DNA of 64,000 bases from Comamonadaceae bacterium 2PF (GTDB lineage: Bacteria; Pseudomonadota; Gammaproteobacteria; Burkholderiales; Burkholderiaceae_C), in the NCBI GenBank assembly GCA_005502875.1, contig SCMV01000013.1:1-64000 (forward strand), read 5' to 3'. A model generated the notes under the pieces. It had not been told where the DNA came from. It was given only the letters and a program-made list of their open reading frames with translations, and did no database searches. The position numbers and the translations under genes are program-made. This document shows, one piece after another, positions 1-64,000 of the stretch (within the stretch, counting starts at the first letter, position 1; the number at the start of each line of letters is the position of its first letter).

Positions 1-775
1 GCGTGGGGCGGTGCGGACGCGAGGGCGGGGGCTGGCCGCGCCGCGTCCGGCGCCTGTCGAGCCAGGCCACCAGTTCACACGAGAACCACACGGCATAGAA
101 AGCAAAAATCACGTCGCTCAGGAAGTGTCCGCCCTGCATGATGCGCCCCGCGCCGATGACCGCACCACTGACGAGGCCGATCAGGAACCAACGGCGGCGC
201 CACGCGGGCGCGCAGGTCAGGCCCAGCCCCATCAGGGCGAATCCGGCTGCGGCGTGGCTGCTGCAGAAGCTGCGGTGTGCCTCTGGGTTTTCGCCCAGCG
301 CGAATGGGCCCTGGAAGGCCTGGCTGCCACCGAAGGGTTCGATCTGCACCGGGCGAGGCCTGCCAACGGTGTTCTTGAACACCCCTTCGATGACGAGCCC
401 GGGCCCGAGCAGGGCGGCGCACAGGAAGACGGTTGATGCATGGCGCCAGGGGCCACGGCAGCGTTGAGCCGCCTGCTGTCGTCCCGCAGCGTGGAGGACC
501 TTGGCGATCCAGGGTGCGAGCAGCGCATGAAACGCCGCCAGCAATGCCAGGCCACGTCCCAAGGGGGGCGTCCAGTCGTAAAGCCAGAGGACGAACGGAT
601 CCTGGGCATGCACGAAGCCGCGCACCGCGTCGAAGTAGCGCGAGGACACGATCAGGTCTGCCGCCGGGAACTTGGCGTACACCGCCACGACGAAAAAGAA
701 CACCGCCCAGATCAGGCGGTTGTCCATGTCGGCGTCATCGGGCTCTGAGGCCGCGTTGGAGCGCGCTTCGACCAT
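1..775 (-). CDS. PAP2 family phosphatase (partial, 3' end beyond window)
   Basis: The frame is open from an ATG at 775 to the window edge (258 codons), so the C-terminus is missing. The three PAP2 signatures are visible: KNTVGRPRP, then FCSSHAAAG as the histidine motif, then GRIMQGGHFLSD with the final catalytic His and Asp. Hydrophobic segments flank them, as in integral membrane lipid phosphatases. The family removes phosphate from membrane lipids such as undecaprenyl pyrophosphate, phosphatidylglycerol phosphate or lipid A. It starts 6 bases after the stop of the GT39 gene, so it is probably translated from the same mRNA. A role in recycling a polyprenyl carrier or in lipid A dephosphorylation is inference. 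A second ATG lies 16 codons downstream (about 726). Confidence 0.85.
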   Translation of the reverse strand, partial: MVEARSNAASEPDDADMDNRLIWAVFFFVVAVYAKFPAADLIVSSRYFDAVRGFVHAQDPFVLWLYDWTPPLGRGLALLAAFHALLAPWIAKVLHAAGRQQAAQRCRGPWRHASTVFLCAALLGPGLVIEGVFKNTVGRPRPVQIEPFGGSQAFQGPFALGENPEAHRSFCSSHAAAGFALMGLGLTCAPAWRRRWFLIGLVSGAVIGAGRIMQGGHFLSDVIFAFYAVWFSCELVAWLDRRRTRRGQPPPSRPHRPT

Positions 776-781
776 CGGCTT

Positions 782-2554
782 TCAGGGCGTCTCGAGCAGG
801 TGGCCGTTGCCACCAGACTGTTCCATGTAGGTTTGCTGGGTGTAGCCCAGGAAGCCTCTCAGGAAGAAGGCGTGCACTTCGACAAAACGCTGGTCGGCCA
901 CCTCGATGCGCACCGACTTCATGGGTTTGACGATCGCAAAACGCGAGGTGATCTCGTCTGGCTTCGGATCGGCCGTCAGCAGCAAAACGTCGGGGCCGAT
1001 CTTGTTGGGCAGGCTGTGCTGCAGCAGGTAGTGGTTGTCGCGTTTGCCTTCTGGGTTCCAGTAAAAGGCCCGAACCTTGTGCTGGCGCCAGTTGTAGAGA
1101 GCCTGGGTGATCAGCACGCGTTGATCGGCCAGGATGGGCAAGCCAGCGATGCGGGGCTCGGTGACAACCGGCTCGAGCTGCTGGAAGGCTTCATGCCAGC
1201 CACGCATGCGCACGAACACATCGAGTTTGGGGTTCACGGGGTCGGAGAGGATGTCTCGCGCATGCAGCGCCAGCGATGTCAGCAGCACGTTGCTGAGCAA
1301 GATGGCCAGCAGCCAGCGTTGCGGCCGTGGCGCGGCCAGTGGCACCAGCGGTGCGCTCAGCAGCGAGGCCAGCAGCAGGGTCAGCCCGATCATCGCGGGT
1401 GCCGCCCAGTTCACGTGGGCGCCGCCCATGAAGGCCTGCACCGCCGCGATGCCCAGCAATGGCAGGCTCAGCATCCAGAGGAACCGGTAGCTCGAAACCG
1501 AGGCAAGGTAGTAGGCCGAGGTGCGTGCCGCTGCCTTGCGCTGAGGCTGTGTGCCGGGAGGCAGGCTGTGCCCGCCCATGGCCGTGGTGTGGGCCCACTG
1601 ACTTGGCGGCGACACCTGGGTGCTGGCCGCCCACTGGCTTCCAGGCGCCAGGGGGGCGGCAGGCACCCGCCGTGCACGCCACCACAACCAGCCGGCTGCA
1701 ACGCTGGCCACGGGGCCCAGCATCATCAACTGGCCCCCGAGGAATTCAAACAGTTTGAGCACGCCACCGGATCGCTCGGACTGGGTGGTGAGTTCCGCCG
1801 TGTGCTGCAGCGTCGGGAAGCCGTTGTGCGCGTTCCAGACCAGGTTGGGCGAGGCGATCAGCAAGGTCAGCGCGACGGCAACCCAGGGTCCGACGCGCAG
1901 CAGGCCGCGACGCGGACCGTGCACGGCCCACAGCGTCCAGACGGCGGTGATGGCGAACGCCGCCATCGTGTACTTGCTCAAGATGCCGATGCCGCAAGCG
2001 ATGCCCAGCAGCACCCAGTGATGGAAGCGATTGGTGACTTGCGCGCGCCACAGCGCCCAGGCGGCCAGCGTCCAGCAAAGCAGCAGGGGGGCATCGGTGC
2101 TGGCGAACAGGCCCATCGTGCCCACCATCGGCATGCACAGGAACAAGGCCCCGGCAACGATGCCGGTGCGCACGCCACTGCTGGTGGGCCACAGCGCACG
2201 CGCCAATCCCACCAGCGCCAGCGCCGTGGCCGGGTAAAGCAGCATGGTCAACAGCTTGACGCCGATGACGCCATCGCCGAACAGCGTGGTGCTGGCGCGG
2301 ATGATCGCGGCGATCACCGGAGGCTTGGAGTAATACCCCCATTGCAAGCTGCGTGACCAGTCCCAGTACTGGGCCTCGTCGAAGAACAACGAGATGCCGC
2401 TGTGTTGGACCACCCAGACGCGGTAGAGCAGCAGCATCAGCGCCAGCCCGATCAGGGCCCACAGCATGGGCCCCCAGATGGCCGGCCACCGCTGACCGAC
2501 GGGTTTGCGGGCTTGCGGTGAAGGCGACGCGGGGGCTGGCGTGGGAGCTGTCAT
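782..2554 (-). CDS. GT39/ArnT-like membrane glycosyltransferase
   Basis: A 590-residue polytopic protein. The first periplasmic loop carries FFDEAQYWDWSR followed by GYYSKPP, the signature region of the PMT_2/GT39 family, where the acidic residue is needed for catalysis. These enzymes take a sugar from a polyprenyl-phosphate donor and transfer it to lipid A, protein or another acceptor on the periplasmic side. A Ser/Pro/Gln-rich insertion sits near residues 300-350. The N-terminal 20 residues are proline-rich and cytoplasmic. The GT2 gene immediately upstream is the kind of enzyme that makes the polyprenyl-linked donor. The acceptor cannot be deduced. Confidence 0.88.
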   Translation of the reverse strand: MTAPTPAPASPSPQARKPVGQRWPAIWGPMLWALIGLALMLLLYRVWVVQHSGISLFFDEAQYWDWSRSLQWGYYSKPPVIAAIIRASTTLFGDGVIGVKLLTMLLYPATALALVGLARALWPTSSGVRTGIVAGALFLCMPMVGTMGLFASTDAPLLLCWTLAAWALWRAQVTNRFHHWVLLGIACGIGILSKYTMAAFAITAVWTLWAVHGPRRGLLRVGPWVAVALTLLIASPNLVWNAHNGFPTLQHTAELTTQSERSGGVLKLFEFLGGQLMMLGPVASVAAGWLWWRARRVPAAPLAPGSQWAASTQVSPPSQWAHTTAMGGHSLPPGTQPQRKAAARTSAYYLASVSSYRFLWMLSLPLLGIAAVQAFMGGAHVNWAAPAMIGLTLLLASLLSAPLVPLAAPRPQRWLLAILLSNVLLTSLALHARDILSDPVNPKLDVFVRMRGWHEAFQQLEPVVTEPRIAGLPILADQRVLITQALYNWRQHKVRAFYWNPEGKRDNHYLLQHSLPNKIGPDVLLLTADPKPDEITSRFAIVKPMKSVRIEVADQRFVEVHAFFLRGFLGYTQQTYMEQSGGNGHLLETP

Positions 2555-2602
2555 GGGTGATGCAGGTGGGGTGCAGCGGGCGGTGCGGCGGAGCTTGGGC
2601 TG

Positions 2603-3643
2603 TCAGCTTGGCTGATGCCAGGCCGATTCTGCGGCCAGTTCAGGGCCCCGGGTGGTGTGGTACGGCGCCACATCGCCCCGATCGTAGTAGATGCGGATCA
2701 GCAGCTCGGCCAGCACCCCCGTCGTGAGGAACTGCAGGCCGCCCAGCACGCAGAAAAAGCCCAGCCACAGCAAGGGCCGGCCCCCGATCTGCTCGCCGAA
2801 CATCTTGAGCACGGCCAGGTAGGACAGGATCAGCATGCCCACCAGGCCCACGCCCAGGCCCACGCCGCCGAAGAAATGGCCAGGGCGACCCGAGAAGCGC
2901 AGGAAGAAATTCACCGCCAGCAAGTCGAGCACCACGCGCAGCGTGCGCGAGATGCCGTACTTCGACTCGCCGCGCGTGCGGGCGTGGTGGCTCACCGGCT
3001 CTTCGGCCATGCGCGCCGGCGAGGTCACGGTCGCCATCCACGCGGGGATGAATCGGTGCATTTCGCCATACAGGCTCACGCGCTTGAGCACGCTGGCGCG
3101 GTAGGCCTTGAGGCTGCAGCCCAGGTCCTGGAACTCCAGTTGCGTGACCTTGCGGATCAGGCGGTTGGCGATGCGCGAAGGCACCTTGCGCAGCCACAGG
3201 CCGTCCTGGCGGTTCTGGCGCCAGCCGGCCACCAAGTCCATGTCGTCCTTGAGCAGGCGGGCCACCAGCTTCGGGATGTCCTTGGGGTCGTTTTGCAGGT
3301 CGCCGTCAAGGGTGACGATGACGTCGCCACGCGCGGCATCGATGCCGGCCTGCATGGCCGCCGTCTGGCGGAAGTTGCGCCACAGGTGGATGGGTCGCAC
3401 GTGCGGGCCGCGCAGGCGGGCCTGTTCGTCGAGCGCCTGCTGCGTGCCGTCGCGGCTGCCGTCGTTGACGATCAGCAGCTCCCAGGGGAAGCCGTAGTTC
3501 GCCAGGGCCTCGTGCACGGCCGTCACGAAAGGCTCGACGTTTTCCACCTCGTTGTACATCGGCACCACGATGGACAGGCGGTGCATGGGCACGTCGGCGA
3601 TTGCCGTGGTGGAAATGGCGGGGGTGCTCACAGCGGTGTTCAT
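2603..3643 (-). CDS. GT2 polyprenyl-phosphate glycosyltransferase (ArnC/DPM1-like)
   Basis: 346 residues. The GT-A domain starts near residue 22 (LSIVVPMYNE). It has the nucleotide-binding DGS at 61-63 and the metal-binding DGDLQ at 113-117. Two membrane helices in the last 100 residues give the GtrB/ArnC/DPM1 architecture. Such enzymes move a sugar from a nucleotide donor to undecaprenyl phosphate on the cytoplasmic face. A GAAG stretch precedes the ATG at 3643. It lies between the flippase-like gene and the GT39 gene, the natural order for a make-flip-transfer pathway. Substrate sugar unknown. Confidence 0.87.
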   Translation of the reverse strand: MNTAVSTPAISTTAIADVPMHRLSIVVPMYNEVENVEPFVTAVHEALANYGFPWELLIVNDGSRDGTQQALDEQARLRGPHVRPIHLWRNFRQTAAMQAGIDAARGDVIVTLDGDLQNDPKDIPKLVARLLKDDMDLVAGWRQNRQDGLWLRKVPSRIANRLIRKVTQLEFQDLGCSLKAYRASVLKRVSLYGEMHRFIPAWMATVTSPARMAEEPVSHHARTRGESKYGISRTLRVVLDLLAVNFFLRFSGRPGHFFGGVGLGVGLVGMLILSYLAVLKMFGEQIGGRPLLWLGFFCVLGGLQFLTTGVLAELLIRIYYDRGDVAPYHTTRGPELAAESAWHQPS

Positions 3644-3668
3644 GGCTTCTTTTTGTGTGTTCGTGTGT

Positions 3669-4664
3669 TCAGCGGGTGGCGGGCGCAGGCTTGAGCCGGG
3701 TCAGCAGGAGCGCGACCACGCCAGCGACAACGGCGCACACCAGGAAACAAAGGTGCAGCGCGATGGCTGCAGGGATGGCTTGCGTCAGCAAAGGCGATGC
3801 CGTCCCGAGGTTGGTGGCCATGCCGGCCCAGACACCGGCCTCGTAGGTGCCGAAACCAGCGGGCCCTTGCAGCGGCACGATGGCCGCCAATTCTCCACCC
3901 AAAGCGCCGGCCCAGGCGACGGACACCCGGACATCGGCGATGGCCGACAGCAAGAAGGCGCCGGCAGCCAGTTTGACCACCCAGTTCGACAGCGTCAGCA
4001 ACCATGCCGCGACACGGTGGTGCGCAGACTCCAGCAGGGCATGGCGCAGCTTGTTGAGCCAGCGACCCAGGAAACCGGCGGGCACCGAGGCATCGCTGGG
4101 GTTTTGGCGGTCCCAGCTGCGCAAACCTGCCAGCAGCAGCCACCAGCCCAGCACGATGGTGCAGAGACCCGCCACGCGCCAGACCGATGCCAGGCCGGGC
4201 CACAGCAAGATGCCCAGGCCCACCAGCGCGGTTATGTCTTGCAGGCGCATCCAAAGCAGGCAGGCCACCGCTCGGGCCACCGGATAGCCCAGCTCGCGCG
4301 AGGCAAGCCAGGGAAAGCTCAGCTCACCGGCTCGCATGGGCAGCAGGTTGATCGCGGCGTTGTGCATGAGGATGACGCGCAGCGCGTCGGTGCGCAGGCC
4401 CAGCCAGCGCCTGGGGGGAGCCTGGTGGTTGTCCAGGTCGAGCACCACCTGCAAGCGGGCGCCACGCAGGCCGTAGCTCAGCAGAAGGCCGCCCAGCGTC
4501 AGCCCCCAGATCGAGGCGGACGGCCGCATCAGCGCTTCTTTTGCCTGTGTCAGGGGCACGTGCTGCAGCAGCCAGCCCAGCAGGCCGAAACCCACGATCC
4601 ACGTCAGCACCAGCTTCAGGCGCGAGCGGGGGGCGGTCGTTGGGGTGGCTTCGGGGGAATTCAC
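3669..4664 (-). CDS. Lysylphosphatidylglycerol synthase TM-region / UPF0104-like membrane protein
   Basis: 331 residues from a GTG at 4664. The protein is almost all membrane helices and carries the C-terminal PLQGPAGFGTYEAG motif typical of the MprF-flippase-like/AglD-like family (LPG_synthase_TM). An upstream TTG at 4706 would extend the frame by 14 codons, but it lies in the U-tract of the preceding terminator, so I prefer the GTG. Family members are thought to flip or move lipids, and several are encoded beside polyprenyl-phosphate glycosyltransferases. Here it heads the four-gene module with GT2, GT39 and PAP2, which suggests transport of a lipid-linked sugar. That role is inference. Confidence 0.75.
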   Translation of the reverse strand: MNSPEATPTTAPRSRLKLVLTWIVGFGLLGWLLQHVPLTQAKEALMRPSASIWGLTLGGLLLSYGLRGARLQVVLDLDNHQAPPRRWLGLRTDALRVILMHNAAINLLPMRAGELSFPWLASRELGYPVARAVACLLWMRLQDITALVGLGILLWPGLASVWRVAGLCTIVLGWWLLLAGLRSWDRQNPSDASVPAGFLGRWLNKLRHALLESAHHRVAAWLLTLSNWVVKLAAGAFLLSAIADVRVSVAWAGALGGELAAIVPLQGPAGFGTYEAGVWAGMATNLGTASPLLTQAIPAAIALHLCFLVCAVVAGVVALLLTRLKPAPATR

Positions 4665-4702
4665 AGGGCGGCAGCGTTCCGGCAAACCCGAGATTGTCGC
4701 GC

Positions 4703-4732
4703 ACAAAACAAAAGGCGGGCCGAAGCCCGCCT
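4703..4732 (-). terminator. Intrinsic terminator after the sugar transferase gene
   Basis: An 8-bp GC-rich stem (4713-4720 with 4725-4732, loop CGAA) is followed on the minus strand by TTTTGTTTTG. It lies 28 bases after the sugar transferase stop and separates the exopolysaccharide core from the four-gene module downstream. Confidence 0.9.
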
Positions 4733-4760
4733 GCCGCAGGAAGGACGCCTCAGCGTCGCC

Positions 4761-6167
4761 TCACTGTGCGCCTTCGCGGAACAGCACCACGCTGACCGTT
4801 TCGAACAGGACCAGCAGGTCCAGGAACAGCGAGTTGTTCTTGACGTAGTACAGGTCGTACTGGTGCTTGTGCAGCGCGTCCTCGACCGAGGCGCCGTAGG
4901 CATAGCGAACCTGGGCCCAGCCGGTCACGCCCGGCTTGACGCTGTGGCGCACGTCATAGAAAGGGATCTGGTCACGCAGTTGAGCCACGAAAGAGGGGCG
5001 CTCAGGACGCGGGCCGACCATGCTCATCTCGCCCTTGAGCACGGACAACAGCTGGGGCAACTCGTCGATGCGCGTTTTGCGGATGAAGCGGCCCACGCGG
5101 GTCACGCGGCTGTCGTTCTTCTTGGCCCACACGGCCACGCCATCCTTCTCGGCGTCGGTGCACATGCTGCGGAACTTCAGGCACATGAAACCCTTGCCAG
5201 CCAGGCCCACACGCTCCTGGCGGTAGATGACCGGGCCGGCGCTCTCGAGCTTGATGGCGATCGCCGTGATCAGCATGATCGGCGAGGCGATGGTCAGCAG
5301 CAGGCCGGAGGTGACCACGTCGAAGACGCGTTTGACCAGGGCACGGGTGCGGTCCTGAGCGAAGCCGCGACCGTAGACCAGGAAGCTGGCCTTCAGGCTG
5401 TCGACGGGCACTTCGCCGGTGGTTTGTTCGTAAAAGGTGGCCAGGTCCATCACGGGAATGCCCTGGATGCGCGCCTGCAGCAGCTGGTCCATCGGGACGT
5501 TACCGCCGCGTTGTTCCTTGACGGCCACGATGATCTGGTTGACGTCGTGCTTGCTGACGATGTCGTCGATGGCGGTGTCGCGCGAGAAGATGTTGAAGCG
5601 CTTGTCGTCGCCCGGCAGGACCGAGTGGCCGGCCGGGTAGAAGCCCACCACGGCGTGGCTGGAGCGGCGGCGCGACTTCAGGTCGGCGGCCACAGCGTGG
5701 GCTTCGTTGCCCGTGCCCACGATCAGCACGCGCTGCTGCACGAGCGAACCATGCCAGGCGGTCAGCAGCAAGCCACGAACCAGAACCAGGCCGACCATCA
5801 GGTAGGCGATCGCAAAACCCATCAGCTGAGGTGCCTGGGTGCCATCGACCAGGGTCTTGACGGCCAGGTGGTAGGCAATGGGGGCACCGATCAGGCAGCC
5901 GAGCACGGCGCGGCCCAGTTTGGCGCGAGCGGTCTGGCGGGTGGCGCCTTCGCGGTAGACACCGACCAGGCCGCAGTGCAAGGGGATCAGCAGGGCGAAG
6001 CCCAGGCCGGAGCGCAGCACCGTGGACACGCCCAGGGCATCGCCATCACCATAGAAGTGAGCGAGCGTGAGGACACCCAGCATGATCGCCAGGAAGCTGG
6101 TCAGGCTGTCCGCGATCAGTTCGGCCAGGGTGGCCAGCGAAATATGGTGTTGGAAAACCCGCAGCAT
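4761..6167 (-). CDS. Polyprenyl glycosylphosphotransferase, PEP-CTERM/exosortase-associated type
   Basis: 468 residues. Membrane helices fill the first 130 residues and a nucleotide-binding-like middle domain follows. The C-terminal bacterial sugar transferase domain runs from about residue 275, with RQERVG, KFRSM, TRIDELPQL and MVGPRPERP. This enzyme transfers a sugar phosphate to undecaprenyl phosphate and so starts repeat-unit assembly on the inner membrane. The overall sequence resembles the subfamily found in exosortase (XrtA) exopolysaccharide loci (TIGR03013 model; not run). GAGAGG precedes the ATG. A 190-bp gap separates it from the ATPase gene upstream, and a terminator lies just downstream. 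Confidence 0.9.
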   Translation of the reverse strand: MLRVFQHHISLATLAELIADSLTSFLAIMLGVLTLAHFYGDGDALGVSTVLRSGLGFALLIPLHCGLVGVYREGATRQTARAKLGRAVLGCLIGAPIAYHLAVKTLVDGTQAPQLMGFAIAYLMVGLVLVRGLLLTAWHGSLVQQRVLIVGTGNEAHAVAADLKSRRRSSHAVVGFYPAGHSVLPGDDKRFNIFSRDTAIDDIVSKHDVNQIIVAVKEQRGGNVPMDQLLQARIQGIPVMDLATFYEQTTGEVPVDSLKASFLVYGRGFAQDRTRALVKRVFDVVTSGLLLTIASPIMLITAIAIKLESAGPVIYRQERVGLAGKGFMCLKFRSMCTDAEKDGVAVWAKKNDSRVTRVGRFIRKTRIDELPQLLSVLKGEMSMVGPRPERPSFVAQLRDQIPFYDVRHSVKPGVTGWAQVRYAYGASVEDALHKHQYDLYYVKNNSLFLDLLVLFETVSVVLFREGAQ

Positions 6168-6334
6168 TTGGTGCCTCTCTGTCGAGCCGTCTTCCAGGCA
6201 GGGCCTGAAACGAATGACCTGCTTTGGTAAGATTTTGTAATGGACCGATTGTCAGCGGGATGAGGGCGCGCCAATATCCTGCGTTTGTGGGGTACCCCTG
6301 GACATTAGGGGGATGGTTGTGGCTTTGGACGCAA

Positions 6335-6354
6335 CCCCACCCCCTTGGGTGGGG
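6335..6354 (-). other. GC-rich hairpin at the 3' end of the ATPase fusion gene
   Basis: An 8-bp stem CCCCACCC/GGGTGGGG with a CCTT loop lies immediately after the fusion gene's stop. It has no U-tract, so it is not a standard terminator. It may stabilise the mRNA end or slow polymerase. Confidence 0.5.
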
Positions 6355-6357
6355 TGG

Positions 6358-8517
6358 TCAACCCTGAGGGGTTTGTGAGCGGGGCTGTCGCTGTTTCCAC
6401 CATGCGGCCAGGTGGTCGGCCGTGCGCTGGGCAGAAAGGCCGTCCCAGAACTTGGGAAGGCGACCTTTTTTGCCCCCTCCACGGATGACTTCGGCCACCG
6501 CGCGGTGGATGAGGCTGCTGTTGCGCCCCACCGCGATGTTGGTGCCCTGCTCGACCGTGATACGCCTTTCGGTGTAGTTGGTCAGCGTCAGGCACGGAAC
6601 CCCGAGGATGGTGGCTTCTTCCTGCACGGCAGACGAGTCCGTCAGCACGCAGGCGGCGGTGCCGATCAATCCCATCATCTTGAAATAGGGAATGATGGGC
6701 AGCAGCCCGATCTGGTTGGCCGAGACGCCCTCGAGCACATGGTTTTCTTCGATCCAGGCCCGGGTGGCTTCGGTCATGGTCCAGATCAGCGGCATGTCCC
6801 GTGCCACCGACTTCAGCGTGATCACCAGCTCGAGCAGGGCCTCGGGGTTCTGGGCGATGCCCTGATCCTGCAGGTAGACCACGGCATAGCCTCGGCCCGC
6901 CTTGAGCAGCTCCGGCGACTGGTTGAACTGGCGCAGGGTGTACTTCGGGGGCGCGGCCTGGGACAGCATGGCGCGCATGGTGTCCATCATCAGGTTACCG
7001 ACGAACACGACGCGGTCGGCCGGGATGCCTTCACGGGTGAGGTTGTCGTGGGCCACCCACTCGGATGTCAGCAGCAGGTCCGCCATGTGATCGCTCATCA
7101 TGGCGTTGATCTCTTGTGGACGGCTGCGGTCGAAACTGCGCAGGCCAGCCTCCAGGTGCAGCACCGGGATGCCCTGACGGTGCGCGGCCAGGCCGGCGGC
7201 CAGGGCGGCATCTTCACCGCCTTGCACGATGATCGCGGTTGGCCGGTATTCGTTCAGCAGGTGATCGAGCTGGCGCAGGGCGTCGGCCGTCTGAGCGATC
7301 GGGGAGCCGCCTGGCAGCCGGATGGACACGTCGGGCGCAGCCAGGCCCATGTGCTCGCACCACTCGGAGGTGAGCTCGAAACGCCCGGGCGAGTCGATCA
7401 GCAGGGTTCGCAGTGCGGGCAGGTCCTGGCGGCTCAGGAACGCTCTCTGCAGGGCCGCCGCTCGGATGCAACCTGCGCGCGACGCCGCAAGCATGAGCAC
7501 ATGAGGTTGATCGCCCGTTGCAGACCGTCCGTGGTACTGCGGGGTGGCGAACTCTGGCTGCAGCGGCGCCAGCGCCACGTTGTCTGTGAGGGTGGGCACG
7601 CCCACCGGGGGCTGACCGTACGTCGCCAACTGGGGCTCACGCGCATGGCTGGGCGACAAGGGCGCCAGACCCGATCCGGCGGGCGCTGGACTGGGCGTGA
7701 CCTCGCCGATCTCAGCGCGGATCTCCAGCGCAACGCGAGCGATGTCGGCCGAGGTGACGATGTGCCCTTCGGCCAGGAAAGTGGCCAGCAGCACCCGGTT
7801 GCACAGCAGGTTGATCCGCCGCGGGATGCCGGAGGTCCACTGGTAGATCTCGTCGAAAGCGTCGTCGTCGAAGTGCGGGTTGTCTTGCCAGCCAACCTTG
7901 CGCAGACGGTGCTCGATGTAGCGGCGGGTCTCTTCCCGGTCCATCGGGCCCAGGTGATAAGACGCGATCACGCGCTGGCGCAATTGCTCCAGGCTGCGCG
8001 AGAGCAGCATGTCGCGCAACTCGGGCTGGCCGATCAGGAAGCTTTGTAGCAGCGCCTGGTTGCCGAACTGGAAGTTCGAGAGCATGCGCAGCTCTTCGAT
8101 GGCATCGCGGCTGAGGTTCTGGGCCTCGTCCACGATCAGCACGGCGCGCTTGTTCTGGGTGGCCAGCAGCGTGAGGTAGGCCTCCAGCGACGCGATCAAT
8201 TCGGCCTTGGTCTGGCCCTTGACAGGCACGCCGAAGGCGGTGAGGGCCGAGCGCAGCAGGTCACCGGCTTCGAGCTGGGTGCTCACCAGCTGGGCGGCGA
8301 CCACCTTCTCGTTGTCGATGTCGCTCAGCAGCGTGCGCACCAGCGTCGTCTTGCCCGCGCCGATGTCGCCCGTGATGACGATGAACCCTTCGGCCTGGTA
8401 GAGCCCGAACTTCAGGTAAGACAGGGCGCTGTTGTGCCCCCGGCTGTCAAAGTAGAAGCTGGGGTCAGGGTTGAGCAGGAATGGGGCGCCGTTCAGGCCG
8501 AAGTACGACTCGTACAT
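6358..8517 (-). CDS. PEP-CTERM-locus AAA ATPase fused to a UDP-GlcNAc 2-epimerase-like domain
   Basis: 719 residues from the ATG at 8517, preceded by GAGGCAG; longer upstream starts run into the preceding gene. Residues 1-270 match the general-secretion-pathway-A-like ATPase of exosortase exopolysaccharide loci: it begins MYESYFGLN, with Walker A GDIGAGKT at 50-57 and Walker B LIVDEAQ at 127-133. A Pro-rich linker (about 271-335) joins this to a WecB-like GT-B domain (about 336-710) with HLEAGLR, GNLMMDT and DSSAVQEEA. Compared with WecB from memory, the Asp of VHGD is Gly here (VQGGED) and the HRRE motif is replaced by LQDQ, so epimerase activity is doubtful. The order with its neighbours (export lipoprotein, chain length, kinase, barrel) fits the conserved locus. 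The function of the C-terminal half is unknown. Confidence 0.88.
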   Translation of the reverse strand: MYESYFGLNGAPFLLNPDPSFYFDSRGHNSALSYLKFGLYQAEGFIVITGDIGAGKTTLVRTLLSDIDNEKVVAAQLVSTQLEAGDLLRSALTAFGVPVKGQTKAELIASLEAYLTLLATQNKRAVLIVDEAQNLSRDAIEELRMLSNFQFGNQALLQSFLIGQPELRDMLLSRSLEQLRQRVIASYHLGPMDREETRRYIEHRLRKVGWQDNPHFDDDAFDEIYQWTSGIPRRINLLCNRVLLATFLAEGHIVTSADIARVALEIRAEIGEVTPSPAPAGSGLAPLSPSHAREPQLATYGQPPVGVPTLTDNVALAPLQPEFATPQYHGRSATGDQPHVLMLAASRAGCIRAAALQRAFLSRQDLPALRTLLIDSPGRFELTSEWCEHMGLAAPDVSIRLPGGSPIAQTADALRQLDHLLNEYRPTAIIVQGGEDAALAAGLAAHRQGIPVLHLEAGLRSFDRSRPQEINAMMSDHMADLLLTSEWVAHDNLTREGIPADRVVFVGNLMMDTMRAMLSQAAPPKYTLRQFNQSPELLKAGRGYAVVYLQDQGIAQNPEALLELVITLKSVARDMPLIWTMTEATRAWIEENHVLEGVSANQIGLLPIIPYFKMMGLIGTAACVLTDSSAVQEEATILGVPCLTLTNYTERRITVEQGTNIAVGRNSSLIHRAVAEVIRGGGKKGRLPKFWDGLSAQRTADHLAAWWKQRQPRSQTPQG

Positions 8518-8527
8518 GCGTGCTGCC

Positions 8528-10061
8528 TCAGAATCGGTGTTCCAGACGGACGTTGGCGCTGCGCACGACCGTGAGGGAGGAGTCTGACGTGGCGAGTGAC
8601 GTGCCTCGGCTGCGAAGCAGGCTGAAGCCACCACTGAACTCGGTCTGGGGCGACAGCCGGATCGACAAGCCAAGCGATCCGACCCATTCGCGGCGGTCCA
8701 CGCCAAGGCCGTCCTGCGCCCGGTTCCAGCGCAGGCCGGCTGAAGGGGTGACGTTGGGCGTCAGCCTGTAGGACACCAACGCCGCGTGGTAACGGCTTCG
8801 GTCGGTTCCATTGGTCTGGGTGCTGGCACTCAACAGCGCCCTGGACTGAAAGCGCCCCGAGGTCAGGTTCAAGGTGGCGCGCACACCTTCGTACGTCACC
8901 CTGAGGGCGAGGTTGCGCTGCACTCCCAGTGCCGCATTGGTCACGGCATTTCGGTCAGATGTCAGCGTGCTGGACGTGGGCGTGCCGGCGATCAGCCCTG
9001 AACTGGCGAGTTGACCCAGGTCGGTGCTGAGGGTTGGCGTGTTGCGAACCGTCGACTGGCTGCTGGTGAGCGCAAACGTGGTCCGGCGCATGCGATGAGA
9101 AACGTCCGCATTCCATGTGCGCCCGGTCTCGTGTCGTTCATAGCGGCCCGCGAGCGTGGTGCGTGGCGTCGGGTGCCAGGTCAGTTGCAAGCCGCTGAAG
9201 GGACCGTCGAAGTCACGATCGAGTTGCAGCTTGGTGCTGGGGGTGTCAAAAGTCACCCGGCGGCGATCTTCCTCAACGCCTGCGAGCACACCGATCTGCA
9301 ACTCTTCGCCCCATGCATGCAAAAGCGTCGCGCTCAGCGAACGCTGGCGGGTTTCTCCGATCTCTCGGGATGCATTGGTGCCGGTGATCACCGCGGGTGT
9401 TTCAACCGTCGAGTGTTCGTTCAAGGACCTCGCCTCGATGGCGTAGCCCATGGGTGCTGGCCTGCTGATCCACGACAGCTGAGCGCTGCTGGCACGGGTG
9501 CGCAGGGTCCGATGGGTGTCATCACGCGGGTCTGTGCGGATCAGCAGACCGTTGCCTTGCAGCCTCAGGCTCTGGCGTTCGTTGAGGCGTCGCTCCAGGG
9601 TGGGGCTGACATTGGCCCGGGTCTGCGTGGACGTGGTGCTGGAGCTGTCGATGCCTTGCCCCACCGACGCGATCGATGGGGGCACTTGTTGAGCCTGGAG
9701 GCTGGCGTCCAGGCCCAATCCTTGTTCTCTGAGCAACGTTCGCCACCTCACGAAGCCGTCTGGGGACACCCGGTCTGCCCCGGTGTTGTTCAGCCGCTGC
9801 TCCGCGAGGATGCCAAAGCTGCCATCCAGCGTCGTGTCGGCTCCGCGATGTTCGAACATCAACATCGGGTTGAGGGTCAGGGTGTTCTCGCTGCGCCGAG
9901 GTTGCTGAGCGGTGTTGCTGACCGAATCGACGTTGTCTGTGTGCTCGAGCTTCACCGCGATTTTGGGCGTGACGCTGTGGGTGCGCGTTTGTGCCTGCAC
10001 GAGGCTGGCATGCATGAGCGCGCCACTGGTGCAGGCGACCAGGCACGCAGCCTTCAGGGCT

Positions 10062-10081
<20 letters not shown>
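8528..10081 (-). CDS. PEP-CTERM-associated outer-membrane beta-barrel protein
   Basis: 517 residues. A signal peptide ends near AQA at about residue 31. The rest is a run of alternating polar/hydrophobic strands rich in Thr, Arg and Ser, ending in HRF with the terminal Phe typical of outer-membrane barrels. Position between the tyrosine kinase and the ATPase matches the uncharacterised barrel family of exosortase loci (TIGR03016 model; not run). A role as part of the polysaccharide exit route or as an envelope scaffold is inference. The start overlaps the end of the kinase gene by 20 bases, which supports co-translation. Confidence 0.82.
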
Positions 10082-11057
<976 letters not shown>

Positions 11058-11068
11058 CGTCTTCGACC

Positions 11069-12616
11069 TCAGGACAGCCATTGCTGTCTGACAACGATCA
11101 GCCAGCAGAAGTTGACGAGCAGGAACAGGCCAACGAGGCCGAAGAACAAACGGTTGGCCTTCTGGACCGCTTCAGATGTCAGCGGGTTGATGACCAAAGA
11201 GGCCGATCCGAGGATCGGGCGCCCGCCAACTTCTCGCAGGCCGCGCGAGTCCTGCACCGTCGGGAAGACTTGCGTGAGCGCGAAAGCGACGCCGAAGCCT
11301 GCGGCAATCGACGCGAAGAAACCCAGGACCGCCACCAGCATGCGGCTGGGACGCGCGGGGGTGGGGGAGACGCGCGGCGGCTCCACAACCCGGAAATCGG
11401 CGACCTTGGTGGTGAGGTCGATTTTCTCGCCCAGGGAGGCCGATTCGCGTCGGGCCACCAGCTCCTCGTAGTTCTTGCGCACGACGGTGTAGTCGCGGTT
11501 GAGCTGGCTGAACTCGGCCTCGACTTCGGGCATGCGACCCGCCATGGCTCGGGCTTGCTCCAGTTGCGACTGCTGCGCGGAAAGCTGGCCCTGCAGTGAA
11601 GCGACCTTGGCTTCGGCCTCGGCGAGCGAGACGCGGATGCGCTGGAAGACCGGGCTGGTGGGGGCGGGGCCGCGTTTGCCATCGCCGCGGCGGGCCTCCG
11701 CCTCCGACTTGCGCTGTTGCTCCAGTTGCGCGATGGTGCGGCGTGCGGCCATGACGTCCGGGTGTTGGTCGGTGTAGCGGCGCAGCAGCTCATCGAGCTG
11801 CCGCTTTTGCGCATCCAGTCGGGACTCGGTGTCGCTTTGCACGGGGGCCATGCCTGGCATCATGGCCTCGACGGGCATGGTGGGGTCCTCCTGAGAGAGC
11901 TCCCGCCTGAGGGCGTCGCGAGCTTGCGCTGCAGCTTGCAACTCGATCTTCAGGCGGTTGACCTCTTCGGTGGACGCTGACATGCGCGCGTAGTGGTCCT
12001 GGTCGGAGGTGCCGGTCAGGCCGAAGTTGCGCAGCTTGAAATCCTTGAGCCGGTTCTCGGACTCCATCAACTTCGCTTCGTAGGACTTGATCTGATCGTC
12101 CAGGAAGCGGCGAGCTTGTTCGGAGTCGCGCTGCTTGTCCGTCACGCCAGAGCTCACGAACAGGGACACCAGCTCATCAACGATGATCTGTGCCCGCTGC
12201 GGGTTGATGTCGCGGTAGGTGATGGCAAAGAGGTTGGCGTCTCCGCTCGGCAGCACCTTGATTTCGCGGGTGAGGCGGTCGATGGTTTTTTCGCGATCGG
12301 CCGGGCTGAGGTTTTGCAAACCAGCTCGGGGCGAGGAGATCAGGCGTTCGACGTTGGGGCGGCTGATCAGCGTGCGCGCCAACATGCGGACCTGTTGATC
12401 GACGTCAGGCTGGAAGGCCAAGCCGCTCATCAGGGGTTTGAGCACGGTCTGGGTGTCGACGAACACCCGCGCCGAGGCTTCGTAGCGGTCGCGCACCAGC
12501 ACGGTGACCGCAGCCATGGCCAAGAGGGCGGCAGCCCATGCAGCAGCCAAGCCCAGCCAGCGGCGTTGCCACATCGAAACCAGGATGCCGGAGACTTGTC
12601 TGAAAAGCTCGTCCAT
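11069..12616 (-). CDS. Polysaccharide chain-length determinant (Wzz-like), PEP-CTERM locus type
   Basis: 515 residues. An N-terminal helix (about 20-40) leads into a Wzz domain with the YEASARVFVDTQT start typical of this group. Long coiled-coil segments fill about 160-400. Membrane helices lie near 425-445 and 490-512. These periplasmic coiled-coil proteins set polymer length and contact both the export lipoprotein and the tyrosine kinase, whose genes flank it on either side. No kinase motif is present in this protein, so the kinase is a separate chain as in other proteobacterial exosortase loci. The stop is 11 bases before the kinase start. Confidence 0.9.
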   Translation of the reverse strand: MDELFRQVSGILVSMWQRRWLGLAAAWAAALLAMAAVTVLVRDRYEASARVFVDTQTVLKPLMSGLAFQPDVDQQVRMLARTLISRPNVERLISSPRAGLQNLSPADREKTIDRLTREIKVLPSGDANLFAITYRDINPQRAQIIVDELVSLFVSSGVTDKQRDSEQARRFLDDQIKSYEAKLMESENRLKDFKLRNFGLTGTSDQDHYARMSASTEEVNRLKIELQAAAQARDALRRELSQEDPTMPVEAMMPGMAPVQSDTESRLDAQKRQLDELLRRYTDQHPDVMAARRTIAQLEQQRKSEAEARRGDGKRGPAPTSPVFQRIRVSLAEAEAKVASLQGQLSAQQSQLEQARAMAGRMPEVEAEFSQLNRDYTVVRKNYEELVARRESASLGEKIDLTTKVADFRVVEPPRVSPTPARPSRMLVAVLGFFASIAAGFGVAFALTQVFPTVQDSRGLREVGGRPILGSASLVINPLTSEAVQKANRLFFGLVGLFLLVNFCWLIVVRQQWLS

Positions 12617-12675
12617 AGAGGCGATACAAGTGGACCCTCAGGCGACAGGTCTGCCGCCTGACCAGGGGCCCGGTG

Positions 12676-13308
12676 TCAGAACCAGCTCTGGGGGATGATG
12701 ATGATGTCGCCAGGGCGCACTTCCACGTTGGCGGAGATGTCGCCACGGCGGATCAGGTCTTTGAGGCGGATGCTGTAGGGTTTGCTCTTTTCAGCGCCGC
12801 GCACCAGCACCGCCGCGTTGCCATCGGCGAACTCGGTCAGGCCGCCGACCTGGATCATGACGTCCAGCAGGGTCAGGTTCTGGCGGTAGGGAACCGATTG
12901 CGGGCGAGCCGCCTCGCCGACGATGCGGATCTGCTCGGTCGAGACGCCCTGGAAGTTGTTGACGATGACGGTGACCACCGGCTCGCGGATGTACTTGGCC
13001 AGGGCTTGCTCGATTTCACGCGAGAGCTCGTCGGGGCGCCGGCCGGCCGCCTGGATGTTTTCAACCAGGGGCAGCGAGATGCGGCCGTCAGGGCGCACGG
13101 TGATGTTCGACGACAGGTCCGGGTTGCGCCAGACGACGACGGAGAGTTGGTCCAGTGCGCCGATGCGATAGGACTGCTCGACGTTGTCAGCGGTCATCGG
13201 GGCTGGTGGGTGCTGAGAGAACGAGCCGCAACCGGTCAGCCCTGTAGCGAGGGCAAGGGCGATGAGCCAGAAGTTGCCTGCTTGGCGGATGGAACGGGGC
13301 GGTGTCAT
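12676..13308 (-). CDS. Polysaccharide export lipoprotein (Wza-like, PEP-CTERM locus type)
   Basis: 210 residues. A lipoprotein signal ends in LTGC with Cys27. A Poly_export domain (YRIGALDQLSVVVWRNPDLS) is followed by a SLBB-like domain in the C-terminal half. At 210 residues it is shorter than classical Wza (about 380), as is usual for the exosortase-locus group. It forms the outer-membrane channel or its periplasmic part for polymer export. It is the first gene of the 13308-6358 operon; the 237-bp gap upstream must contain the promoter. Confidence 0.9.
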   Translation of the reverse strand: MTPPRSIRQAGNFWLIALALATGLTGCGSFSQHPPAPMTADNVEQSYRIGALDQLSVVVWRNPDLSSNITVRPDGRISLPLVENIQAAGRRPDELSREIEQALAKYIREPVVTVIVNNFQGVSTEQIRIVGEAARPQSVPYRQNLTLLDVMIQVGGLTEFADGNAAVLVRGAEKSKPYSIRLKDLIRRGDISANVEVRPGDIIIIPQSWF

Positions 13309-13498
13309 CTGGGAACCCTCTTCTGTTTGAAATCCCTGCCGCCTCAGGTCAGGCGGGCAGCCGGATGGACAAGGATTGGCTCGAGCGCCCGCTCAAGGGG
13401 CTTCGTCGCAGCGCCGCATCTTTGGCAGCGCCATGATTAGAGCATGGCTCGGTAACGAGTTTGGTGGGATTCTTGAGACGGTCCCCGTGGATCCGGGG

Positions 13499-13526
13499 TA
13501 AAAAAAAGCCCGCCAGAGGCGGGCTT
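13499..13526 (-). terminator. Intrinsic terminator of the beta-helix lipoprotein gene
   Basis: A 9-bp stem AAGCCCGCC/GGCGGGCTT with a 3-base loop is followed on the minus strand by a long T run. It lies 20 bases after the stop at 13546 and insulates the exopolysaccharide operon that follows. Confidence 0.92.
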
Positions 13527-13545
13527 GGGGGGCGTGGTGTCTGCG

Positions 13546-15390
13546 TCACTTGACCGGCGGGGCGGTGACGGGCTCGGCCATCGGCATCAGGTTGCGCTTG
13601 GTGATGCCAGTCGGGAGGTTGCCTGCCAGCAGGGCGTACGGAGAGGAGCTGGTGGTCAGGAAGTTTCCGTTGGCCATGTCCACGAAGCCGGGGCTGGAGG
13701 AGTTCTTGGTCAGACCGTTGGCTGCGTTGCCGTCGATCAGGGTGTTGGTCAGGGTGTTGATGCCATTCCACTTGGTGCCGGTGGCCAGGTTGGTGCCGCC
13801 GTACGGGTCAACCGTGTGAGCAAAGTTGTTGGTCCAGTTGGATTGGAAGTCAGCGCGGCCTTGGTAGTAGAACAGACCGATGGGTGCGGCGGTGGCGCCG
13901 GCGGTGGCGGGGGCTGCGTACAGCAGGTTGTTGCGGGCAACCACCGTGGTCTGGGCGCGGGTGTTCAACAGGTCGATCAGCGGCACGGGCTGCAGTTCGA
14001 AGTAGTTGTTGTTGCGCCAGAAGGATTCGTTGTTGACGAACGAAGCCACGCGGTTGTTGTAGAAGAACAGGTTGCCTTCACGAGGTTGCTTGTTCGTGCC
14101 CATGCCGCCGTCACCGTGACCCACGATGGCCTGCAGGTACTGGCGGGTGACCAGGATGTTGCTGTACACGAAGGCGTTGGCCACCAGCTTTTCGCCGTGC
14201 GTGTCAACTTGGGCGCTTTCGTGATCGACGTTGGACTCGGGGTCGCGCATGGCGATCAGGTCCGCACCACCTTCGATGTAGTTGTAGCGGAAGATGACAC
14301 CGGCCGAGCGTTCCTTGATGTTGTCGCCGTTGCTGCCGTTGACCGGAGGCGCGAAGTAGTTGTACTCGTAGATGGTGCCGATGCCCTCGGTGTACGAGTT
14401 GTGTTCGCTGAAGCTGCCGACGTTGCCGTTGCCATGGAAGTGGTTGCGGGCGATCAGCAGGTTGCGCGTTTGCAGCCATTCACCGCCGGTCGAGTTGGCG
14501 AACACGCCCAGGCCGTTGTCACCGATGTCGCACTTGGTGATGGCGACTTTTTCGGCGCCATACATGGCGATGCCCGACGAGAAGTTGCCCCAGCTGCCCG
14601 TGCTGCCAGCCATGTTGGTGACCTTTTTGGGCGGGCGGGCGTTGCGGATCTTCAGTCCGGTGATGTGCAGGTAGCCAGGCTTGTAGTTGCTGGAGCGGGT
14701 CACGACGCTGGCGCTGGGCGTCATGATGACGATCATGCCGGCAGCGTCCACGGCGGAGGGGGCGCCCGTGTTCTTGGGCATCACGGCGTTGGTGCCGTCC
14801 AGGATGGGCATTTCACCGTTGGGGCCAGCAACACCCTGGATGGTGATCCACTTGTTGTGTCGGCCGCGCGATGCCAGGTAAATGATGTTGTTGTAGGGCG
14901 TGGCGCGGTAGTTGATGTTGACGATGTCGCAAGGCAGCAGGGTCAGCCATGGCACCGCCGCAGGTGTTGCGAACTCTTTGCCGTCACCCACTTCGAAGGT
15001 CTTGCCTTCGCCTGCAGCGCAGGCCGAGCGGCTGGGATAGACAGCCTGGTAGTCCCAGTTCGTCGGGGTTTCGTAGTTGTTCCAGTCCGGTGCCGTGCGA
15101 ACCACAGGCGTGGTGGTTGTGCTGCCGCTCGTCGGGGTGGTGGTCCCGGTGGTGGGCGTGGTGGTGGTCGTCGTCGTTGTGGGAGTTGTCGTGCCGGTCG
15201 AGGCCTGCTTGCGACGCAGGCGTTCCGCCTCGGCGTCTGCTTCGGCTTGAGTCATGCCCTGAGCCGTCGAGTTCTCGGTGTTCGGGTTGTCACCGCCGCC
15301 ACCGCCGCCGCCGCAGGCGGTCAGCACGACAACGGATGCCATCGAAGCCAGGAGGGCGGCGCGAGACAGGTGAGACGGTTGGTTGGGCAT
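13546..15390 (-). CDS. Right-handed beta-helix lipoprotein (polysaccharide-lyase-like)
   Basis: 614 residues from the ATG at 15390. The signal has lipobox LTAC with Cys26, followed by seven glycines. A Thr/Pro/Ser linker (about 60-95) separates this from a large domain rich in short Asn-containing strands (NNIIYLAS, RNHFHGNG, YEYNYF, FRYNYIEGG), the pattern of parallel beta-helices in pectate-lyase, chondroitinase and alginate-lyase folds. An exported, lipid-anchored enzyme that binds or trims the exopolysaccharide made by the flanking operons is plausible but unproven; I cannot assign a catalytic triad. It stands alone, with its own terminator and a 223-bp upstream gap. A longer frame up to 15534 lacks a better start. 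Confidence 0.8.
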   Translation of the reverse strand: MPNQPSHLSRAALLASMASVVVLTACGGGGGGGDNPNTENSTAQGMTQAEADAEAERLRRKQASTGTTTPTTTTTTTTPTTGTTTPTSGSTTTTPVVRTAPDWNNYETPTNWDYQAVYPSRSACAAGEGKTFEVGDGKEFATPAAVPWLTLLPCDIVNINYRATPYNNIIYLASRGRHNKWITIQGVAGPNGEMPILDGTNAVMPKNTGAPSAVDAAGMIVIMTPSASVVTRSSNYKPGYLHITGLKIRNARPPKKVTNMAGSTGSWGNFSSGIAMYGAEKVAITKCDIGDNGLGVFANSTGGEWLQTRNLLIARNHFHGNGNVGSFSEHNSYTEGIGTIYEYNYFAPPVNGSNGDNIKERSAGVIFRYNYIEGGADLIAMRDPESNVDHESAQVDTHGEKLVANAFVYSNILVTRQYLQAIVGHGDGGMGTNKQPREGNLFFYNNRVASFVNNESFWRNNNYFELQPVPLIDLLNTRAQTTVVARNNLLYAAPATAGATAAPIGLFYYQGRADFQSNWTNNFAHTVDPYGGTNLATGTKWNGINTLTNTLIDGNAANGLTKNSSSPGFVDMANGNFLTTSSSPYALLAGNLPTGITKRNLMPMAEPVTAPPVK

Positions 15391-15613
15391 GAAGGACTCT
15401 CGAATGAAGTGCGTTGCTGAGTGCCGGGGCGGATTTGGAACCGCTAGGCCCCTTGCGATGAGCTGACCGGGGTTTCGGTTGGCAGTGAGGTCATTCTCAA
15501 AGTTGCGGCAAGCACTGGGGTGTGAGTCTGTCACAGATAGGAAGTAACGGACCGTAAGAATTGCTGTGGATTTTCGAGGGGGCCATTCACGAAAAATCCT
15601 CTTGCAGGCGGTG

Positions 15614-16771
15614 TCAAAGGGTCAACGATCGGCACACGTGCAATGTTTCTTGCGCCACATCGTCCCAGGTCCGTGACATGTTTCTGGAAATCGCGGGGCG
15701 ATCCCACGTCTTTTTCAGGGTTTGGTCCAGGGCTTGCGTCAAGGCATTTGTATCCCGCGGCGCGATCAACATCCCGTTGGCGGTTGTGACGATCTCCGGG
15801 ATGCCGCCCACGCGGGTCGCGACGACGGGACAACCGCAGGCCAGGGCCTCCACCAGCACATTGGGGTAGCCTTCGCTCCAGCTGGGCAGGGTCAGGACAT
15901 CGGCTGCATTGATGTATTGGGCCACTTTCTGCGGCAGTTGCCCCCCGGCGAGGATGATCCTGTCTTGCTGACCCTTGGCGGCAATGAGCCCTTTCAAGGT
16001 GTCAAGGTAGGGGCCCTCGCCGATCAGGATGGTGCGCAAATCAGGATGCGATTGGCGCAAGTTCGTGACGCTTGCCACCAGTTCACCCAAGCCCTTGGCC
16101 TCGATCAAGCGGCCGACATAAATCACGACGGGCGCATCGGAAGGGAGTCCGAGCGCTTCGCGGCAACTGCTGCGGTCTTGCGGGTGAAAAACGGCGGTGT
16201 TGATGCCATTGACCACGGTGGCGCATCGCTCTGGCGCGACGCCGAAGGTGTCGATGGCGTGCCGTGTCATGGCCTGGCTGACGAAGACGATTTTGTCGGC
16301 GGCCTGCAGCGTTCGACGTGTGAGCCAGGCGTTGACGCCGTGGCGGTCGTTGATGTCGGTGCCCAGCGCGCCGATCACGACGGGTTTGCCAAGCCTGCGC
16401 CCCACGTATTCGGCGCCAGCGCCTTCTGGGTATGTCCAATATCCAATCAGGATGTCAGGAGAATATGCCGCAACCCGTTTAAGCAGGGACATCCCAGATG
16501 CCAGGCCATTTGTCACCCGGGAAATCAAAGGCAGGGCAGGGTAGGTCACGGTTTCGATGTCGATGCCTGGCAGTGAATATGCCTGCGCCATCACAACCGA
16601 TTTGTGCCGGCTGGGTTGCAGCCAGCTGGCTTGGGGGTACTGGGCCTGCGTGAGGAAAACCCGCACGTCTGCCTGCTTGGCCAGGGCCCGGGTGGTTTCA
16701 TAGATGAAACGCCCGCGGGTCATGTCCTCGGGCACGGGCAGGATGGGGGTGATGACGGCGATGCGTGTCAT
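15614..16771 (-). CDS. GT4 family glycosyltransferase
   Basis: 385 residues from the ATG at 16771, whose A overlaps the TGA of the acyltransferase gene (ATGA), implying coupled translation. The reading frame is open much further upstream, but that stretch is antisense-like shadow. GT-B fold features: N-terminal MTRIAVITPILP, VYVGRLIEAKG near the middle and SWSEGYPNVLVEALACG, the E-x7-E nucleotide-sugar site. It adds a sugar to a lipid-linked or polymeric acceptor in the cytoplasm. It is the last gene of the nine-gene operon. Confidence 0.88.
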   Translation of the reverse strand: MTRIAVITPILPVPEDMTRGRFIYETTRALAKQADVRVFLTQAQYPQASWLQPSRHKSVVMAQAYSLPGIDIETVTYPALPLISRVTNGLASGMSLLKRVAAYSPDILIGYWTYPEGAGAEYVGRRLGKPVVIGALGTDINDRHGVNAWLTRRTLQAADKIVFVSQAMTRHAIDTFGVAPERCATVVNGINTAVFHPQDRSSCREALGLPSDAPVVIYVGRLIEAKGLGELVASVTNLRQSHPDLRTILIGEGPYLDTLKGLIAAKGQQDRIILAGGQLPQKVAQYINAADVLTLPSWSEGYPNVLVEALACGCPVVATRVGGIPEIVTTANGMLIAPRDTNALTQALDQTLKKTWDRPAISRNMSRTWDDVAQETLHVCRSLTL

Positions 16772-17901
16772 GCGGTCGGGCGCTGTTTCTGCACGATGCG
16801 CTGGCGAAGGGGTTCCTCGAACCAGCGAAATGAGATGTGGGCGACGATGGCCACGGCCACCATCGACATGGCAATGGCCAGGTCGGTGTTCAGCCCGAGC
16901 CGGGTCAAGGTGTTTCGCACGGGGTGCAGCACCATGGGGTGGAAAAGGTAAATGCCATAGGAAATGCGGCCAATCCAGGCCAGTCCTTCGGCATTGAGCA
17001 CGCGGGAGGTGCGTGTGCCCGACTGATTTGCCGCCAGGATGACGAGTGGCAGGGCCAGGGTCACCAGCAGGGACTCGATGGAGAAACCCACTGCGTATTT
17101 CAGGACATTGGTGCCGCGGAACACGTTGAAGCTCAGGACCACGAGGCCCAGGCCTGCCAGCAGGACCCAATGGCGGGCCGGCACGCGCGCGAACCCCTCG
17201 CGAACGCGCTCGGAAGCGACGGCGCAGGCCAGCAGCCCGCCTAGCGCGAGTTGGTCCCCTCGGGTTTCCAGTGCCCGATACAGGTATTCGTCGGATGCGC
17301 CCGCTGCGACCCATGCGAGTCGGCAGCCGATGAGCGCCAGGGTCAGGGCCAGCACGCCGTGCCAGGTCATTTTGACGTGTCGGTGGATCAGCAGCAGGCC
17401 CAAAGGCCAGAGCATGTAGAACTGCTCCTCGACCGCCAGGGACCAGCAATGCGAGAGGTAGTGCGACGCCGCCCCCGTGAAGGCCTGGTAGTAGTTCACC
17501 ACGTAGGTGCTGCTGCTCCAGATCGCGCCCCAGGGGACGGGTCGGTTTGCCAGGGTCAGCAGCACCATGCCGACAATCACGTAGACGTAGAAGACCGGGA
17601 GCAGGCGGGCCGCCCGGCGCAGGTAAAAGCGCCCCAGGTCGATGCCGTTGCGGTCGCGCAGTTCAGCCAGCAATCCACGCGTGATGAGGAAGCCGCTGAG
17701 GACGAAGAAGAGCATCACGCCGAACCCGCCGTCGAACAGTGGCAGGCCAAAGGGGCCGGCCCAACCCGAGTGGTCGGCGAGCACCAGAAAGACGGCGAGG
17801 GCGCGCAGGGCGTCGAGGCCGGGGATGCGGGGCTGAGACAGGGCCGCCTGCAGCGCGTCGGTGGGGATGGAGGGCTTGAGGTTGCGCAAGGGGAGCCTCA
17901 C
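16768..17901 (-). CDS. Acyltransferase 3 family membrane protein (OafA/YrhL-like)
   Basis: 377 residues from a GTG at 17901 that overlaps the preceding gene's TGA (GTGA). About ten membrane helices. Motifs: PGLDALRALAVFLVLADHS with the catalytic His, FYLRRAARLLPVFY, and WSLAVEEQFYMLWP. The family moves acetyl or other acyl groups to sugars across the inner membrane. There is no SGNH domain in this chain. The longer frame to 17979 would overlap the GT4 gene by 80 bases, so I reject it. The target is probably the polysaccharide built by the operon. Confidence 0.86.
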   Translation of the reverse strand: MRLPLRNLKPSIPTDALQAALSQPRIPGLDALRALAVFLVLADHSGWAGPFGLPLFDGGFGVMLFFVLSGFLITRGLLAELRDRNGIDLGRFYLRRAARLLPVFYVYVIVGMVLLTLANRPVPWGAIWSSSTYVVNYYQAFTGAASHYLSHCWSLAVEEQFYMLWPLGLLLIHRHVKMTWHGVLALTLALIGCRLAWVAAGASDEYLYRALETRGDQLALGGLLACAVASERVREGFARVPARHWVLLAGLGLVVLSFNVFRGTNVLKYAVGFSIESLLVTLALPLVILAANQSGTRTSRVLNAEGLAWIGRISYGIYLFHPMVLHPVRNTLTRLGLNTDLAIAMSMVAVAIVAHISFRWFEEPLRQRIVQKQRPTA

Positions 17902-19058
17902 CGGCGCGAGGCCGAGTCGTCGTACAGGCGGTCGTACTGGGTGCACAGCGCGGACAGGGACGCGTGTTCCTGAACCCACTGGCGCGCCTGCCGCCCGAGG
18001 GATTCGCGCAAGGGAGCGCTGCCCACCAGGTCCAGCAGCGCGGCGCGCAGGGCGTTGTCGTCGTGGACGTCGAAGAGCCGACCCGTCACGCCCTCCTGGA
18101 TGACCTCCACGTTGCCGCCCACTCGGCTGGCCAGCGCGGGCAGGCCGGTGGCGCAGGCCTCGAGCAGCGCGATGGAAACGCCCTCGGTGAACGATGGCAG
18201 GGCGAAGACATCCAGGCCGGGCAGCAGCCGCGAAACATCGGAGCGGATGCCGGCCAGCAGGACGCGGTCACCCAACTCGAGTTCGCTGATCAGTTGTTCG
18301 ATCTGGTTGCGCAAGGGCCCCTCGCCGATCAGCACGAGGCGTGCCGTGGGGTGTGCAGACAGCACGGCCGGCCATTGGCGGATCAGACCGAGGTGGTTCT
18401 TGAGCTCGACGAGGCGCCCCACGCAGCCGACCACCACCTCTTCATCGGACAGGCCCAGCGCGTGGCGAGCATGCGCCCTGCGATCTGGCGTGATGCCGAA
18501 GTCCTCGACCGGCACGGCGTTGAGCAGCGTCATGGCCTTGCGCTCGGGCACGTAGCCGTCTCGGGTGAACCGCTGGTGCACCTGCTGACCGACCATGGCC
18601 ACGCCCTGAGAGCGCAGGATCGACCACTTGAAGAGCCAGCGCAGGCGCCGGTTGCTCAGGCGTGTGCCCATGTCGTGACAGGTGACGACCTGTGTGGGGC
18701 GCTGTCGCATGCCGACCAGGGCGGCTGCGGCGTAATAGCTGGGCACGAAGTTGTGCGCGTGGACGGTGTCGATGTGGTGATCCCGCACAGCCTGCCGCAA
18801 CGCCTGCAAGACCTTGAGGTCCAGCGTTCCTTGTTTGTTGCCCACGACCACGGGGACGCCTTCTGCCCGCAGCTCGTCGATGAAGCCGCCCGTCTGGTTG
18901 ATGCTGAACACCACCACGTGGTGGCCGCGCCGCTGTTGGGCCACCGCCAGGTCGCGAACCAGGCGCTCGAGTCCGCCTCGCTCCAGCGAATCGACCACGT
19001 GCAGGATGCCTCGCCTGCGTGCAGTCGACTGGGTTTCGGTGAGGTTGGGGGCGCTCAT
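17898..19058 (-). CDS. GT4 family glycosyltransferase
   Basis: 386 residues from the ATG at 19058 (MSAPNLTE). GT-B features: ILHVVDSLERGGLERLV at the N-terminus, VVGCVGRLVELKNH, and SFTEGVSIALLEACATG as the E-x7-E site. It resembles EPS/O-antigen glycosyltransferases that use nucleotide sugars. The gap to the upstream polymerase gene is 22 bases, and the 3' end overlaps the acyltransferase start by 4 bases. The longer frame to 19193 runs through the polymerase gene and is not used. Confidence 0.88.
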   Translation of the reverse strand: MSAPNLTETQSTARRRGILHVVDSLERGGLERLVRDLAVAQQRRGHHVVVFSINQTGGFIDELRAEGVPVVVGNKQGTLDLKVLQALRQAVRDHHIDTVHAHNFVPSYYAAAALVGMRQRPTQVVTCHDMGTRLSNRRLRWLFKWSILRSQGVAMVGQQVHQRFTRDGYVPERKAMTLLNAVPVEDFGITPDRRAHARHALGLSDEEVVVGCVGRLVELKNHLGLIRQWPAVLSAHPTARLVLIGEGPLRNQIEQLISELELGDRVLLAGIRSDVSRLLPGLDVFALPSFTEGVSIALLEACATGLPALASRVGGNVEVIQEGVTGRLFDVHDDNALRAALLDLVGSAPLRESLGRQARQWVQEHASLSALCTQYDRLYDDSASRR

Positions 19059-19080
19059 CTGACAAGGTTTGCGGGTGGCC

Positions 19081-20436
19081 TCAGCGGCCCAGCAGGATGT
19101 TGTTGACGTTGACCAGCACGTAGAAGAACAGGATGGTGCCGATCGCCCAGAAAAAGGTGCGCGAGCGCCAGGGCAGGGTGGCGGCCAGTGCAACGCCCTG
19201 GGCCGTGCCCTGCAGTTGCTTGCACACGGCGTTCCAGATGCCGATGCTGATCACCAGCAGGATGAACAGTTGAGGCTCGAACGCGCGGGAAAGGAACATG
19301 CTGCAAACAAAGAACCCGATGAAGGACATCTTGGCTCGGGTCGCCCAGAGCTGCTCATCGGTGCCTGGCAGGGCGGCGTCGGCCGCCCGGCTGAGTTGCG
19401 TGAACACCATCAGCACCAGTCCCAGCCAGACCCAGTAGCCCAGCAGGCCCAGCTCCCCGAAACAGACCACCAGGGTGTTGTGAGCGGTGTGGGTGTGGTG
19501 GTCGCTGAAGCGGTGATAGCCGACCCCCGCCACAGGGTGGTAGGTCAGCATGTTCAGGCCTTGGGCCCAGGCTTCGATGCGCCCACCTGCCGATTCGTCT
19601 TTGGAGGAGACGGCCCGTCCGCCGGTGAAGTTCAGCGCCATCGCGCCCACGAAGATGCCAACGACCAGGCCAGCGGTCAGCACGTTGCCCAGGCGCTTGC
19701 GCACCGTCAGGAAAAAGAGCGAGCTCAAGCCCAGCAGGGCGCCGCGAGAGCGTGTCAGGTAGATGGTGTAGAGCAGGAGGCTGACCGTTGGGGCGATGAG
19801 CAGGAGGTTGCGCATCGCGTGCCCAGGCTGCCAGAACGTCAGCAGCAGGGGCAGGAAGCACACCATGGTCTGTGCGTAGTCGTTGGGATCGCCCAGAAAT
19901 CCCACGGAGCGGATGCGCCAGAGGTAGCGCCCGGAGGTGTCGAGCACGGGGATGTCGTTGCTTTCGATCACGGCCGCGAAGCCGCTGTCCGGGCCGGTGC
20001 CGTTTTCCTTCATGGTCAAGGTGTCGACCATGAAGCCGGTGTGATAGCAGGCCACGCTCATGATCCCCAGGATGGCCAGGCAGCCGATGATGGTTTTCGT
20101 CAACCTCTTGACCCGCTCCATGCTGGTGAGGTTCATGCCCGAGATGAAGAACAGCATCGGCGTGGGCAGGAAAGCGATCAGCGAACCGATGGCGTCGCCA
20201 AACCCGGCCGCCAGCAGCGACGACAGGAACACCATGCCGATGATCCCCCACATCAGCCGCTGGTGCTGTTTGCTGAGTGCGCTGCCGCCTTGCTTTTTGA
20301 GGTCGGCGATGGACAGGCCGAGCACGATCAGCATGAGCAGCAGCATCGGCCGCAGCGGTGCCAACTCGGGGGCAAAGAGCTCGAAGACGCGCAGGTACGA
20401 CAGCGCCATCAGCAGCAGGTACAGCTTGAACGTCAT
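19081..20436 (-). CDS. O-antigen ligase/polymerase family membrane protein (Wzy/WaaL-like)
   Basis: 451 residues with about eleven helices and a large periplasmic loop containing TRSRGALLGL, GGRIEAWAQGLNML and HNTLVVCFGELGLLGYW, the Wzy_C region shared by O-antigen ligases and Wzy polymerases. Within an exopolysaccharide cluster a repeat-unit polymerase role is more likely than lipid A ligation; sequence alone does not decide. Its start overlaps the upstream acyltransferase stop by 4 bases. Confidence 0.87.
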   Translation of the reverse strand: MTFKLYLLLMALSYLRVFELFAPELAPLRPMLLLMLIVLGLSIADLKKQGGSALSKQHQRLMWGIIGMVFLSSLLAAGFGDAIGSLIAFLPTPMLFFISGMNLTSMERVKRLTKTIIGCLAILGIMSVACYHTGFMVDTLTMKENGTGPDSGFAAVIESNDIPVLDTSGRYLWRIRSVGFLGDPNDYAQTMVCFLPLLLTFWQPGHAMRNLLLIAPTVSLLLYTIYLTRSRGALLGLSSLFFLTVRKRLGNVLTAGLVVGIFVGAMALNFTGGRAVSSKDESAGGRIEAWAQGLNMLTYHPVAGVGYHRFSDHHTHTAHNTLVVCFGELGLLGYWVWLGLVLMVFTQLSRAADAALPGTDEQLWATRAKMSFIGFFVCSMFLSRAFEPQLFILLVISIGIWNAVCKQLQGTAQGVALAATLPWRSRTFFWAIGTILFFYVLVNVNNILLGR

Positions 20437-21575
20437 GGCGTTTGGGCTGTTGACCGGGCTGGCGAGCCGTGCAGGCGCTCTTTCAGCCTCAGGAAGGGCT
20501 GCTCGATGAAGCGATAGGAAAGCCAGGCGGCCCCGAAGCTCAGCAGCAGGTTGAGCGGAAAGCGCGTTTCCCAGCTGTCAACCAGGAAGTACAGGAAGGG
20601 CTCTTGCCAGAGGTAGAGCGAGTAGCTCATGGCGCCGATCAGGGCCACAGGCTTGAGGTTGGCGATGCGTCCGGCCCATGAGCCTGGTGTGCGCACCAGG
20701 TGCTGAAGGATGATGACGATGCCCAGGTTGCTCAGGACCTGGCCGGCGACGAAGGCGAAGGGCCGCGACACCAGTGCCGAGGCGTACGCCGCGCCGATGA
20801 GCAGGCCGCCCAGGGCCAGTGGTGCCATCGGGTGCGTCAGGAATGCCTTGATGCGTGGCATGGCGCTCAACTTGGCATGGAGCATGGCTGCCAGGCAGCC
20901 CATGGCCAGGGCGTCGGCGATCGCCTGGAACTCGCGGTTGAACGCGATCTCGGGGGCGTCTGTCCAAAGGTGCATGGCCAAGCGGATGAGCGGGCACAGC
21001 ACGATCGCGCCAACGGCCACGCTCAGGCTGCGGCTCAGCCCGGCGATCACCAGCACAAAAGGCCAAAGCAGGTAGAACTGCTCCTCCACCGACAGCGACC
21101 ACAGGTGGTTGTAGTACCAGTTGTAGTCGTGGTTGTAGTTGGCGGTGAAGGTCACTGCGTGCAGGAGGTGGCGCAGGGGTGCACCTTCGTCCTGGGTGCG
21201 ATTGGGCACGCTCAGCGAGAGGTCGATCCAGCCGAGCTGGAAGGCCAGCCAGATCAGGCCGATGTAGGCGAAGGCGGCCGGCAGGATGCGGTAGGCGCGC
21301 CTGAGGTAGAACTGCCCGAGGTCGATGCGCCCCGTGCGCGCGTGCTCGCGCAGCAGCAAGGTGGTGATCAGAAAGCCCGAGATCAGGAAGAAAAACCGCA
21401 CCCCGATGTTGCCCAGCGAGGTGATGGCCGGCTTGTCCAGCCACAGCGGGGCGCCGTGCGTGGCCGCCACGTGTCCGATCAGGACCAGCAAAACGGAGAA
21501 GGCGCGCAAGCCATCCAGTGAGGGGATGTGTCCGCTCAGGTCTGGAGGGGTGATGGCCTGGCGCTGGCTGCTCAT
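20433..21575 (-). CDS. Acyltransferase 3 family membrane protein (OafA-like)
   Basis: 380 residues with about ten membrane helices. IPSLDGLRAFSVLLVLIGHV gives the catalytic His; FYLRRAYRILPAAF and WSLSVEEQFYLLWP follow. It is the second acyltransferase-3 protein of the operon, clearly diverged from the one at 16768-17901, so the two may acylate different positions or sugars. Both ends overlap neighbours by 4 bases (ATGA), a strong operon signal. Confidence 0.88.
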   Translation of the reverse strand: MSSQRQAITPPDLSGHIPSLDGLRAFSVLLVLIGHVAATHGAPLWLDKPAITSLGNIGVRFFFLISGFLITTLLLREHARTGRIDLGQFYLRRAYRILPAAFAYIGLIWLAFQLGWIDLSLSVPNRTQDEGAPLRHLLHAVTFTANYNHDYNWYYNHLWSLSVEEQFYLLWPFVLVIAGLSRSLSVAVGAIVLCPLIRLAMHLWTDAPEIAFNREFQAIADALAMGCLAAMLHAKLSAMPRIKAFLTHPMAPLALGGLLIGAAYASALVSRPFAFVAGQVLSNLGIVIILQHLVRTPGSWAGRIANLKPVALIGAMSYSLYLWQEPFLYFLVDSWETRFPLNLLLSFGAAWLSYRFIEQPFLRLKERLHGSPARSTAQTP

Positions 21576-22636
21576 GGTTGGCCCCCCGAGGACGGCTTTG
21601 CCAGGATGGCCGCGCTCAGTTGCTCAGCCAGCAAGCGCGCACCTTCATCGGTGAAGTGCACGAAGTCGGCATAGTGCTGGGGCCCAGGTGGCACGGCCTT
21701 TCGGATGTCGACCAGGATGGCTTGCGGCTCGCTGCTTGCCACGCGCTGCACGACCTGGTTGGCGCGCGCCTCCATGTCGAGGAAGCCAGCCTCCGACAGG
21801 TCGGGGTAGAAGCGCCGCCAGGCCACCAGCATCGGGCGGTTTTCCGGGGTGATTTGGTCGCCGAAGTAATTTCCATGGGTCACCAAGACCGGCATGGCAC
21901 CGGCGCGGCGAGCCCGTTCGACCACGCAGCGCAAGTCCTTCTCGAAGGCTTGCAGGGCGGTTTCCGGCAACCGATCGATGACCTGGATTTCTCGCGTGGC
22001 CCGCCAGATGCCGAACTCCTTGAGCGCGGTCATCACGGGCTCGGGCATCACCTGCTTGGCCACCAGCTCGACCTTGCCTTTGAGGCGCGCGTGCGGCGAG
22101 TCCTGGGTGCTCAGCTGGCTCGGCCAGGTGGCTGGCTCGTCGCAGAACGGCTTGTCCACGCCGATGTAGGCCGCCGGCGTCGGGTAGACGATGAGGTGGC
22201 TGGCGGGCGCCTGCCGGAGGATGCGATCAAGGTAGCCCATGCGGCCGATACGCAGCCCGGGCACGGCCGCGTTGAGCACGTTGTAGGTGCCGGGTTGGGC
22301 GGCATCGAGCACGCGGGCCAGCTGGCGCGGGTACTCCTGATCGGGGCTTTCGTAGATGCCGAAGGACTCGGAGGCGCCGTAGACGAGGATGTTGCGCCGC
22401 CCTTCGACGGGCTCGGGGCCGCGAAAGCCGAGGCTGTTCATCTGCCACTTGCCGAAGTGGGCGCCGGGCTTGCCGGCCTTGACCCCGGGGGCGCTGACAA
22501 AGACGGTGTCGATGTCGTGGTTGCCGGCAAGCGGGGCGCCCTCGCGCACCCAGTCGTCCAGGCGCGCCAGGGCCTCCAGCGTCAGCAGGAAGATCAGGCT
22601 GTAGGCCACCCAGCGGGCCACGGATCGCATGCTCAT
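21572..22636 (-). CDS. SGNH/GDSL-like hydrolase family protein with N-terminal anchor
   Basis: 354 residues. One N-terminal helix (about 10-22) anchors a periplasmic domain. NILVYGASESFG (around 83-93) is the block I GDSL-like serine motif, and HYADFVHFTDEGARLLA near the C-terminus provides the Asp-His pair. It follows the MBOAT gene after only 3 bases. Paired MBOAT and SGNH/AlgJ-like proteins act together in polysaccharide O-acetylation: the MBOAT brings the acyl group across the membrane and the SGNH enzyme places it. That partnership is inference from family and context. Confidence 0.78.
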   Translation of the reverse strand: MSMRSVARWVAYSLIFLLTLEALARLDDWVREGAPLAGNHDIDTVFVSAPGVKAGKPGAHFGKWQMNSLGFRGPEPVEGRRNILVYGASESFGIYESPDQEYPRQLARVLDAAQPGTYNVLNAAVPGLRIGRMGYLDRILRQAPASHLIVYPTPAAYIGVDKPFCDEPATWPSQLSTQDSPHARLKGKVELVAKQVMPEPVMTALKEFGIWRATREIQVIDRLPETALQAFEKDLRCVVERARRAGAMPVLVTHGNYFGDQITPENRPMLVAWRRFYPDLSEAGFLDMEARANQVVQRVASSEPQAILVDIRKAVPPGPQHYADFVHFTDEGARLLAEQLSAAILAKPSSGGQP

Positions 22637-22639
22637 GAC

Positions 22640-24070
22640 TCAGAACTGGAAGTAGACGAAGGACTGGGGCGTGCCACCCAGGAAGACCGCCGCATAGAGC
22701 ATGCCGGCGTACAGCACGGGCTTGAGCCACCCCGGGATGATGGGCAGGCGCATGAACTGGAGCTCGCCGCTGCGCCACTGCAGCCATTGCACGATCACCA
22801 GGGGCAGGGCGTACAGGCCGATCGTTTGCAGGCTGGCCGTGTCCAGCCCTTCAAGGGGGTTGCTCAGTGCGCCGCTCATGCCGATCACCTGGTCCAAAGA
22901 CGTGGCCCGAAACAGCAGCCAGCCATAGCAGGTCATCGCGAACATGCTGGCGATGTGCAGCGCCAGCCACAGCGCGCGGGGCAAAGGAATGGCCTGCTCG
23001 AGGCGGTCCAGGTAAGGGCTCAGGTAGCGGTGGATGCACAGCAGCGCACCGTGATAGAAGCCCCAGAGCACGAAGTTCCAGGCCGCACCGTGCCACAGCC
23101 CGCCCAGCACCATCGTGATCATCAGGTTGCGGTACGTGAAGAAGGTGCCACCCCGGTTGCCGCCCAGCGACTTGTAGAGGTAGTCGCGCAGCCACTGTGA
23201 CAGGCTGATGTGCCAGCGCCGCCAGAAGTCGGACGGGTTGGTCGCGAAGTAGGGCAGGTTGAAGTTCAGGGTGAACTCGAAGCCCATGATCTTGGCGATG
23301 CCGCGCGCGATGTCGGTGTAGCCCGAGAAGTCGCCGTAGATCTGAAAGGTGAAAGCCAGCACGCCGACCAGCACCTCGCCGCCGGTCGGGTCGGGTTTGC
23401 TGAAGACCTGGTCGGCGATGGGCGCCAGGTTATCGGCCAGGAAGACCTTCTTGAAGAAGCCCCACATGATGAGGTGCAGGCCGTCTTCCCACTGCTGGCG
23501 GTTGGTGCGCCGGGGGTTCAGCACCTGGGGCAACAGGGAGGAGGCGCGCTGGATCGGGCCTGCCACCAGGTGCGGGAAGTACAGCACGCCCAGGAAGAAG
23601 TCCCAGAACGTGCCCGAGGGGTGCAACTCGCCCCGGTAGACGTCGATGGTGTAGGACAGGGCCTGGAAGGTGTAGAACGAGATCGCCACCGGCAGCACGA
23701 TGTTGAGCGTGTGCACGGACACCTCGAAGCCCAGCGCGGTCAGCACCGCCGAGGTCGACTCAATGAAGAAGTTACAGTACTTGAAAAAGCCCAGCAGCGA
23801 CAGGTTCGAGACCACGCTGATCCAGACCAGGCGCTTGCGCTCGGCTTCCGGGCCCTTTGCCTTGTGCGAGGCCTCCAGCTTGCCTGCGATCCAATAATCC
23901 AGGCCGGTGGTGCACAGCAGGGGCAGCAGGAAGCGCCAGTCCCAGCTCGCATAGAAGAAGCAGCTGGCCAGCACCAGGAAGGTGTTCTGCTGCTTGTGAG
24001 GCAGCAGGTAGTACACGATCAGGACGATCGGCAGGAAGAGAAAGAGGAACTCGACGGAGTTGAACAGCAT
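22640..24070 (-). CDS. MBOAT family O-acyltransferase (AlgI-like)
   Basis: 476 residues, polytopic. The AlgI/DltB-type core is visible: DFWRRWHISLSQWLRDYLY with His287, and GGLWHGAAWNF with His327, the invariant MBOAT histidine. Length matches AlgI (about 460-520). The family supplies acetyl groups for O-acetylation of alginate and related exopolysaccharides. It is followed at once by the SGNH protein, its probable periplasmic partner, and preceded by a GT2 gene 15 bases away. Confidence 0.9.
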   Translation of the reverse strand: MLFNSVEFLFLFLPIVLIVYYLLPHKQQNTFLVLASCFFYASWDWRFLLPLLCTTGLDYWIAGKLEASHKAKGPEAERKRLVWISVVSNLSLLGFFKYCNFFIESTSAVLTALGFEVSVHTLNIVLPVAISFYTFQALSYTIDVYRGELHPSGTFWDFFLGVLYFPHLVAGPIQRASSLLPQVLNPRRTNRQQWEDGLHLIMWGFFKKVFLADNLAPIADQVFSKPDPTGGEVLVGVLAFTFQIYGDFSGYTDIARGIAKIMGFEFTLNFNLPYFATNPSDFWRRWHISLSQWLRDYLYKSLGGNRGGTFFTYRNLMITMVLGGLWHGAAWNFVLWGFYHGALLCIHRYLSPYLDRLEQAIPLPRALWLALHIASMFAMTCYGWLLFRATSLDQVIGMSGALSNPLEGLDTASLQTIGLYALPLVIVQWLQWRSGELQFMRLPIIPGWLKPVLYAGMLYAAVFLGGTPQSFVYFQF

Positions 24071-24085
24071 CGCGTGCTCCGTGGG

Positions 24086-25300
24086 TCAGCGGGCCGTGCG
24101 GCGCCAGGTTCCCTGCTGGGTGCCACGCGCGTACCGGATCGAAGCCAACAGGAAGGCCCAGTTCAGGGCGAAAAAGAAGGTGGGCAGTTTGGCAAGGCGT
24201 GGCAGCGCCGCGCCAGCGCTGCTGCGCCGATACCACCACGACACCAGGGCGTAGCCCAGCACCTGCAGCAGCGCCCAGCCCTGCCACAACTGCTGCTGCG
24301 GACCTGGCATGGCCGACAGCACCAGGCTGGCGAGCAGGGCAGCCAGCAGCAGGTGCGGGGTCAGCCAGCGCAGCACCTTGTGCGACACATACGCGAAGCG
24401 GGTGGCCCCGTTGGTGCGAGTCAGGAACTCCGGGTGTTCGAACAGCGCCTGGAAATTGCCCACCCCGATGCGCAGGCGCCGGTGGTGTTCTTCCGAGATG
24501 TTCTCGGGCGTGTCTTCTTCGGCCCAGGCGGACGGGTCGTAGGCCATGCGCTTGCCACTGGCGCTCACGTGCATGCCGATGAGGAAGTCGTCGCAGATGG
24601 CGTTGCTCGCCAGCTCGGGCCAAAGCTCGCGGCGCACCGCGTAGATGGCGCCGTTGGCGCCCAGCAGCCCGCCGATGCGACCCTCAAAGAACTTGAGCGC
24701 CTGCTCGACGCGCCAATACAGGCTGTCCTGGTTTTGCCCTGCGTTGCCCAGCAGGCGCAGTTCGCCGCTGACCCCGCCCAGGCCAGGGTCGTTGAACCAG
24801 CCCACCAGGCGCCGGATGGCCTGGCGGTCGAAGAACGTGTTGGCGTCGGAAAACACCACGATGGGCGCGGTGACCCGACCGCGCAGGTCGTTGAGCACGT
24901 TGGCCTTGCCGCGGTTGACCTCGAAGAGGTGGGCTTTCAGCCGTGCGTCGTTGAAGCCGCGCAGGATCTCGGCGGTGCGGTCGCGGCTGCCATCGGAGCC
25001 GATGTGGATGCTCAGCTTGTCGGCAGGGTAGTCCTGCTCGAGCAGGTTCACGACGCGGGCGTGGATGTGTCGCTCTTCGTTGTAGGCAGCGATCACCACG
25101 GCGACCTCGGGCAGATCCTGGCCTGGCGTGCAGTCCTGGCGGCGGCGTTCGGCTTTGCCCATCACGAAGCGCAGGTCGTTCTTGAGCTGATGCAGCGCAG
25201 CGATCAGGGCCAGCAACACCGGGTAGCCGGCGTAGCTGTACACCACGAGGGCCCAGCCCCCGAGTGCGATGCCAACCAGGGTCAGCGTCGCCGCATTCAT
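24086..25300 (-). CDS. GT2 membrane glycosyltransferase (processive-synthase-like)
   Basis: 404 residues. An N-terminal helix, then the GT-A domain with VAVVIAAYNEE, GSDGSRD (donor site), FSDANTFF (DxD-like) and EEDTPENISEEHHRRLRIGVGN, where the last part stands in the position of the Q/RxxRW acceptor motif of cellulose/hyaluronan synthases in a divergent form. C-terminal helices follow. It may elongate the polymer or add a single residue. It overlaps the upstream gene by 4 bases (ATGA). Confidence 0.85.
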   Translation of the reverse strand: MNAATLTLVGIALGGWALVVYSYAGYPVLLALIAALHQLKNDLRFVMGKAERRRQDCTPGQDLPEVAVVIAAYNEERHIHARVVNLLEQDYPADKLSIHIGSDGSRDRTAEILRGFNDARLKAHLFEVNRGKANVLNDLRGRVTAPIVVFSDANTFFDRQAIRRLVGWFNDPGLGGVSGELRLLGNAGQNQDSLYWRVEQALKFFEGRIGGLLGANGAIYAVRRELWPELASNAICDDFLIGMHVSASGKRMAYDPSAWAEEDTPENISEEHHRRLRIGVGNFQALFEHPEFLTRTNGATRFAYVSHKVLRWLTPHLLLAALLASLVLSAMPGPQQQLWQGWALLQVLGYALVSWWYRRSSAGAALPRLAKLPTFFFALNWAFLLASIRYARGTQQGTWRRTAR

Positions 25301-26481
25301 GCGTCCACCCGTGGGGCGTAAGCCGGACGGGGGATCACGTGATCACGGTAGGCGTTGGGGTCTCCCGTGAGGCCCTGCTCGGCCGCCTTGACGATGTTGT
25401 ACATCTCCCGCGCGCTCACGTAGTGCAGCTTCCAGTCGCGGCCGCAGTTGTACTTCGTCTCCATGTAGGTGAAGCAGTCGTCCATGGCGGGGCCCAGCAG
25501 CGTGGGCATGTCGGGCTCTTGCGTGCCGTGGGTGTGCACCTTGACGAAGATCCACTCGGGGCGGCCCTTGACGTGGATGCCGGTCTCCACCCAGGCGTCG
25601 ACGCGCTGGCGGGTCGGCGGGTTGTTGGTGCGCACGTCGCTGTTTTCGATGCGCGGGATGAGGCCCAGCTTGCGTTTCTTGAAGTCGAAAGTCAGCGGAC
25701 CTTGGATGATCATCAGGTCGCCGCTGGGGGGCGTGCCCACGCGCACCGGCACACCATGGTCGTGTGAACGAGGGCGGTCCGGGTCGTCCTTGGCGTAGTA
25801 GATCTGGTTGATCGTGACCGTCTGACAGGGGTTGGGCGCGGCAGGCAGGGTGTAGTCGGCGTAGCATCCCTCTTCGCGCAGGATGATGAGCTCGTTGTTG
25901 ACGCCGCAGCCCGTGCCGTCCGGGTGGGCGTTGTCGAGCGCCCAGTTGCCGTGGATGAAGGCCCAGCGGGCCTGGCCCGTCACCGGGTCAACGGGTAGGG
26001 CGTCGTGGCGGTCGATCAGGGTGCGGGTGAAGCGCTGAAGCTTCTCGCGCAGGCCGGCTTCGGTGTCGTCCTCGTGGTGGAGGTGGATCTCGATCTCGCC
26101 CAGGCGCATGCGGCACAGCTCGACGATGTCATCGAGGTGCTCGGGGCGGTATTCTTCTTCCGGGTAGAAGAAGGTGTGCACGGGCGGGAAGCCATCGGCG
26201 TCGCGGTGCTTGGCACACAACTCGGGGTAGCGCTGCTTCCACTCCAGCACGCGCTTGCGCTCGACCTCGTAAGTGGGGCGGGCCCAGGCCGGCTCGTAGT
26301 GGTCGACGAAGCAGAACATCAGGTGGCGCGTGACGCCTTGCGGGGCGGGCTCGCGCCAATCCTGTTTCAGCCACGAGCTGAACCAGATGCCGATGTGACG
26401 GTTGCGGACTTCTCGCGCCAGGACGGCGACGGCGGCCAGGAACACCGCTGCAACCAGACCCAATCCCCAGTAGATGTGCAT
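25297..26481 (-). CDS. Unrecognised membrane-anchored protein with deacetylase-like motifs
   Basis: 394 residues from the ATG at 26481; an open frame continues upstream to 26967 but overlaps the divergent glycosyltransferase. One N-terminal helix (about 5-22) anchors a soluble domain. Spaced His/Asp motifs are visible: FVDHYEP at 58-64, HTFFYP at 102-107, HLHHEDDT at 133-140, FIHGNWALDN at 175-184. This order recalls NodB-type polysaccharide deacetylases (Asp/His early, HxxxH-like later), but I cannot place it in a named family. It is the first gene of the nine-gene operon, so polysaccharide deacetylation or hydrolysis is a reasonable guess only. No strong ribosome-binding site is seen. Confidence 0.7.
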   Translation of the reverse strand: MHIYWGLGLVAAVFLAAVAVLAREVRNRHIGIWFSSWLKQDWREPAPQGVTRHLMFCFVDHYEPAWARPTYEVERKRVLEWKQRYPELCAKHRDADGFPPVHTFFYPEEEYRPEHLDDIVELCRMRLGEIEIHLHHEDDTEAGLREKLQRFTRTLIDRHDALPVDPVTGQARWAFIHGNWALDNAHPDGTGCGVNNELIILREEGCYADYTLPAAPNPCQTVTINQIYYAKDDPDRPRSHDHGVPVRVGTPPSGDLMIIQGPLTFDFKKRKLGLIPRIENSDVRTNNPPTRQRVDAWVETGIHVKGRPEWIFVKVHTHGTQEPDMPTLLGPAMDDCFTYMETKYNCGRDWKLHYVSAREMYNIVKAAEQGLTGDPNAYRDHVIPRPAYAPRVDA

Positions 26482-26682
26482 GTTCAATCGCGGCAGACTC
26501 AAAAGGTGGCAATGAACGCGGGTGCATCGCCGTGCGAGTCGATGCGCGCGGGCCATGCCCTTTTGCCGCAGGACGGCGGCGGCCCGTGGACACGGGGAGT
26601 GCGCGGATGATAGCGGAGATTGCCTGGGGGGCAGACCGTATGATTGAGGGGGAAAACGGACCACAAACCGGCAATACAACAC

Positions 26683-27888
26683 ATGATCAAGCGAGTTCTG
26701 TATCACCACCGCACCCAGGGCAAGGCCGTCGAGGGCGTTCACATCCGTGGCATCACGGACGCCTTGCGGGCCGACGGCACCGTGGTGGATGTGCTGTCTT
26801 TGCCAGGGGCTGACCCTTACTCGTCGCCCAAGACGCTGTCGCCGACCAAGCAGGCCAAGTGGTGGATGAAGCTGGTCAGCCGCTTGCCCGAGCCCCTGTT
26901 CGAGCTGGTTGAGCTGGCCTACAACTTGGTGGCGGCTTACCGGGTGGGACGTTACCTGCTCAAGCACCGCGACACCGAGCTCATCTACGAGCGCTACTCG
27001 CTGTTCATGTTCGCCCCGACCCTGATCGCCCGTTGGTTTGGCGTGCCCATGATCCTGGAGATCAACGACTCGGCAACGGTCTACCGCGTGCGGCCGCTGT
27101 CTTTGTCCCGACTGGCCATCTGGCTGGAGCGCTGGACCGTGCAGCGCGCCGACGGCCTGGTTTTCGTGTCATCGGTGTTCCGCGACCGGCTGGTCAAGGC
27201 CCATGGCTGGATGGCGCCTGCCATCGTCTCGCCCAATGCAGCGAACCTGTCGCAGTTCTCCTTCACGCCCGAGCAGCGCGAGGTGGCCCGTCGCAAATGG
27301 GGGCTGGAGGGTGCCACCGTCTGCGGCTACCTCGGCGCGTTCCTGCCCTGGCACGCCATCGACCAGTTTGTTTACCGCATTGCCGATCGGCTCAAGAGCG
27401 AGCCACAGCTCAAGTTGCTGTTGATTGGCGACGGCATCACCTCGGATGAGGTGCGCCGTTTTGTCAATGAGAAGGGGCTGCAGGCTCAGGTGATCCTCAC
27501 AGGGCGCGTGGCCCACGAAGAGGTGCCTGGCTTGTTGGCGGCCATGGACCTGGCCGTGCTGCCCAGCGCTGGGGACTACACGTCACCTGTGAAGCTGTTC
27601 GAGTTCATGGCTTGCGGCATCGCCCCGATCGCGCCCGACTTCGAACCCATCAAGGAGGTGCTCAAGGTCGACGAGACGGGTTGGGTGTTCCGCGCTGGTG
27701 ACCTCGATCACGCCGTCGCTTGCGTCCTGGAGCGTGCGCGTCAGCCCGCCGAGTTGGCCCGGGTGGGGGCGGCGGCCCGCGAGTACATCGGCCGCGAGCG
27801 CCAGTGGTGCCACAACACGCGTCAGCTTGAAGCGTTCCTGCGGGACATCCAGTCGGGCAAAGCGCTGCCATGCGAAGCGCGCTCCTGA
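26683..27888 (+). CDS. GT4 family glycosyltransferase
   Basis: 401 residues from the ATG at 26683 (MIKRVLYHHR). GT-B features: N-terminal His-rich strand-loop, ILEINDSATVYRV, then VSPNAANLSQF, LLLIGDGITSDEV and SAGDYTSPVKLFEFMACG, an E/K-type nucleotide-sugar site. It is the only plus-strand glycosyltransferase of the region and is divergent from the nine-gene operon across a 201-bp intergenic stretch that must hold both promoters. A TATGAT at 26639 could be its -10 box, but no convincing -35 was found. Confidence 0.86.
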   Translation: MIKRVLYHHRTQGKAVEGVHIRGITDALRADGTVVDVLSLPGADPYSSPKTLSPTKQAKWWMKLVSRLPEPLFELVELAYNLVAAYRVGRYLLKHRDTELIYERYSLFMFAPTLIARWFGVPMILEINDSATVYRVRPLSLSRLAIWLERWTVQRADGLVFVSSVFRDRLVKAHGWMAPAIVSPNAANLSQFSFTPEQREVARRKWGLEGATVCGYLGAFLPWHAIDQFVYRIADRLKSEPQLKLLLIGDGITSDEVRRFVNEKGLQAQVILTGRVAHEEVPGLLAAMDLAVLPSAGDYTSPVKLFEFMACGIAPIAPDFEPIKEVLKVDETGWVFRAGDLDHAVACVLERARQPAELARVGAAAREYIGRERQWCHNTRQLEAFLRDIQSGKALPCEARS

Positions 27889-27932
27889 TGCCGCACTGAT
27901 GCGGAGCTGAGGCGGCGGCTGACAGCCGCCGA

Positions 27933-28859
27933 TCAGCTCGCCAGCTTGCGGCGGCTGCCGAGTTGTTCGCGCAGCCAGTTCGGCACACAGGCCTTGGCCA
28001 TCAGCGGCCACGAGGCGCTGGCCGGGCCATGCTTGCGCGCTTGCCATGCGGCGAGCCATGCCTGGCGGTTCTCGCCAATCCAGAGGTGGCTGCGAGCCAG
28101 GTCGAGGTAGAGCTTGTGGTAGGCCTGCTCGATGCGCTGCGCGCCGATCACGCCCCGGGCTTCGGGATGGCTTGCCAGGAAACGGTCGTAGACCTTGAGC
28201 AACTGGTGATAGCCGGCCACGCTGTCGTCGCCCAGGCTGCCGGGCACGGGGCGTTTGTAGACCAGCGCCTGCGTCATCTTGATCACCAGCGGGTGGCGCA
28301 CCAGCACACGCAGGTAGAAGTCCACGTCTTCGGCGATGCGCAGGCGGGTGTCAAAGCCGCCCGCCTCCTCAAAGGCCGTGCGCCGCACCATCACCGTGGA
28401 GGTGGTCAGGTATGGCACCAGGAAGCTGCTGTGGAAGTCGGGGATGAGTTCGTGCGGTGCGTTGCTGGCACGCTGGCCGCGCTGGATTTCGGACTGCCTG
28501 GCGGGGTCGCTGATGGCTTCGGTGCGACTGAAGACGCTGCTCGGGTGCAGTCGCAAGGCCTCGACCTGTTGGCGCAGTTTGTCCGGGTGCCAAAGGTCGT
28601 CGGAGTCCAGGAAGGCCAGGAACTCGCCGCGTGCGTTCGCCGCGCCGGTGTTGCGCGCAGCTGAAACGCCGGCGTTTTTCTGGTGCACGTACCGCACCGC
28701 CGGGAAGCTTTGGGCCACCGCGGCGGTGTTGTCCTTGGAGCCGTCGTCCACCACGATGACCTCGATGTCCTGCAGCGTCTGTCCAAGGGCCGATGTCAGG
28801 GTCTCAGCGAGGTAGCTGGCCGCGTTGTAAGCCGGGATGATGACGCTGACGATGGGCAT
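27933..28859 (-). CDS. GT2 family glycosyltransferase
   Basis: 308 residues from the ATG at 28859 (MPIVSVIIPAYNA). GT-A features: VVDDGSKDNT, AARNTGAANARGEFLAFLDSDD (the DxD site), and EEAGGFDTRLRIAEDVDFYLRV typical of GT2 single-addition enzymes. An alternative ATG at 28901 adds 14 residues before the domain; neither has a clear ribosome-binding site. It converges with the GT4 gene at 27888 and probably adds one sugar to the same polysaccharide. Confidence 0.84.
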   Translation of the reverse strand: MPIVSVIIPAYNAASYLAETLTSALGQTLQDIEVIVVDDGSKDNTAAVAQSFPAVRYVHQKNAGVSAARNTGAANARGEFLAFLDSDDLWHPDKLRQQVEALRLHPSSVFSRTEAISDPARQSEIQRGQRASNAPHELIPDFHSSFLVPYLTTSTVMVRRTAFEEAGGFDTRLRIAEDVDFYLRVLVRHPLVIKMTQALVYKRPVPGSLGDDSVAGYHQLLKVYDRFLASHPEARGVIGAQRIEQAYHKLYLDLARSHLWIGENRQAWLAAWQARKHGPASASWPLMAKACVPNWLREQLGSRRKLAS

Positions 28860-29038
28860 GTACTGAGGGGGCGAGGGCGGGTGGCGCGCGGAATTTAGCA
28901 TGCGGTCGGCCTGCCGTGCGCGGCAGGCCCCTGCGATACGATCCGGGCATTCATTTTGCGCGAGTCGCCACCACGCCTGCCTGATCTGGCGGAGGTGGTG
29001 CGGCCGCACCCATCAACGATCGAAGACTGGAGCCATGC

Positions 29039-29536
29039 ATGACCACATCCTTTGCCACCTGCGACCTGTGCGATGTGCACAAGAACAACACCGACGGCGA
29101 CTTCCGGGTGCTGCCGCCGGTGTTCAAGGACTACGGCGCGCGCATCAAATTTGCCGGTCCGGTCAGCACCGTGAAGTGCTTCGAGGACAACACCTTGGTC
29201 AAAGCGGCGGTGGACTCTCCCGGCAACGGGCGCGTGCTGGTGGTCGATGGCGGTGGCTCGCTGCGTCGTGCGCTGGTGGGGGGCAACCTGGGCAAGGCCG
29301 CAGCCAAGAATGGCTGGGCAGGTGTGGTCGTCGATGGCTGCGTGCGTGACAGCGCAGAGTTGGCGGCGTGCGATGTGGGCATCCGCGCGCTGGCGTTGAT
29401 GCCGCTGCCCACGGAGAAGCGCCAGGAGGGTCAAAGCGATGTGGCCGTTCAGGTTCAGGGCGTCTGGGTGCGCCCTGGTGATTGGCTTTACGCTGACGAG
29501 GACGGGATCGTGTTGGCCTCGAAGCCGTTGGTCTGA
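29039..29536 (+). CDS. rraA: RraA family protein (RNase E activity regulator / HMG aldolase fold)
   Basis: 165 residues; GGAG precedes the ATG. The conserved core GGNLGKAAAKNGWAGVVVDGCVRDSAEL holds the family's ligand/metal site. Family members either inhibit RNase E by binding it or act as 4-hydroxy-4-methyl-2-oxoglutarate aldolase. The length (about 160) and lack of catabolic neighbours favour RraA, but the fold alone does not separate the two roles. Confidence 0.85.
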   Translation: MTTSFATCDLCDVHKNNTDGDFRVLPPVFKDYGARIKFAGPVSTVKCFEDNTLVKAAVDSPGNGRVLVVDGGGSLRRALVGGNLGKAAAKNGWAGVVVDGCVRDSAELAACDVGIRALALMPLPTEKRQEGQSDVAVQVQGVWVRPGDWLYADEDGIVLASKPLV

Positions 29537-29572
29537 CGGGTCGTGGGCGCGATGTGATGCGCCCTGACGCCC

Positions 29573-30271
29573 TCAGCGGATCAATTCCAGGAGGCGGTCA
29601 AGTCCGCCCTCCTGGATCGACACCATGGCCTGCTCTCGCACCTTGGGTTTAGCGTGGTAAGCCACGCTGAGCCCAGCGGCGCCCATCATGGGCAGGTCGT
29701 TGGCGCCATCGCCCACGGCGATCGCCGCCGAGGTGGGGCACCCCAGGCGGGCGCACAGCGAGATCAGGTGCTGCCTCTTGGCTTCGCCATCGACGATGTC
29801 GCCGATGACCTCGCCGGTCAGCAGGCCACCTTCGATGGCCAGCACGTTGGCGTGCGCTTCGTGCATGCCCAGGCGTGTTTTCACGCGCTCGGCAAAAAAG
29901 GTGAAGCCACCCGAGACCAGCATGGTCTGCAGGCCTGCTTCTTTGGCGGCGTCCATCAGGGTCTGGGCGCCGGGGTTCAGCCGCAGCCGCTCTTCGTAGA
30001 CCCGCGCCAGGCTTTCGGCTGGCACGCCTTTGAGCAGGGCCACGCGCCTGCGCAGGCTGTCCTTGAAGTCCGTGATCTCTCCGCGCATGGCTGCTTCGGT
30101 GATGGCGGCCACTTCGGCTTTCTTGCCAACGGCGTCGGCGATCTCATCGATGCACTCGATGTTGATCAGCGTGGAGTCCATGTCGAAGGCGATGGCCTTG
30201 AACGAGGACCACTGCAGGGGAGGCGTGATGCCCTGGATGGCCAGGCCCGGAGAGTGGAAGTGAGCGGACAT
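29573..30271 (-). CDS. serB: Phosphoserine phosphatase
   Basis: 232 residues. HAD motifs: FDMDSTLI with the nucleophilic Asp, VSGGFTFF, and VGDGANDLPM. It performs the last step of serine biosynthesis in the cytoplasm. There is no N-terminal ACT domain, as usual in this group. The start at 30271 sits in the T-run of the terminator of the PEP-CTERM gene, and no Shine-Dalgarno is visible there, so translation initiation or its promoter is unclear. Confidence 0.93.
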   Translation of the reverse strand: MSAHFHSPGLAIQGITPPLQWSSFKAIAFDMDSTLINIECIDEIADAVGKKAEVAAITEAAMRGEITDFKDSLRRRVALLKGVPAESLARVYEERLRLNPGAQTLMDAAKEAGLQTMLVSGGFTFFAERVKTRLGMHEAHANVLAIEGGLLTGEVIGDIVDGEAKRQHLISLCARLGCPTSAAIAVGDGANDLPMMGAAGLSVAYHAKPKVREQAMVSIQEGGLDRLLELIR

Positions 30272-30328
30272 GAAAAAAGAAATCGGTGCGCGAGGGCTGT
30301 GATTATCACAGCGCCACGGGCACCGATT
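30270..30328 (-). terminator. Nested-hairpin intrinsic terminator between the PEP-CTERM gene and serB
   Basis: An outer 9-bp stem (30281-30289 with 30320-30328) encloses a second 7-bp stem GCTGTGA/TCACAGC (30296-30312). On the minus strand it is followed by TTTCTTTTTT. It terminates the PEP-CTERM gene, but its T-run abuts the serB start codon. Confidence 0.8.
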
Positions 30329-30346
30329 GGCGGGGAGCGAGAGGGA

Positions 30347-31027
30347 TCAGGCTTGTTGACGACGACGGCGTGCGGCCACGGCGCCCACAACGGCCAAGCC
30401 CAGGCCGGCCATGGCGACGCTGCTGGGTTCAGGCACGTCCGTCACGTTGAACGCCACTTCGCCGACGCTGCAGCCCACCCAGGTGCTGCTGGACGGGCAC
30501 TGGCTGGCTTCGAGCTTGATGTAGCGCGTGGCAATGGCGTCCCAGTTGAACACGTCGGCGCTGTAGTCCTGGCCAGAGGCGTTGTTGGTGGGGGACAGGC
30601 TGCTGCCGAGGGTGGTCCAGGTGATGCCGTCAACCGAGCCCAGGATGTTGAGCTTGCCGATGCCGTTGCCATCTTCGTTCCACAGCGCCATGCCTTGGGT
30701 GAAGCGCACTTCGCCCAGGTCGTAAGACACGCTGGCGGTGGAGGTACCGAAGTTGGAGAACCACTCGTAGTAGTAGGTCGTGCCTGCGTCGTCCACGCTG
30801 AAGTCCCACACGTGCAGCGGGTTGCTGGCAATGTAGGCGTCAAAATCGGTCACGCCGCTCACGTAGTCGGTGATCAGGCCGTATTGGTCGTGCGTGCTGG
30901 AGATGGCGCCGATACCGGGGGCACCAGAGACAATCTGGGCAGATTGGGCGCCGACGACCACGCCGGCTTGGGCCGACGAAAGGGCGGCTGCGGACAGGGC
31001 GGCGGTGATGACAAGCTTTTTGATCAT
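30347..31027 (-). CDS. PEP-CTERM sorting domain protein
   Basis: 226 residues. A signal peptide ends at SAQA near residue 21. The middle part has a discoidin/F5-8C-like look (LGEVRFTQGMALWNEDG, LNILGSVDG, ATRYIKLEA). The tail from residue 198 is VPEPSS, then a 17-residue hydrophobic helix, then RRRR: a complete PEP-CTERM exosortase recognition signal. It should be exported, cut by an exosortase and retained in the envelope or exopolysaccharide. The exosortase gene is not in this window. Function otherwise unknown. Confidence 0.88.
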   Translation of the reverse strand: MIKKLVITAALSAAALSSAQAGVVVGAQSAQIVSGAPGIGAISSTHDQYGLITDYVSGVTDFDAYIASNPLHVWDFSVDDAGTTYYYEWFSNFGTSTASVSYDLGEVRFTQGMALWNEDGNGIGKLNILGSVDGITWTTLGSSLSPTNNASGQDYSADVFNWDAIATRYIKLEASQCPSSSTWVGCSVGEVAFNVTDVPEPSSVAMAGLGLAVVGAVAARRRRQQA

Positions 31028-31165
31028 GGTTTGCTCCGGTTTTGGGGAACCTCTCCCCTGGGGCGTTTTCAGTTACTCGGAACGTTACTGTGAATACCTC
31101 ACACTTGACAACCCCTTGTTCCCGGGCCTGTGGCCTGCGTTCAACCCTTTGCCAGGAGTTTTGCC

Positions 31166-31888
31166 ATGTCCCGTGAGCCGTTCAGGGCATCCGGTCCGGC
31201 GGTGCAGCATTTCATCGACCTGATGGATCGCTTCGCCGTGGTGCGCTCGCGCGCGATGTTTGGCGGGCATGGTTTGTATCGCGACGGCATCATGTTTGCG
31301 CTTTTGGCGAACGGGGTGCTTTACCTCAAGGTGGACGATCAAACCCGCGCAAATTTCACAAAATGGAACTTGCGGCCTTTTTCGTTTGCGGCCAAAGGGC
31401 GCATGGTGCAATTGAGTTATCACGAGGCGCCGCCTCAAGCGCTGGAGGATCCGGCTGAGATGGCCGAGTGGTGCGCATTGGCTTGGCAAGCGGCACTCAG
31501 GGCCCAAGAGAAGCCCAAAAACAAGCCAGGCGGCAAATCACCCATGGATTCGGGCAACTCCGAGGCCGTGCCTGGTGCGGCCCTGACGGGGCGCACGGGC
31601 AAAGGAGACGGTGCCTTGGCATCTCCTGTGCCGCTTGACAAGTTGCCCAACCTGGGGCCGCGCAGCGTGGCCGCGTTGGCAGTTGCGGGCATCACAGGCC
31701 TGGATGGCTTGCGGGAGCTCGGTGCGGTGAGGGCGTACGTGCGCACGCGGGCGCTCTGCCCGGGCGTGAGCCTGAACCTGCTGTGGGCCCTGGAGGGGGC
31801 GCTGACCGGCCGACCCTGGCAGGAGGTGGCCGTGGCCGATCGCGCCAGCCTGCTGATGGCGCTGGAGGACGTGCAGCGCCAGGGATGA
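31166..31888 (+). CDS. TfoX/Sxy family protein with N- and C-terminal domains
   Basis: 240 residues from the ATG at 31166, with AGGAG at the right distance. TfoX_N spans about 10-105 (RAMFGGHGLYRDGIMFALL, LYLKVDD). After a low-complexity linker, TfoX_C covers about 155-235 (LPNLGPRSVAALAVAGITGLDGLRELG). Sxy in gammaproteobacteria activates competence genes with CRP. In betaproteobacteria the role is not established. It converges on mfd with 9 bases between stops. Confidence 0.85.
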   Translation: MSREPFRASGPAVQHFIDLMDRFAVVRSRAMFGGHGLYRDGIMFALLANGVLYLKVDDQTRANFTKWNLRPFSFAAKGRMVQLSYHEAPPQALEDPAEMAEWCALAWQAALRAQEKPKNKPGGKSPMDSGNSEAVPGAALTGRTGKGDGALASPVPLDKLPNLGPRSVAALAVAGITGLDGLRELGAVRAYVRTRALCPGVSLNLLWALEGALTGRPWQEVAVADRASLLMALEDVQRQG

Positions 31889-31897
31889 GCTGCGAGC

Positions 31898-34800
31898 TCA
31901 GCCTTTGAGAGGCTGCCCGAGTTGTTTGAGCAGGTCGCGCACGTACTGGGCGCGGTCCTTCGGGTCTTTCAACTCCTTTTCGATGCGCAGCTTGTCGTTG
32001 CCTGCCAGCTTGATGTGGCGGTTTTTCTGCACCAACTCGATGATGCGCATCGGGTCGATGGGCGGGTTGGGGCGGAAGGTGACGCTGATGATGCCGGGCG
32101 CTGCGTCGATCTTGATGACGCCATAGGGCTTGGCCTGCACTCGCAGCTTGTGGGTGTCGAACAGGGCCTGCGCCTGGGGCGGCAGCTTGCCGAAGCGGTC
32201 GACCAGCTCTTCCAGCATGCCCTCGATCTTGTCCTGTGTGTCGGCGGTGGCCAGGCGCTTGTACAGGCTCAGGCGCACGTGGACGTCGCCGCAGTAGGCG
32301 TCGGGCAGCAGGGCGGGGGCGTGCAGGTTGATGTCGGTGTTGCTGCCGAACAGGCCCGAGGGCGAGAGCAGATCGGGCTCCTTGCCTGACTTGAGTGCGC
32401 GCACGGCCTCCGCCAGCATCTCGTTGTAGAGCTGGAAGCCCACCTCCATCATGTTGCCGCTCTGGTTGTCGCCCAGCACCTCGCCGGCGCCGCGGATTTC
32501 GAGGTCGTGCATGGCCAGGTAGAAGCCCGAGCCCAGCTCTTCCATGTTCTGGATGGCGTCCAGGCGCTGCGCGGCCTGCTTGGTCAGGCCCTCGACGTCG
32601 GGCACGAGCAGGTAGGCGTAGGCTTGGTGGTGTGAACGCCCGACGCGACCACGCAGCTGGTGCAGCTGGGCCAGGCCGAACTTGTCGGCACGGGTCATCA
32701 CGATGGTGTTGGCGCTGGGCACGTCGATGCCGGTCTCGATGATGGTCGAGCACAGCAACACGTTGTGGCGCTGGGCCACGAAGTCGCGCATGACGCGTTC
32801 GAGTTCGCGCTCGGGCATCTGGCCGTGGGCGATGGCGATGCGCGCTTCGGGGATGAGCTCGGCGAGCTTGTCGCGGCGGTTCTCGATGGTCTCGACTTCG
32901 TTGTGCAGGAAGTAGACCTGGCCGCCGCGCTTGAGTTCGCGCAGCACGGCTTCGCGGATGACACTGCTGTTCTCGGTGCGCACGAAGGTTTTGATGGCCA
33001 GGCGGCGCTGCGGGGCGGTGGCGATGACCGACAGGTCGCGCAGGCCTTCCATCGCCATGCCCAAGGTGCGGGGGATGGGGGTGGCGGTGAGCGTGAGCAC
33101 GTCGATGTCGGCGCGCATGGCCTTGATGGCCTCTTTGTGGCGCACGCCGAAACGGTGCTCCTCGTCGATGATGAGCAAGCCCAGGCGTTTGAACTTCACC
33201 GATTCGCTGAGCAGCTTGTGCGTGCCAACGACGATGTCGATCGTGCCGTCTTCCAGGCCCTGCATGGCGCCCTTGATCTCCTTGGCCGAGCGGAAGCGCG
33301 ACATCTCGGCCACCTTCACGGGCCATTGGGCGAAGCGGTCGGCGATGTTCTGGTAGTGCTGCTCGGCCAGCAGGGTGGTGGGCGCCAGCAAGGCGACTTG
33401 CTTGCCGCTGGTGACGGCCACGAACATGGCGCGCAGGGCGACCTCGGTCTTGCCGAAGCCCACGTCGCCGCAGACCAGGCGGTCCATCGGGCGTGGGCTG
33501 ATCATGTCCTGGATGACGGCGTGGATGGCGGCGCGCTGGTCGGGCGTCTCCTCGAAGCCGAAGCTGGTGGCGAAGGCCTCGTAGTCCTGTGCGCTGAAGC
33601 GGAAGGCGTGGCCTTCTCGGGCGGCGCGTCGGGCGTAGAGGTTGAGCAGCTCGGCGGCGGTGTCGCGCACCTGCTCGGCGGCCTTGCGCTTGGCCTTGTC
33701 CCACTGTGGCGAGCCCAGCTTGTGCAGGGGGGCTTCGTCGGCGCTGACGCCGGTGTAGCGGCTGATGAGGTGCAGTTGCGACACGGGCACATAGAGCACG
33801 GCCTTGTCGGCGTACTCCAGGTGCAGGAACTCGGAGGGGCCGTCGCCCAGGTCGAGGTTGATGAGGCCCTGGTAGCGGCCAATGCCGTGGTTGCTGTGCA
33901 CCACGGGGTCGCCCACGTTCAGCTCGGACAGGTCCTTGATGAGCGAATCGACGTCGGTGGTCTGTTCGTTCTTTTTGCGACGGCGGCGCGTGGCCGGGCT
34001 GGCGTCGAAGAGCTCGGTCTCGGTGATGAGGTGCAGGCTCTGCGCGTTGCTGGCGCCCTGCCAGATGAAGCCAGCGGCCAGCGGCGCGGCGGTGATGGCG
34101 TGGCGGTGGTCGCTGCCGGAGAAGGCCTTGAGGTTGTCGACACTGGGCAGCTCCAGCTGGTGGTCGCGCAGCAGCTCCATCAGGCTTTCGCGACGTCCGG
34201 CGCTTTCGGCCACGACCAGCACGCGGGCTTCGGTCTTGCTCAGGTGCTGCTCGAGCTTGCGCAGCGGGTCTTGACCGCCGCGCTCGACGCTCAGGTTGGG
34301 CAGCGGGCGTGCCCAGTCGGTGGGCTCGGTGCCGCGGATGGCCAGCACCGCGTGGGCGTTGGCCAGCGCGAAGAAGTCGTCGGTCTTGAGGAAGATGTCT
34401 TCGGGCGGCAGCAGCGGGCGCTCGGGGTCGTGCTGCAGGAAGCGGTGGCGCTCGCGCGTCTCGGTCCAGAAGCGGCGCAGGGCTTCGTCGATGTCGCCGT
34501 GCAGGACCACGGCGGCGCCACCCTGGGCAGGGTCGCCCAGGTGGTGGAAGAAGGTCGAGGTCTCGTCGAAGAACAGGGGCAGGTAGTACTCGATGCCGCC
34601 CGTGGCCACGCCCGTGCCAATGTCTTTGTAGATGCGAGATTTGCTCGGGTCACCCTCGATCCGTTCGCGCCAGCGGTCTCGGAATGCAGCGCGCGAGGCC
34701 TCGTCCATCGGGAATTCACGGCCGGGCAACAGCCGCACCTCGGGCACAGGGTACAGGCTGCGCTGGGTGTCCGGGTCGAAGGTGCGGATGGAGTCGATCT

Positions 34801-35392
34801 CGTCGCCGAACAGGTCCACGCGGTAGGGCACCAGCGAACCCATCGGGTAGAGGTCGATCAGGCCGCCGCGCACGGCGTACTCGCCTGGCGACACCACCTG
34901 GCTGACGTGGTTGTAGCCGGCCAGGGTGAGCTGCGATTTGAGGGCGGCTTCGTTGAGCTTTTGCTTTTGCTTGAAGTGAAAGGTGTAGGCCGCCAGGAAG
35001 GAGGGGGGCGCCAGGCGCGTGAGGGCCGTGGTGGCGGGCAGCATGACCAGGTCAACGCCCTTGTCGCCTTCGCCGTTCACGCCGTTCTGCATGCGCCAGA
35101 GCGTGGCCAGGCGCTCCGAGATCAGGTCCTGGTGGGGCGAGAAGGTGTCGTAGGGCAGCGTTTCCCAGTCGGGGAAGATGGCGCAGCGCAGTTCGGGGGC
35201 AAAGAAGGCGACCTCGTCGAGCAGGCGCTGGGCGTCGGCCGGATCGGCCGTGAGCAGGGCAGTGAGCTGGCCTTGTGCCTTGCGCGCGAGGGCGAAATGG
35301 GCCAGCAACGCCGAGTCGCCAGAGCCGATGGGCCGGGGCATGGTGAAGCGTTTGCCGGGGGCGATGGCGGGCGAGGGCAGGGCGGGCAGCAT
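31898..35392 (-). CDS. mfd: Transcription-repair coupling factor
   Basis: 1164 residues from the ATG at 35392, close to E. coli Mfd (1148). UvrB-homology region at the N-terminus, the RNA-polymerase interaction domain (DPVVHSNHGIGRYQGL) near residue 520, then RecG-like translocase motifs: VCGDVGFGKTEVALRA (Walker A), LLIIDEEHRFGVRHKE (DEEH), TLTATPIPRTL, and QLRGRVGRS. It removes stalled RNA polymerase and recruits UvrA. The longer frame to 35500 crosses into ispD and is rejected. It is divergent from ispD. Confidence 0.96.
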   Translation of the reverse strand: MLPALPSPAIAPGKRFTMPRPIGSGDSALLAHFALARKAQGQLTALLTADPADAQRLLDEVAFFAPELRCAIFPDWETLPYDTFSPHQDLISERLATLWRMQNGVNGEGDKGVDLVMLPATTALTRLAPPSFLAAYTFHFKQKQKLNEAALKSQLTLAGYNHVSQVVSPGEYAVRGGLIDLYPMGSLVPYRVDLFGDEIDSIRTFDPDTQRSLYPVPEVRLLPGREFPMDEASRAAFRDRWRERIEGDPSKSRIYKDIGTGVATGGIEYYLPLFFDETSTFFHHLGDPAQGGAAVVLHGDIDEALRRFWTETRERHRFLQHDPERPLLPPEDIFLKTDDFFALANAHAVLAIRGTEPTDWARPLPNLSVERGGQDPLRKLEQHLSKTEARVLVVAESAGRRESLMELLRDHQLELPSVDNLKAFSGSDHRHAITAAPLAAGFIWQGASNAQSLHLITETELFDASPATRRRRKKNEQTTDVDSLIKDLSELNVGDPVVHSNHGIGRYQGLINLDLGDGPSEFLHLEYADKAVLYVPVSQLHLISRYTGVSADEAPLHKLGSPQWDKAKRKAAEQVRDTAAELLNLYARRAAREGHAFRFSAQDYEAFATSFGFEETPDQRAAIHAVIQDMISPRPMDRLVCGDVGFGKTEVALRAMFVAVTSGKQVALLAPTTLLAEQHYQNIADRFAQWPVKVAEMSRFRSAKEIKGAMQGLEDGTIDIVVGTHKLLSESVKFKRLGLLIIDEEHRFGVRHKEAIKAMRADIDVLTLTATPIPRTLGMAMEGLRDLSVIATAPQRRLAIKTFVRTENSSVIREAVLRELKRGGQVYFLHNEVETIENRRDKLAELIPEARIAIAHGQMPERELERVMRDFVAQRHNVLLCSTIIETGIDVPSANTIVMTRADKFGLAQLHQLRGRVGRSHHQAYAYLLVPDVEGLTKQAAQRLDAIQNMEELGSGFYLAMHDLEIRGAGEVLGDNQSGNMMEVGFQLYNEMLAEAVRALKSGKEPDLLSPSGLFGSNTDINLHAPALLPDAYCGDVHVRLSLYKRLATADTQDKIEGMLEELVDRFGKLPPQAQALFDTHKLRVQAKPYGVIKIDAAPGIISVTFRPNPPIDPMRIIELVQKNRHIKLAGNDKLRIEKELKDPKDRAQYVRDLLKQLGQPLKG

Positions 35393-35487
35393 GGGCAGGT
35401 GAAAAAGCAAAAGGCCCGGGCACGGGTGTGGCCGGGCGTCAACGATCAACGCATTGGCTTTGATTTTAGGTGCGAGACAATCCGGCC

Positions 35488-36252
35488 ATGCCAGAGACAT
35501 CCTTGTTCACCCTGACGTCACCTGATTTTCAGCCGCGTTGTTTTGCGCTGGTGCCGTGTGCCGGGGTCGGCGAGCGAGCCGGTGTGGGTGGCCCCAAGCA
35601 GTATCACCCGGTCGCGGGGCGGTCGGTGGTTTCACACACCTTGCAGGCGCTTCAAGCTGTGCCAAGGCTGTTTGCGACGCTGGTGGTGCTGTCGCCCGAG
35701 GACACTCAGTTTGAGCGCCACGCGCCGGACTTTGCGGGCGAGGGGGCCTGGGTGGCACGGATCGGTGGGGCCAGCCGAGCCGAGAGCGTGCTCAACGGGT
35801 TGGGCGAGTTGCGAGCCCGGGGCGCGCAGCCGCACGATTGGGTGCTGGTGCATGACGCGGCGCGTTGCCTCTTGCGGCCTGAATGGGTTGATCGACTGCT
35901 GGATGCTTGTGTCGATGACGAGGTGGGCGGCTTGCTGGCGCTGCCATTGGCGGACACGCTCAAGGCATCGGCGCCGGGGGGCGGTGGTGAGCCACGCTCC
36001 TCCCAGACGGTGGACCGCACCGCCAAATGGGGCGCGCAGACGCCTCAGATGTTTCGCTTGGGCTTGCTTCAGCCAGCTCTGTTGGGGGCGTTGTCTGACC
36101 CTGCCACGGCGTCGGCCGTCACCGACGAGGCCAGCGCCATCGAGATGCTGGGCCATGCCCCGCGCCTGGTGACGGGCGACTTCGAGAACTTCAAGCTCAC
36201 TTGGCCGGGCGATTTCGCTTTGGCTGAGCGCCTGTTGGCGACGCGGGCTTGA
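35488..36252 (+). CDS. ispD: 2-C-methyl-D-erythritol 4-phosphate cytidylyltransferase
   Basis: 254 residues from the ATG at 35488. The CTP-binding loop is VPCAGVGERAGVGGPKQY. WVLVHDAARCLL, DTLKA and KWGAQTPQMFRLGLL are family motifs. It makes CDP-ME in the MEP isoprenoid pathway. In most betaproteobacteria ispF follows directly; here it lies 3.8 kb away. The last 56 bases overlap the 3' end of the zeta toxin gene on the other strand. A TTGGCT and GACAAT pair with 16-bp spacing (35454-35481) could place the transcript start almost on the ATG. Confidence 0.94.
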   Translation: MPETSLFTLTSPDFQPRCFALVPCAGVGERAGVGGPKQYHPVAGRSVVSHTLQALQAVPRLFATLVVLSPEDTQFERHAPDFAGEGAWVARIGGASRAESVLNGLGELRARGAQPHDWVLVHDAARCLLRPEWVDRLLDACVDDEVGGLLALPLADTLKASAPGGGGEPRSSQTVDRTAKWGAQTPQMFRLGLLQPALLGALSDPATASAVTDEASAIEMLGHAPRLVTGDFENFKLTWPGDFALAERLLATRA

Positions 36253-36976
36253 CCTTGGTGCGCTTGGGCTCATTGGCCTGGGCCTTGGCTGCTGTCGTCT
36301 CCGTTGGCGAGACCGCCTGGCGCGAGGCTGCTGCCTTGATGGCCGCCATCGCGATCGGTTTGGCCCACTCCGGCGTCTGGCTCATGTCTGCGGCGCCGCC
36401 TGGCACGCGCACCAAACCTTGCTGCCAGTGCACCACCAGTTGGGGCTTGGGGGCCTGACCCTGGTGTGGATCGGCGTCGTGGCTGTTGTCGTAGACGCGC
36501 AGCTCTGCCAAGTGCGGAAGCAACTGAATCAACTGCAGGCGACTTTGGTCAAAGCGACGACGGATGTCGGCTTCTGGGATGTCGTGGCCGCCTTTGCGAA
36601 CCCGAGCCTTGACGCGCGCCAAGTGCTGCTCCGGGCTGGCCAACCCCACGTACCAGACGCGCACTTCGATGCCGGCCAGAGCGGCCTGTTTGAGCAGGCG
36701 CGCAAAGCTCTGCCCGCCCAAGGTGGTTTCAAAGTTGTGGTCCAGCCGCCGAGCGATGGCATGTTGAAGCAGGCGTTTGCCTTCATGCCAGGCGGCGCTG
36801 TTGGCTTGGGTGGCACTCAGGTGTGGCTGCGCTGCCCGGATGCGGGCGGCGGCCTCATCCGGGTTGAAGTACTGGGCGCCGTGAGCGCGGATGGTGGCCC
36901 CGCCGATGCTGCTCTTGCCGGCACCGTTGGTGCCAGCCAGCACGAAAATGCGGGGGGCGTGGGCAGTCTGGTCCAC
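36197..36976 (-). CDS. Zeta toxin family protein
   Basis: The core begins IFVLAGTNGAGKSSIGG with a Walker A loop, followed by FNPDEAAARIR, a His/Asn-rich HNFETTLGGQ segment and ARVKARVRKGGHDIPE with Arg residues as in zeta kinases. Zeta toxins phosphorylate UDP-N-acetylamino sugars and block wall synthesis. The C-terminal 60 residues are Lys/Ala/Pro-rich and probably disordered. I take the GTG at 36976, with AGAGAG upstream; a GTG at 37018 would add 14 residues. It lies downstream of a Phd/YefM antitoxin gene, as expected for a toxin-antitoxin pair. Its tail overlaps ispD by 56 bases. Confidence 0.8.
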   Translation of the reverse strand: MDQTAHAPRIFVLAGTNGAGKSSIGGATIRAHGAQYFNPDEAAARIRAAQPHLSATQANSAAWHEGKRLLQHAIARRLDHNFETTLGGQSFARLLKQAALAGIEVRVWYVGLASPEQHLARVKARVRKGGHDIPEADIRRRFDQSRLQLIQLLPHLAELRVYDNSHDADPHQGQAPKPQLVVHWQQGLVRVPGGAADMSQTPEWAKPIAMAAIKAAASRQAVSPTETTAAKAQANEPKRTKVKPASPTGAQPKRNRPAK

Positions 36977-37078
36977 GGGCAGTCTCTCTGTTTTTTGGGT
37001 TGAAACGACAAGGCGCACCTGGGGGTGCGCCTGGAGCGTGTGGCGCGTCGAGGCGCCCGATCGTGTGCCTGACCGACT

Positions 37079-37429
37079 TCAGTGAGCTGGTGTCACCGCT
37101 GCCAGGGCTGCTGCGCCAAGCTCTTCAGGAGAGGCGTCGAAAGCCGCCAGCATGCCCCGGCGCGATGCTGGCGTTTGCATCTGTTGAAGCAGGGCGTCGA
37201 ACTCGTGGCTCAGGCTGCCCAGGGCCTGGTCGCGCGCGTCAAGCAGCGCCTGGTAGGCGTCCAGCGACAGCACCACGGCCGTGGGGCGGTCTCGCTTGGT
37301 GATGGCCACCATGCCTTGGCTGGAGGCGGCGTCCAGGACGCGCCCGAAGCTGTTCTTGGCTTCGGTGGCAGAAAACTCGGGAACCGCCACCTCTTCACCA
37401 CGGTGGTTGCGCAAGGTCAGTGCAGTCAT
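37079..37429 (-). CDS. Phd/YefM-family antitoxin
   Basis: 116 residues from the ATG at 37429. The N-terminal segment VPEFSATEAKNSFGRVLDAAS and ITKRDRPTAVVLSLDAYQALLDA is the Phd/YefM DNA-binding and dimerisation domain. The C-terminal 45 residues would be the toxin-binding tail. The zeta-type toxin gene starts about 100 bases downstream on the same strand, so the two likely form one operon. Phd antitoxins usually pair with Doc or YoeB-type toxins, not zeta. AAAGGG lies 10 bases before the ATG. Confidence 0.82.
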   Translation of the reverse strand: MTALTLRNHRGEEVAVPEFSATEAKNSFGRVLDAASSQGMVAITKRDRPTAVVLSLDAYQALLDARDQALGSLSHEFDALLQQMQTPASRRGMLAAFDASPEELGAAALAAVTPAH

Positions 37430-37471
37430 GGGGACGCCCTTTGCGATCAAGGTGTGATCGATGAGGCTATT

Positions 37472-38302
37472 TTAGCCATTTCGGCTGGTTTGTCCAGTTC
37501 TTCTGGCCAAAATGGCCATTCCACCGATGGCGAGCAGCAGCATGCTGGAGGGCTCAGGCACGCTGGACACCCAGGTTGCCTGCTGGCCAGAGCTGGCCAT
37601 GGTGGCATCGATCCAGCTTCGGTAGCTGGCGACCTGCACGAATGCCGAGCCCTCTGTCGCGCCCGTCTCCCCGTTCTGGAGCACGGCCGAGGCCACGCCC
37701 AGCAGCAATTCGCCAGCGCTGTTGGTTGTGGCACCGGCGAACAAGGCGCCGCCACTGTCCCCACCTTGCAAATGGGCGTTGCCGTTGGTCAGCAGCCAGT
37801 TCACCGCGACGGGGCCTCCGTCATCATCCTGGTACGTGGGGGTCACGTCGTAGGCTGTGGCGTAGGCGAAGCCGTTCGGAGCCTGGTTCTGCGCCGACAC
37901 CATGGTCAGCGTGCCCAGTGATTCGACCTGCGATGAGGTGATCACCTCGTCATTGAGGATGGGGGTGGCGATGTTCAGCGATGCAGACAGTTGAACCAAA
38001 GCGATGTCGTCGCTCGGGAAGCCTGCGCTGCTGAACGTGTAGATGGCGCTCACCAGAGACGTCCCGCCTTGCGAAACGAAACTGCTCGAGCCTGCTGTCA
38101 GCGAACTGGCCACGTGCGCAGCCGTCAGGACCCAGTTGCTCGCGATGAGAACGCCAGATGCCCCTGCGAGCTCTCCGATGGCATCAAAGCTGTTGGTGGC
38201 CGTGCCATTGACGATCGCATGAGCCGCTGGGGCGAAGCAAAGGGCAGCCCCCACAGCAAGGGGAGCGATGACGGAGCGAGAGAAACACGAGCGCTTGTGC
38301 AT
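37472..38302 (-). CDS. Trypsin-like serine protease with PEP-CTERM signal
   Basis: 276 residues from the ATG at 38302. A signal peptide ends at AHA (29), so the mature chain begins IVNG, like activated trypsin. The catalytic triad is complete: LTAAHV with His63, DDIALV with Asp99, QGGDSGGAL with Ser183. The tail SVPEPSS (247-253), a hydrophobic helix and ARR form a PEP-CTERM sorting signal. It should be exported and processed by an exosortase to a surface or matrix location. Longer starts up to 38479 lie in non-coding-looking DNA. No strong ribosome-binding site is visible. Confidence 0.88.
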   Translation of the reverse strand: MHKRSCFSRSVIAPLAVGAALCFAPAAHAIVNGTATNSFDAIGELAGASGVLIASNWVLTAAHVASSLTAGSSSFVSQGGTSLVSAIYTFSSAGFPSDDIALVQLSASLNIATPILNDEVITSSQVESLGTLTMVSAQNQAPNGFAYATAYDVTPTYQDDDGGPVAVNWLLTNGNAHLQGGDSGGALFAGATTNSAGELLLGVASAVLQNGETGATEGSAFVQVASYRSWIDATMASSGQQATWVSSVPEPSSMLLLAIGGMAILARRTGQTSRNG

Positions 38303-38482
38303 GAGGGCAGGGAGAGGAGAGGGTTGCCTGGGTCGACCGATGCCGCGTTGGGGCGCGGCATGGGGGGGCGCCCGAGTTCGATGCGTGACCTTTGCCAAGG
38401 ATGCTTCACAAGCGAGCCTTTGGGCCATTGGGGCAATCCTCGTGGGGGCGATTCGACGCCTTGGGGGGGCACGGACCAAAAG

Positions 38483-38507
38483 AAAAACCCGGCGGGTGCC
38501 GGGTTTT
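38483..38507 (-). terminator. Intrinsic terminator of amt
   Basis: CCCGGC/GCCGGG stem with a GGGT loop, flanked by A and T runs on both sides, 24 bases after the amt stop. The symmetric runs would allow it to work in both directions. Confidence 0.9.
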
Positions 38508-38531
38508 CCGTTTCATGGGGCAGCGTTGGCC

Positions 38532-39734
38532 TCACCAGGATGTCTCGTGCTCCGGCGTCGCCTTGATGCGATGGATCGACAGGTCGGCGCCTTCGAACTC
38601 CTCTTCCTGCGACAGGCGCAGGCCCAGGGCCTTGTTGAGCACCCCGTAAACCAGCAGACCCGAGGCCAACGCGAAGGCCACCACGCCCAGCGTGCCCACG
38701 GTCTGCGTCAGCAGGCTCACGCCGCCTGCGCCGCCGAGTTCGGTCTGCCCGAAGATGCCGGCCGCGATCCCTCCCCAGGCGCCGCACAAGCCGTGCAGCG
38801 GCCAAACGCCCAACACGTCGTCGATCTTCCACTTGTTCTGCACCAGGGTGAACATCAGCACGAAGATGGCACCTGCGATGCCGCCAACCACCAGCGCACC
38901 CGCTGGATGCATGATGTCCGAGCCAGCGCAAACCGCCACCAGGCCAGCCAGGGGGCCGTTGTAGGCGAAGCCGGGGTCGTTGCGGCCCATGAGCACGGCC
39001 ACCAGCGTGCCGCCCACCAGCGCCATCAGCGAGTTCACTGCCACCAGGCCGGAGATCTTGTCGATGGTCTGCGCGCTCATCACGTTGAAGCCAAACCAGC
39101 CCACGGCCAGGATCCAGGAGCCCAGCGCCAGGAACGGGATGCTCGAGGGTGGGTGGGCCGAGATCTCGCCGTTCTTGCGGTAGCGGTTGCGGCGCGCGCC
39201 CAGGATGAGCACGGCCGGCAGTGCCAGCCAACCGCCAAACGCGTGGACCACCACCGAGCCAGCAAAGTCGTGCATGGGTGTGCCCGAGAGCGACTGCAGC
39301 CAGTCGCCCACACCGAACTTGTTGTTCCAGATGGCGCCTTCGCACAGCGGGTAGAACACGCCCACGATGGCGGCCGTGGCGATCAACTGCGGGCCGAACT
39401 TGGCGCGCTCGGCGATGCCGCCTGAAATGATGGCGGGGATGGCCGCAGCGAAGGTCAGCAGGAAGAAGAACTTCACCAGCGCGTAGCCGTTGTTCTGGGC
39501 CAGGGTGCCGGCGCCGGCGTAGAAGTCCACACCGTAGGCGATGGTGTAGCCCACGAAGAAGTAGGCCAGCGTCGAGACGCAGAAATCGACCAGGATCTTG
39601 ACCAGGGCGTTGACCTGGTTCTTGTGCCTGACGGTGCCCAGCTCGAGGAAGGCGAAGCCGGCGTGCATGGCGAGCACCATCACGGCGCCCAGGAGGATGA
39701 ACAGCGCGTCAGCGCCTTGTTTGAGTTGATCCAT
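38532..39734 (-). CDS. amt: Ammonium transporter
   Basis: 400 residues from the ATG at 39734. About eleven membrane helices with the Amt motifs DFAGSVVVHAFGGWLALPAVLILG, GWFGFNVMSA and HGLCGAWGGIAAGIFG, which carry the pore twin histidines and the channel Phe/Trp residues. It carries ammonium/ammonia through the inner membrane. No glnK gene is adjacent, unlike the common glnK-amtB operon. Upstream signals (39812-39921) indicate sigma-54 and NtrC control. The longer frame to 39863 includes this promoter and is rejected. Confidence 0.95.
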   Translation of the reverse strand: MDQLKQGADALFILLGAVMVLAMHAGFAFLELGTVRHKNQVNALVKILVDFCVSTLAYFFVGYTIAYGVDFYAGAGTLAQNNGYALVKFFFLLTFAAAIPAIISGGIAERAKFGPQLIATAAIVGVFYPLCEGAIWNNKFGVGDWLQSLSGTPMHDFAGSVVVHAFGGWLALPAVLILGARRNRYRKNGEISAHPPSSIPFLALGSWILAVGWFGFNVMSAQTIDKISGLVAVNSLMALVGGTLVAVLMGRNDPGFAYNGPLAGLVAVCAGSDIMHPAGALVVGGIAGAIFVLMFTLVQNKWKIDDVLGVWPLHGLCGAWGGIAAGIFGQTELGGAGGVSLLTQTVGTLGVVAFALASGLLVYGVLNKALGLRLSQEEEFEGADLSIHRIKATPEHETSW

Positions 39735-39811
39735 TGTTTGGTTCCACAGCGGAAGTGGCCGCACCGATCTGAGTCGGTTGGGGCCTGGTACGTCAGAAAG
39801 CACCAAAAGCA

Positions 39812-39827
39812 TGCAAAATGCATGCCT
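39812..39827 (-). promoter_or_regulatory. Sigma-54 promoter of amt
   Basis: On the minus strand the sequence reads AGGCATGCATTTTGCA. It keeps the invariant GG and GC with exactly 10 bases between them and matches TGGCACG-N4-TTGCA with two differences. The predicted start is near 39801, about 66 bases before the ATG. The rest of the 336-bp amt-ispF intergenic region has no gene. Confidence 0.7.
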
Positions 39828-39866
39828 GATTTTGGGGCGACGGTGGCCTTTTTCAGCCCCCAAGAT

Positions 39867-39921
39867 GGGTCACATTGGTGCGTTTGAGTGCTGTTCTGAT
39901 TTTGTGCACCTATGTTGTGCA
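39867..39921. promoter_or_regulatory. NtrC-like binding sites upstream of amt
   Basis: TGCACCTATGTTGTGCA at 39905-39921 differs from the NtrC consensus TGCACC-N5-GGTGCA at one base and is centred about 112 bases upstream of the predicted sigma-54 start. A weaker half-match (39867-39882, CACCAAT on the minus strand) lies closer, near -73. The spacing is typical for an activator of sigma-54 promoters. Confidence 0.65.
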
Positions 39922-40070
39922 AGTTGACGTGACGGCGTGCGTGATGCGCTTGGATGGCCAAGGCCCCTTTTCTCACGCCAGGGCATCGCCATGCCCGCGT
40001 CTCGCCGGACAATGTCGGCTGTCACCCGACATCAGCCCAACCAGCGCGGACCCCTTGCGGTCCCTTTCAC

Positions 40071-40559
40071 ATGAGCGCACCAGCCATCCGCATCGGAGAA
40101 GGGTGGGACACCCACGCCCTCGTCATCGGCCGCCCCCTGACATTGGGCGGCATCACCATTCCCCACACCCATGGCCTGCTCGGGCACTCCGACGCAGACG
40201 CGCTGTTGCACGCCATCACCGATGCGCTGCTGGGCGCCGCCGGACTGGGTGACATCGGCCGCCACTTCCCGGACACAGACGAGCGCTTCAAGGGCGCCGA
40301 CTCCGTTGTGCTTTTGCAAGAGGCCCATCGGCGGGTGATGGCGGCTGGCTGGGGGGTCGTCAACCTGGACACCACCATCGTGGCCCAGGCGCCCAAGATG
40401 GCGCCCCACATCGGCGCCATGCGCCAGCGCATCGCCCAGGCCCTGGGGCTCGACGAGTCGCTCGTCAACGTCAAGGCCAAAACGGCCGAGAAGATGGGGC
40501 CGGTGGGCGAGGGCCGGGCGATCGAGACCCGGGCGGTCTGCCTGCTCTATCGACTTTGA
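40071..40559 (+). CDS. ispF: 2-C-methyl-D-erythritol 2,4-cyclodiphosphate synthase
   Basis: 162 residues from the ATG at 40071. Metal-site residues lie in GEGWDTHAL and [41 protein letters not shown] near the C-terminus is the family signature. It makes MEcPP in the MEP pathway. It is normally next to ispD; here amt, a protease and a toxin-antitoxin pair lie between. The frame open from 39954 has no support before this ATG. Confidence 0.95.
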
Positions 40560-40652
40560 TCAGGCGGCACCGTGATTGGCCGCTAGGACAGTCCGCGCTG
40601 CTCCTCGCCCGGTTGACGTGAGCCTTGGGGGACGGGACTCAGCTTGGGCTCA

Positions 40653-41981
40653 TCAAGGCGCGCGCTTGAGCCGGATGTGCGCCACCAGTCCACCACCCGG
40701 CGCATTCGCCAGCTCGAACGAGCCACCCATGCGCTGAAGGGCCTTGTCCACGATGGCCAGGCCAAGGCCTGCACCGGTGGCAGCGGTGCGCGCGGCGTCG
40801 CCTCGGAAGAAAGGCGTGGTCAACTGCGGCAGCTTTTCGGGTGCCACACCAGGTCCGTGGTCGCGCACCGACAAGATCACCCAGGCGCCTGAGCGCGTGT
40901 AGCTCACGTCCACGTTGGTCACGCCCGTGTAGGTGTTGCGACCGTAGCGGCGGGCGTTCTCGAACAGGTTGGTCAGCACGCGGCCCAGCTCGGTCTCGTC
41001 GGCCATGACCCGGGTGTCAATCGGCAGCTTGGCCGTGATGCGGATGCGCTTGGTGTCGCGGAACTGGCTGATCGCCTTGTCGACCACGCTCGAGACATGC
41101 ACCGCCACCAGCTCGACCTCGCCCGGGCGTGCGTAGTCCATGAACTTGTCGATGATGGCGTCGAGCTGGTCGATGTCGGCGGCCATGTTGCGCTTGGCCT
41201 CCTCGTCGACCACGCTCATCTCGGCCTCCAGCCGCATGCGGGCCAGCGGCGTGCGCAGGTCGTGCGAGATGCCAGCGAGCATCACAGCCCGGTCCTCTTC
41301 CACCTTGGCCAGCTCACGCGCCATGCGGTTGAAGCCCTGGTTCACCTCGCGGATCTCGCGCGTGATCATCGATTCGTCGAGCACCGAGTCGTACTCGCCT
41401 TCGCGGATCCGGCTGGCCGCGAACGACAGCTCCTTGAGCGGCTGGTTGATGAGCCGCGCGATGATGGCCGAGCCCAGCACCGTGGCCACCAGCGCGATGC
41501 CCACCCAGATGAACCAGGTGCCGGCCGCCATCGGCTCGACCCGGGTCGGATCGGCCTGCAGCCAGTAGTTGTCTCGCTCGATCTGAAAGCCCACCCACAG
41601 CCCCGGCACGCCGTTGACGCTGCTGGCCACCACCGTGGTCGGTCCCAGGCGCGAGCGCAACTGTTCCCCGATGGCGCGCGTGAAGCGGCTGATCTCGAAG
41701 GCCTCGAAACGATCCGATGGTTCACGCGGCTTGAGGCGTATGGACTCCTGGTCCGACAGGGTCTTGATCAGCGTGAGCCGATTGATGCTGTCGGAATAGC
41801 GCAGCGCCGCCCGCGACAGGTTGACCAGGCTGGCGATCTGCTGGGCGGCCTGGACCGCGCGCGGCTCGAATTCGAGCGCACGGAAGGTCTGGACCCAGGC
41901 GAAGATGCCGGCCGTCAGCAGCAGGCCAAGCAGGATGAAGGTGCGCCAAAAGAGGCTGAGAGCGAACCGCTTTCTTGGCAT
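40653..41981 (-). CDS. EnvZ-like sensor histidine kinase
   Basis: 442 residues. Membrane helices near 13-31 and 155-175 enclose a periplasmic sensor region. HAMP follows (about 176-228), then the H-box GISHDLRTPLARMRLE with His240, the N-box ENARRY, DHGPGVAP and GAGLGLAIV. It is the partner of the OmpR-like regulator encoded 3 bases upstream, and resembles RisS/EnvZ of Burkholderiales. The signal is unknown; osmotic or acid sensing is known for relatives. Confidence 0.9.
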   Translation of the reverse strand: MPRKRFALSLFWRTFILLGLLLTAGIFAWVQTFRALEFEPRAVQAAQQIASLVNLSRAALRYSDSINRLTLIKTLSDQESIRLKPREPSDRFEAFEISRFTRAIGEQLRSRLGPTTVVASSVNGVPGLWVGFQIERDNYWLQADPTRVEPMAAGTWFIWVGIALVATVLGSAIIARLINQPLKELSFAASRIREGEYDSVLDESMITREIREVNQGFNRMARELAKVEEDRAVMLAGISHDLRTPLARMRLEAEMSVVDEEAKRNMAADIDQLDAIIDKFMDYARPGEVELVAVHVSSVVDKAISQFRDTKRIRITAKLPIDTRVMADETELGRVLTNLFENARRYGRNTYTGVTNVDVSYTRSGAWVILSVRDHGPGVAPEKLPQLTTPFFRGDAARTAATGAGLGLAIVDKALQRMGGSFELANAPGGGLVAHIRLKRAP

Positions 41982-41984
41982 CGA

Positions 41985-42722
41985 TCAGGCCCCGCCGTCC
42001 GGCACGAACACATAACCCACGCCCCACACCGTCTGGATGTAGCGAGGTTGTGCCGGATCGGGCTCGATCATCTTGCGCAGGCGCGAGATCTGCACATCGA
42101 GGCTGCGATCGAACGGTTCGAACTCGCGGCCACGCGCCAGTTGGGCCAGCTTGTCGCGGCTGAGCGGCTGGCGCGGGTGGCGCACCAGGGCCTTGAGCAT
42201 CGAGAACTCGCCGGTGGTCAGCGCGATGGGCTCGCCTTCCTTGCTCAGGCGACGCAGGGCCAGGTCGAACTCGAAGGGCCCGAAGGTGACGGTCTGCGCC
42301 TCTTTGGCGGGTGCGCCCGGGGCTTCCTGGGCCGGGCGGCGGCGCAGCACAGCGTGGATGCGGGCGAGCAGCTCGCGAGGGTTGAAGGGCTTGGGCAGGT
42401 AGTCGTCGGCACCGACTTCCAGGCCCACGATGCGGTCGACGTCCTCGACCTTGGCCGTGAGCATGATGATGGGCGTGACGTCGTTGGCCGCGCGCAGGCG
42501 ACGGCAGATGGACAGGCCATCTTCACCGGGCAGCATCAGGTCGAGCACGATCAGGTCGACCGTTTCGCGGGTGAGCAGGCGGTTGAGCGCCTTGGCATCT
42601 TCTGCCAGGAGCACCTCGAAGCCTTCCTGGCTCAGGTAGCGCCTCAGCAGGTCGCGGATCCGAGCATCGTCGTCCACCACGAGGACGCGGTCGGGACGCT
42701 GGTTGGCGTTGTTGGAAGTCAT
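41985..42722 (-). CDS. ompR: OmpR-family response regulator
   Basis: 245 residues. The receiver has DDD at 17-19, the phosphoacceptor Asp61 in VLDLMLP and Lys in YLPKPFNP. A winged-helix domain fills the C-terminal 100 residues (LTTGEFSMLKALVRHPRQPLSRDKL, RSLDVQISRLRKMIE, IQTVWGVGYVF). Close to OmpR/RisA of Burkholderiales. It and the kinase gene form an operon. Two inverted TTGTAACAA boxes lie just upstream and could mediate autoregulation. Confidence 0.9.
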   Translation of the reverse strand: MTSNNANQRPDRVLVVDDDARIRDLLRRYLSQEGFEVLLAEDAKALNRLLTRETVDLIVLDLMLPGEDGLSICRRLRAANDVTPIIMLTAKVEDVDRIVGLEVGADDYLPKPFNPRELLARIHAVLRRRPAQEAPGAPAKEAQTVTFGPFEFDLALRRLSKEGEPIALTTGEFSMLKALVRHPRQPLSRDKLAQLARGREFEPFDRSLDVQISRLRKMIEPDPAQPRYIQTVWGVGYVFVPDGGA

Positions 42723-42739
42723 GGTGCGTTCCTAGGCAT

Positions 42740-42806
42740 TTGTAACAAGCGCGGATTGTGCGCAGTTTGCGGACCTCAAACGCCCGTATTTGACCGGTTG
42801 TTACAA
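42740..42806. promoter_or_regulatory. Pair of TTGTAACAA/TTGTTACAA boxes between ompR and the SIMPL gene
   Basis: TTGTAACAA at 42740-42748 and its inverse TTGTTACAA at 42798-42806 lie in the divergent intergenic region. GTAAC is a core of OmpR-type sites, so the regulator encoded next door is a candidate. Binding is inference. Confidence 0.45.
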
Positions 42807-42909
42807 TTCTTGCCCACTCATGACGCTCCCGTCAAGCTGAAAGGATGTCGGCGCCACAGGGGCATTTCGCGTTGAGAATGGGTCTCCAACTGATCGACAA
42901 AGGTTGACC

Positions 42910-43647
42910 ATGATCCTGTCCCGACGCCCCGCAGCCGTCCGCCAACTGACAACCGCCTGCCTGCTGGCTGCCGCCGCCTGCGGTGCAAATGCCGACGCCC
43001 CGCGCCAGGGCAGCGTGAACTTCAGCGCCACCGCCCACCGCGAAGTGGTGCAGGACGAGCTGACGGTCGTGCTCGAGGCCGTCAAGGACGGCAGCCAGGC
43101 CGCCGACGTGCAGGCCGAACTCAAGCGCTTGCTCGAAGCGGCCCTGACCGAGGCGCGTGCGCTCACCAAGGGCGCTGCGCCCGAGGCGGTGAGCGTGCAG
43201 ACCGGCGGCTTCAACCTCTACCCACGCTACGGCAACAACAGCCGGATCACTGGCTGGCAGGGCTCTGCCCAACTGGTCATCTCAGGCACCGACGCGGGCA
43301 AGGTGTCCACCGTCTCGGGCAAGCTCAACCAGCTCAACGTCACGCAGGTGCGCTATGGCCTGTCGCGGGCCTTGCGTGAGCAGCACGAAGCTTCTCTGAC
43401 CACCGAAGCCATCCGACAGTTCAGGACCAGGGCCGGGCAATTGGCCACTGACTTCGGCATGAAAGGCTACACATTGGGTGCGGTGTCGGTGTCTTCCACC
43501 GACGCGGGTTTCGAGGGGCGTCCGGTGCCCATGATGGCGATGGCCAAGGCGGCCGCCGCCCCCATGGCCGACGCGGCCCTGCCGCTGGCGCCGGGCAAGG
43601 GCACGCTGACCATCACCGTGTCGGGTGATGTCTTCCTGCAGCCCTGA
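42910..43647 (+). CDS. SIMPL domain (DUF541) periplasmic protein
   Basis: 245 residues from the ATG at 42910 (AAAGG upstream). The signal peptide ends near NADA at residue 30. The SIMPL/DUF541 domain covers most of the rest (VNFSATAHREVVQDELTVVLEAV, LYPRYGNNSRITGWQGSAQLVISG, YGLSRALREQHEASLTTEAI). The family is periplasmic or outer-membrane associated and its function is poorly known. Its stop TGA abuts the stop of the convergent arginyltransferase gene. Confidence 0.87.
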   Translation: MILSRRPAAVRQLTTACLLAAAACGANADAPRQGSVNFSATAHREVVQDELTVVLEAVKDGSQAADVQAELKRLLEAALTEARALTKGAAPEAVSVQTGGFNLYPRYGNNSRITGWQGSAQLVISGTDAGKVSTVSGKLNQLNVTQVRYGLSRALREQHEASLTTEAIRQFRTRAGQLATDFGMKGYTLGAVSVSSTDAGFEGRPVPMMAMAKAAAAPMADAALPLAPGKGTLTITVSGDVFLQP

Positions 43648-44385
43648 TCAGCCCTCGCGCCACTGGCCGCCCAGCAGCAGCTGGTGCGGCCGAAAGCGCG
43701 TCTTGTAGACCATCTTGGGGCTGGCTTCGATCCAGTAACCCAGGTAGAGGTGCGCCAGCCCGAGGTCGCGCGTCTGCTCGATTTGCCACAGCACGTTGTA
43801 GGTGCCGTAGCTGGTGTCGGGCTCGGGTTCGTAGAACGTGTAGACCGCCGAGAGCCCGTCTTCGAGCACATCCAGCACGGACACCATCTTGAGTGCGCCG
43901 GGTCGCCCATCGGGCGACGCCGGTTCACGGAACTCGACCAGGCGAGAGTTGACCCGGCTGTGCAGCAGGAACTGGGTGTACTGGTCCACCGAATCGTGGT
44001 CCATGCCGCCGCCCTGGTGCCGGCCTCGCTGGTATCGCAGGTAAAGCTGGTAGTGTTCGGGGTTGAAATTCAACCTCAGCACACGCGCCTCGAGGTGCTG
44101 GTGGGCTCGCCAGGCCCGCACCTGGCTGCGCGAGGGCTGAAAGCGCTGCACCGGGATGCGCAAGGGCACACAGGCCTTGCAGCCGTCGCAATGCGGACGG
44201 TAGGTGAACATGCCACTGCGCCGAAAGCCGCTTGACACCAGTCCCGAATAAACGTCGGCGTTGATCAGGTGGCTGGGCGTGGCCACCTGCGAGCGCGCGG
44301 TGCGCCCGTCCAGGTAGCTGCAGGGGTAGGGCGCCGTCGCATAGAACTGCAGGGAAGCAAGCGGCAGGTCTTTGGGGTGCGTCAC
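43648..44385 (-). CDS. bpt: Aspartate/glutamate leucyltransferase / arginyltransferase-like (Bpt)
   Basis: 245 residues. The N-terminal part keeps [14 protein letters not shown] and the Cys pair in [36 protein letters not shown] is the conserved C-terminal core of ATE1/Bpt proteins. Bacterial Bpt adds leucine to N-terminal Asp or Glu, marking proteins for ClpS/ClpAP. It follows aat, the other N-end-rule transferase, by 19 bases, so they are one operon. Confidence 0.93.
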
Positions 44386-44404
44386 GGCAGGTATCGCGAG
44401 GGGT

Positions 44405-45139
44405 TCACCGGGGGATCAGCTGATCCCAGAGTGAATCATGATAGGTCCATTCGGCGGGCCCAGATTCATCAACCACCTGCTTGAGGTGGGCCTCGAAATC
44501 CCCTCTTGGCCAGGGGCGGGCACCCAGGGAGGCCAGGTGGGAGGTCTCTTGCTGGCAGTCGATCACCGGTAGGCCGTGAGCCCGGCAAAAGCAAACCAAA
44601 GCGGCCAGGGCGATCTTCGATGCGTCGGTGCGGTGCGAGAACATCGATTCACCGAAGAACATGCGGCCGATGTGGATGCCGTAGAGGCCGCCGACCAGTT
44701 CTCCGTTCACCCAGGTCTCGACGGAATGCACGTGGCCTTCGCGGTGCCACTGGCCGTAGGCGGCGCGCATCTCGGGCACGATCCAGGTGCCCCGTTGGCC
44801 CTCGCGAGGGGTCAGGGCGCAGTGGTGCATGACAGCGTCGAAGTGCGAGTCAAAGCGCACCTCGCAGCCCGGCGTGCGCCGAAAGCGCTGCAATGCCTTG
44901 CGCAGGGAGCGTGAGAGTTTGAACTCTGCCACGGGCAACACCATGCGAGGGTGGGTGCTCCACCAAAGGATGGGCTGGTCTTCGCCGAACCAAGGGAAGA
45001 TGCCGCGGCGGTAGGCCTGAGCCAGGCGCCGGGTGCTCAGGTCTGCACCCGCAGCCAGCAAGCCGGGCGCGTCGGAGTCTGGGCCCAGCGCTTCGCGCGT
45101 GTCGGGGAACGGGGTGTCTGCTTCCAGCCAGGGGATCAT
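44405..45139 (-). CDS. aat: Leucyl/phenylalanyl-tRNA-protein transferase
   Basis: 244 residues. Family motifs: [75 protein letters not shown]. It adds Leu or Phe from tRNA to N-terminal Lys or Arg. With bpt downstream this forms a compact N-end-rule operon. A terminator for the phasin gene (45171-45200) lies just before its start, so it needs its own promoter. Confidence 0.95.
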
Positions 45140-45170
45140 GAACGAGCGGGCATTCAGGTGATGCGGGCAA

Positions 45171-45200
45171 GAAAAAAGCCCGGTGGCAAGCCACCGGGCT
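45171..45200 (-). terminator. Intrinsic terminator downstream of the phasin gene
   Basis: A 10-bp stem AGCCCGGTGG/CCACCGGGCT with a CAAG loop is followed on the minus strand by TTTTTTC. It lies 160 bases after the phasin stop. The stretch between (45201-45362) has a second hairpin GGCCCTGAT/ATCAGGGCC without a T-run, and no gene. Confidence 0.85.
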
Positions 45201-45362
45201 GAAAGGTACCTTAGAAAAGGTTCGACAGGTACCGAGGAGACAACCTTTCAGGGAGTGCCGCTTGTCCAGAGCGGCCCTGATGAGATCAGGGCCCGGTCAG
45301 GAAGTTCAAGCGACCGGCTCCGCAATCCTTGCAAAGATTTGTCAACCAGGGGCAGGCGCCAA

Positions 45363-45920
45363 TCAGGCGGCCTTGCGCTTGGCGGCCGTCGAAGCGGCCT
45401 GGGAAGCCTTGACGGCGGTGTTGGTCATGGCCTGGAAGTTGGCTTCGGCAACATCGGCAGCTTGCTTGGCAGCCTTGTGCACCGAGTCGAAAGCGTTGTT
45501 GGCAGCGGCGACAGCCGACTTGACCAGCACGACGGCGTTTTCGGTGCCGGCGGGGGCGTTCTTGACGGCGTTGTCAACGACGGCAGCGAACTTCTTCTGG
45601 GCATCGGAGACTTGCGATTCGGCCAGCTTGCTGACTTCGGCGCTGGTGGTCGAGGCGATGTCATACAGGTGGCGGCCGTAGGCGGCGGCCTTTTCGGCGG
45701 AGGGTTGCAGCAGCGCAGCTTGCAGGGCCATCAGTTCCTGGGCGTCCTTGACAGCCAGCACAGCCTTGGCGTGCTCGGAAGCTTCTTCCAGCGAGGTCTT
45801 GGCGACTTGCAGGTTCAGCTCGACGACCTTCTCGACGCCTTCGAAGGCCTTCTGGCCCAGGTCGAACAGGGTGGCCAGGCTGGCTTTTTGGGAGGCGAGG
45901 ATTTGTTCGGCAGTCAGCAT
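45363..45920 (-). CDS. phaP: Phasin (PHA granule-associated protein)
   Basis: 185 residues from the ATG at 45920, with GGAGA at ideal distance. Alanine-rich and almost all helical: [21 protein letters not shown] and [21 protein letters not shown] are the start of the phasin domain, and the tail ends KRKAA. Phasins coat polyhydroxyalkanoate granules. A good sigma-70 promoter lies upstream with several TTGCAA boxes. The longer frame to 46097 contains that promoter and is rejected. Confidence 0.93.
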
Positions 45921-45978
45921 TTCAATCTCCGTTATGAAGGGTTGATCGCAAACCGCAGCTTCGAACTTCAATTGCTGC

Positions 45979-46057
45979 GTTGCAACATGACTCGAAGTAT
46001 AGGAGCGCCATCGGCGATTGCAAGCACTTTTTTGTGCGGTGCAGCAACCGTTTGCAA
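45979..46057. promoter_or_regulatory. Three TTGCAA boxes around the phasin promoter
   Basis: TTGCAA occurs at 45980-45985 (inside the palindrome GTTGCAAC), 46018-46023 (the -35) and 46052-46057. Phasin genes are usually repressed by PhaR, which binds TGC/GCA-rich repeats, so these are candidate operator sites. Confidence 0.45.
45996..46023 (-). promoter_or_regulatory. Phasin gene promoter
   Basis: TTGCAA (46018-46023) and TATACT (45996-46001) with a 16-bp spacer on the minus strand. The transcript would start near 45989, giving a leader of about 69 bases. Confidence 0.75.
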
Positions 46058-46109
46058 CTTTGTCTTGTTTTTGACAATCAAAGGTGTGTCGGATCACGGC
46101 GGGACGGGG

Positions 46110-46137
46110 TTGCCCACCTCGCCGCCTCGCCTACACT
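46110..46137 (+). promoter_or_regulatory. Promoter of ppa
   Basis: TTGCCC (46110-46115) and TACACT (46132-46137) with a 16-bp spacer. The start would be near 46143, 38 bases before the ppa ATG. Confidence 0.6.
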
Positions 46138-46181
46138 CTCGACTTCACCGCATCCCAACTGCCCACAGCTGACAGATCACC

Positions 46182-46715
46182 ATGAGCCTGCTCAACGTCC
46201 CCGCCGGCGCCAAGGCGCCTGACGTCTTCAACGTCATCATCGAGATCCCCGCCAACGCCGACCCGATCAAGTACGAGATCGACCACGAGACCGGTGCGGT
46301 CTTCGTCGACCGTTTCATGGGCACGGCCATGCACTACCCCTGCAACTACGGCTACGTGCCCCAGACCATCGCCGCCGATGGCGATCCGGTCGATGTGCTG
46401 GTCGTGACCCCCTTCCCCTTGCAGCCTGGCGTGGTCATCCCTTGCCGCCCCCTGGGCATCCTGAAGATGGAAGACGAGGCCGGTGGTGACTCCAAGCTGG
46501 TGGCCGTGCCGACCGAGAAAATCTGCGCCATGTACAAGGGCATCCAGAAGCTGGAAGACCTGCCCGAGTTGCTGATCGCCCAGATCAAACACTTCTTCGA
46601 GCACTACAAGGACCTGGAGCCCGGCAAGTGGGTGAAGGTGGTCGGCTGGGCCGGCATCGGGGACGCCAAGGCCGAAGTGGTCACGGGCCTGGAAAGCTTC
46701 AAGAAGCAACACTGA
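46182..46715 (+). CDS. ppa: Inorganic pyrophosphatase
   Basis: 177 residues, the usual length for family I enzymes. [29 protein letters not shown] and DGDPVDVLV (the family signature with three metal-binding Asp) are present. It hydrolyses pyrophosphate in the cytoplasm and drives biosynthetic reactions. It has its own promoter and terminator. Confidence 0.97.
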
Positions 46716-46751
46716 GTGGAGCAGGGCGCATGTCGCCCGTTCTGACTGAAG

Positions 46752-46785
46752 CCGCCTGTGCCGCGTCCGGACCAGGCGGTTTTTT
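46752..46785 (+). terminator. Intrinsic terminator of ppa
   Basis: CCGCCTG (46752-46758) pairs with CAGGCGG (46773-46779), followed by six T. It lies 37 bases after the ppa stop. Confidence 0.85.
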
Positions 46786-46865
46786 CATGGCCAAGGCCCG
46801 CGGTGGCGTGAGGCGTTTCATGGCGGTGTGTGCCGACGGCGCGGTGCCCGTTGTTGCGGGTTAAC

Positions 46866-46898
46866 GACCCCCATGTTTGCGGGGGTCTTATATAAGAC
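46866..46898. promoter_or_regulatory. Hairpin and 14-bp perfect palindrome upstream of aceA
   Basis: GACCCCC/GGGGGTC (46866-46887) overlaps the perfect palindrome GTCTTATATAAGAC at 46885-46898. The palindrome lies 79 bases before the aceA start and is a strong operator candidate for a dimeric regulator. Which regulator is unknown. Confidence 0.6.
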
Positions 46899-46976
46899 AT
46901 AAGTCCACACTTGCGCGCGGAAATCCTGATAGAGTCACGGCTTTTCTAGCACCTCCCTTCAACCTCGGAGATCGTC

Positions 46977-48293
46977 ATGACTCAACTCACCCGCGAACAG
47001 CAAATCGCAGCCCTGGAAAAGGACTGGGCCGAAAACCCCCGTTGGAAGCTCGTCAAGCGCGGCTATTCCGCAGCTGACGTGGTTCGCCTGCGCGGCAGCA
47101 TGCAGCCCGAGTACACCCTGGCCAAGCGCGGCGCTGAGAAGCTGTGGGAAAAGGTCAACGGCGGTGCCAAGAAGGGCTACGTGAACGCTTTCGGCGCCAT
47201 CACCGCCGGTCAAGCCATGCAACAGGCCAAGGCTGGCCTGGAAGCCGTGTACCTGTCGGGCTGGCAAGTCGCCGCCGACGGCAACACCTCGGAAACCATG
47301 TACCCCGACCAGTCGCTGTACGCGTACGACTCGGTGCCCACCATGGTTCGCCGCATCAACAACACGTTCAAGCGTGCTGACGAAATCCAATGGTCGCGTG
47401 GCATCAACCCCGGCGACGAGCAGTTCGTTGACTACTTCCTGCCCATCGTCGCTGACGCTGAAGCCGGTTTCGGTGGTGTCCTGAACGCGTTCGAGCTGAT
47501 GAAGAACATGATCGCTTCGGGCGCCGCTGGCGTTCACTTCGAAGACCAGCTCGCCGCTGTCAAGAAGTGCGGTCACATGGGTGGCAAGGTGCTGGTCCCC
47601 ACGCAAGAAGCCATCGAGAAGCTCATCGCTGCTCGTTTCGCTGCTGACGTGATGGGCGTGCCCACCATCGTTCTGGCTCGCACCGACGCCGAAGCCGCCA
47701 ACCTGATCACCTCCGATCACGACGCCAACGACAAGCCCTTCCTGACCGGTGAGCGCACCCAAGAAGGCTTCTACCGCGTCAAGAACGGCCTGGAGCAATC
47801 CATCAGCCGTGGCGTTGCCTACGCTCCTTACGCCGACCTGGTGTGGTGCGAAACCGGCGTGCCCGACATCGGCTTCGCCCGTGAATTCGCGCAAGCCGTG
47901 CACGCCAAGTGCCCCGGCAAGCTGCTGTCGTACAACTGCTCGCCTTCCTTCAACTGGAAGAAGAACCTGGACGACAAGCAGATCGCCAAGTTCCAGCAAG
48001 ACCTGTCGGACCTGGGCTACAAGTACCAGTTCATTACGCTGGCTGGCATCCACATCAACTGGTTCAACACCTTCCAGTTCGCCCACGCTTACGCCCGCGG
48101 CGAAGGCATGAAGCACTACACCGAAATGGTGCAAGAACCCGAATTCGCAGCTCGCGAAAAGGGCTACACCTTCGTGTCGCACCAACAGGAAGTCGGCGCT
48201 GGCTACTTCGACGACGTGACCACCGTGATCCAAGGTGGCTCGTCTTCCGTCAAGGCCCTGACCGGCTCGACCGAAGAAGAACAGTTCCACTGA
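46977..48293 (+). CDS. aceA: Isocitrate lyase
   Basis: 438 residues; GGAG precedes the ATG. The catalytic motif KKCGHMGGK (196-204, Cys198) and the ADAEAGFGG and CSPSFNW motifs are intact. It splits isocitrate to glyoxylate and succinate, the first step of the glyoxylate shunt, used on acetate or fatty acids. Codon use is dominated by a small set (GCT, GTT, AAG), as in highly expressed genes. A 14-bp palindrome sits in the promoter region and a strong terminator follows. Confidence 0.97.
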
Positions 48294-48340
48294 TCTGCGC
48301 GGGCCGCAAGGCCCGTTGCCTGATGGGCTTGAACGCGAAA

Positions 48341-48366
48341 ACGGCACCTTCGGGTGCCGTTTTTCT
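48341..48366 (+). terminator. Intrinsic terminator of aceA
   Basis: ACGGCACC/GGTGCCGT with a TTCG tetraloop, then TTTTCTTTT. It separates aceA from the thrS leader. Confidence 0.92.
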
Positions 48367-48377
48367 TTTCGGGTCGC

Positions 48378-48383
48378 TACAAT
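48378..48383 (+). promoter_or_regulatory. Candidate -10 box of the thrS leader transcript
   Basis: TACAAT lies just after the aceA terminator. No good -35 is seen at the right spacing, so the promoter is uncertain. Confidence 0.4.
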
Positions 48384-48459
48384 CGGGCATCTGGCGCGCG
48401 CTTGATGCGTGAGCACCGTCCTGGCAAATCGTAAGGAACGTAGAAAGGCACACACGGTT

Positions 48460-48507
48460 ATGACACCGCGAACTTCGACCCCCACTTTCACCTCGACCGA
48501 GGTCTAG
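48460..48507 (+). CDS. Threonine-rich leader peptide of thrS
   Basis: A 15-residue frame, ATG to TAG, reads MTPRTSTPTFTSTEV: six of fifteen residues are Thr and two of the remaining are Ser. AAAGG lies about 11 bases upstream. A terminator hairpin follows 48 bases after the stop, and a competing antiterminator can form. This arrangement is that of a transcription attenuator: ribosomes would stall at the Thr codons when charged tRNA-Thr is scarce. It is too short to be found by standard gene callers. Function is inferred from layout and codon content. Confidence 0.72.
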   Translation: MTPRTSTPTFTSTEV

Positions 48508-48509
48508 TC

Positions 48510-48567
48510 GGCTGGCCGCTGCTTTCGCAAACCTGTTTGCTCCTACAAACCAGAAAGCGCGGCAGCC
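48510..48567 (+). promoter_or_regulatory. Antiterminator pairing of the thrS attenuator
   Basis: GGCTGGCCGC at 48510-48519, directly after the leader stop codon, can pair with GCGGCAGCC at 48559-48567 (nine pairs, one bulged G). This would sequester the 5' arm of the terminator. A ribosome sitting on the leader stop codon would cover the left arm and allow termination. Confidence 0.6.
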
Positions 48568-48580
48568 ACCGCGCTTTTTT
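48555..48580 (+). terminator. thrS attenuator terminator
   Basis: AAGCGCGG pairs with CCGCGCTT around the loop CAGCCA and is followed by TTTT. It lies 74 bases before the thrS start codon, within the leader rather than after a gene. Confidence 0.85.
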
Positions 48581-48653
48581 GTTGCCCGAACACTTTTCAA
48601 CCGGCGGCTGCACCAAGCCGGAGGGGCAACTTCCCCACTGAGGAAACACCAAG

Positions 48654-50573
48654 ATGATTTCGATTCAACTGCCCGATGGCTCCAAGCGTGAGTTTCCCCA
48701 GCCGGTGACCGTGGCCGAAGTGGCTGCCTCCATCGGCACGGGCCTGGCCAAGGCCGCGCTGGCTGGCCGCGTGGGGCAGGGCGATGCCGCCCGCCTGGTC
48801 GACACCTCCTACCGCATCGAGGCCGACACGCAATTGGCCATCGTCACCGAGAAGGACGCCGACGGCCTGGATGTCATCCGCCACTCGACGGCTCACTTGC
48901 TGGCCTACGCGGTCAAGGAGCTCTTCCCCGAGGCTCAGGTCACCATCGGACCGACCATCGAAGACGGCTTCTACTACGACTTCGCCTACAAGCGCCCCTT
49001 CACGCCGGAAGACCTGGCCGCCATCGAAAAGAAGATGGCCGAGCTGGCCAAGAAAGACGAGAAGGTCGAGCGCAAGGTGCTGCCTCGTGACGAGGCCGTG
49101 GCCTACTTCAAGAGCCTGGGCGAGCACTACAAGGCCGAGATCATCGAGAGCATCCCGGCCGACCAGGACGTGTCGCTCTACAGCGAAGGCGCTTTCACCG
49201 ACCTGTGCCGTGGCCCGCACGTGCCCAGCACCGGCAAGCTCAAGCACTTCAAGCTGATGAAGGTGGCTGGCGCCTACTGGCGCGGTGACCACCGCAACGA
49301 GCAGCTGCAGCGCGTGTACGGCACGGCCTGGACGAGCAAGGAAGACCTGCAGCTGTACCTGACCCGCCTGGAAGAGGCCGAAAAGCGCGACCACCGCAAG
49401 CTGGGCAAAGAGCTCGATCTGTTCCACATCGACGAGCACGCGCCCGGCGTCGTGTTCTGGCACCCCAAGGGCTGGACGGTTTGGCAGGCGGTGGAGCAGT
49501 ACATGCGCCAGGTCTACCGCGACAACGGCTACCAGGAGGTCAAGGGCCCGCAGATCATCGACAAGACGCTGTGGGAGAAGACCGGCCACTGGGACAAGTA
49601 CCGCGAGAACATGTTCACCACCGAATCGGAAAAGCGCGACTACGCGCTCAAGCCGATGAACTGCCCCGGCCACATCCTGATTTTCAACCAGGGGATCAAG
49701 AGCTACCGCGACCTGCCGGTGCGCTACGGCGAGTTCGGCCAGTGCCACCGCAACGAGCCCACTGGCGGCCTGCACGGCATCATGCGCGTGCGCGGCTTCA
49801 CGCAGGACGACGGCCACGTCTTCTGCACCGAAGACCAGATCCTGCAGGAGTGCGTGGACTTCACGGCCCTGCTGCAGAAGGTCTACGCCGACTTCGGCTT
49901 CACCGACATCATCTACAAGGTCGCCACTCGCCCTGAAAAGCGCATCGGCTCCGACGAGGTGTGGGACAAGGCCGAGAGCGCACTGATGGAAAGCCTCAAG
50001 GCCACCCACAGCGAGTTCACCATCGCCCCGGGCGACGGTGCCTTCTATGGCCCCAAGATCGAGTACACGCTGAAAGACGCGCTGGGCCGCCACTGGCAGT
50101 GCGGCACCATCCAGGTCGACTTCTCGATGCCCGAGCGACTGGGTGCCGAGTACGTGACCGAGGCCAGCGACCGCAAGCACCCCGTGATGCTGCACCGCGC
50201 GATCCTGGGCTCGCTGGAGCGCTTCATCGGTATCCTGATCGAGCAGCATGCAGGCGCTTTGCCTGTGTGGTTGTCGCCGGTTCAGGCCGTGGTGCTCAAC
50301 ATCACCGACGCGCAGGCCGACTACGCACGTGACGTGGCCGCGGCGCTCAACAAAGCCGGCATCCGCACCAAGCTCGACACCCGCAACGAGAAGATCACCT
50401 ACAAGATCCGCGAGCACGCGATGCAGAAGGTGCCTTACTTCATCGTGCTGGGCGACAAGGAAAAGGAAGCCGGCAAGGTGGCCGTGCGGGCCCGTGGCAA
50501 CCAGGACCTGGGCGTCATGGACCTGTCTGCGCTGACCGCGCTGATCGGCCAGGCCGCAGCCGAGCGGCGTTGA
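48654..50573 (+). CDS. thrS: Threonyl-tRNA synthetase
   Basis: 639 residues with GAGGAAA before the ATG. TGS domain (1-65), editing-type second domain with [11 protein letters not shown] and the [19 protein letters not shown] segment, then the class II core: [51 protein letters not shown] (motif 2), and [11 protein letters not shown] (motif 3). The anticodon-binding domain is C-terminal. It charges tRNA-Thr. The 5' leader carries an apparent threonine attenuator. The stop abuts the stop of the opposite-strand hybrid kinase. Confidence 0.98.
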
Positions 50574-53552
50574 TCAGCCTGCTGGCCCGCCCCCGCCCTC
50601 TGGGGGTGGTGCCAGCCAGCGCTGCAAGGTCAGCGTCAGGCGTGTGAGCTCGAAGGGCTTGGGCAGGTGGTCGTTCATGCCTGCGTCGATGCAGCGCTGG
50701 CGATCGTCCAGCGAGGCGTTGGCCGTCATGGCGATGACGGGCACGTGCTGTCGGTGAGGCATGGCGCGCACCAGGCGGGTGGCTTGCAGGCCGTCCATCT
50801 CTGGCATCTGCATGTCCATGAGGATCAGGTCGATGGCTTGAGATGGGTTCGCAGCCAGGGACACCGCTTCGCGACCGTTGCTCGCTGTGTGCACGGTCAG
50901 CCCATGCAGTTGCAGCAACTCGCAAGCCAGTTCGCGGTTGAGTTCGTTGTCCTCTGCCAGCAGCACGTTCAATCCGGCGGGCAGTTTTGCCAGCACGGGC
51001 AGGCTGGCATCTGCCGGAGCGCTCGCGGTGTCCATGGTGGCGGTCTGGTCGGTTTGCGTCATCGGGATCTCCAGCCAGAACGTGGAGCCCTCGCCGGGTC
51101 GGCTGTCCACGCCGATGCATCCGCCCATGAGCTCCACGATTCGCCGGCTGATGGCCAGCCCGAGGCCGGTGCCGCCAAAGCGCCGGGTGGTCGAGTTGTC
51201 GGCCTGTTGGAACGGCTTGAACAGACGCGCCTGGGCATCGACATCGATGCCGATGCCCGAATCCTCAACCTCGGCCCGCAGCACGGCGCGGTGGTTTTTG
51301 TCCTGTGCGGTGCTCAGGCGGATGTCGATGCGGCCCGACTCGGTGAACTTCACCGCATTGCCCCCCAAGTTGAGCAGCACCTGCCCCAGGCGGAGCGGAT
51401 CGCCTTGCATGCTCTGCGGCACGTCGGCACTGGCGTGCGTCGACAGCGTCAAGCCTTTTGAGCGAGCCTGGTCCTCGAGCGTCCAGGCCAGTTGGCGCAA
51501 CAGCGTCCTGGGTTCGAAAGGCTGGCGTTCGATCTCCAGTTTTCCTGCCTCGATCTTTGAAAAGTCCAGGATGTCGTTGATGGTGCCAAGCAGCAACTGA
51601 CCTGCGCCTTCGACCTTGCGCAGGTGGTCGCGCACGCGAGTCGGATCCAGCAGGTCATCGCGAAGCAGCAGGGCGGTCAGCCCGATGATCGCGTTCAGCG
51701 GGGTGCGGATCTCATGGCTCATGGTGGCCAGGAACGCGCTCTTGGCTTCGTTGGCGGCTTCTGCCGCCTCCTTGGCCTGTTTCAGCGGGGTGATGTCTTG
51801 CAAGGTGATGAGCAGCCCGTCGTCAAGCAACTGTCCGCCAATCAGCACATCGAGCGTGTGCCCATGCCCTGTTTTGACTTGGTACTCGCGCGCAGGCACC
51901 GTGCCATCGCCGTTGCGGGCTTGATCGAGGTCTTGCTGCCAGCGCAGGATGACCCACTCGCGGTAGGCCGGGTCGGGGTAGGCCCGCAGGAACCACTGCG
52001 CCGGGTGGCGGATGTCTTCTGCGGTCAGGCCCAGTTGGCTCATGTAGCGCTGGTTGACGGAGACGACCTCGTTGCCGCGCTGAAATGCCATGGCCACAGG
52101 CGCCATTTCATAAAGCACCTTGAACAGCATGTCCCGCTCGGCTGCCGCTTGAGCCAGCCTGGCCCGCTCCGTGTCGGCTTCAGCCTGTCGCCTTTGGGTG
52201 ATGTCCCGCGCGAGGGTGAGCACGTGCAACTGCTGGCCATGCAACTTGCGGGTGCTGGAGAGCTCGAGCCAGCGTTGACCCGATTGCGCGTTCAGGCAGA
52301 TGCTGCGGCCGAGGTCCCGCCCTTCTCTGCGAGCGGTGTCGATCGACGCCTTGACGAGCTGAGCGGCTGCATCGGGCAGGAAGGCCTCTGGTGGCTGGCC
52401 GATCAGCCTGGCGGCATCTGCTTCGATGGCGCTGCCTTCGCGGCCGGTGAAGGCGTTGACAACCCGGCCATCCGCATCGAACTCGATCAACCAATCCGGG
52501 ATGGCTTCCAGGGTGGCGGCCAGGTCCGCGCGGGCCACTTCGGTGTCCTGGTGCGCCTGCTGCAAGGCTTTGAGCGCCCCGTGCAGTGCCGACGTGCGAG
52601 CGCTCACGCGCCGCCGCAACTGCATGTTCCAAAGCAGCAGCAGGCCAGCACCCACCACCACCGTGCCGGCGGCCCACCATGCTTGAGGGGGCACCTGCGT
52701 GGCGCCGCCCTGGCTTCCCAGCCACTTCTCGCGCAGCGCCTGCTCCTCTGCTTCGGAGATGGCTTGCATGCCTTGTTCGACGAAGTTCAGCACCTCGGTG
52801 CGACCTTCCTTGACCGCCCGGTGCGCCTGTCCGGTGTAGAGCACGAACGACTGCTTGAACTCGGTGTCCACGCCGAGCTTGTAGAGGTAGAAGCGCGCGG
52901 GGCCCTCGTCAAGGCAGAAGACTTTCACCTCTTGTCGTTGAGCCGCCCGGATGAGTTGCTCGTAGTTGGCGTAAGTGGCGATGGTGCGGATGCCGACTGC
53001 TTGCAGTTGTTCGATGCAGGCATCGCCGTCTTGTGCGCCGATGAGAAAGCCCTTGAGCGTGGCGGTGTCGTGGATGCCCAGGATGTCGGTGTGGCTGTAG
53101 ATGCCGACGGGCATGTCTGCGTACGGGCGGGAGAAGTCGTACTGCGCTTCGCGCGATGGCGTGCGGTAGATCAGGTCGATGACATCCGCTTGGCCAGATT
53201 GAAGGGCCTGCAGTGCTTGGGCCCAGGGCCGCAGGGTGAATTCAACGGGCACGCCTGTCTTGCGAGACCACAGCCGCCAGCGGTCGATGAGCAGCCCCTC
53301 CGGCCCACCATCGCTGTTGCGGTAGGTGTAGGGGGGGAAGTTCTCGTCGCTGACGACGTGCAGCACCTTCAGGCCCGCAGGCTGGGCGGGTGGGGCAGGC
53401 GTTTGCTGCGCAGCAGGCAGGTCGCTTCCGAGCAGCAGGCAGCTCGCCGTCAGGCTCAGCAGGATCCGTCGCCAGCAAGGGGGCAAGGGCATGGGCGATG
53501 GGGGCGTTTGAAGTGGCGAAACATCGCGAAGACCGCGCGTGGAGTCTGCCAT
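50574..53552 (-). CDS. Hybrid sensor histidine kinase with periplasmic solute-binding domain
   Basis: 992 residues from the ATG at 53552 (GGAAGAG upstream). A signal helix, then a periplasmic SBP_bac_3 domain (about 60-300: LHVVSDENFPPYTYRN, DVIDLIYRTPSREAQYDFSRPY), then a membrane helix and two PAS domains. The kinase core has ATMSHEIRTPLNAIIGL (H-box) and FGGTGLGLAISRRIVELMGG. A C-terminal receiver carries LILMDMQMPEMDG. The solute-binding part suggests direct sensing of an amino acid or similar ligand. No partner regulator is adjacent. It lies on the opposite strand between thrS and infC, which are usually neighbours. Confidence 0.9.
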   Translation of the reverse strand: MADSTRGLRDVSPLQTPPSPMPLPPCWRRILLSLTASCLLLGSDLPAAQQTPAPPAQPAGLKVLHVVSDENFPPYTYRNSDGGPEGLLIDRWRLWSRKTGVPVEFTLRPWAQALQALQSGQADVIDLIYRTPSREAQYDFSRPYADMPVGIYSHTDILGIHDTATLKGFLIGAQDGDACIEQLQAVGIRTIATYANYEQLIRAAQRQEVKVFCLDEGPARFYLYKLGVDTEFKQSFVLYTGQAHRAVKEGRTEVLNFVEQGMQAISEAEEQALREKWLGSQGGATQVPPQAWWAAGTVVVGAGLLLLWNMQLRRRVSARTSALHGALKALQQAHQDTEVARADLAATLEAIPDWLIEFDADGRVVNAFTGREGSAIEADAARLIGQPPEAFLPDAAAQLVKASIDTARREGRDLGRSICLNAQSGQRWLELSSTRKLHGQQLHVLTLARDITQRRQAEADTERARLAQAAAERDMLFKVLYEMAPVAMAFQRGNEVVSVNQRYMSQLGLTAEDIRHPAQWFLRAYPDPAYREWVILRWQQDLDQARNGDGTVPAREYQVKTGHGHTLDVLIGGQLLDDGLLITLQDITPLKQAKEAAEAANEAKSAFLATMSHEIRTPLNAIIGLTALLLRDDLLDPTRVRDHLRKVEGAGQLLLGTINDILDFSKIEAGKLEIERQPFEPRTLLRQLAWTLEDQARSKGLTLSTHASADVPQSMQGDPLRLGQVLLNLGGNAVKFTESGRIDIRLSTAQDKNHRAVLRAEVEDSGIGIDVDAQARLFKPFQQADNSTTRRFGGTGLGLAISRRIVELMGGCIGVDSRPGEGSTFWLEIPMTQTDQTATMDTASAPADASLPVLAKLPAGLNVLLAEDNELNRELACELLQLHGLTVHTASNGREAVSLAANPSQAIDLILMDMQMPEMDGLQATRLVRAMPHRQHVPVIAMTANASLDDRQRCIDAGMNDHLPKPFELTRLTLTLQRWLAPPPEGGGGPAG

Positions 53553-53599
53553 GGGCGCTCTTCCGAGGTCCCTCTGTGGCCTTGGTGAGGTCGTTGGGT

Positions 53600-53628
53600 T
53601 TGCGCAACGCGTCGGGAGCGTGTAAACT
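53600..53628 (+). promoter_or_regulatory. Promoter of the infC-rpmI-rplT transcript
   Basis: TTGCGC (53600-53605), 17-bp spacer, TAAACT (53623-53628). The start would be near 53635, giving an infC leader of about 255 bases. The 337-bp region between the kinase and infC contains no other gene I can support. Confidence 0.6.
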
Positions 53629-53876
53629 TTCGCGCGCAAAGGTCAGTTGAGTGCGCCACGGGTGCACACGCTGGCTCTGTGCGCGCCCGGGGCGACAGAG
53701 AACCCCGGCGCGATGTCGATGAAGACTTCTGCCTCGCTGCCTTGAAGCTCGACCCAGACATCGCCGGTCAGGTCTGACGCGTGCCGTGTCTGTTCATGCA
53801 GTCTGGACAGCCGGTCGCCAACCCGCCGGGCGCGTGTTCACCGACCATTGGTTCGAGCGATTCCAACGCCGGGCCC

Positions 53877-53892
53877 GAAGGAAACAGACATC
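53877..53892 (+). promoter_or_regulatory. Ribosome-binding site and ATC start of infC
   Basis: AAGGAAA followed by ACAG AC and the start codon ATC. The non-AUG start is discriminated against by IF-3 itself, giving feedback control. Confidence 0.75.
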
Positions 53893-54438
53893 GCTAACTT
53901 CTTTGACCGCCGCACGCGCAACGACGAGCGCAAGCACCGGCTGAACCGTGAAATCACTGCACCCGAAGTCCGACTGAACGGACCGGAGAACGAGCCCCTC
54001 GGCGTCGTCAGCATCCAGGAAGCCCTGCGACTGTCGGCCGAGCACGATGTGGACCTGGTCGAGATCTCTGCCACGGCGGATCCCCCTGTCTGCCGCCTGA
54101 TGGACTACGGCAAGTTCAAGTACCAGGAGCAGAAAAAGGCCCACGACGCCAAGCTCAAGCAGAAGGTCATCGAGGTCAAGGAAGTCAAGTTCCGCCCCGG
54201 CACCGACGAAGGCGACTACCAGATCAAGCTGCGCAACCTGCGCCGCTTCCTGGAAGACGGCGACAAGGGCAAGGTCACGCTGCGTTTCCGTGGTCGTGAA
54301 ATCACCCACCAGGACCTGGGCATGCGCTTGCTGGAGCGCGTGCGTGACGACCTGCAGGATTGCTCGCTGGTCGAAAACATGCCGAAACTCGAAGGGCGCC
54401 AGATGATCATGGTGCTGGGCCCCAAGAAGAAGAAATAA
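53890..54438 (+). CDS. infC: Translation initiation factor IF-3
   Basis: 182 residues. [29 protein letters not shown] is the N-domain and the C-domain contains [24 protein letters not shown] choose the rare start ATC at 53890, preceded by AAGGAAA, because the protein begins there in alignment with relatives; the only upstream alternative in frame is a TTG at 53848 without a site. A non-AUG start is the basis of IF-3 autoregulation in E. coli (AUU), so the same control is likely. It binds the 30S subunit and checks start codons. Confidence 0.93.
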
Positions 54439-54692
54439 TCTGTTATCATCGAAGGCTTTGGTGGGTTTGCCTTGATTTTGGGCGAGCTCATCAGGCCGAA
54501 GCCGACAGCAGTCAGCCAGGCGGATCACCCGGGGGCAACCCAGGTTGAGCCGCTTTGTTGCTTCTGACGGTCTCCAAGCCAAGGCGGGGCTTTCTTTGGC
54601 GCCGCTGAGGCCATCAAAGTGCCTGCAGGCCATCAAGACACGGACGTGGGTGCCGTGGCGCCTGGCAGGAACAAGTCATAAGGAGCATCAAC
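54439..54692 (+). promoter_or_regulatory. 254-base infC-rpmI intergenic leader
   Basis: No gene is present. The stretch is unusually long for this operon and contains several GC-rich short inverted repeats before the AAGGAG site of rpmI. In E. coli L20 represses rpmI-rplT by binding a long-range structure in this region, so a similar L20 target is possible; I did not identify its core. Confidence 0.35.
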
Positions 54693-54896
54693 ATGCCCAA
54701 GATGAAGACCAAGAGCAGCGCGAAAAAGCGTTTTCGCGTTCGTCCCGGCGGCACCGTCAAGCGCGGCCAAGCCTTCAAGCGCCACATCCTGACCAAGAAG
54801 ACCACGAAGAACAAGCGCCAGCTCCGCGGCGCCGTCAACGTGCACGAGACCAACATGGGCCACATCGCCCAGATGCTGCCTTTCGCCGGTCTGTAA
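54693..54896 (+). CDS. rpmI: 50S ribosomal protein L35
   Basis: 67 residues: [20 protein letters not shown] at the start is the L35 signature; strongly basic. AAGGAG lies 10 bases before the ATG. It is followed after 54 bases by rplT, the normal order. Confidence 0.98.
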
Positions 54897-54950
54897 GACC
54901 TGCTGCAGCCGTCTCGATCCGTCCTCTAGTCAACGCAGAAGGAGCTACAC

Positions 54951-55310
54951 ATGCCTCGCGTCAAACGTGGCGTTACCGCCCGTGCCCGTCACAAGAAAGT
55001 CCTCGCCCTTGCCAAGGGTTTCCGCGGTCGCCGCAAGAACGTCTATCGCATCGCCAAACAGGCGGTGATGAAGGCCGGTCAGTACGCCTACCGTGATCGC
55101 CGCGCCAAGAAGCGCGAATTCCGCCGCCTGTGGATCGCGCGCATCAACGCTGGCAGCCGCGCACTGGGCCTGACCTACAGCAAGTTCATTGCTGGCATCA
55201 AGAAGGCCTCGATCGAAATCGATCGCAAGGTCCTGGCTGACATGGCTGTCAACGACCCTGCTGCTTTCGCCAGCATCGTTGAAAAGGCCAAGGCCCAACT
55301 GGCTGCCTGA
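54951..55310 (+). CDS. rplT: 50S ribosomal protein L20
   Basis: 119 residues with [18 protein letters not shown] and [21 protein letters not shown]. It binds 23S rRNA early in assembly and is a translational repressor of its own operon in other bacteria. AGGAG precedes the ATG. A terminator hairpin lies 60 bases downstream, before pheS. Confidence 0.98.
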
Positions 55311-55334
55311 TCTCGCAGCACCCATGTCAGACTG

Positions 55335-55415
55335 ATGGCCGCCGGCGTGCCGGTGGCCTCGACTGAACCCAAGGCCAACCCCGTGTTGGCCTTTTTTTTC
55401 GAATGCATCCGATGA
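55335..55415 (+). CDS. Possible leader frame upstream of pheS
   Basis: A 26-codon ATG-to-TGA frame begins at 55335 and its stop overlaps the pheS ATG (ATGA at 55412-55415). Its three consecutive Phe codons (55392-55400) are the T-run of the terminator itself. No Shine-Dalgarno is visible. It may be a PheM-like control peptide coupling to pheS, or a chance frame. Confidence 0.35.
55371..55399 (+). terminator. Terminator/attenuator immediately before pheS
   Basis: AAGGCCAAC pairs with GTTGGCCTT (9 bp, loop CCCGT), followed by six further T. It ends 12 bases before the pheS start codon, leaving no room for another promoter, so read-through must be controlled. E. coli has an attenuator at the same place (pheM). 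Confidence 0.88.
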
Positions 55416-56461
55416 ACGACTCGTCCAGCGACCTGCAGACCCTGGTGCAATCGGCACAGTCCGCGTTCGACGCCGCCGCCACGCCTGCTGACCTCGAAAA
55501 CGCGAAGGCCCGTTTCCTGGGCAAGTCGGGCTCGCTCACCGATCTGCTCAAGGGCATGGCGGCCCTCAGCCCCGAAGACAAGAAGACCCGCGGTGCGGCC
55601 ATCAACCAGGCCAAGCAGCAGGTCGAAGCGCTGCTCAATGCGCGCCGCCAAGCCTTGGCCGATGCCGAGTTGGCGCAGCAGCTGCGCGCCGAATCGCTGG
55701 ACGTGAGCCTGCCCGGTCGCCGCCGAGGCGAAGGCGGCCTGCACCCTGTGTCGCTGAGCATCGAGCGCATCGAAGGCATCTTCGGCTCGATGGGTTTTGC
55801 CGTGGCCGATGGCCCCGAAATCGAAGGCGACTGGCACAACTTCACCGCGCTGAACACGCCTGAAGATCACCCCGCGCGCTCCATGCACGACACCTTCTAT
55901 GTTGAAGGCGGTCACCTGCTGCGCACGCACACCAGCCCGATGCAGGTGCGCTACGCCATGCAGCACGTGCAGGACCATGCCGAGCAGCTCGCCCGTGGTG
56001 AGCGCATCCCCGAGATCCGCGTGATCGCGCCGGGCCGCACCTACCGCGTCGACAGCGACGCCACCCACTCGCCGATGTTCCACCAGTGCGAAGGCCTGTG
56101 GATCGGCGAGTCGGTCAGCTTCACCGACCTCAAGGCCGTGCTGGGTGATTTCTTCAGCACCTTCTTCGAGACCGACGAGCTCGACATCCGCTTCCGCCCG
56201 TCCTTTTTCCCGTTCACCGAGCCTTCGGCCGAGGTGGACATCGCCTTCGCGTCCGGCCCGCTCAAGGGGCGCTGGCTGGAGGTGGGCGGCGCCGGCCAGG
56301 TGCACCCGAACGTGGTGCGCAATTTCGGCCTGGACCCCGAGCAGTACATTGGCTTTGCCTTTGGCCTGGGCCCCGATCGGCTCACCATGCTGCGCTATGG
56401 TGTGAACGACCTGCGCCTGTTCTACGAAGGCGACCTGCGTTTCCTGCAGCAGTTCCAGTGA
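55412..56461 (+). CDS. pheS: Phenylalanyl-tRNA synthetase alpha subunit
   Basis: 349 residues from the ATG at 55412 (an ATG three codons earlier is also possible). An N-terminal coiled coil ([22 protein letters not shown]), then the class II core: [51 protein letters not shown] and [29 protein letters not shown]. It forms the tetramer with PheT. No Shine-Dalgarno lies before it because the terminator occupies that space. PheT does not follow directly: an alcohol dehydrogenase gene lies between. Confidence 0.97.
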
Positions 56462-56552
56462 CGCTTTGAGCGAGGGCAGGGCGCCTGCCCTCCTCGAGCG
56501 TTCCGCTGCTTTGTGTGTCGATGTCTCCAACCTGTCTGATGAGGATGCCCGC

Positions 56553-57590
56553 ATGACCGCCACCGCCACGAGCCCGACCCTGATCCAGGCCTGGGCCGCT
56601 CAAGAAGCCGCCAAGCCCGTCGTGCCGTTCTCGTACGACCCGGGCCCGCTGGGCGCCGAAGAGGTCGAGATCCGCGTCGAGCATTGCGGGCTGTGCCACT
56701 CCGATCTCTCGCTGATCGACAACGAGTGGGGCTTCTCTGCCTACCCGATCGTCGGTGGCCACGAGGTGGTGGGCACGGTGGTGGGCCTGGGCGATCGCGC
56801 CAAGGGTTTGAAGCTCGGCCAGAAGGTGGGCCTGGGCTGGATGTCCATGAGCTGCCAGATCTGCCCGAGCTGCCTGAGCGGGCAGCCGCAGTTGTGCCGC
56901 GCCGGCATGCCGACCATCGTGGGTCACCATGGTGGCTTCGCCGAGAAGGTGCGCGCGCATTGGTTGTGGGTCAGCCCCATCCCCGAAGGGCTGGATCCGG
57001 CCAAGGCGGGCCCGCTGCTGTGCGGTGGCATCACGGTGTTCTCGCCCTTCCTGAATTTCGACATCAAGCCGGTTCACCGGGTGGGCGTGGTTGGCATCGG
57101 TGGCCTCGGCCACCTGGCGCTGAAGTTCGCGCGCGCTTGGGGTTGTGAGGTCACGGCCTTCACCTCCAGCGAGTCCAAGCGCGACGAGGCGCTGCAGTTG
57201 GGCGCGCACCGCGTGGTCTCGAGCACCGACCCGAAGTCGATGAAGGCCATCGCCGGCCAGCTTGACATGGTGCTGGTCACCGTCAACGTCATGCTCAACT
57301 GGAAGGCGCTGATGTCCACGCTGGCGCCCAACGGCCGCCTGCACCTGGTGGGCATCTTGCCTCAGCCGATGGAGGTCGAGGCCTTCCCGCTGATTGGCGG
57401 GCAGCGCAGCGTGTCGGGCTCGCCCACGGGCTCGCGCCAGGACATCGACACCATGCTGGCCTTCGCCGCGCGCCACGGCATCGAGCCGCAGACCGAACAT
57501 TTCCCGATGAGCCGCATCAACGAGGCCCTCGACCACCTGCGCGCCGGCAAGGCCCGCTACCGCGTGGTCCTGGACGCCGAACAGAACTGA
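56553..57590 (+). CDS. Zinc-dependent alcohol dehydrogenase (YahK/CAD-like) between pheS and pheT
   Basis: 345 residues from the ATG at 56553 (GAGGAT upstream). Catalytic zinc residues in [19 protein letters not shown] and GGHEVVG; structural zinc in [16 protein letters not shown] (four Cys); NADP-binding [18 protein letters not shown]. The group reduces aldehydes with NADPH, for example cinnamyl-type or other bulky aldehydes. It is on the same strand as pheS and pheT, 91 bases after pheS and 20 before pheT, so it should be co-transcribed. Confidence 0.92.
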
Positions 57591-57610
57591 ATCCCCAAGG
57601 ACCCCTTTCC

Positions 57611-60040
57611 ATGCAATTCCCCGAGTCCTGGTTGCGCACCTTCTGCAACCCCGATCTGAGCACGCAGCAACTGGCCGACCTGTTGACCATGGCCGGCCTG
57701 GAGGTCGAAGAGCTGCAGCCGGTGGCGCCGCACTTCACGGGCGTGGTCGTGGCCCAGGTGCTGGAAGTCGCCAAGCACCCGGACGCCGACCGCCTGAACG
57801 TGTGCAAGGTGGACGCGGGCACCGGCGAGGTGCTGCAGATCGTCTGTGGCGCGCCGAACGTGCGCCCTGGCATCAAGGTGCCTTGCGCGACGGTGGGCGC
57901 CGAGCTGCCCCCGGGCGCGGATGGCAAGCCCTTCGTCATCAAGAAGGGCAAGCTGCGTGGCGTGGAGAGCATGGGCATGCTGTGTTCGGCCAAGGAACTG
58001 GGCGTATCGGATGAGTCCAACGGACTGCACATCCTGGCCGATGACGCGCCGGTGGGCGTCAGCATCCGCGAGCACCTTCGGCTCGACGACACGCTGTTCA
58101 CGCTCAAGCTCACGCCCAACCTGGCGCACTGCCTGAGCGTGGCAGGCGTTGCGCGCGAGGTGTCTGCGCTGACGGGCTCGCCCCTGCACCTGCCGGCCAG
58201 CGAGCCGGTCAAGCCGGCCATCGACGACCGGCTGACGGTCAATGTCGAAGCCGCTGACCTGTGCGGTCGCTTCGGTGGCCGCGTGATCCGTGGCGTCAAC
58301 CCACAAGCCAAGACGCCTGAATGGATGGTTGAGCGCCTGGCCCGCTGCGGTCAGCGTTCGGTGTCGCCCCTGGTCGACATCTCCAACTACGTGATGTTCG
58401 AGCTGGGCCAGCCCTCGCACGTGTTCGACCTGGACAAGATCCACGGCGAGCTGACGGTGCGCTGGGCGCGCGCGGGCGAACAACTCAAGCTGCTCAATGG
58501 CAACACCATCACGCTGGACGAGCAAGTGGGCGTGATCGCCGATGCAAGCCAGGTCGAGTCACTTGCCGGCATCATGGGCGGCGACGCGACCGCCGTGGGC
58601 GATGACACCCGCAACGTCTACCTCGAGGCCGCTTTCTGGTGGCCCAAGGCCATCGCTGGGCGCGCGCGCCGCTACAACTTCTCCACCGATGCCTCGCACC
58701 GCTACGAGCGCGGCGTGGACCCGGCTCCCACGGCACAGCACATCGAGCGCATCACCCAGTTGATCCTCGACATTTGCGGTGGCGAGGCTGGCCCGCTGGA
58801 TGACCTGAAGGTGCACCTGCCTGAGCGCAAGCCCGTGACGCTGCGCCTGTCGCGCGCCCAGCGTGTCATCGGCATGCCGGTGAGCCTGGCCGAGGTGCAG
58901 GCGGTGTTCCAGCGCCTGGATCTGCCCTATGGCACGCAGGCCCAGGGCGAAGACACCCACCTCATCGTGACCCCGCCGAGCTGGCGCTTCGACATCCAGA
59001 TCGAGGAAGACCTGATCGAAGAGGTGGTGCGCGTCATCGGCTTTGACAAGCTGCCGCGCCGCGCGCCGAAGGCGCCGGTGGTCTCCGAGGTGCGCCCCGA
59101 AGCGCGTCGTGGCCTGTACGCCGTGCGCCGTGCCGTGGCCGCGCGTGGCTACCAGGAAGCCATCACCTTCAGCTTCGTCGAAGCCCGTTGGGAGGCCGAT
59201 TTCGCCGGCAACGCCAACCCCATCCAGTTGCTCAACCCCATCGCCAGCCAGCTGTCGGTGATGCGCTCGTCGCTGATCGGCAGCCTGGTCGAGGTGCTGC
59301 GCACGAACCTGGCTCGCAAGGCCGACCGCGTGCGCCTGTTCGAGGTGGGCCGCGTGTTCCGCCGCGACGCCTCCGTGGTCGATGGCATGCAGACGGTGGC
59401 AGGCTTTGATCAGCCCGTGCGCGTGGCGGGCCTGGCCCATGGCCCGGCCGATGCGCTGCAGTGGGGCCAGGCTGCGCGCCAGGTCGATTTCTTCGACGTC
59501 AAGGGCGATGTCGAGTCGCTGCTGGCGCCTGCGCAAGCCAGCTTCGTGGCCGCCGAGCACCCGGCCTTTCACCCCGGCCGTTGCGCCCAGGTGGTGGTCG
59601 ATGGCCGTGCCGTGGGTTTCGTGGGCGAGTTGCACCCCAAGTGGCGCCAGGCCTACGACCTGCCTCAGGCCCCCGTGCTGTTCGAGCTCGACGCCGATGC
59701 GTTGGTGCAGCGCCCGGTGCCGCGCTTCACGAGCGTGCCGCGCATGCAGTCCGTCTTCCGTGACCTGGCCCTGGTGGTCAACGACCGCACCGCGCACGAT
59801 GCCCTGATCGCAGCCATCCTGTCGGCTCAGGCCGATGGACTGGTGCGCGGCGCCCGCCTGTTCGACATTTACAAGCCCAAGCAAGCGGTGGCCGGCATCG
59901 CCGAAGACGAGCGCAGCCTGGCGGTGCGCATCGAGCTGCGTGACGACGAACAGACGCTCAACGACGAGCGCATCGAAGCGGCCGTGCAATCCGTGTTGCA
60001 GAATCTGGCGGAAAAGGTGGGCGCGCGCGTGCGCGCCTGA
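57611..60040 (+). CDS. pheT: Phenylalanyl-tRNA synthetase beta subunit
   Basis: 809 residues, full length. N-terminal tRNA-binding domain ([30 protein letters not shown]), B3/B4 editing domain, B5, the core-like domain and the C-terminal FDX-ACB anticodon-binding domain ([23 protein letters not shown]). AAGGAC precedes the ATG. It is followed by ihfA after 25 bases, as in many proteobacteria. Confidence 0.97.
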
Positions 60041-60065
60041 GGCGTGAGAAGGGGAGAGACCGCGC

Positions 60066-60425
60066 ATGAACGACAAGATCAGCGACCTGACGGTGCTGTT
60101 GCCGACCATCGAGACGCCCACGCTGACCAAGGCGGAGCTGTCCGAGTTGCTCTTCGAGCGGCTGGGCCTGAACAAGCGCGAGTCCAAGGACATGGTCGAG
60201 GCGTTCTTTGAGCTGATCAACGACACGCTGGTGCAGGGCACCGACGTGAAGCTGTCGGGATTCGGCAACTTCCAGATCCGCCAGAAGGCACCGCGCCCGG
60301 GGCGCAACCCGCGCACCGGCGAGGCCATCCCCATCAAGGCTCGCCAGGTGGTGACCTTCCACGCCAGTGCCAAGCTCAAAGGCATGGTGCAAGGTGACAT
60401 CCCCGTTGGGGACGACTTGGAGTAA
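60066..60425 (+). CDS. ihfA: Integration host factor alpha subunit
   Basis: 119 residues. [30 protein letters not shown] starts the HU/IHF fold, and [26 protein letters not shown] is the DNA-binding arm. The N-terminus is about 15 residues longer than E. coli IhfA. With the beta subunit it bends DNA; IHF assists sigma-54 promoters such as that of amt in this window. Confidence 0.96.
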
Positions 60426-60436
60426 AGTTTGAGGTC

Positions 60437-60470
60437 CTGTTGGAATCTGATTGATCTGACAGGCTTTTTT
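60437..60470 (+). terminator. Weak terminator between ihfA and the MerR gene
   Basis: CCTGT pairs with ACAGG (about 60437-60464) and is followed by CTTTTTTG. The short stem suggests partial termination or attenuation. Confidence 0.45.
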
Positions 60471-60498
60471 GCTTTGGCGTCCTCCAGCAGCAGGGAAC

Positions 60499-61020
60499 AT
60501 GGACCGAACCAGTCACGACCTTCCGCCGATCCCGGCCAAGCGCTACTTCACCATCGGTGAGGTCAGCGAGTTGTGCCGAGTGAAGCCGTATGTGCTCCGC
60601 TATTGGGAGCAGGAGTTCGTGCAGCTCAAGCCCATGAAGCGGCGCGGCAACCGTCGTTATTACCAGCACCATGAGGTGCTGCTGATTCGCCGCATCCGTG
60701 AGCTGTTGTACGAGCAGGGCTTCACGATCAGCGGGGCTCGCAACCGCCTGACCGAGTTGGGTCATGCAGCTCGCACGGAGCCGGATGACGACGATTTGGC
60801 CTTGCCTGACGCTGTGCTGGCATCGTCCGCCCTGATCGCTTCCGAGCGGCTGGCTGGTGGCCCGGCGTTGATGGCCTCGCGCGCTTTGCAGTCCTCGCCC
60901 TCGGTCATGGCCGAGTCTGCGTTCCTGTCGCCGGAGTTGCCAGACCTGTCAAAGTTGTCGCCAGAAGCTGCGGCCAGCTTGCGAATTTCCTTGTTGTCGA
61001 TTCGCGACCTGTTGTCGTGA
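60499..61020 (+). CDS. MerR family transcriptional regulator
   Basis: 173 residues from the ATG at 60499 (AGGGAA upstream). The MerR winged helix is at 14-85 (RYFTIGEVSELCRVKPYVLRYWEQEF, RRGNRRYYQHHEVLLIRRIRELLYEQGFTI). The C-terminal half is Ala/Ser/Leu-rich with no ligand Cys residues. This gene follows ihfA in most Burkholderiales and gammaproteobacteria; its regulon is not known. Confidence 0.9.
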   Translation: MDRTSHDLPPIPAKRYFTIGEVSELCRVKPYVLRYWEQEFVQLKPMKRRGNRRYYQHHEVLLIRRIRELLYEQGFTISGARNRLTELGHAARTEPDDDDLALPDAVLASSALIASERLAGGPALMASRALQSSPSVMAESAFLSPELPDLSKLSPEAAASLRISLLSIRDLLS

Positions 61021-61035
61021 ATGCGGGCGTTCAGC

Positions 61036-61065
61036 TTGAGAAGACGACAAAAAACATGCTATAGT
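61036..61065 (+). promoter_or_regulatory. Promoter of tRNA-Pro
   Basis: TTGAGA (61036-61041) and TATAGT (61060-61065) with an 18-bp spacer; the predicted start is near 61072, 5 bases before the mature tRNA. Confidence 0.75.
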
Positions 61066-61075
61066 CTAATTCTTG

Positions 61076-61153
<78 letters not shown>

Positions 61154-61163
61154 AGAAATCACG

Positions 61164-61194
61164 AGGGCCAGAAGGAAACTTCTGGCCCTTTCGT
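61164..61194. terminator. Terminator after tRNA-Pro
   Basis: An 11-bp stem AGGGCCAGAAG/CTTCTGGCCCT with a GAAA loop (61164-61189) followed by TTTCGTGTTT. It may also serve the convergent MerR gene. Confidence 0.75.
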
Positions 61195-61219
61195 GTTTCT
61201 GGATGACGACTTTGTCTCG

Positions 61220-62077
61220 TCAGCTGCCCGGGGCGTCTGGCCCGCGGGTCTGCTCGCACTGCATCTGGATCGCGCGATCGAATTCCTGCTGGAGCACCAC
61301 CGGGAATGCGGCGCTCACCGAACCAATGGCCAGCGGGCGCAGGCGCTCGAACAGGCCCTTGATCACTTCGGCCAGTCGCAAGTCAAAGCCACCGCTTGCG
61401 GCATTCGTCTCGCCGCTGGCTGCGGGCCCGCCACGCTGCACGTGGTTTTCCGTGACCGTGCGCACCATGGCGATGAACAGTTGCTCGACATAGGCCCTCG
61501 CAATCGAGCGACTGTGCCGGATGAGCTCGTCCTGCAGGTCAAGCACGGTGTTGAGCGGAACGTCGAGTTCGGCCAGCTGGATGCCGATGCGCTCAAGCGC
61601 TGGCGAGAGCATTTCCACTTCGTCAGGTCCGACGCGTCGGTACAGGCCGTTTTCACTGAGCCTGTCTTTTTGCTGCTGTGTGGCGGGCTGGGCCCAGTGC
61701 GATGCCATCTCCGAGAGCGCCTTGCGCAAAGGCTTCTCGACGGTGAAGAAGGTGGTCGAGAACAGGTGACTGACCAAGGAGTACTCGCTCCAGGCGCCAT
61801 CGGGTGTGCCGGTGAGCATGTCCTTGATGGTGTCGAGCTTGAAGCCTTGCTTGCGCAGGTCGCGGATGAGCTCGAGTTTGCCCAGGTGCTCGGCGTTGTA
61901 CAGCGCCGTGCGGCCTTGCAGGCGTGGCGGTGGCATCAGGCCCGCAGTCTGGTAGGCGCGCACGTTGCGCACGCTCACACCAGTGCGCTCGGACAGCGCT
62001 TCGACGGTGAATTCGCCGACCTCAGGGGAGGGCGCTTCTCGGGGAAGACGAGCCGCGCGCATCTTTTTTTCGGACAT
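61220..62077 (-). CDS. MerR family transcriptional regulator (large)
   Basis: 285 residues from the ATG at 62077. The MerR helix-turn-helix lies at about 23-95 (EFTVEALSERTGVSVRNVRAYQTAGLMPPP, GRTALYNAEHLGKLELIRDLRKQGFKLDTI). The remaining 190 residues form a helical effector domain with no Cys cluster. Target genes unknown; ubiE lies 88 bases downstream on the same strand's upstream side. Two ATGs lie within five codons (MSEKKM). Confidence 0.85.
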   Translation of the reverse strand: MSEKKMRAARLPREAPSPEVGEFTVEALSERTGVSVRNVRAYQTAGLMPPPRLQGRTALYNAEHLGKLELIRDLRKQGFKLDTIKDMLTGTPDGAWSEYSLVSHLFSTTFFTVEKPLRKALSEMASHWAQPATQQQKDRLSENGLYRRVGPDEVEMLSPALERIGIQLAELDVPLNTVLDLQDELIRHSRSIARAYVEQLFIAMVRTVTENHVQRGGPAASGETNAASGGFDLRLAEVIKGLFERLRPLAIGSVSAAFPVVLQQEFDRAIQMQCEQTRGPDAPGS

Positions 62078-62164
62078 GTTCGTGGGCCAATGGGACAGGC
62101 TGGCCAATGATAGCGAGACCTGCACCGAAGGCCGTCAAACGTCAGGCGGGCGGCCGCGCCGAAA

Positions 62165-62896
62165 TCAGCATTTGATGCCCAGGTGCAAGGCCACGACCCC
62201 ACCGGTCATGTTGTGAACGTCGACGTGGCCGAAGCCTGCCGTCTTCATCATGGCCTTGAGGGTGGCCTGGTCGGGGTGCATGCGGATCGACTCGGCCAGG
62301 TACTGGTAGCTGGCGGCATCGCCAGCGACGAACTGGCCCAGGCGGGGCAGGACCTTGAACGAGTACCAGTCGTAGGCCTTCTCGAGCGGCTTGGCCACCT
62401 TCGAGAACTCCAGCACCAGCAGGCGGCCGCCCGGCTTGAGCACGCGGCACATCTCGGCCAGGGCGGCGTCCTTGTGCGTCATGTTGCGCAGGCCGAAAGC
62501 CACGGTGACGATGTCGAAGGTCTCGGACGGGAAGGGCAGTTTCTCGGCGTCGCACAGCGTGGTGGGCAGCGCCAGGCCCTTGTTGAGCAGGCGGTCGCGG
62601 CCGGTGCTCAGCATGGCTTCGTTGATGTCGGTGTGCACGACCGTGCCGGTGGGCCCCACGCGGGCAGCGAAGGCTTCGGACAGGTCGCCTGTGCCCCCGG
62701 CGATGTCGAGCACCTTGTGGCCTTCGCGCACGCCGCTGGCCGCGATGGTGTAGGCCTTCCAGAGGCGGTGCATGCCCATCGACATCAGGTCGTTCATGAC
62801 GTCGTACTTGTTGGCCACCGAGTCGAAGACGCCGCGCACGCGCTGGGCCTTCTGGGACTCGTCAACCTGCTGGAAACCGAAATGCGTGGAGCTCAT
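62165..62896 (-). CDS. ubiE: Ubiquinone/menaquinone biosynthesis C-methyltransferase
   Basis: 243 residues from the ATG at 62896 (MSSTHFGFQ); another ATG lies three codons upstream. [20 protein letters not shown] opens the family; [11 protein letters not shown] is the SAM-binding motif [14 protein letters not shown] and [16 protein letters not shown] follow. It methylates the ubiquinone precursor (and demethylmenaquinone in other bacteria). Confidence 0.96.
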
Positions 62897-62906
62897 GGGC
62901 GGCATC

Positions 62907-64000
62907 TTAAACGTTAGCGGGCGAGGGCTGAAGGGCTTGCGCGCAAGCCATGGCGCTGGCCCAGGCCCACTGGAAGTTGTAGCCGCCCAGCCAGCCGGTG
63001 ATGTCCACGACCTCGCCGATGAAATGCAGGCCTGGCACCAGGCGGCTTTCCATGCTTTGCTGTTGCAACTCGCGGGTGTCGACACCGCCGATCGTGACCT
63101 CGGCTTTGGCGTAGCCTTCGGTGCCAGAGGGGGTGATGGACCAGGCGTTGGCGGCTTGCCCCAAGGCTTCCAGGTCCTTGTCCTTGAGTTCGGCCAGCGC
63201 GGCCTGTGGCTGCAGGGCTGGCTGGCTGTGCGCCATCTGCGCCAGCCAGGTCTGCGCCAGGCGTTGCGGCACGGCTTCGCCCAGGGCCAGGCCCCAGGCG
63301 GTGGACAGCTGCTTGCGCGAGCCGGCCTTGGCGGCCTTGAGTTCGCCCGCCAGGTCGTGCGTGGGGCTCAGGTTGATGGTGAGCGACTGGCCTGGCTGCC
63401 AGTGGCTGGAGATCTGCAGCACGCCCGGGCCGCTCAGGCCGCGATGGGTGAAGAGCAGGTCTTCGGTGAAGCGCGCGAGGTGGGGGCCCTTGGCCCTTGC
63501 GCCACGCTGCACGGGTGGCACGGTGGTGGGTGTTTCGATGACGACTTCAAGCGAGAGCCCGGCCAGCTCGACGAAAGGCGCCCAGGTGGCTGCGTCGAAG
63601 GTCAGGGGCACGAGGGCAGGTCGCAGCGGCACGATGCGGTGGCCGAGCTCGCGCGCCCAGCGCTGGCCGGCGTCGGTGGCGCCGATCTTGGGGATCGATG
63701 GGCCGCCGGTGGCCACCACGACCTGGTGGGTGCGCAGCACGCCTCGGTCGGTGTCGAGTTCGAATCGGCTGCCGTCTTCGGCCTGCAAACCCAAGGGCCG
63801 GATGCCATCGACGCGGCAGGGCTGCCAGCGCTGCACGCCACCAGCCTCGCATTCACGCAGCAGCAGCTGGATGATGTCGTCAGCGCGGTGGTCGCAAAAG
63901 AGCTGGCCTCGGTGCTTCTCGTGCCAGCGCACGCCGTGGCGTTCGATCAGACCGATGAAATCTTGAGGCGTGTAGCTGCTCAGGGCCGAGCGGCAGAAGG
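62907..64000 (-). CDS. HI0933-like FAD-dependent oxidoreductase (partial, 5' end beyond window)
   Basis: The frame continues to the window edge, upstream of the last internal start at 63932, with [19 protein letters not shown], so the N-terminal FAD-binding part is missing. Seen: [63 protein letters not shown] and the C-terminal [28 protein letters not shown], which are HI0933/YhiN family signatures. The function of the family is unclear. It ends 10 bases before ubiE. Confidence 0.9.

Follow-up and report, generated by a model that had tools for sequence, protein, structure and literature searches.

How might a bacterium of the Comamonadaceae match the expression of thrS, the gene for threonyl-tRNA synthetase (ThrRS), to its supply of threonine? 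The question is raised by the DNA ahead of thrS in the window, i.e., the whole stretch of 64,000 nucleotides that was analysed. A leader frame, an antiterminator and a terminator precede thrS, as a sequence-only reading of this DNA had observed. These parts very probably constitute a ribosome-mediated transcription attenuator, which would set thrS expression according to the charging of tRNA-Thr.

A leader between aceA and thrS

The intergenic gap between aceA and thrS spans 360 bases and holds the aceA terminator, a candidate -10 box and the ribosome-binding site, frame, antiterminator and terminator of the leader. The features of the locus are as follows.

46977-48293: aceA, isocitrate lyase, upstream of the leader (Pfam ICL)
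48337-48364, plus strand: terminator of aceA, separate from that of the leader (fold -19.3 kcal/mol, z -5.4)
48378-48383, plus strand: TACAAT, candidate -10 box of the leader transcript (from the sequence)
48443-48448, plus strand: GAAAGG, likely leader ribosome-binding site (invariant in the 38 rows of alignment A1, which had been selected on the start block)
48457-48474, plus strand: near-invariant start block GTTATGACACCGCGAACT, leader codons 1-5 (70 thrS-anchored same-family regions)
48460-48507, plus strand: leader peptide MTPRTSTPTFTSTEV, 15 codons, six of them Thr (translation; kept in relatives)
48510-48526, plus strand: left antiterminator arm (segment 2), pairing with 48553-48567 (duplex z -4.5 against 100 shuffles)
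48553-48567, plus strand: right antiterminator arm (segment 3), part of the 5' arm of the terminator plus its loop (folding)
48552-48579, plus strand: intrinsic terminator hairpin, with a T-run at 48575-48580 (-16.5 kcal/mol, z -4.3)
48654-50573, plus strand: thrS, threonyl-tRNA synthetase, 639 amino acids (Pfam TGS, tRNA_SAD, tRNA-synt_2b, HGTP_anticodon)

The leader frame opens with an ATG at 48460 and closes with a TAG at 48505-48507, and its threonine codons start at 48463, 48472, 48478, 48484, 48490 and 48496; sequence and coordinates thus bear out the 15 codons with six Thr that had been read there. The left antiterminator arm had been placed at 48510-48519; its pairing indeed begins at 48510, but the arm extends to 48526. 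The claimed T-run terminator ahead of thrS was recovered by folding (48551-48582, -16.5 kcal/mol, z -4.3), with none of 200 shuffles as good. The antiterminator fold (48505-48568) likewise was unmatched by 200 shuffles (-26.7 kcal/mol, z -3.6). The two structures exclude each other, and in the window the antiterminator is the stronger (-26.7 versus -16.5 kcal/mol). The leader minus its terminator (48390-48530) did not fold better than shuffles. A simple terminator scan listed the leader hairpin on the minus strand only, the plus-strand hairpin being recovered by folding, and a sigma-70 scan of the window listed no promoter at the leader. From the leader stop to the thrS start there are 146 nucleotides, with the terminator in between.

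Among the short frames of the window (8-25 amino acids, both strands), 3 of 735 contain at least six Thr codons, and therefore richness in threonine alone is not decisive. The leader stands above chance because it is conserved: it is kept upstream of 64 of 70 same-family thrS genes, and 116 of the 119 motif matches listed lie before thrS.

Conservation of the leader and variation of its parts

Within the family, conservation was assessed in a sample chosen independently of the motif. A thrS gene was present in 146 of 150 genomes, and 70 upstream regions were examined: the top 30 by score, with the own genome among them, and another 40 taken from the remainder of the list, which is not a random draw. 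The 18-base start block occurs within two mismatches in 64 of these 70 regions, the window's own among them, and exactly in 52. The resulting 64 leaders have Thr at codon 2 in 63 cases and invariably Pro, Arg and Thr at codons 3, 4 and 5; beyond codon 5, Thr accounts for 155 of 565 codons. A -10-like box begins 36-62 nucleotides before the leader ATG at 40 of 63 same-family loci, whereas an equally wide control zone has one at 2 of 63. The TACAAT of the window, at -82 from the leader ATG, lies outside this cluster. In a set of 21 genomes, leader DNA was present in 12, including the window's own, and 11 of these 12 are among the 13 genomes of the same genus.

The start block is absent from six of the 70 regions (L034, L219, L224, L225, L237 and L238). 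Four of the six retain a hairpin with a T-run and in L225 it is only weak; for L238 the check gave no orientation. In the same-genus set, L011 (genome G008) has lost the leader start and kept the terminator. Together with L034, L219, L224 and L237, where the leader start is likewise lost and hairpin and T-run are kept, this locus provides a natural test case for altered thrS control. By eye, an aceA-like coding end is seen upstream of thrS in L219 and L224, and so in other genera too; the juxtaposition of aceA and thrS that the window shows may therefore be ancient.

To look beyond the family, one genome per species (84,980 species, 257 Gb) was scanned for the 18-base block, which yielded at least 119 stretches. 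In 116 of the 119 stretches listed, thrS begins 114-306 nucleotides downstream. Those listed without thrS behind them are L129 and L131, which are cut short in the DNA examined, and L081, which was rejected as a leader, being a chance match inside a frame of 1558 amino acids. The named matches listed include Variovorax, Acidovorax, Comamonas, Delftia, Polaromonas and Rhodoferax, as well as Roseateles, Massilia, Janthinobacterium, Herbaspirillum and Cupriavidus; the nearest thrS among the listed stretches is that of Roseateles terrae (82.8%). A few metagenome bins labelled Chitinophaga or Alphaproteobacteria also match and are probably mislabelled. A model of the block (R1) matched 43 of 300 genomes of the order, a count that says nothing about other leader types, since the model is sequence-only and was trained on block-carrying rows. 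Among the 30 model-match loci fetched (the window and two repeats included), thrS lies behind the match in 29, all but L062. At the level of the class, matches outside the order (8 of 369 genomes) were rejected as leaders: all are weak, with no thrS in the DNA examined.

The individual parts were compared in 177 distinct leaders derived from 116 plus 64 loci (64 of 68 tried, four others being dropped as duplicates), all of which were selected by the block. Between leader and thrS, 175 of the 177 have a terminator hairpin with a folding energy of -8 kcal/mol or lower; in the two misses, L165 and L026, a hairpin is visible by eye and the T-run is missing or interrupted. The number of Thr codons per leader is most commonly four (80 leaders) and ranges from two (19 leaders) to eight (2 leaders). 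In 73 of 175 leaders (9 expected; mean z -1.4), the region after the stop codon pairs with the 5' arm of the terminator better than dinucleotide shuffles do (p<=0.05); the other 102 fail singly at 0.05, and these counts are not independent because the loci are related. When arms were swapped between genomes (131 representatives), own arms paired better for both antiterminator (-14.9 versus -13.7 kcal/mol) and terminator (-16.7 versus -13.4 kcal/mol), and none of 5000 permutations was as good; the antiterminator effect is modest. Between groups, the terminator stems vary on both sides (AAGCGCGG/CCGCGCTT, AAACGCGG/CCGCGTTT, AAGTGCGG/CCGCACTT, AAGCACGG/CCGTGCTT). The antiterminator includes the stop codon at some loci of family f8 and in named Massilia and Noviherbaspirillum; there TAGTCG pairs with CGGCTA or CGGCTG (L046-L048, L105, L138). 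Compared across Burkholderiales, the proposal therefore broadly stood: Thr-containing leaders, terminators and antiterminator pairing recur.

Other families of the order harbour leaders of other types. Forty upstream regions of thrS from other families were fetched, 36 of them with a recognisable start, and 20 more were fetched for candidate families. A frame richer in Thr than shuffles (p<=0.02) was found in 7 of the 36 (0.7 expected), and no such frame in the remaining 29. Of the seven, L248 was left out of the leaders; its shuffle p is low, and it lies upstream of the tRNA. In some of these families the N-termini are unrelated and the richness in Thr is kept (MQRTSTKTITYLG, MLKTDTTTLMISG, MFRTSTTTQS). 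By family, leaders were found in f5 (MFRTCTTTWC, 4 of 4 genomes), f28 (MFKRTTTTRISR and kin, 3 of 3), f3 (3 of 3, of the MTPLT type with few Thr), f39 (MPRTSTFGRFHHRRG and MPRTRTTTGFFSRRG), f14 (2 of 3, one weak), f49 (2 of 3) and f4 (2 clear of 4). They were not found in f11 (0 of 3), in f33 or in an extra f10 genome, and f13 has at most one weak leader in three. All 19 further leaders tested (one of which, L061, is of the block type) are followed by a terminator; their antiterminator pairing reaches significance singly for only three of the 19, and p exceeds 0.9 for two. Taken together, thrS attenuation by this kind of leader is best read as widespread in the order.

The Thr-rich leaders of other families often lie behind a tRNA-Val gene; tRNA-Val(GAC) is present in 22 of 30 scanned other-family thrS loci. 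In other orders of the class, none of 29 thrS upstream regions carries the block, and tRNA-Val(GAC) lies within 300 nucleotides upstream of thrS in 10 of 14 scanned loci. On these two counts, tRNA-Val before thrS looks ancestral and the leader between them looks like a later gain. The terminator of the tRNA may have been turned into that of the attenuator.

Proposed attenuation and its alternatives

According to the proposed mechanism, RNA polymerase would transcribe the leader and a following ribosome would translate MTPRTSTPTFTSTEV. With enough Thr-tRNA, the ribosome would proceed to the stop codon and cover the left antiterminator arm (48510-48519), the terminator at 48552-48579 would form and transcription would end before thrS. 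With Thr-tRNA in short supply, the ribosome would stall at one of the Thr codons, so that 48510-48526 could pair with 48553-48567, the terminator would be excluded and thrS would be transcribed. The coordinates agree with the earlier claim that the left arm would be covered at the stop codon and free on stalling: according to the accessible part of PMC4833913 a ribosome standing on the stop codon would shield some 12 nucleotides beyond it, and with the last Thr codon (48496-48498) in the A site the left arm would be largely free. The parts, their mutual exclusion and their conservation are properties of the DNA itself, from which we infer leader translation, stalling and the response to threonine. 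Since a Thr-rich frame and a switchable stop recur in many relatives, the cells probably make more ThrRS when charged threonine-tRNA runs low. Several observations count against attenuation: 19 of 177 leaders have only two Thr codons; the block is missing from six of 70 same-family genomes, four of which keep hairpin and T-run; 102 of 175 antiterminators, and all but three of those of the 19 further leaders, do not singly surpass shuffles; the swap effect is modest; and 29 of 36 other-family thrS upstream regions have no frame enriched in Thr over shuffles.

Simple attenuation neither predicts nor fully explains that the first five codons hardly vary even in single nucleotides, wobble positions included. 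In the 64 same-family leaders, the start-block codons ACA, CCG, CGA and ACT are kept in 62, 64, 61 and 59 cases, respectively, whereas further along these leaders, at positions 6-12, Thr is encoded mostly by ACC (86) and ACG (39), with ACT (13) and ACA (11) less common. The thrS residues LPDGS vary more than the block, their commonest codons reaching 25, 37, 36, 24 and 34 of 47 loci (the 47 of 70 readable by pattern; three have Asn for Gly). This contrast between block and later codons favours a leader operated by a protein, where ThrRS or another protein on the start block would halt leader translation and thereby cause termination, the Thr codons being a second input. E. coli ThrRS, which binds its own leader according to the available text of PMC11088916, provides a precedent. 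However, an anticodon-arm-like hairpin was not seen by eye, the short GGT/ACC hairpin at the leader start codon is lost where GGTT becomes GCGTT (e.g., L066, L067, L069, L071 and L072), and families with Thr-rich leaders exist that do not have the block. We consider this alternative unlikely.

Several other explanations were examined. Pairing of the block with the region after the stop codon (a 1:2 protector stem) beats shuffles at p<=0.05 in 39 of 175 leaders (p 0.5 in the window) and may explain part of the invariance. The remainder may be due to protein binding, to a tuned site of initiation or to slow codons. The GGT/ACC hairpin was rejected as a cause of the invariance, as it is not kept in loci with GCGTTATG, and so was pairing of the block with the terminator, since the stems vary (GCGCGG, ACGCGC, GTGCGG, GCACGG and GGCCCC types) while the block is constant. 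An antisense partner in trans was likewise rejected (the block complement has one other match in its own genome, with 3 mismatches, and a reversed control also has one), as was an upstream frame coupled via ATGA, which has a stop close upstream and no start in between. A rather doubtful proposal holds that GTTATGACACCGCGAACT acts as a second RNA-level sensor, with a trans-acting factor, possibly ThrRS, at the leader RBS region. The leader would then be a two-input attenuator reading charged tRNA-Thr and enzyme level, and the device might derive from a tRNA-Val gene, the terminator of which was co-opted to govern the following gene.

The hairpin might also be the ordinary terminator of an upstream gene next to a chance frame, without regulation. 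In other families, tRNA-Val precedes thrS and is itself followed by a similar terminator, and four of the six block-less same-family genomes retain the terminator, as this explanation would have it. Yet the window provides aceA with a separate terminator, which counts for the attenuation reading of the leader terminator, and the leader is kept in 64 of 70 regions and tied to thrS in 116 of the 119 stretches listed. These data largely contradict the explanation and leave it very improbable. That the leader boosts thrS translation by reinitiation or coupling, as is proposed generally for leader genes in the accessible part of PMC4833913, is the least credible reading, since the proposal requires a short distance and here 146 nucleotides and a terminator separate stop and start.

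Attenuation by charged tRNA-Thr might reach beyond thrS. In 14 of the 18 relatives where infC was matched, that gene follows thrS closely, and therefore initiation factor 3 could be affected too; two others have infC on another contig. In the window and in genome G001, infC is more than 3 kb away from thrS (window regions 50574-53639 and 54169-54426). Between thrS and infC the window carries, on the minus strand, a hybrid sensor kinase with a solute-binding domain (SBP_bac_3, PAS_4, HisKA, HATPase_c, Response_reg).

Comparison with known leaders

Leader-peptide transcription attenuators of Proteobacteria are known from the amino acid operons trp, his and thr and from pheST, and T-boxes bind uncharged tRNA directly. 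The thrS leader shares with the trp, his, thr and pheST attenuators a short frame rich in cognate codons, mutually exclusive antiterminator and terminator, and a left arm at the stop codon. It differs from them in its target thrS, in the nucleotide invariance of its start block and in the lack of an Rfam match. No Rfam family, Thr_leader included, reached its curated threshold over the leader; a permissive search of 48300-48700 gave only seven sub-threshold matches, to other families, and the T-box covariance model did not match at the leader.

A literature search retrieved no thrS attenuator described for this group. A survey of synthetase attenuators from 2010 may list thrS (Lopatovskaya et al., cited in PMC4833913, in the part available, on the attenuation of aminoacyl-tRNA synthetase operons). 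The main text of PMC2965389 does not mention thrS, and the accessible portions of PMC5688073, PMC7011215 and PMC4035088 contain neither "thrS" nor the name threonyl-tRNA synthetase. In Burkholderia cenocepacia, short 5'UTR RNAs with attenuation precede two tRNA synthetase genes, BCAL3373 and BCAL3436, according to the same portion of PMC5688073.

The idea of a thrS leader peptide is not new across all bacteria, because a threonine-dependent thrL-thrS leader peptide was proposed in Streptomyces lividans (PMC8079986, available text). The likeness consists in a leader peptide before thrS that is read as threonine-dependent; unlike the leader described here, MKRVRPFLETTPGFVPAR has two Thr, a leaderless transcript and unclear termination, and it belongs to another phylum.

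In E. coli, ThrRS binds an operator of anticodon-like hairpins in its own mRNA and blocks translation, as stated in the accessible text of PMC11088916, with which the contrast drawn by the sequence-only reading agrees. Both systems place thrS control in the 5' leader; there it works by ThrRS binding and a translation block, whereas here a leader frame and a terminator would serve. In Bacillota, thrS has T-box leaders (PMC12452182), and the B. subtilis thrS leader contains a terminator (PMC3997798), both according to the parts available. These leaders resemble the present one in having a terminator before thrS and, as the title of a B. subtilis study cited in PMC3997798 indicates, in a response to threonine starvation. 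As T-boxes they differ from the present leader, which has no T-box match.

The proposed mechanism is of a known kind, and neither Rfam nor the parts of the literature searched yielded thrS as its target in this group. The leader offers a testable answer to the question of how thrS follows the threonine supply in Comamonadaceae, Oxalobacteraceae, Cupriavidus and others among the named matches. If true, attenuation would add a third way of controlling thrS to the two known from the E. coli operator and the T-box.
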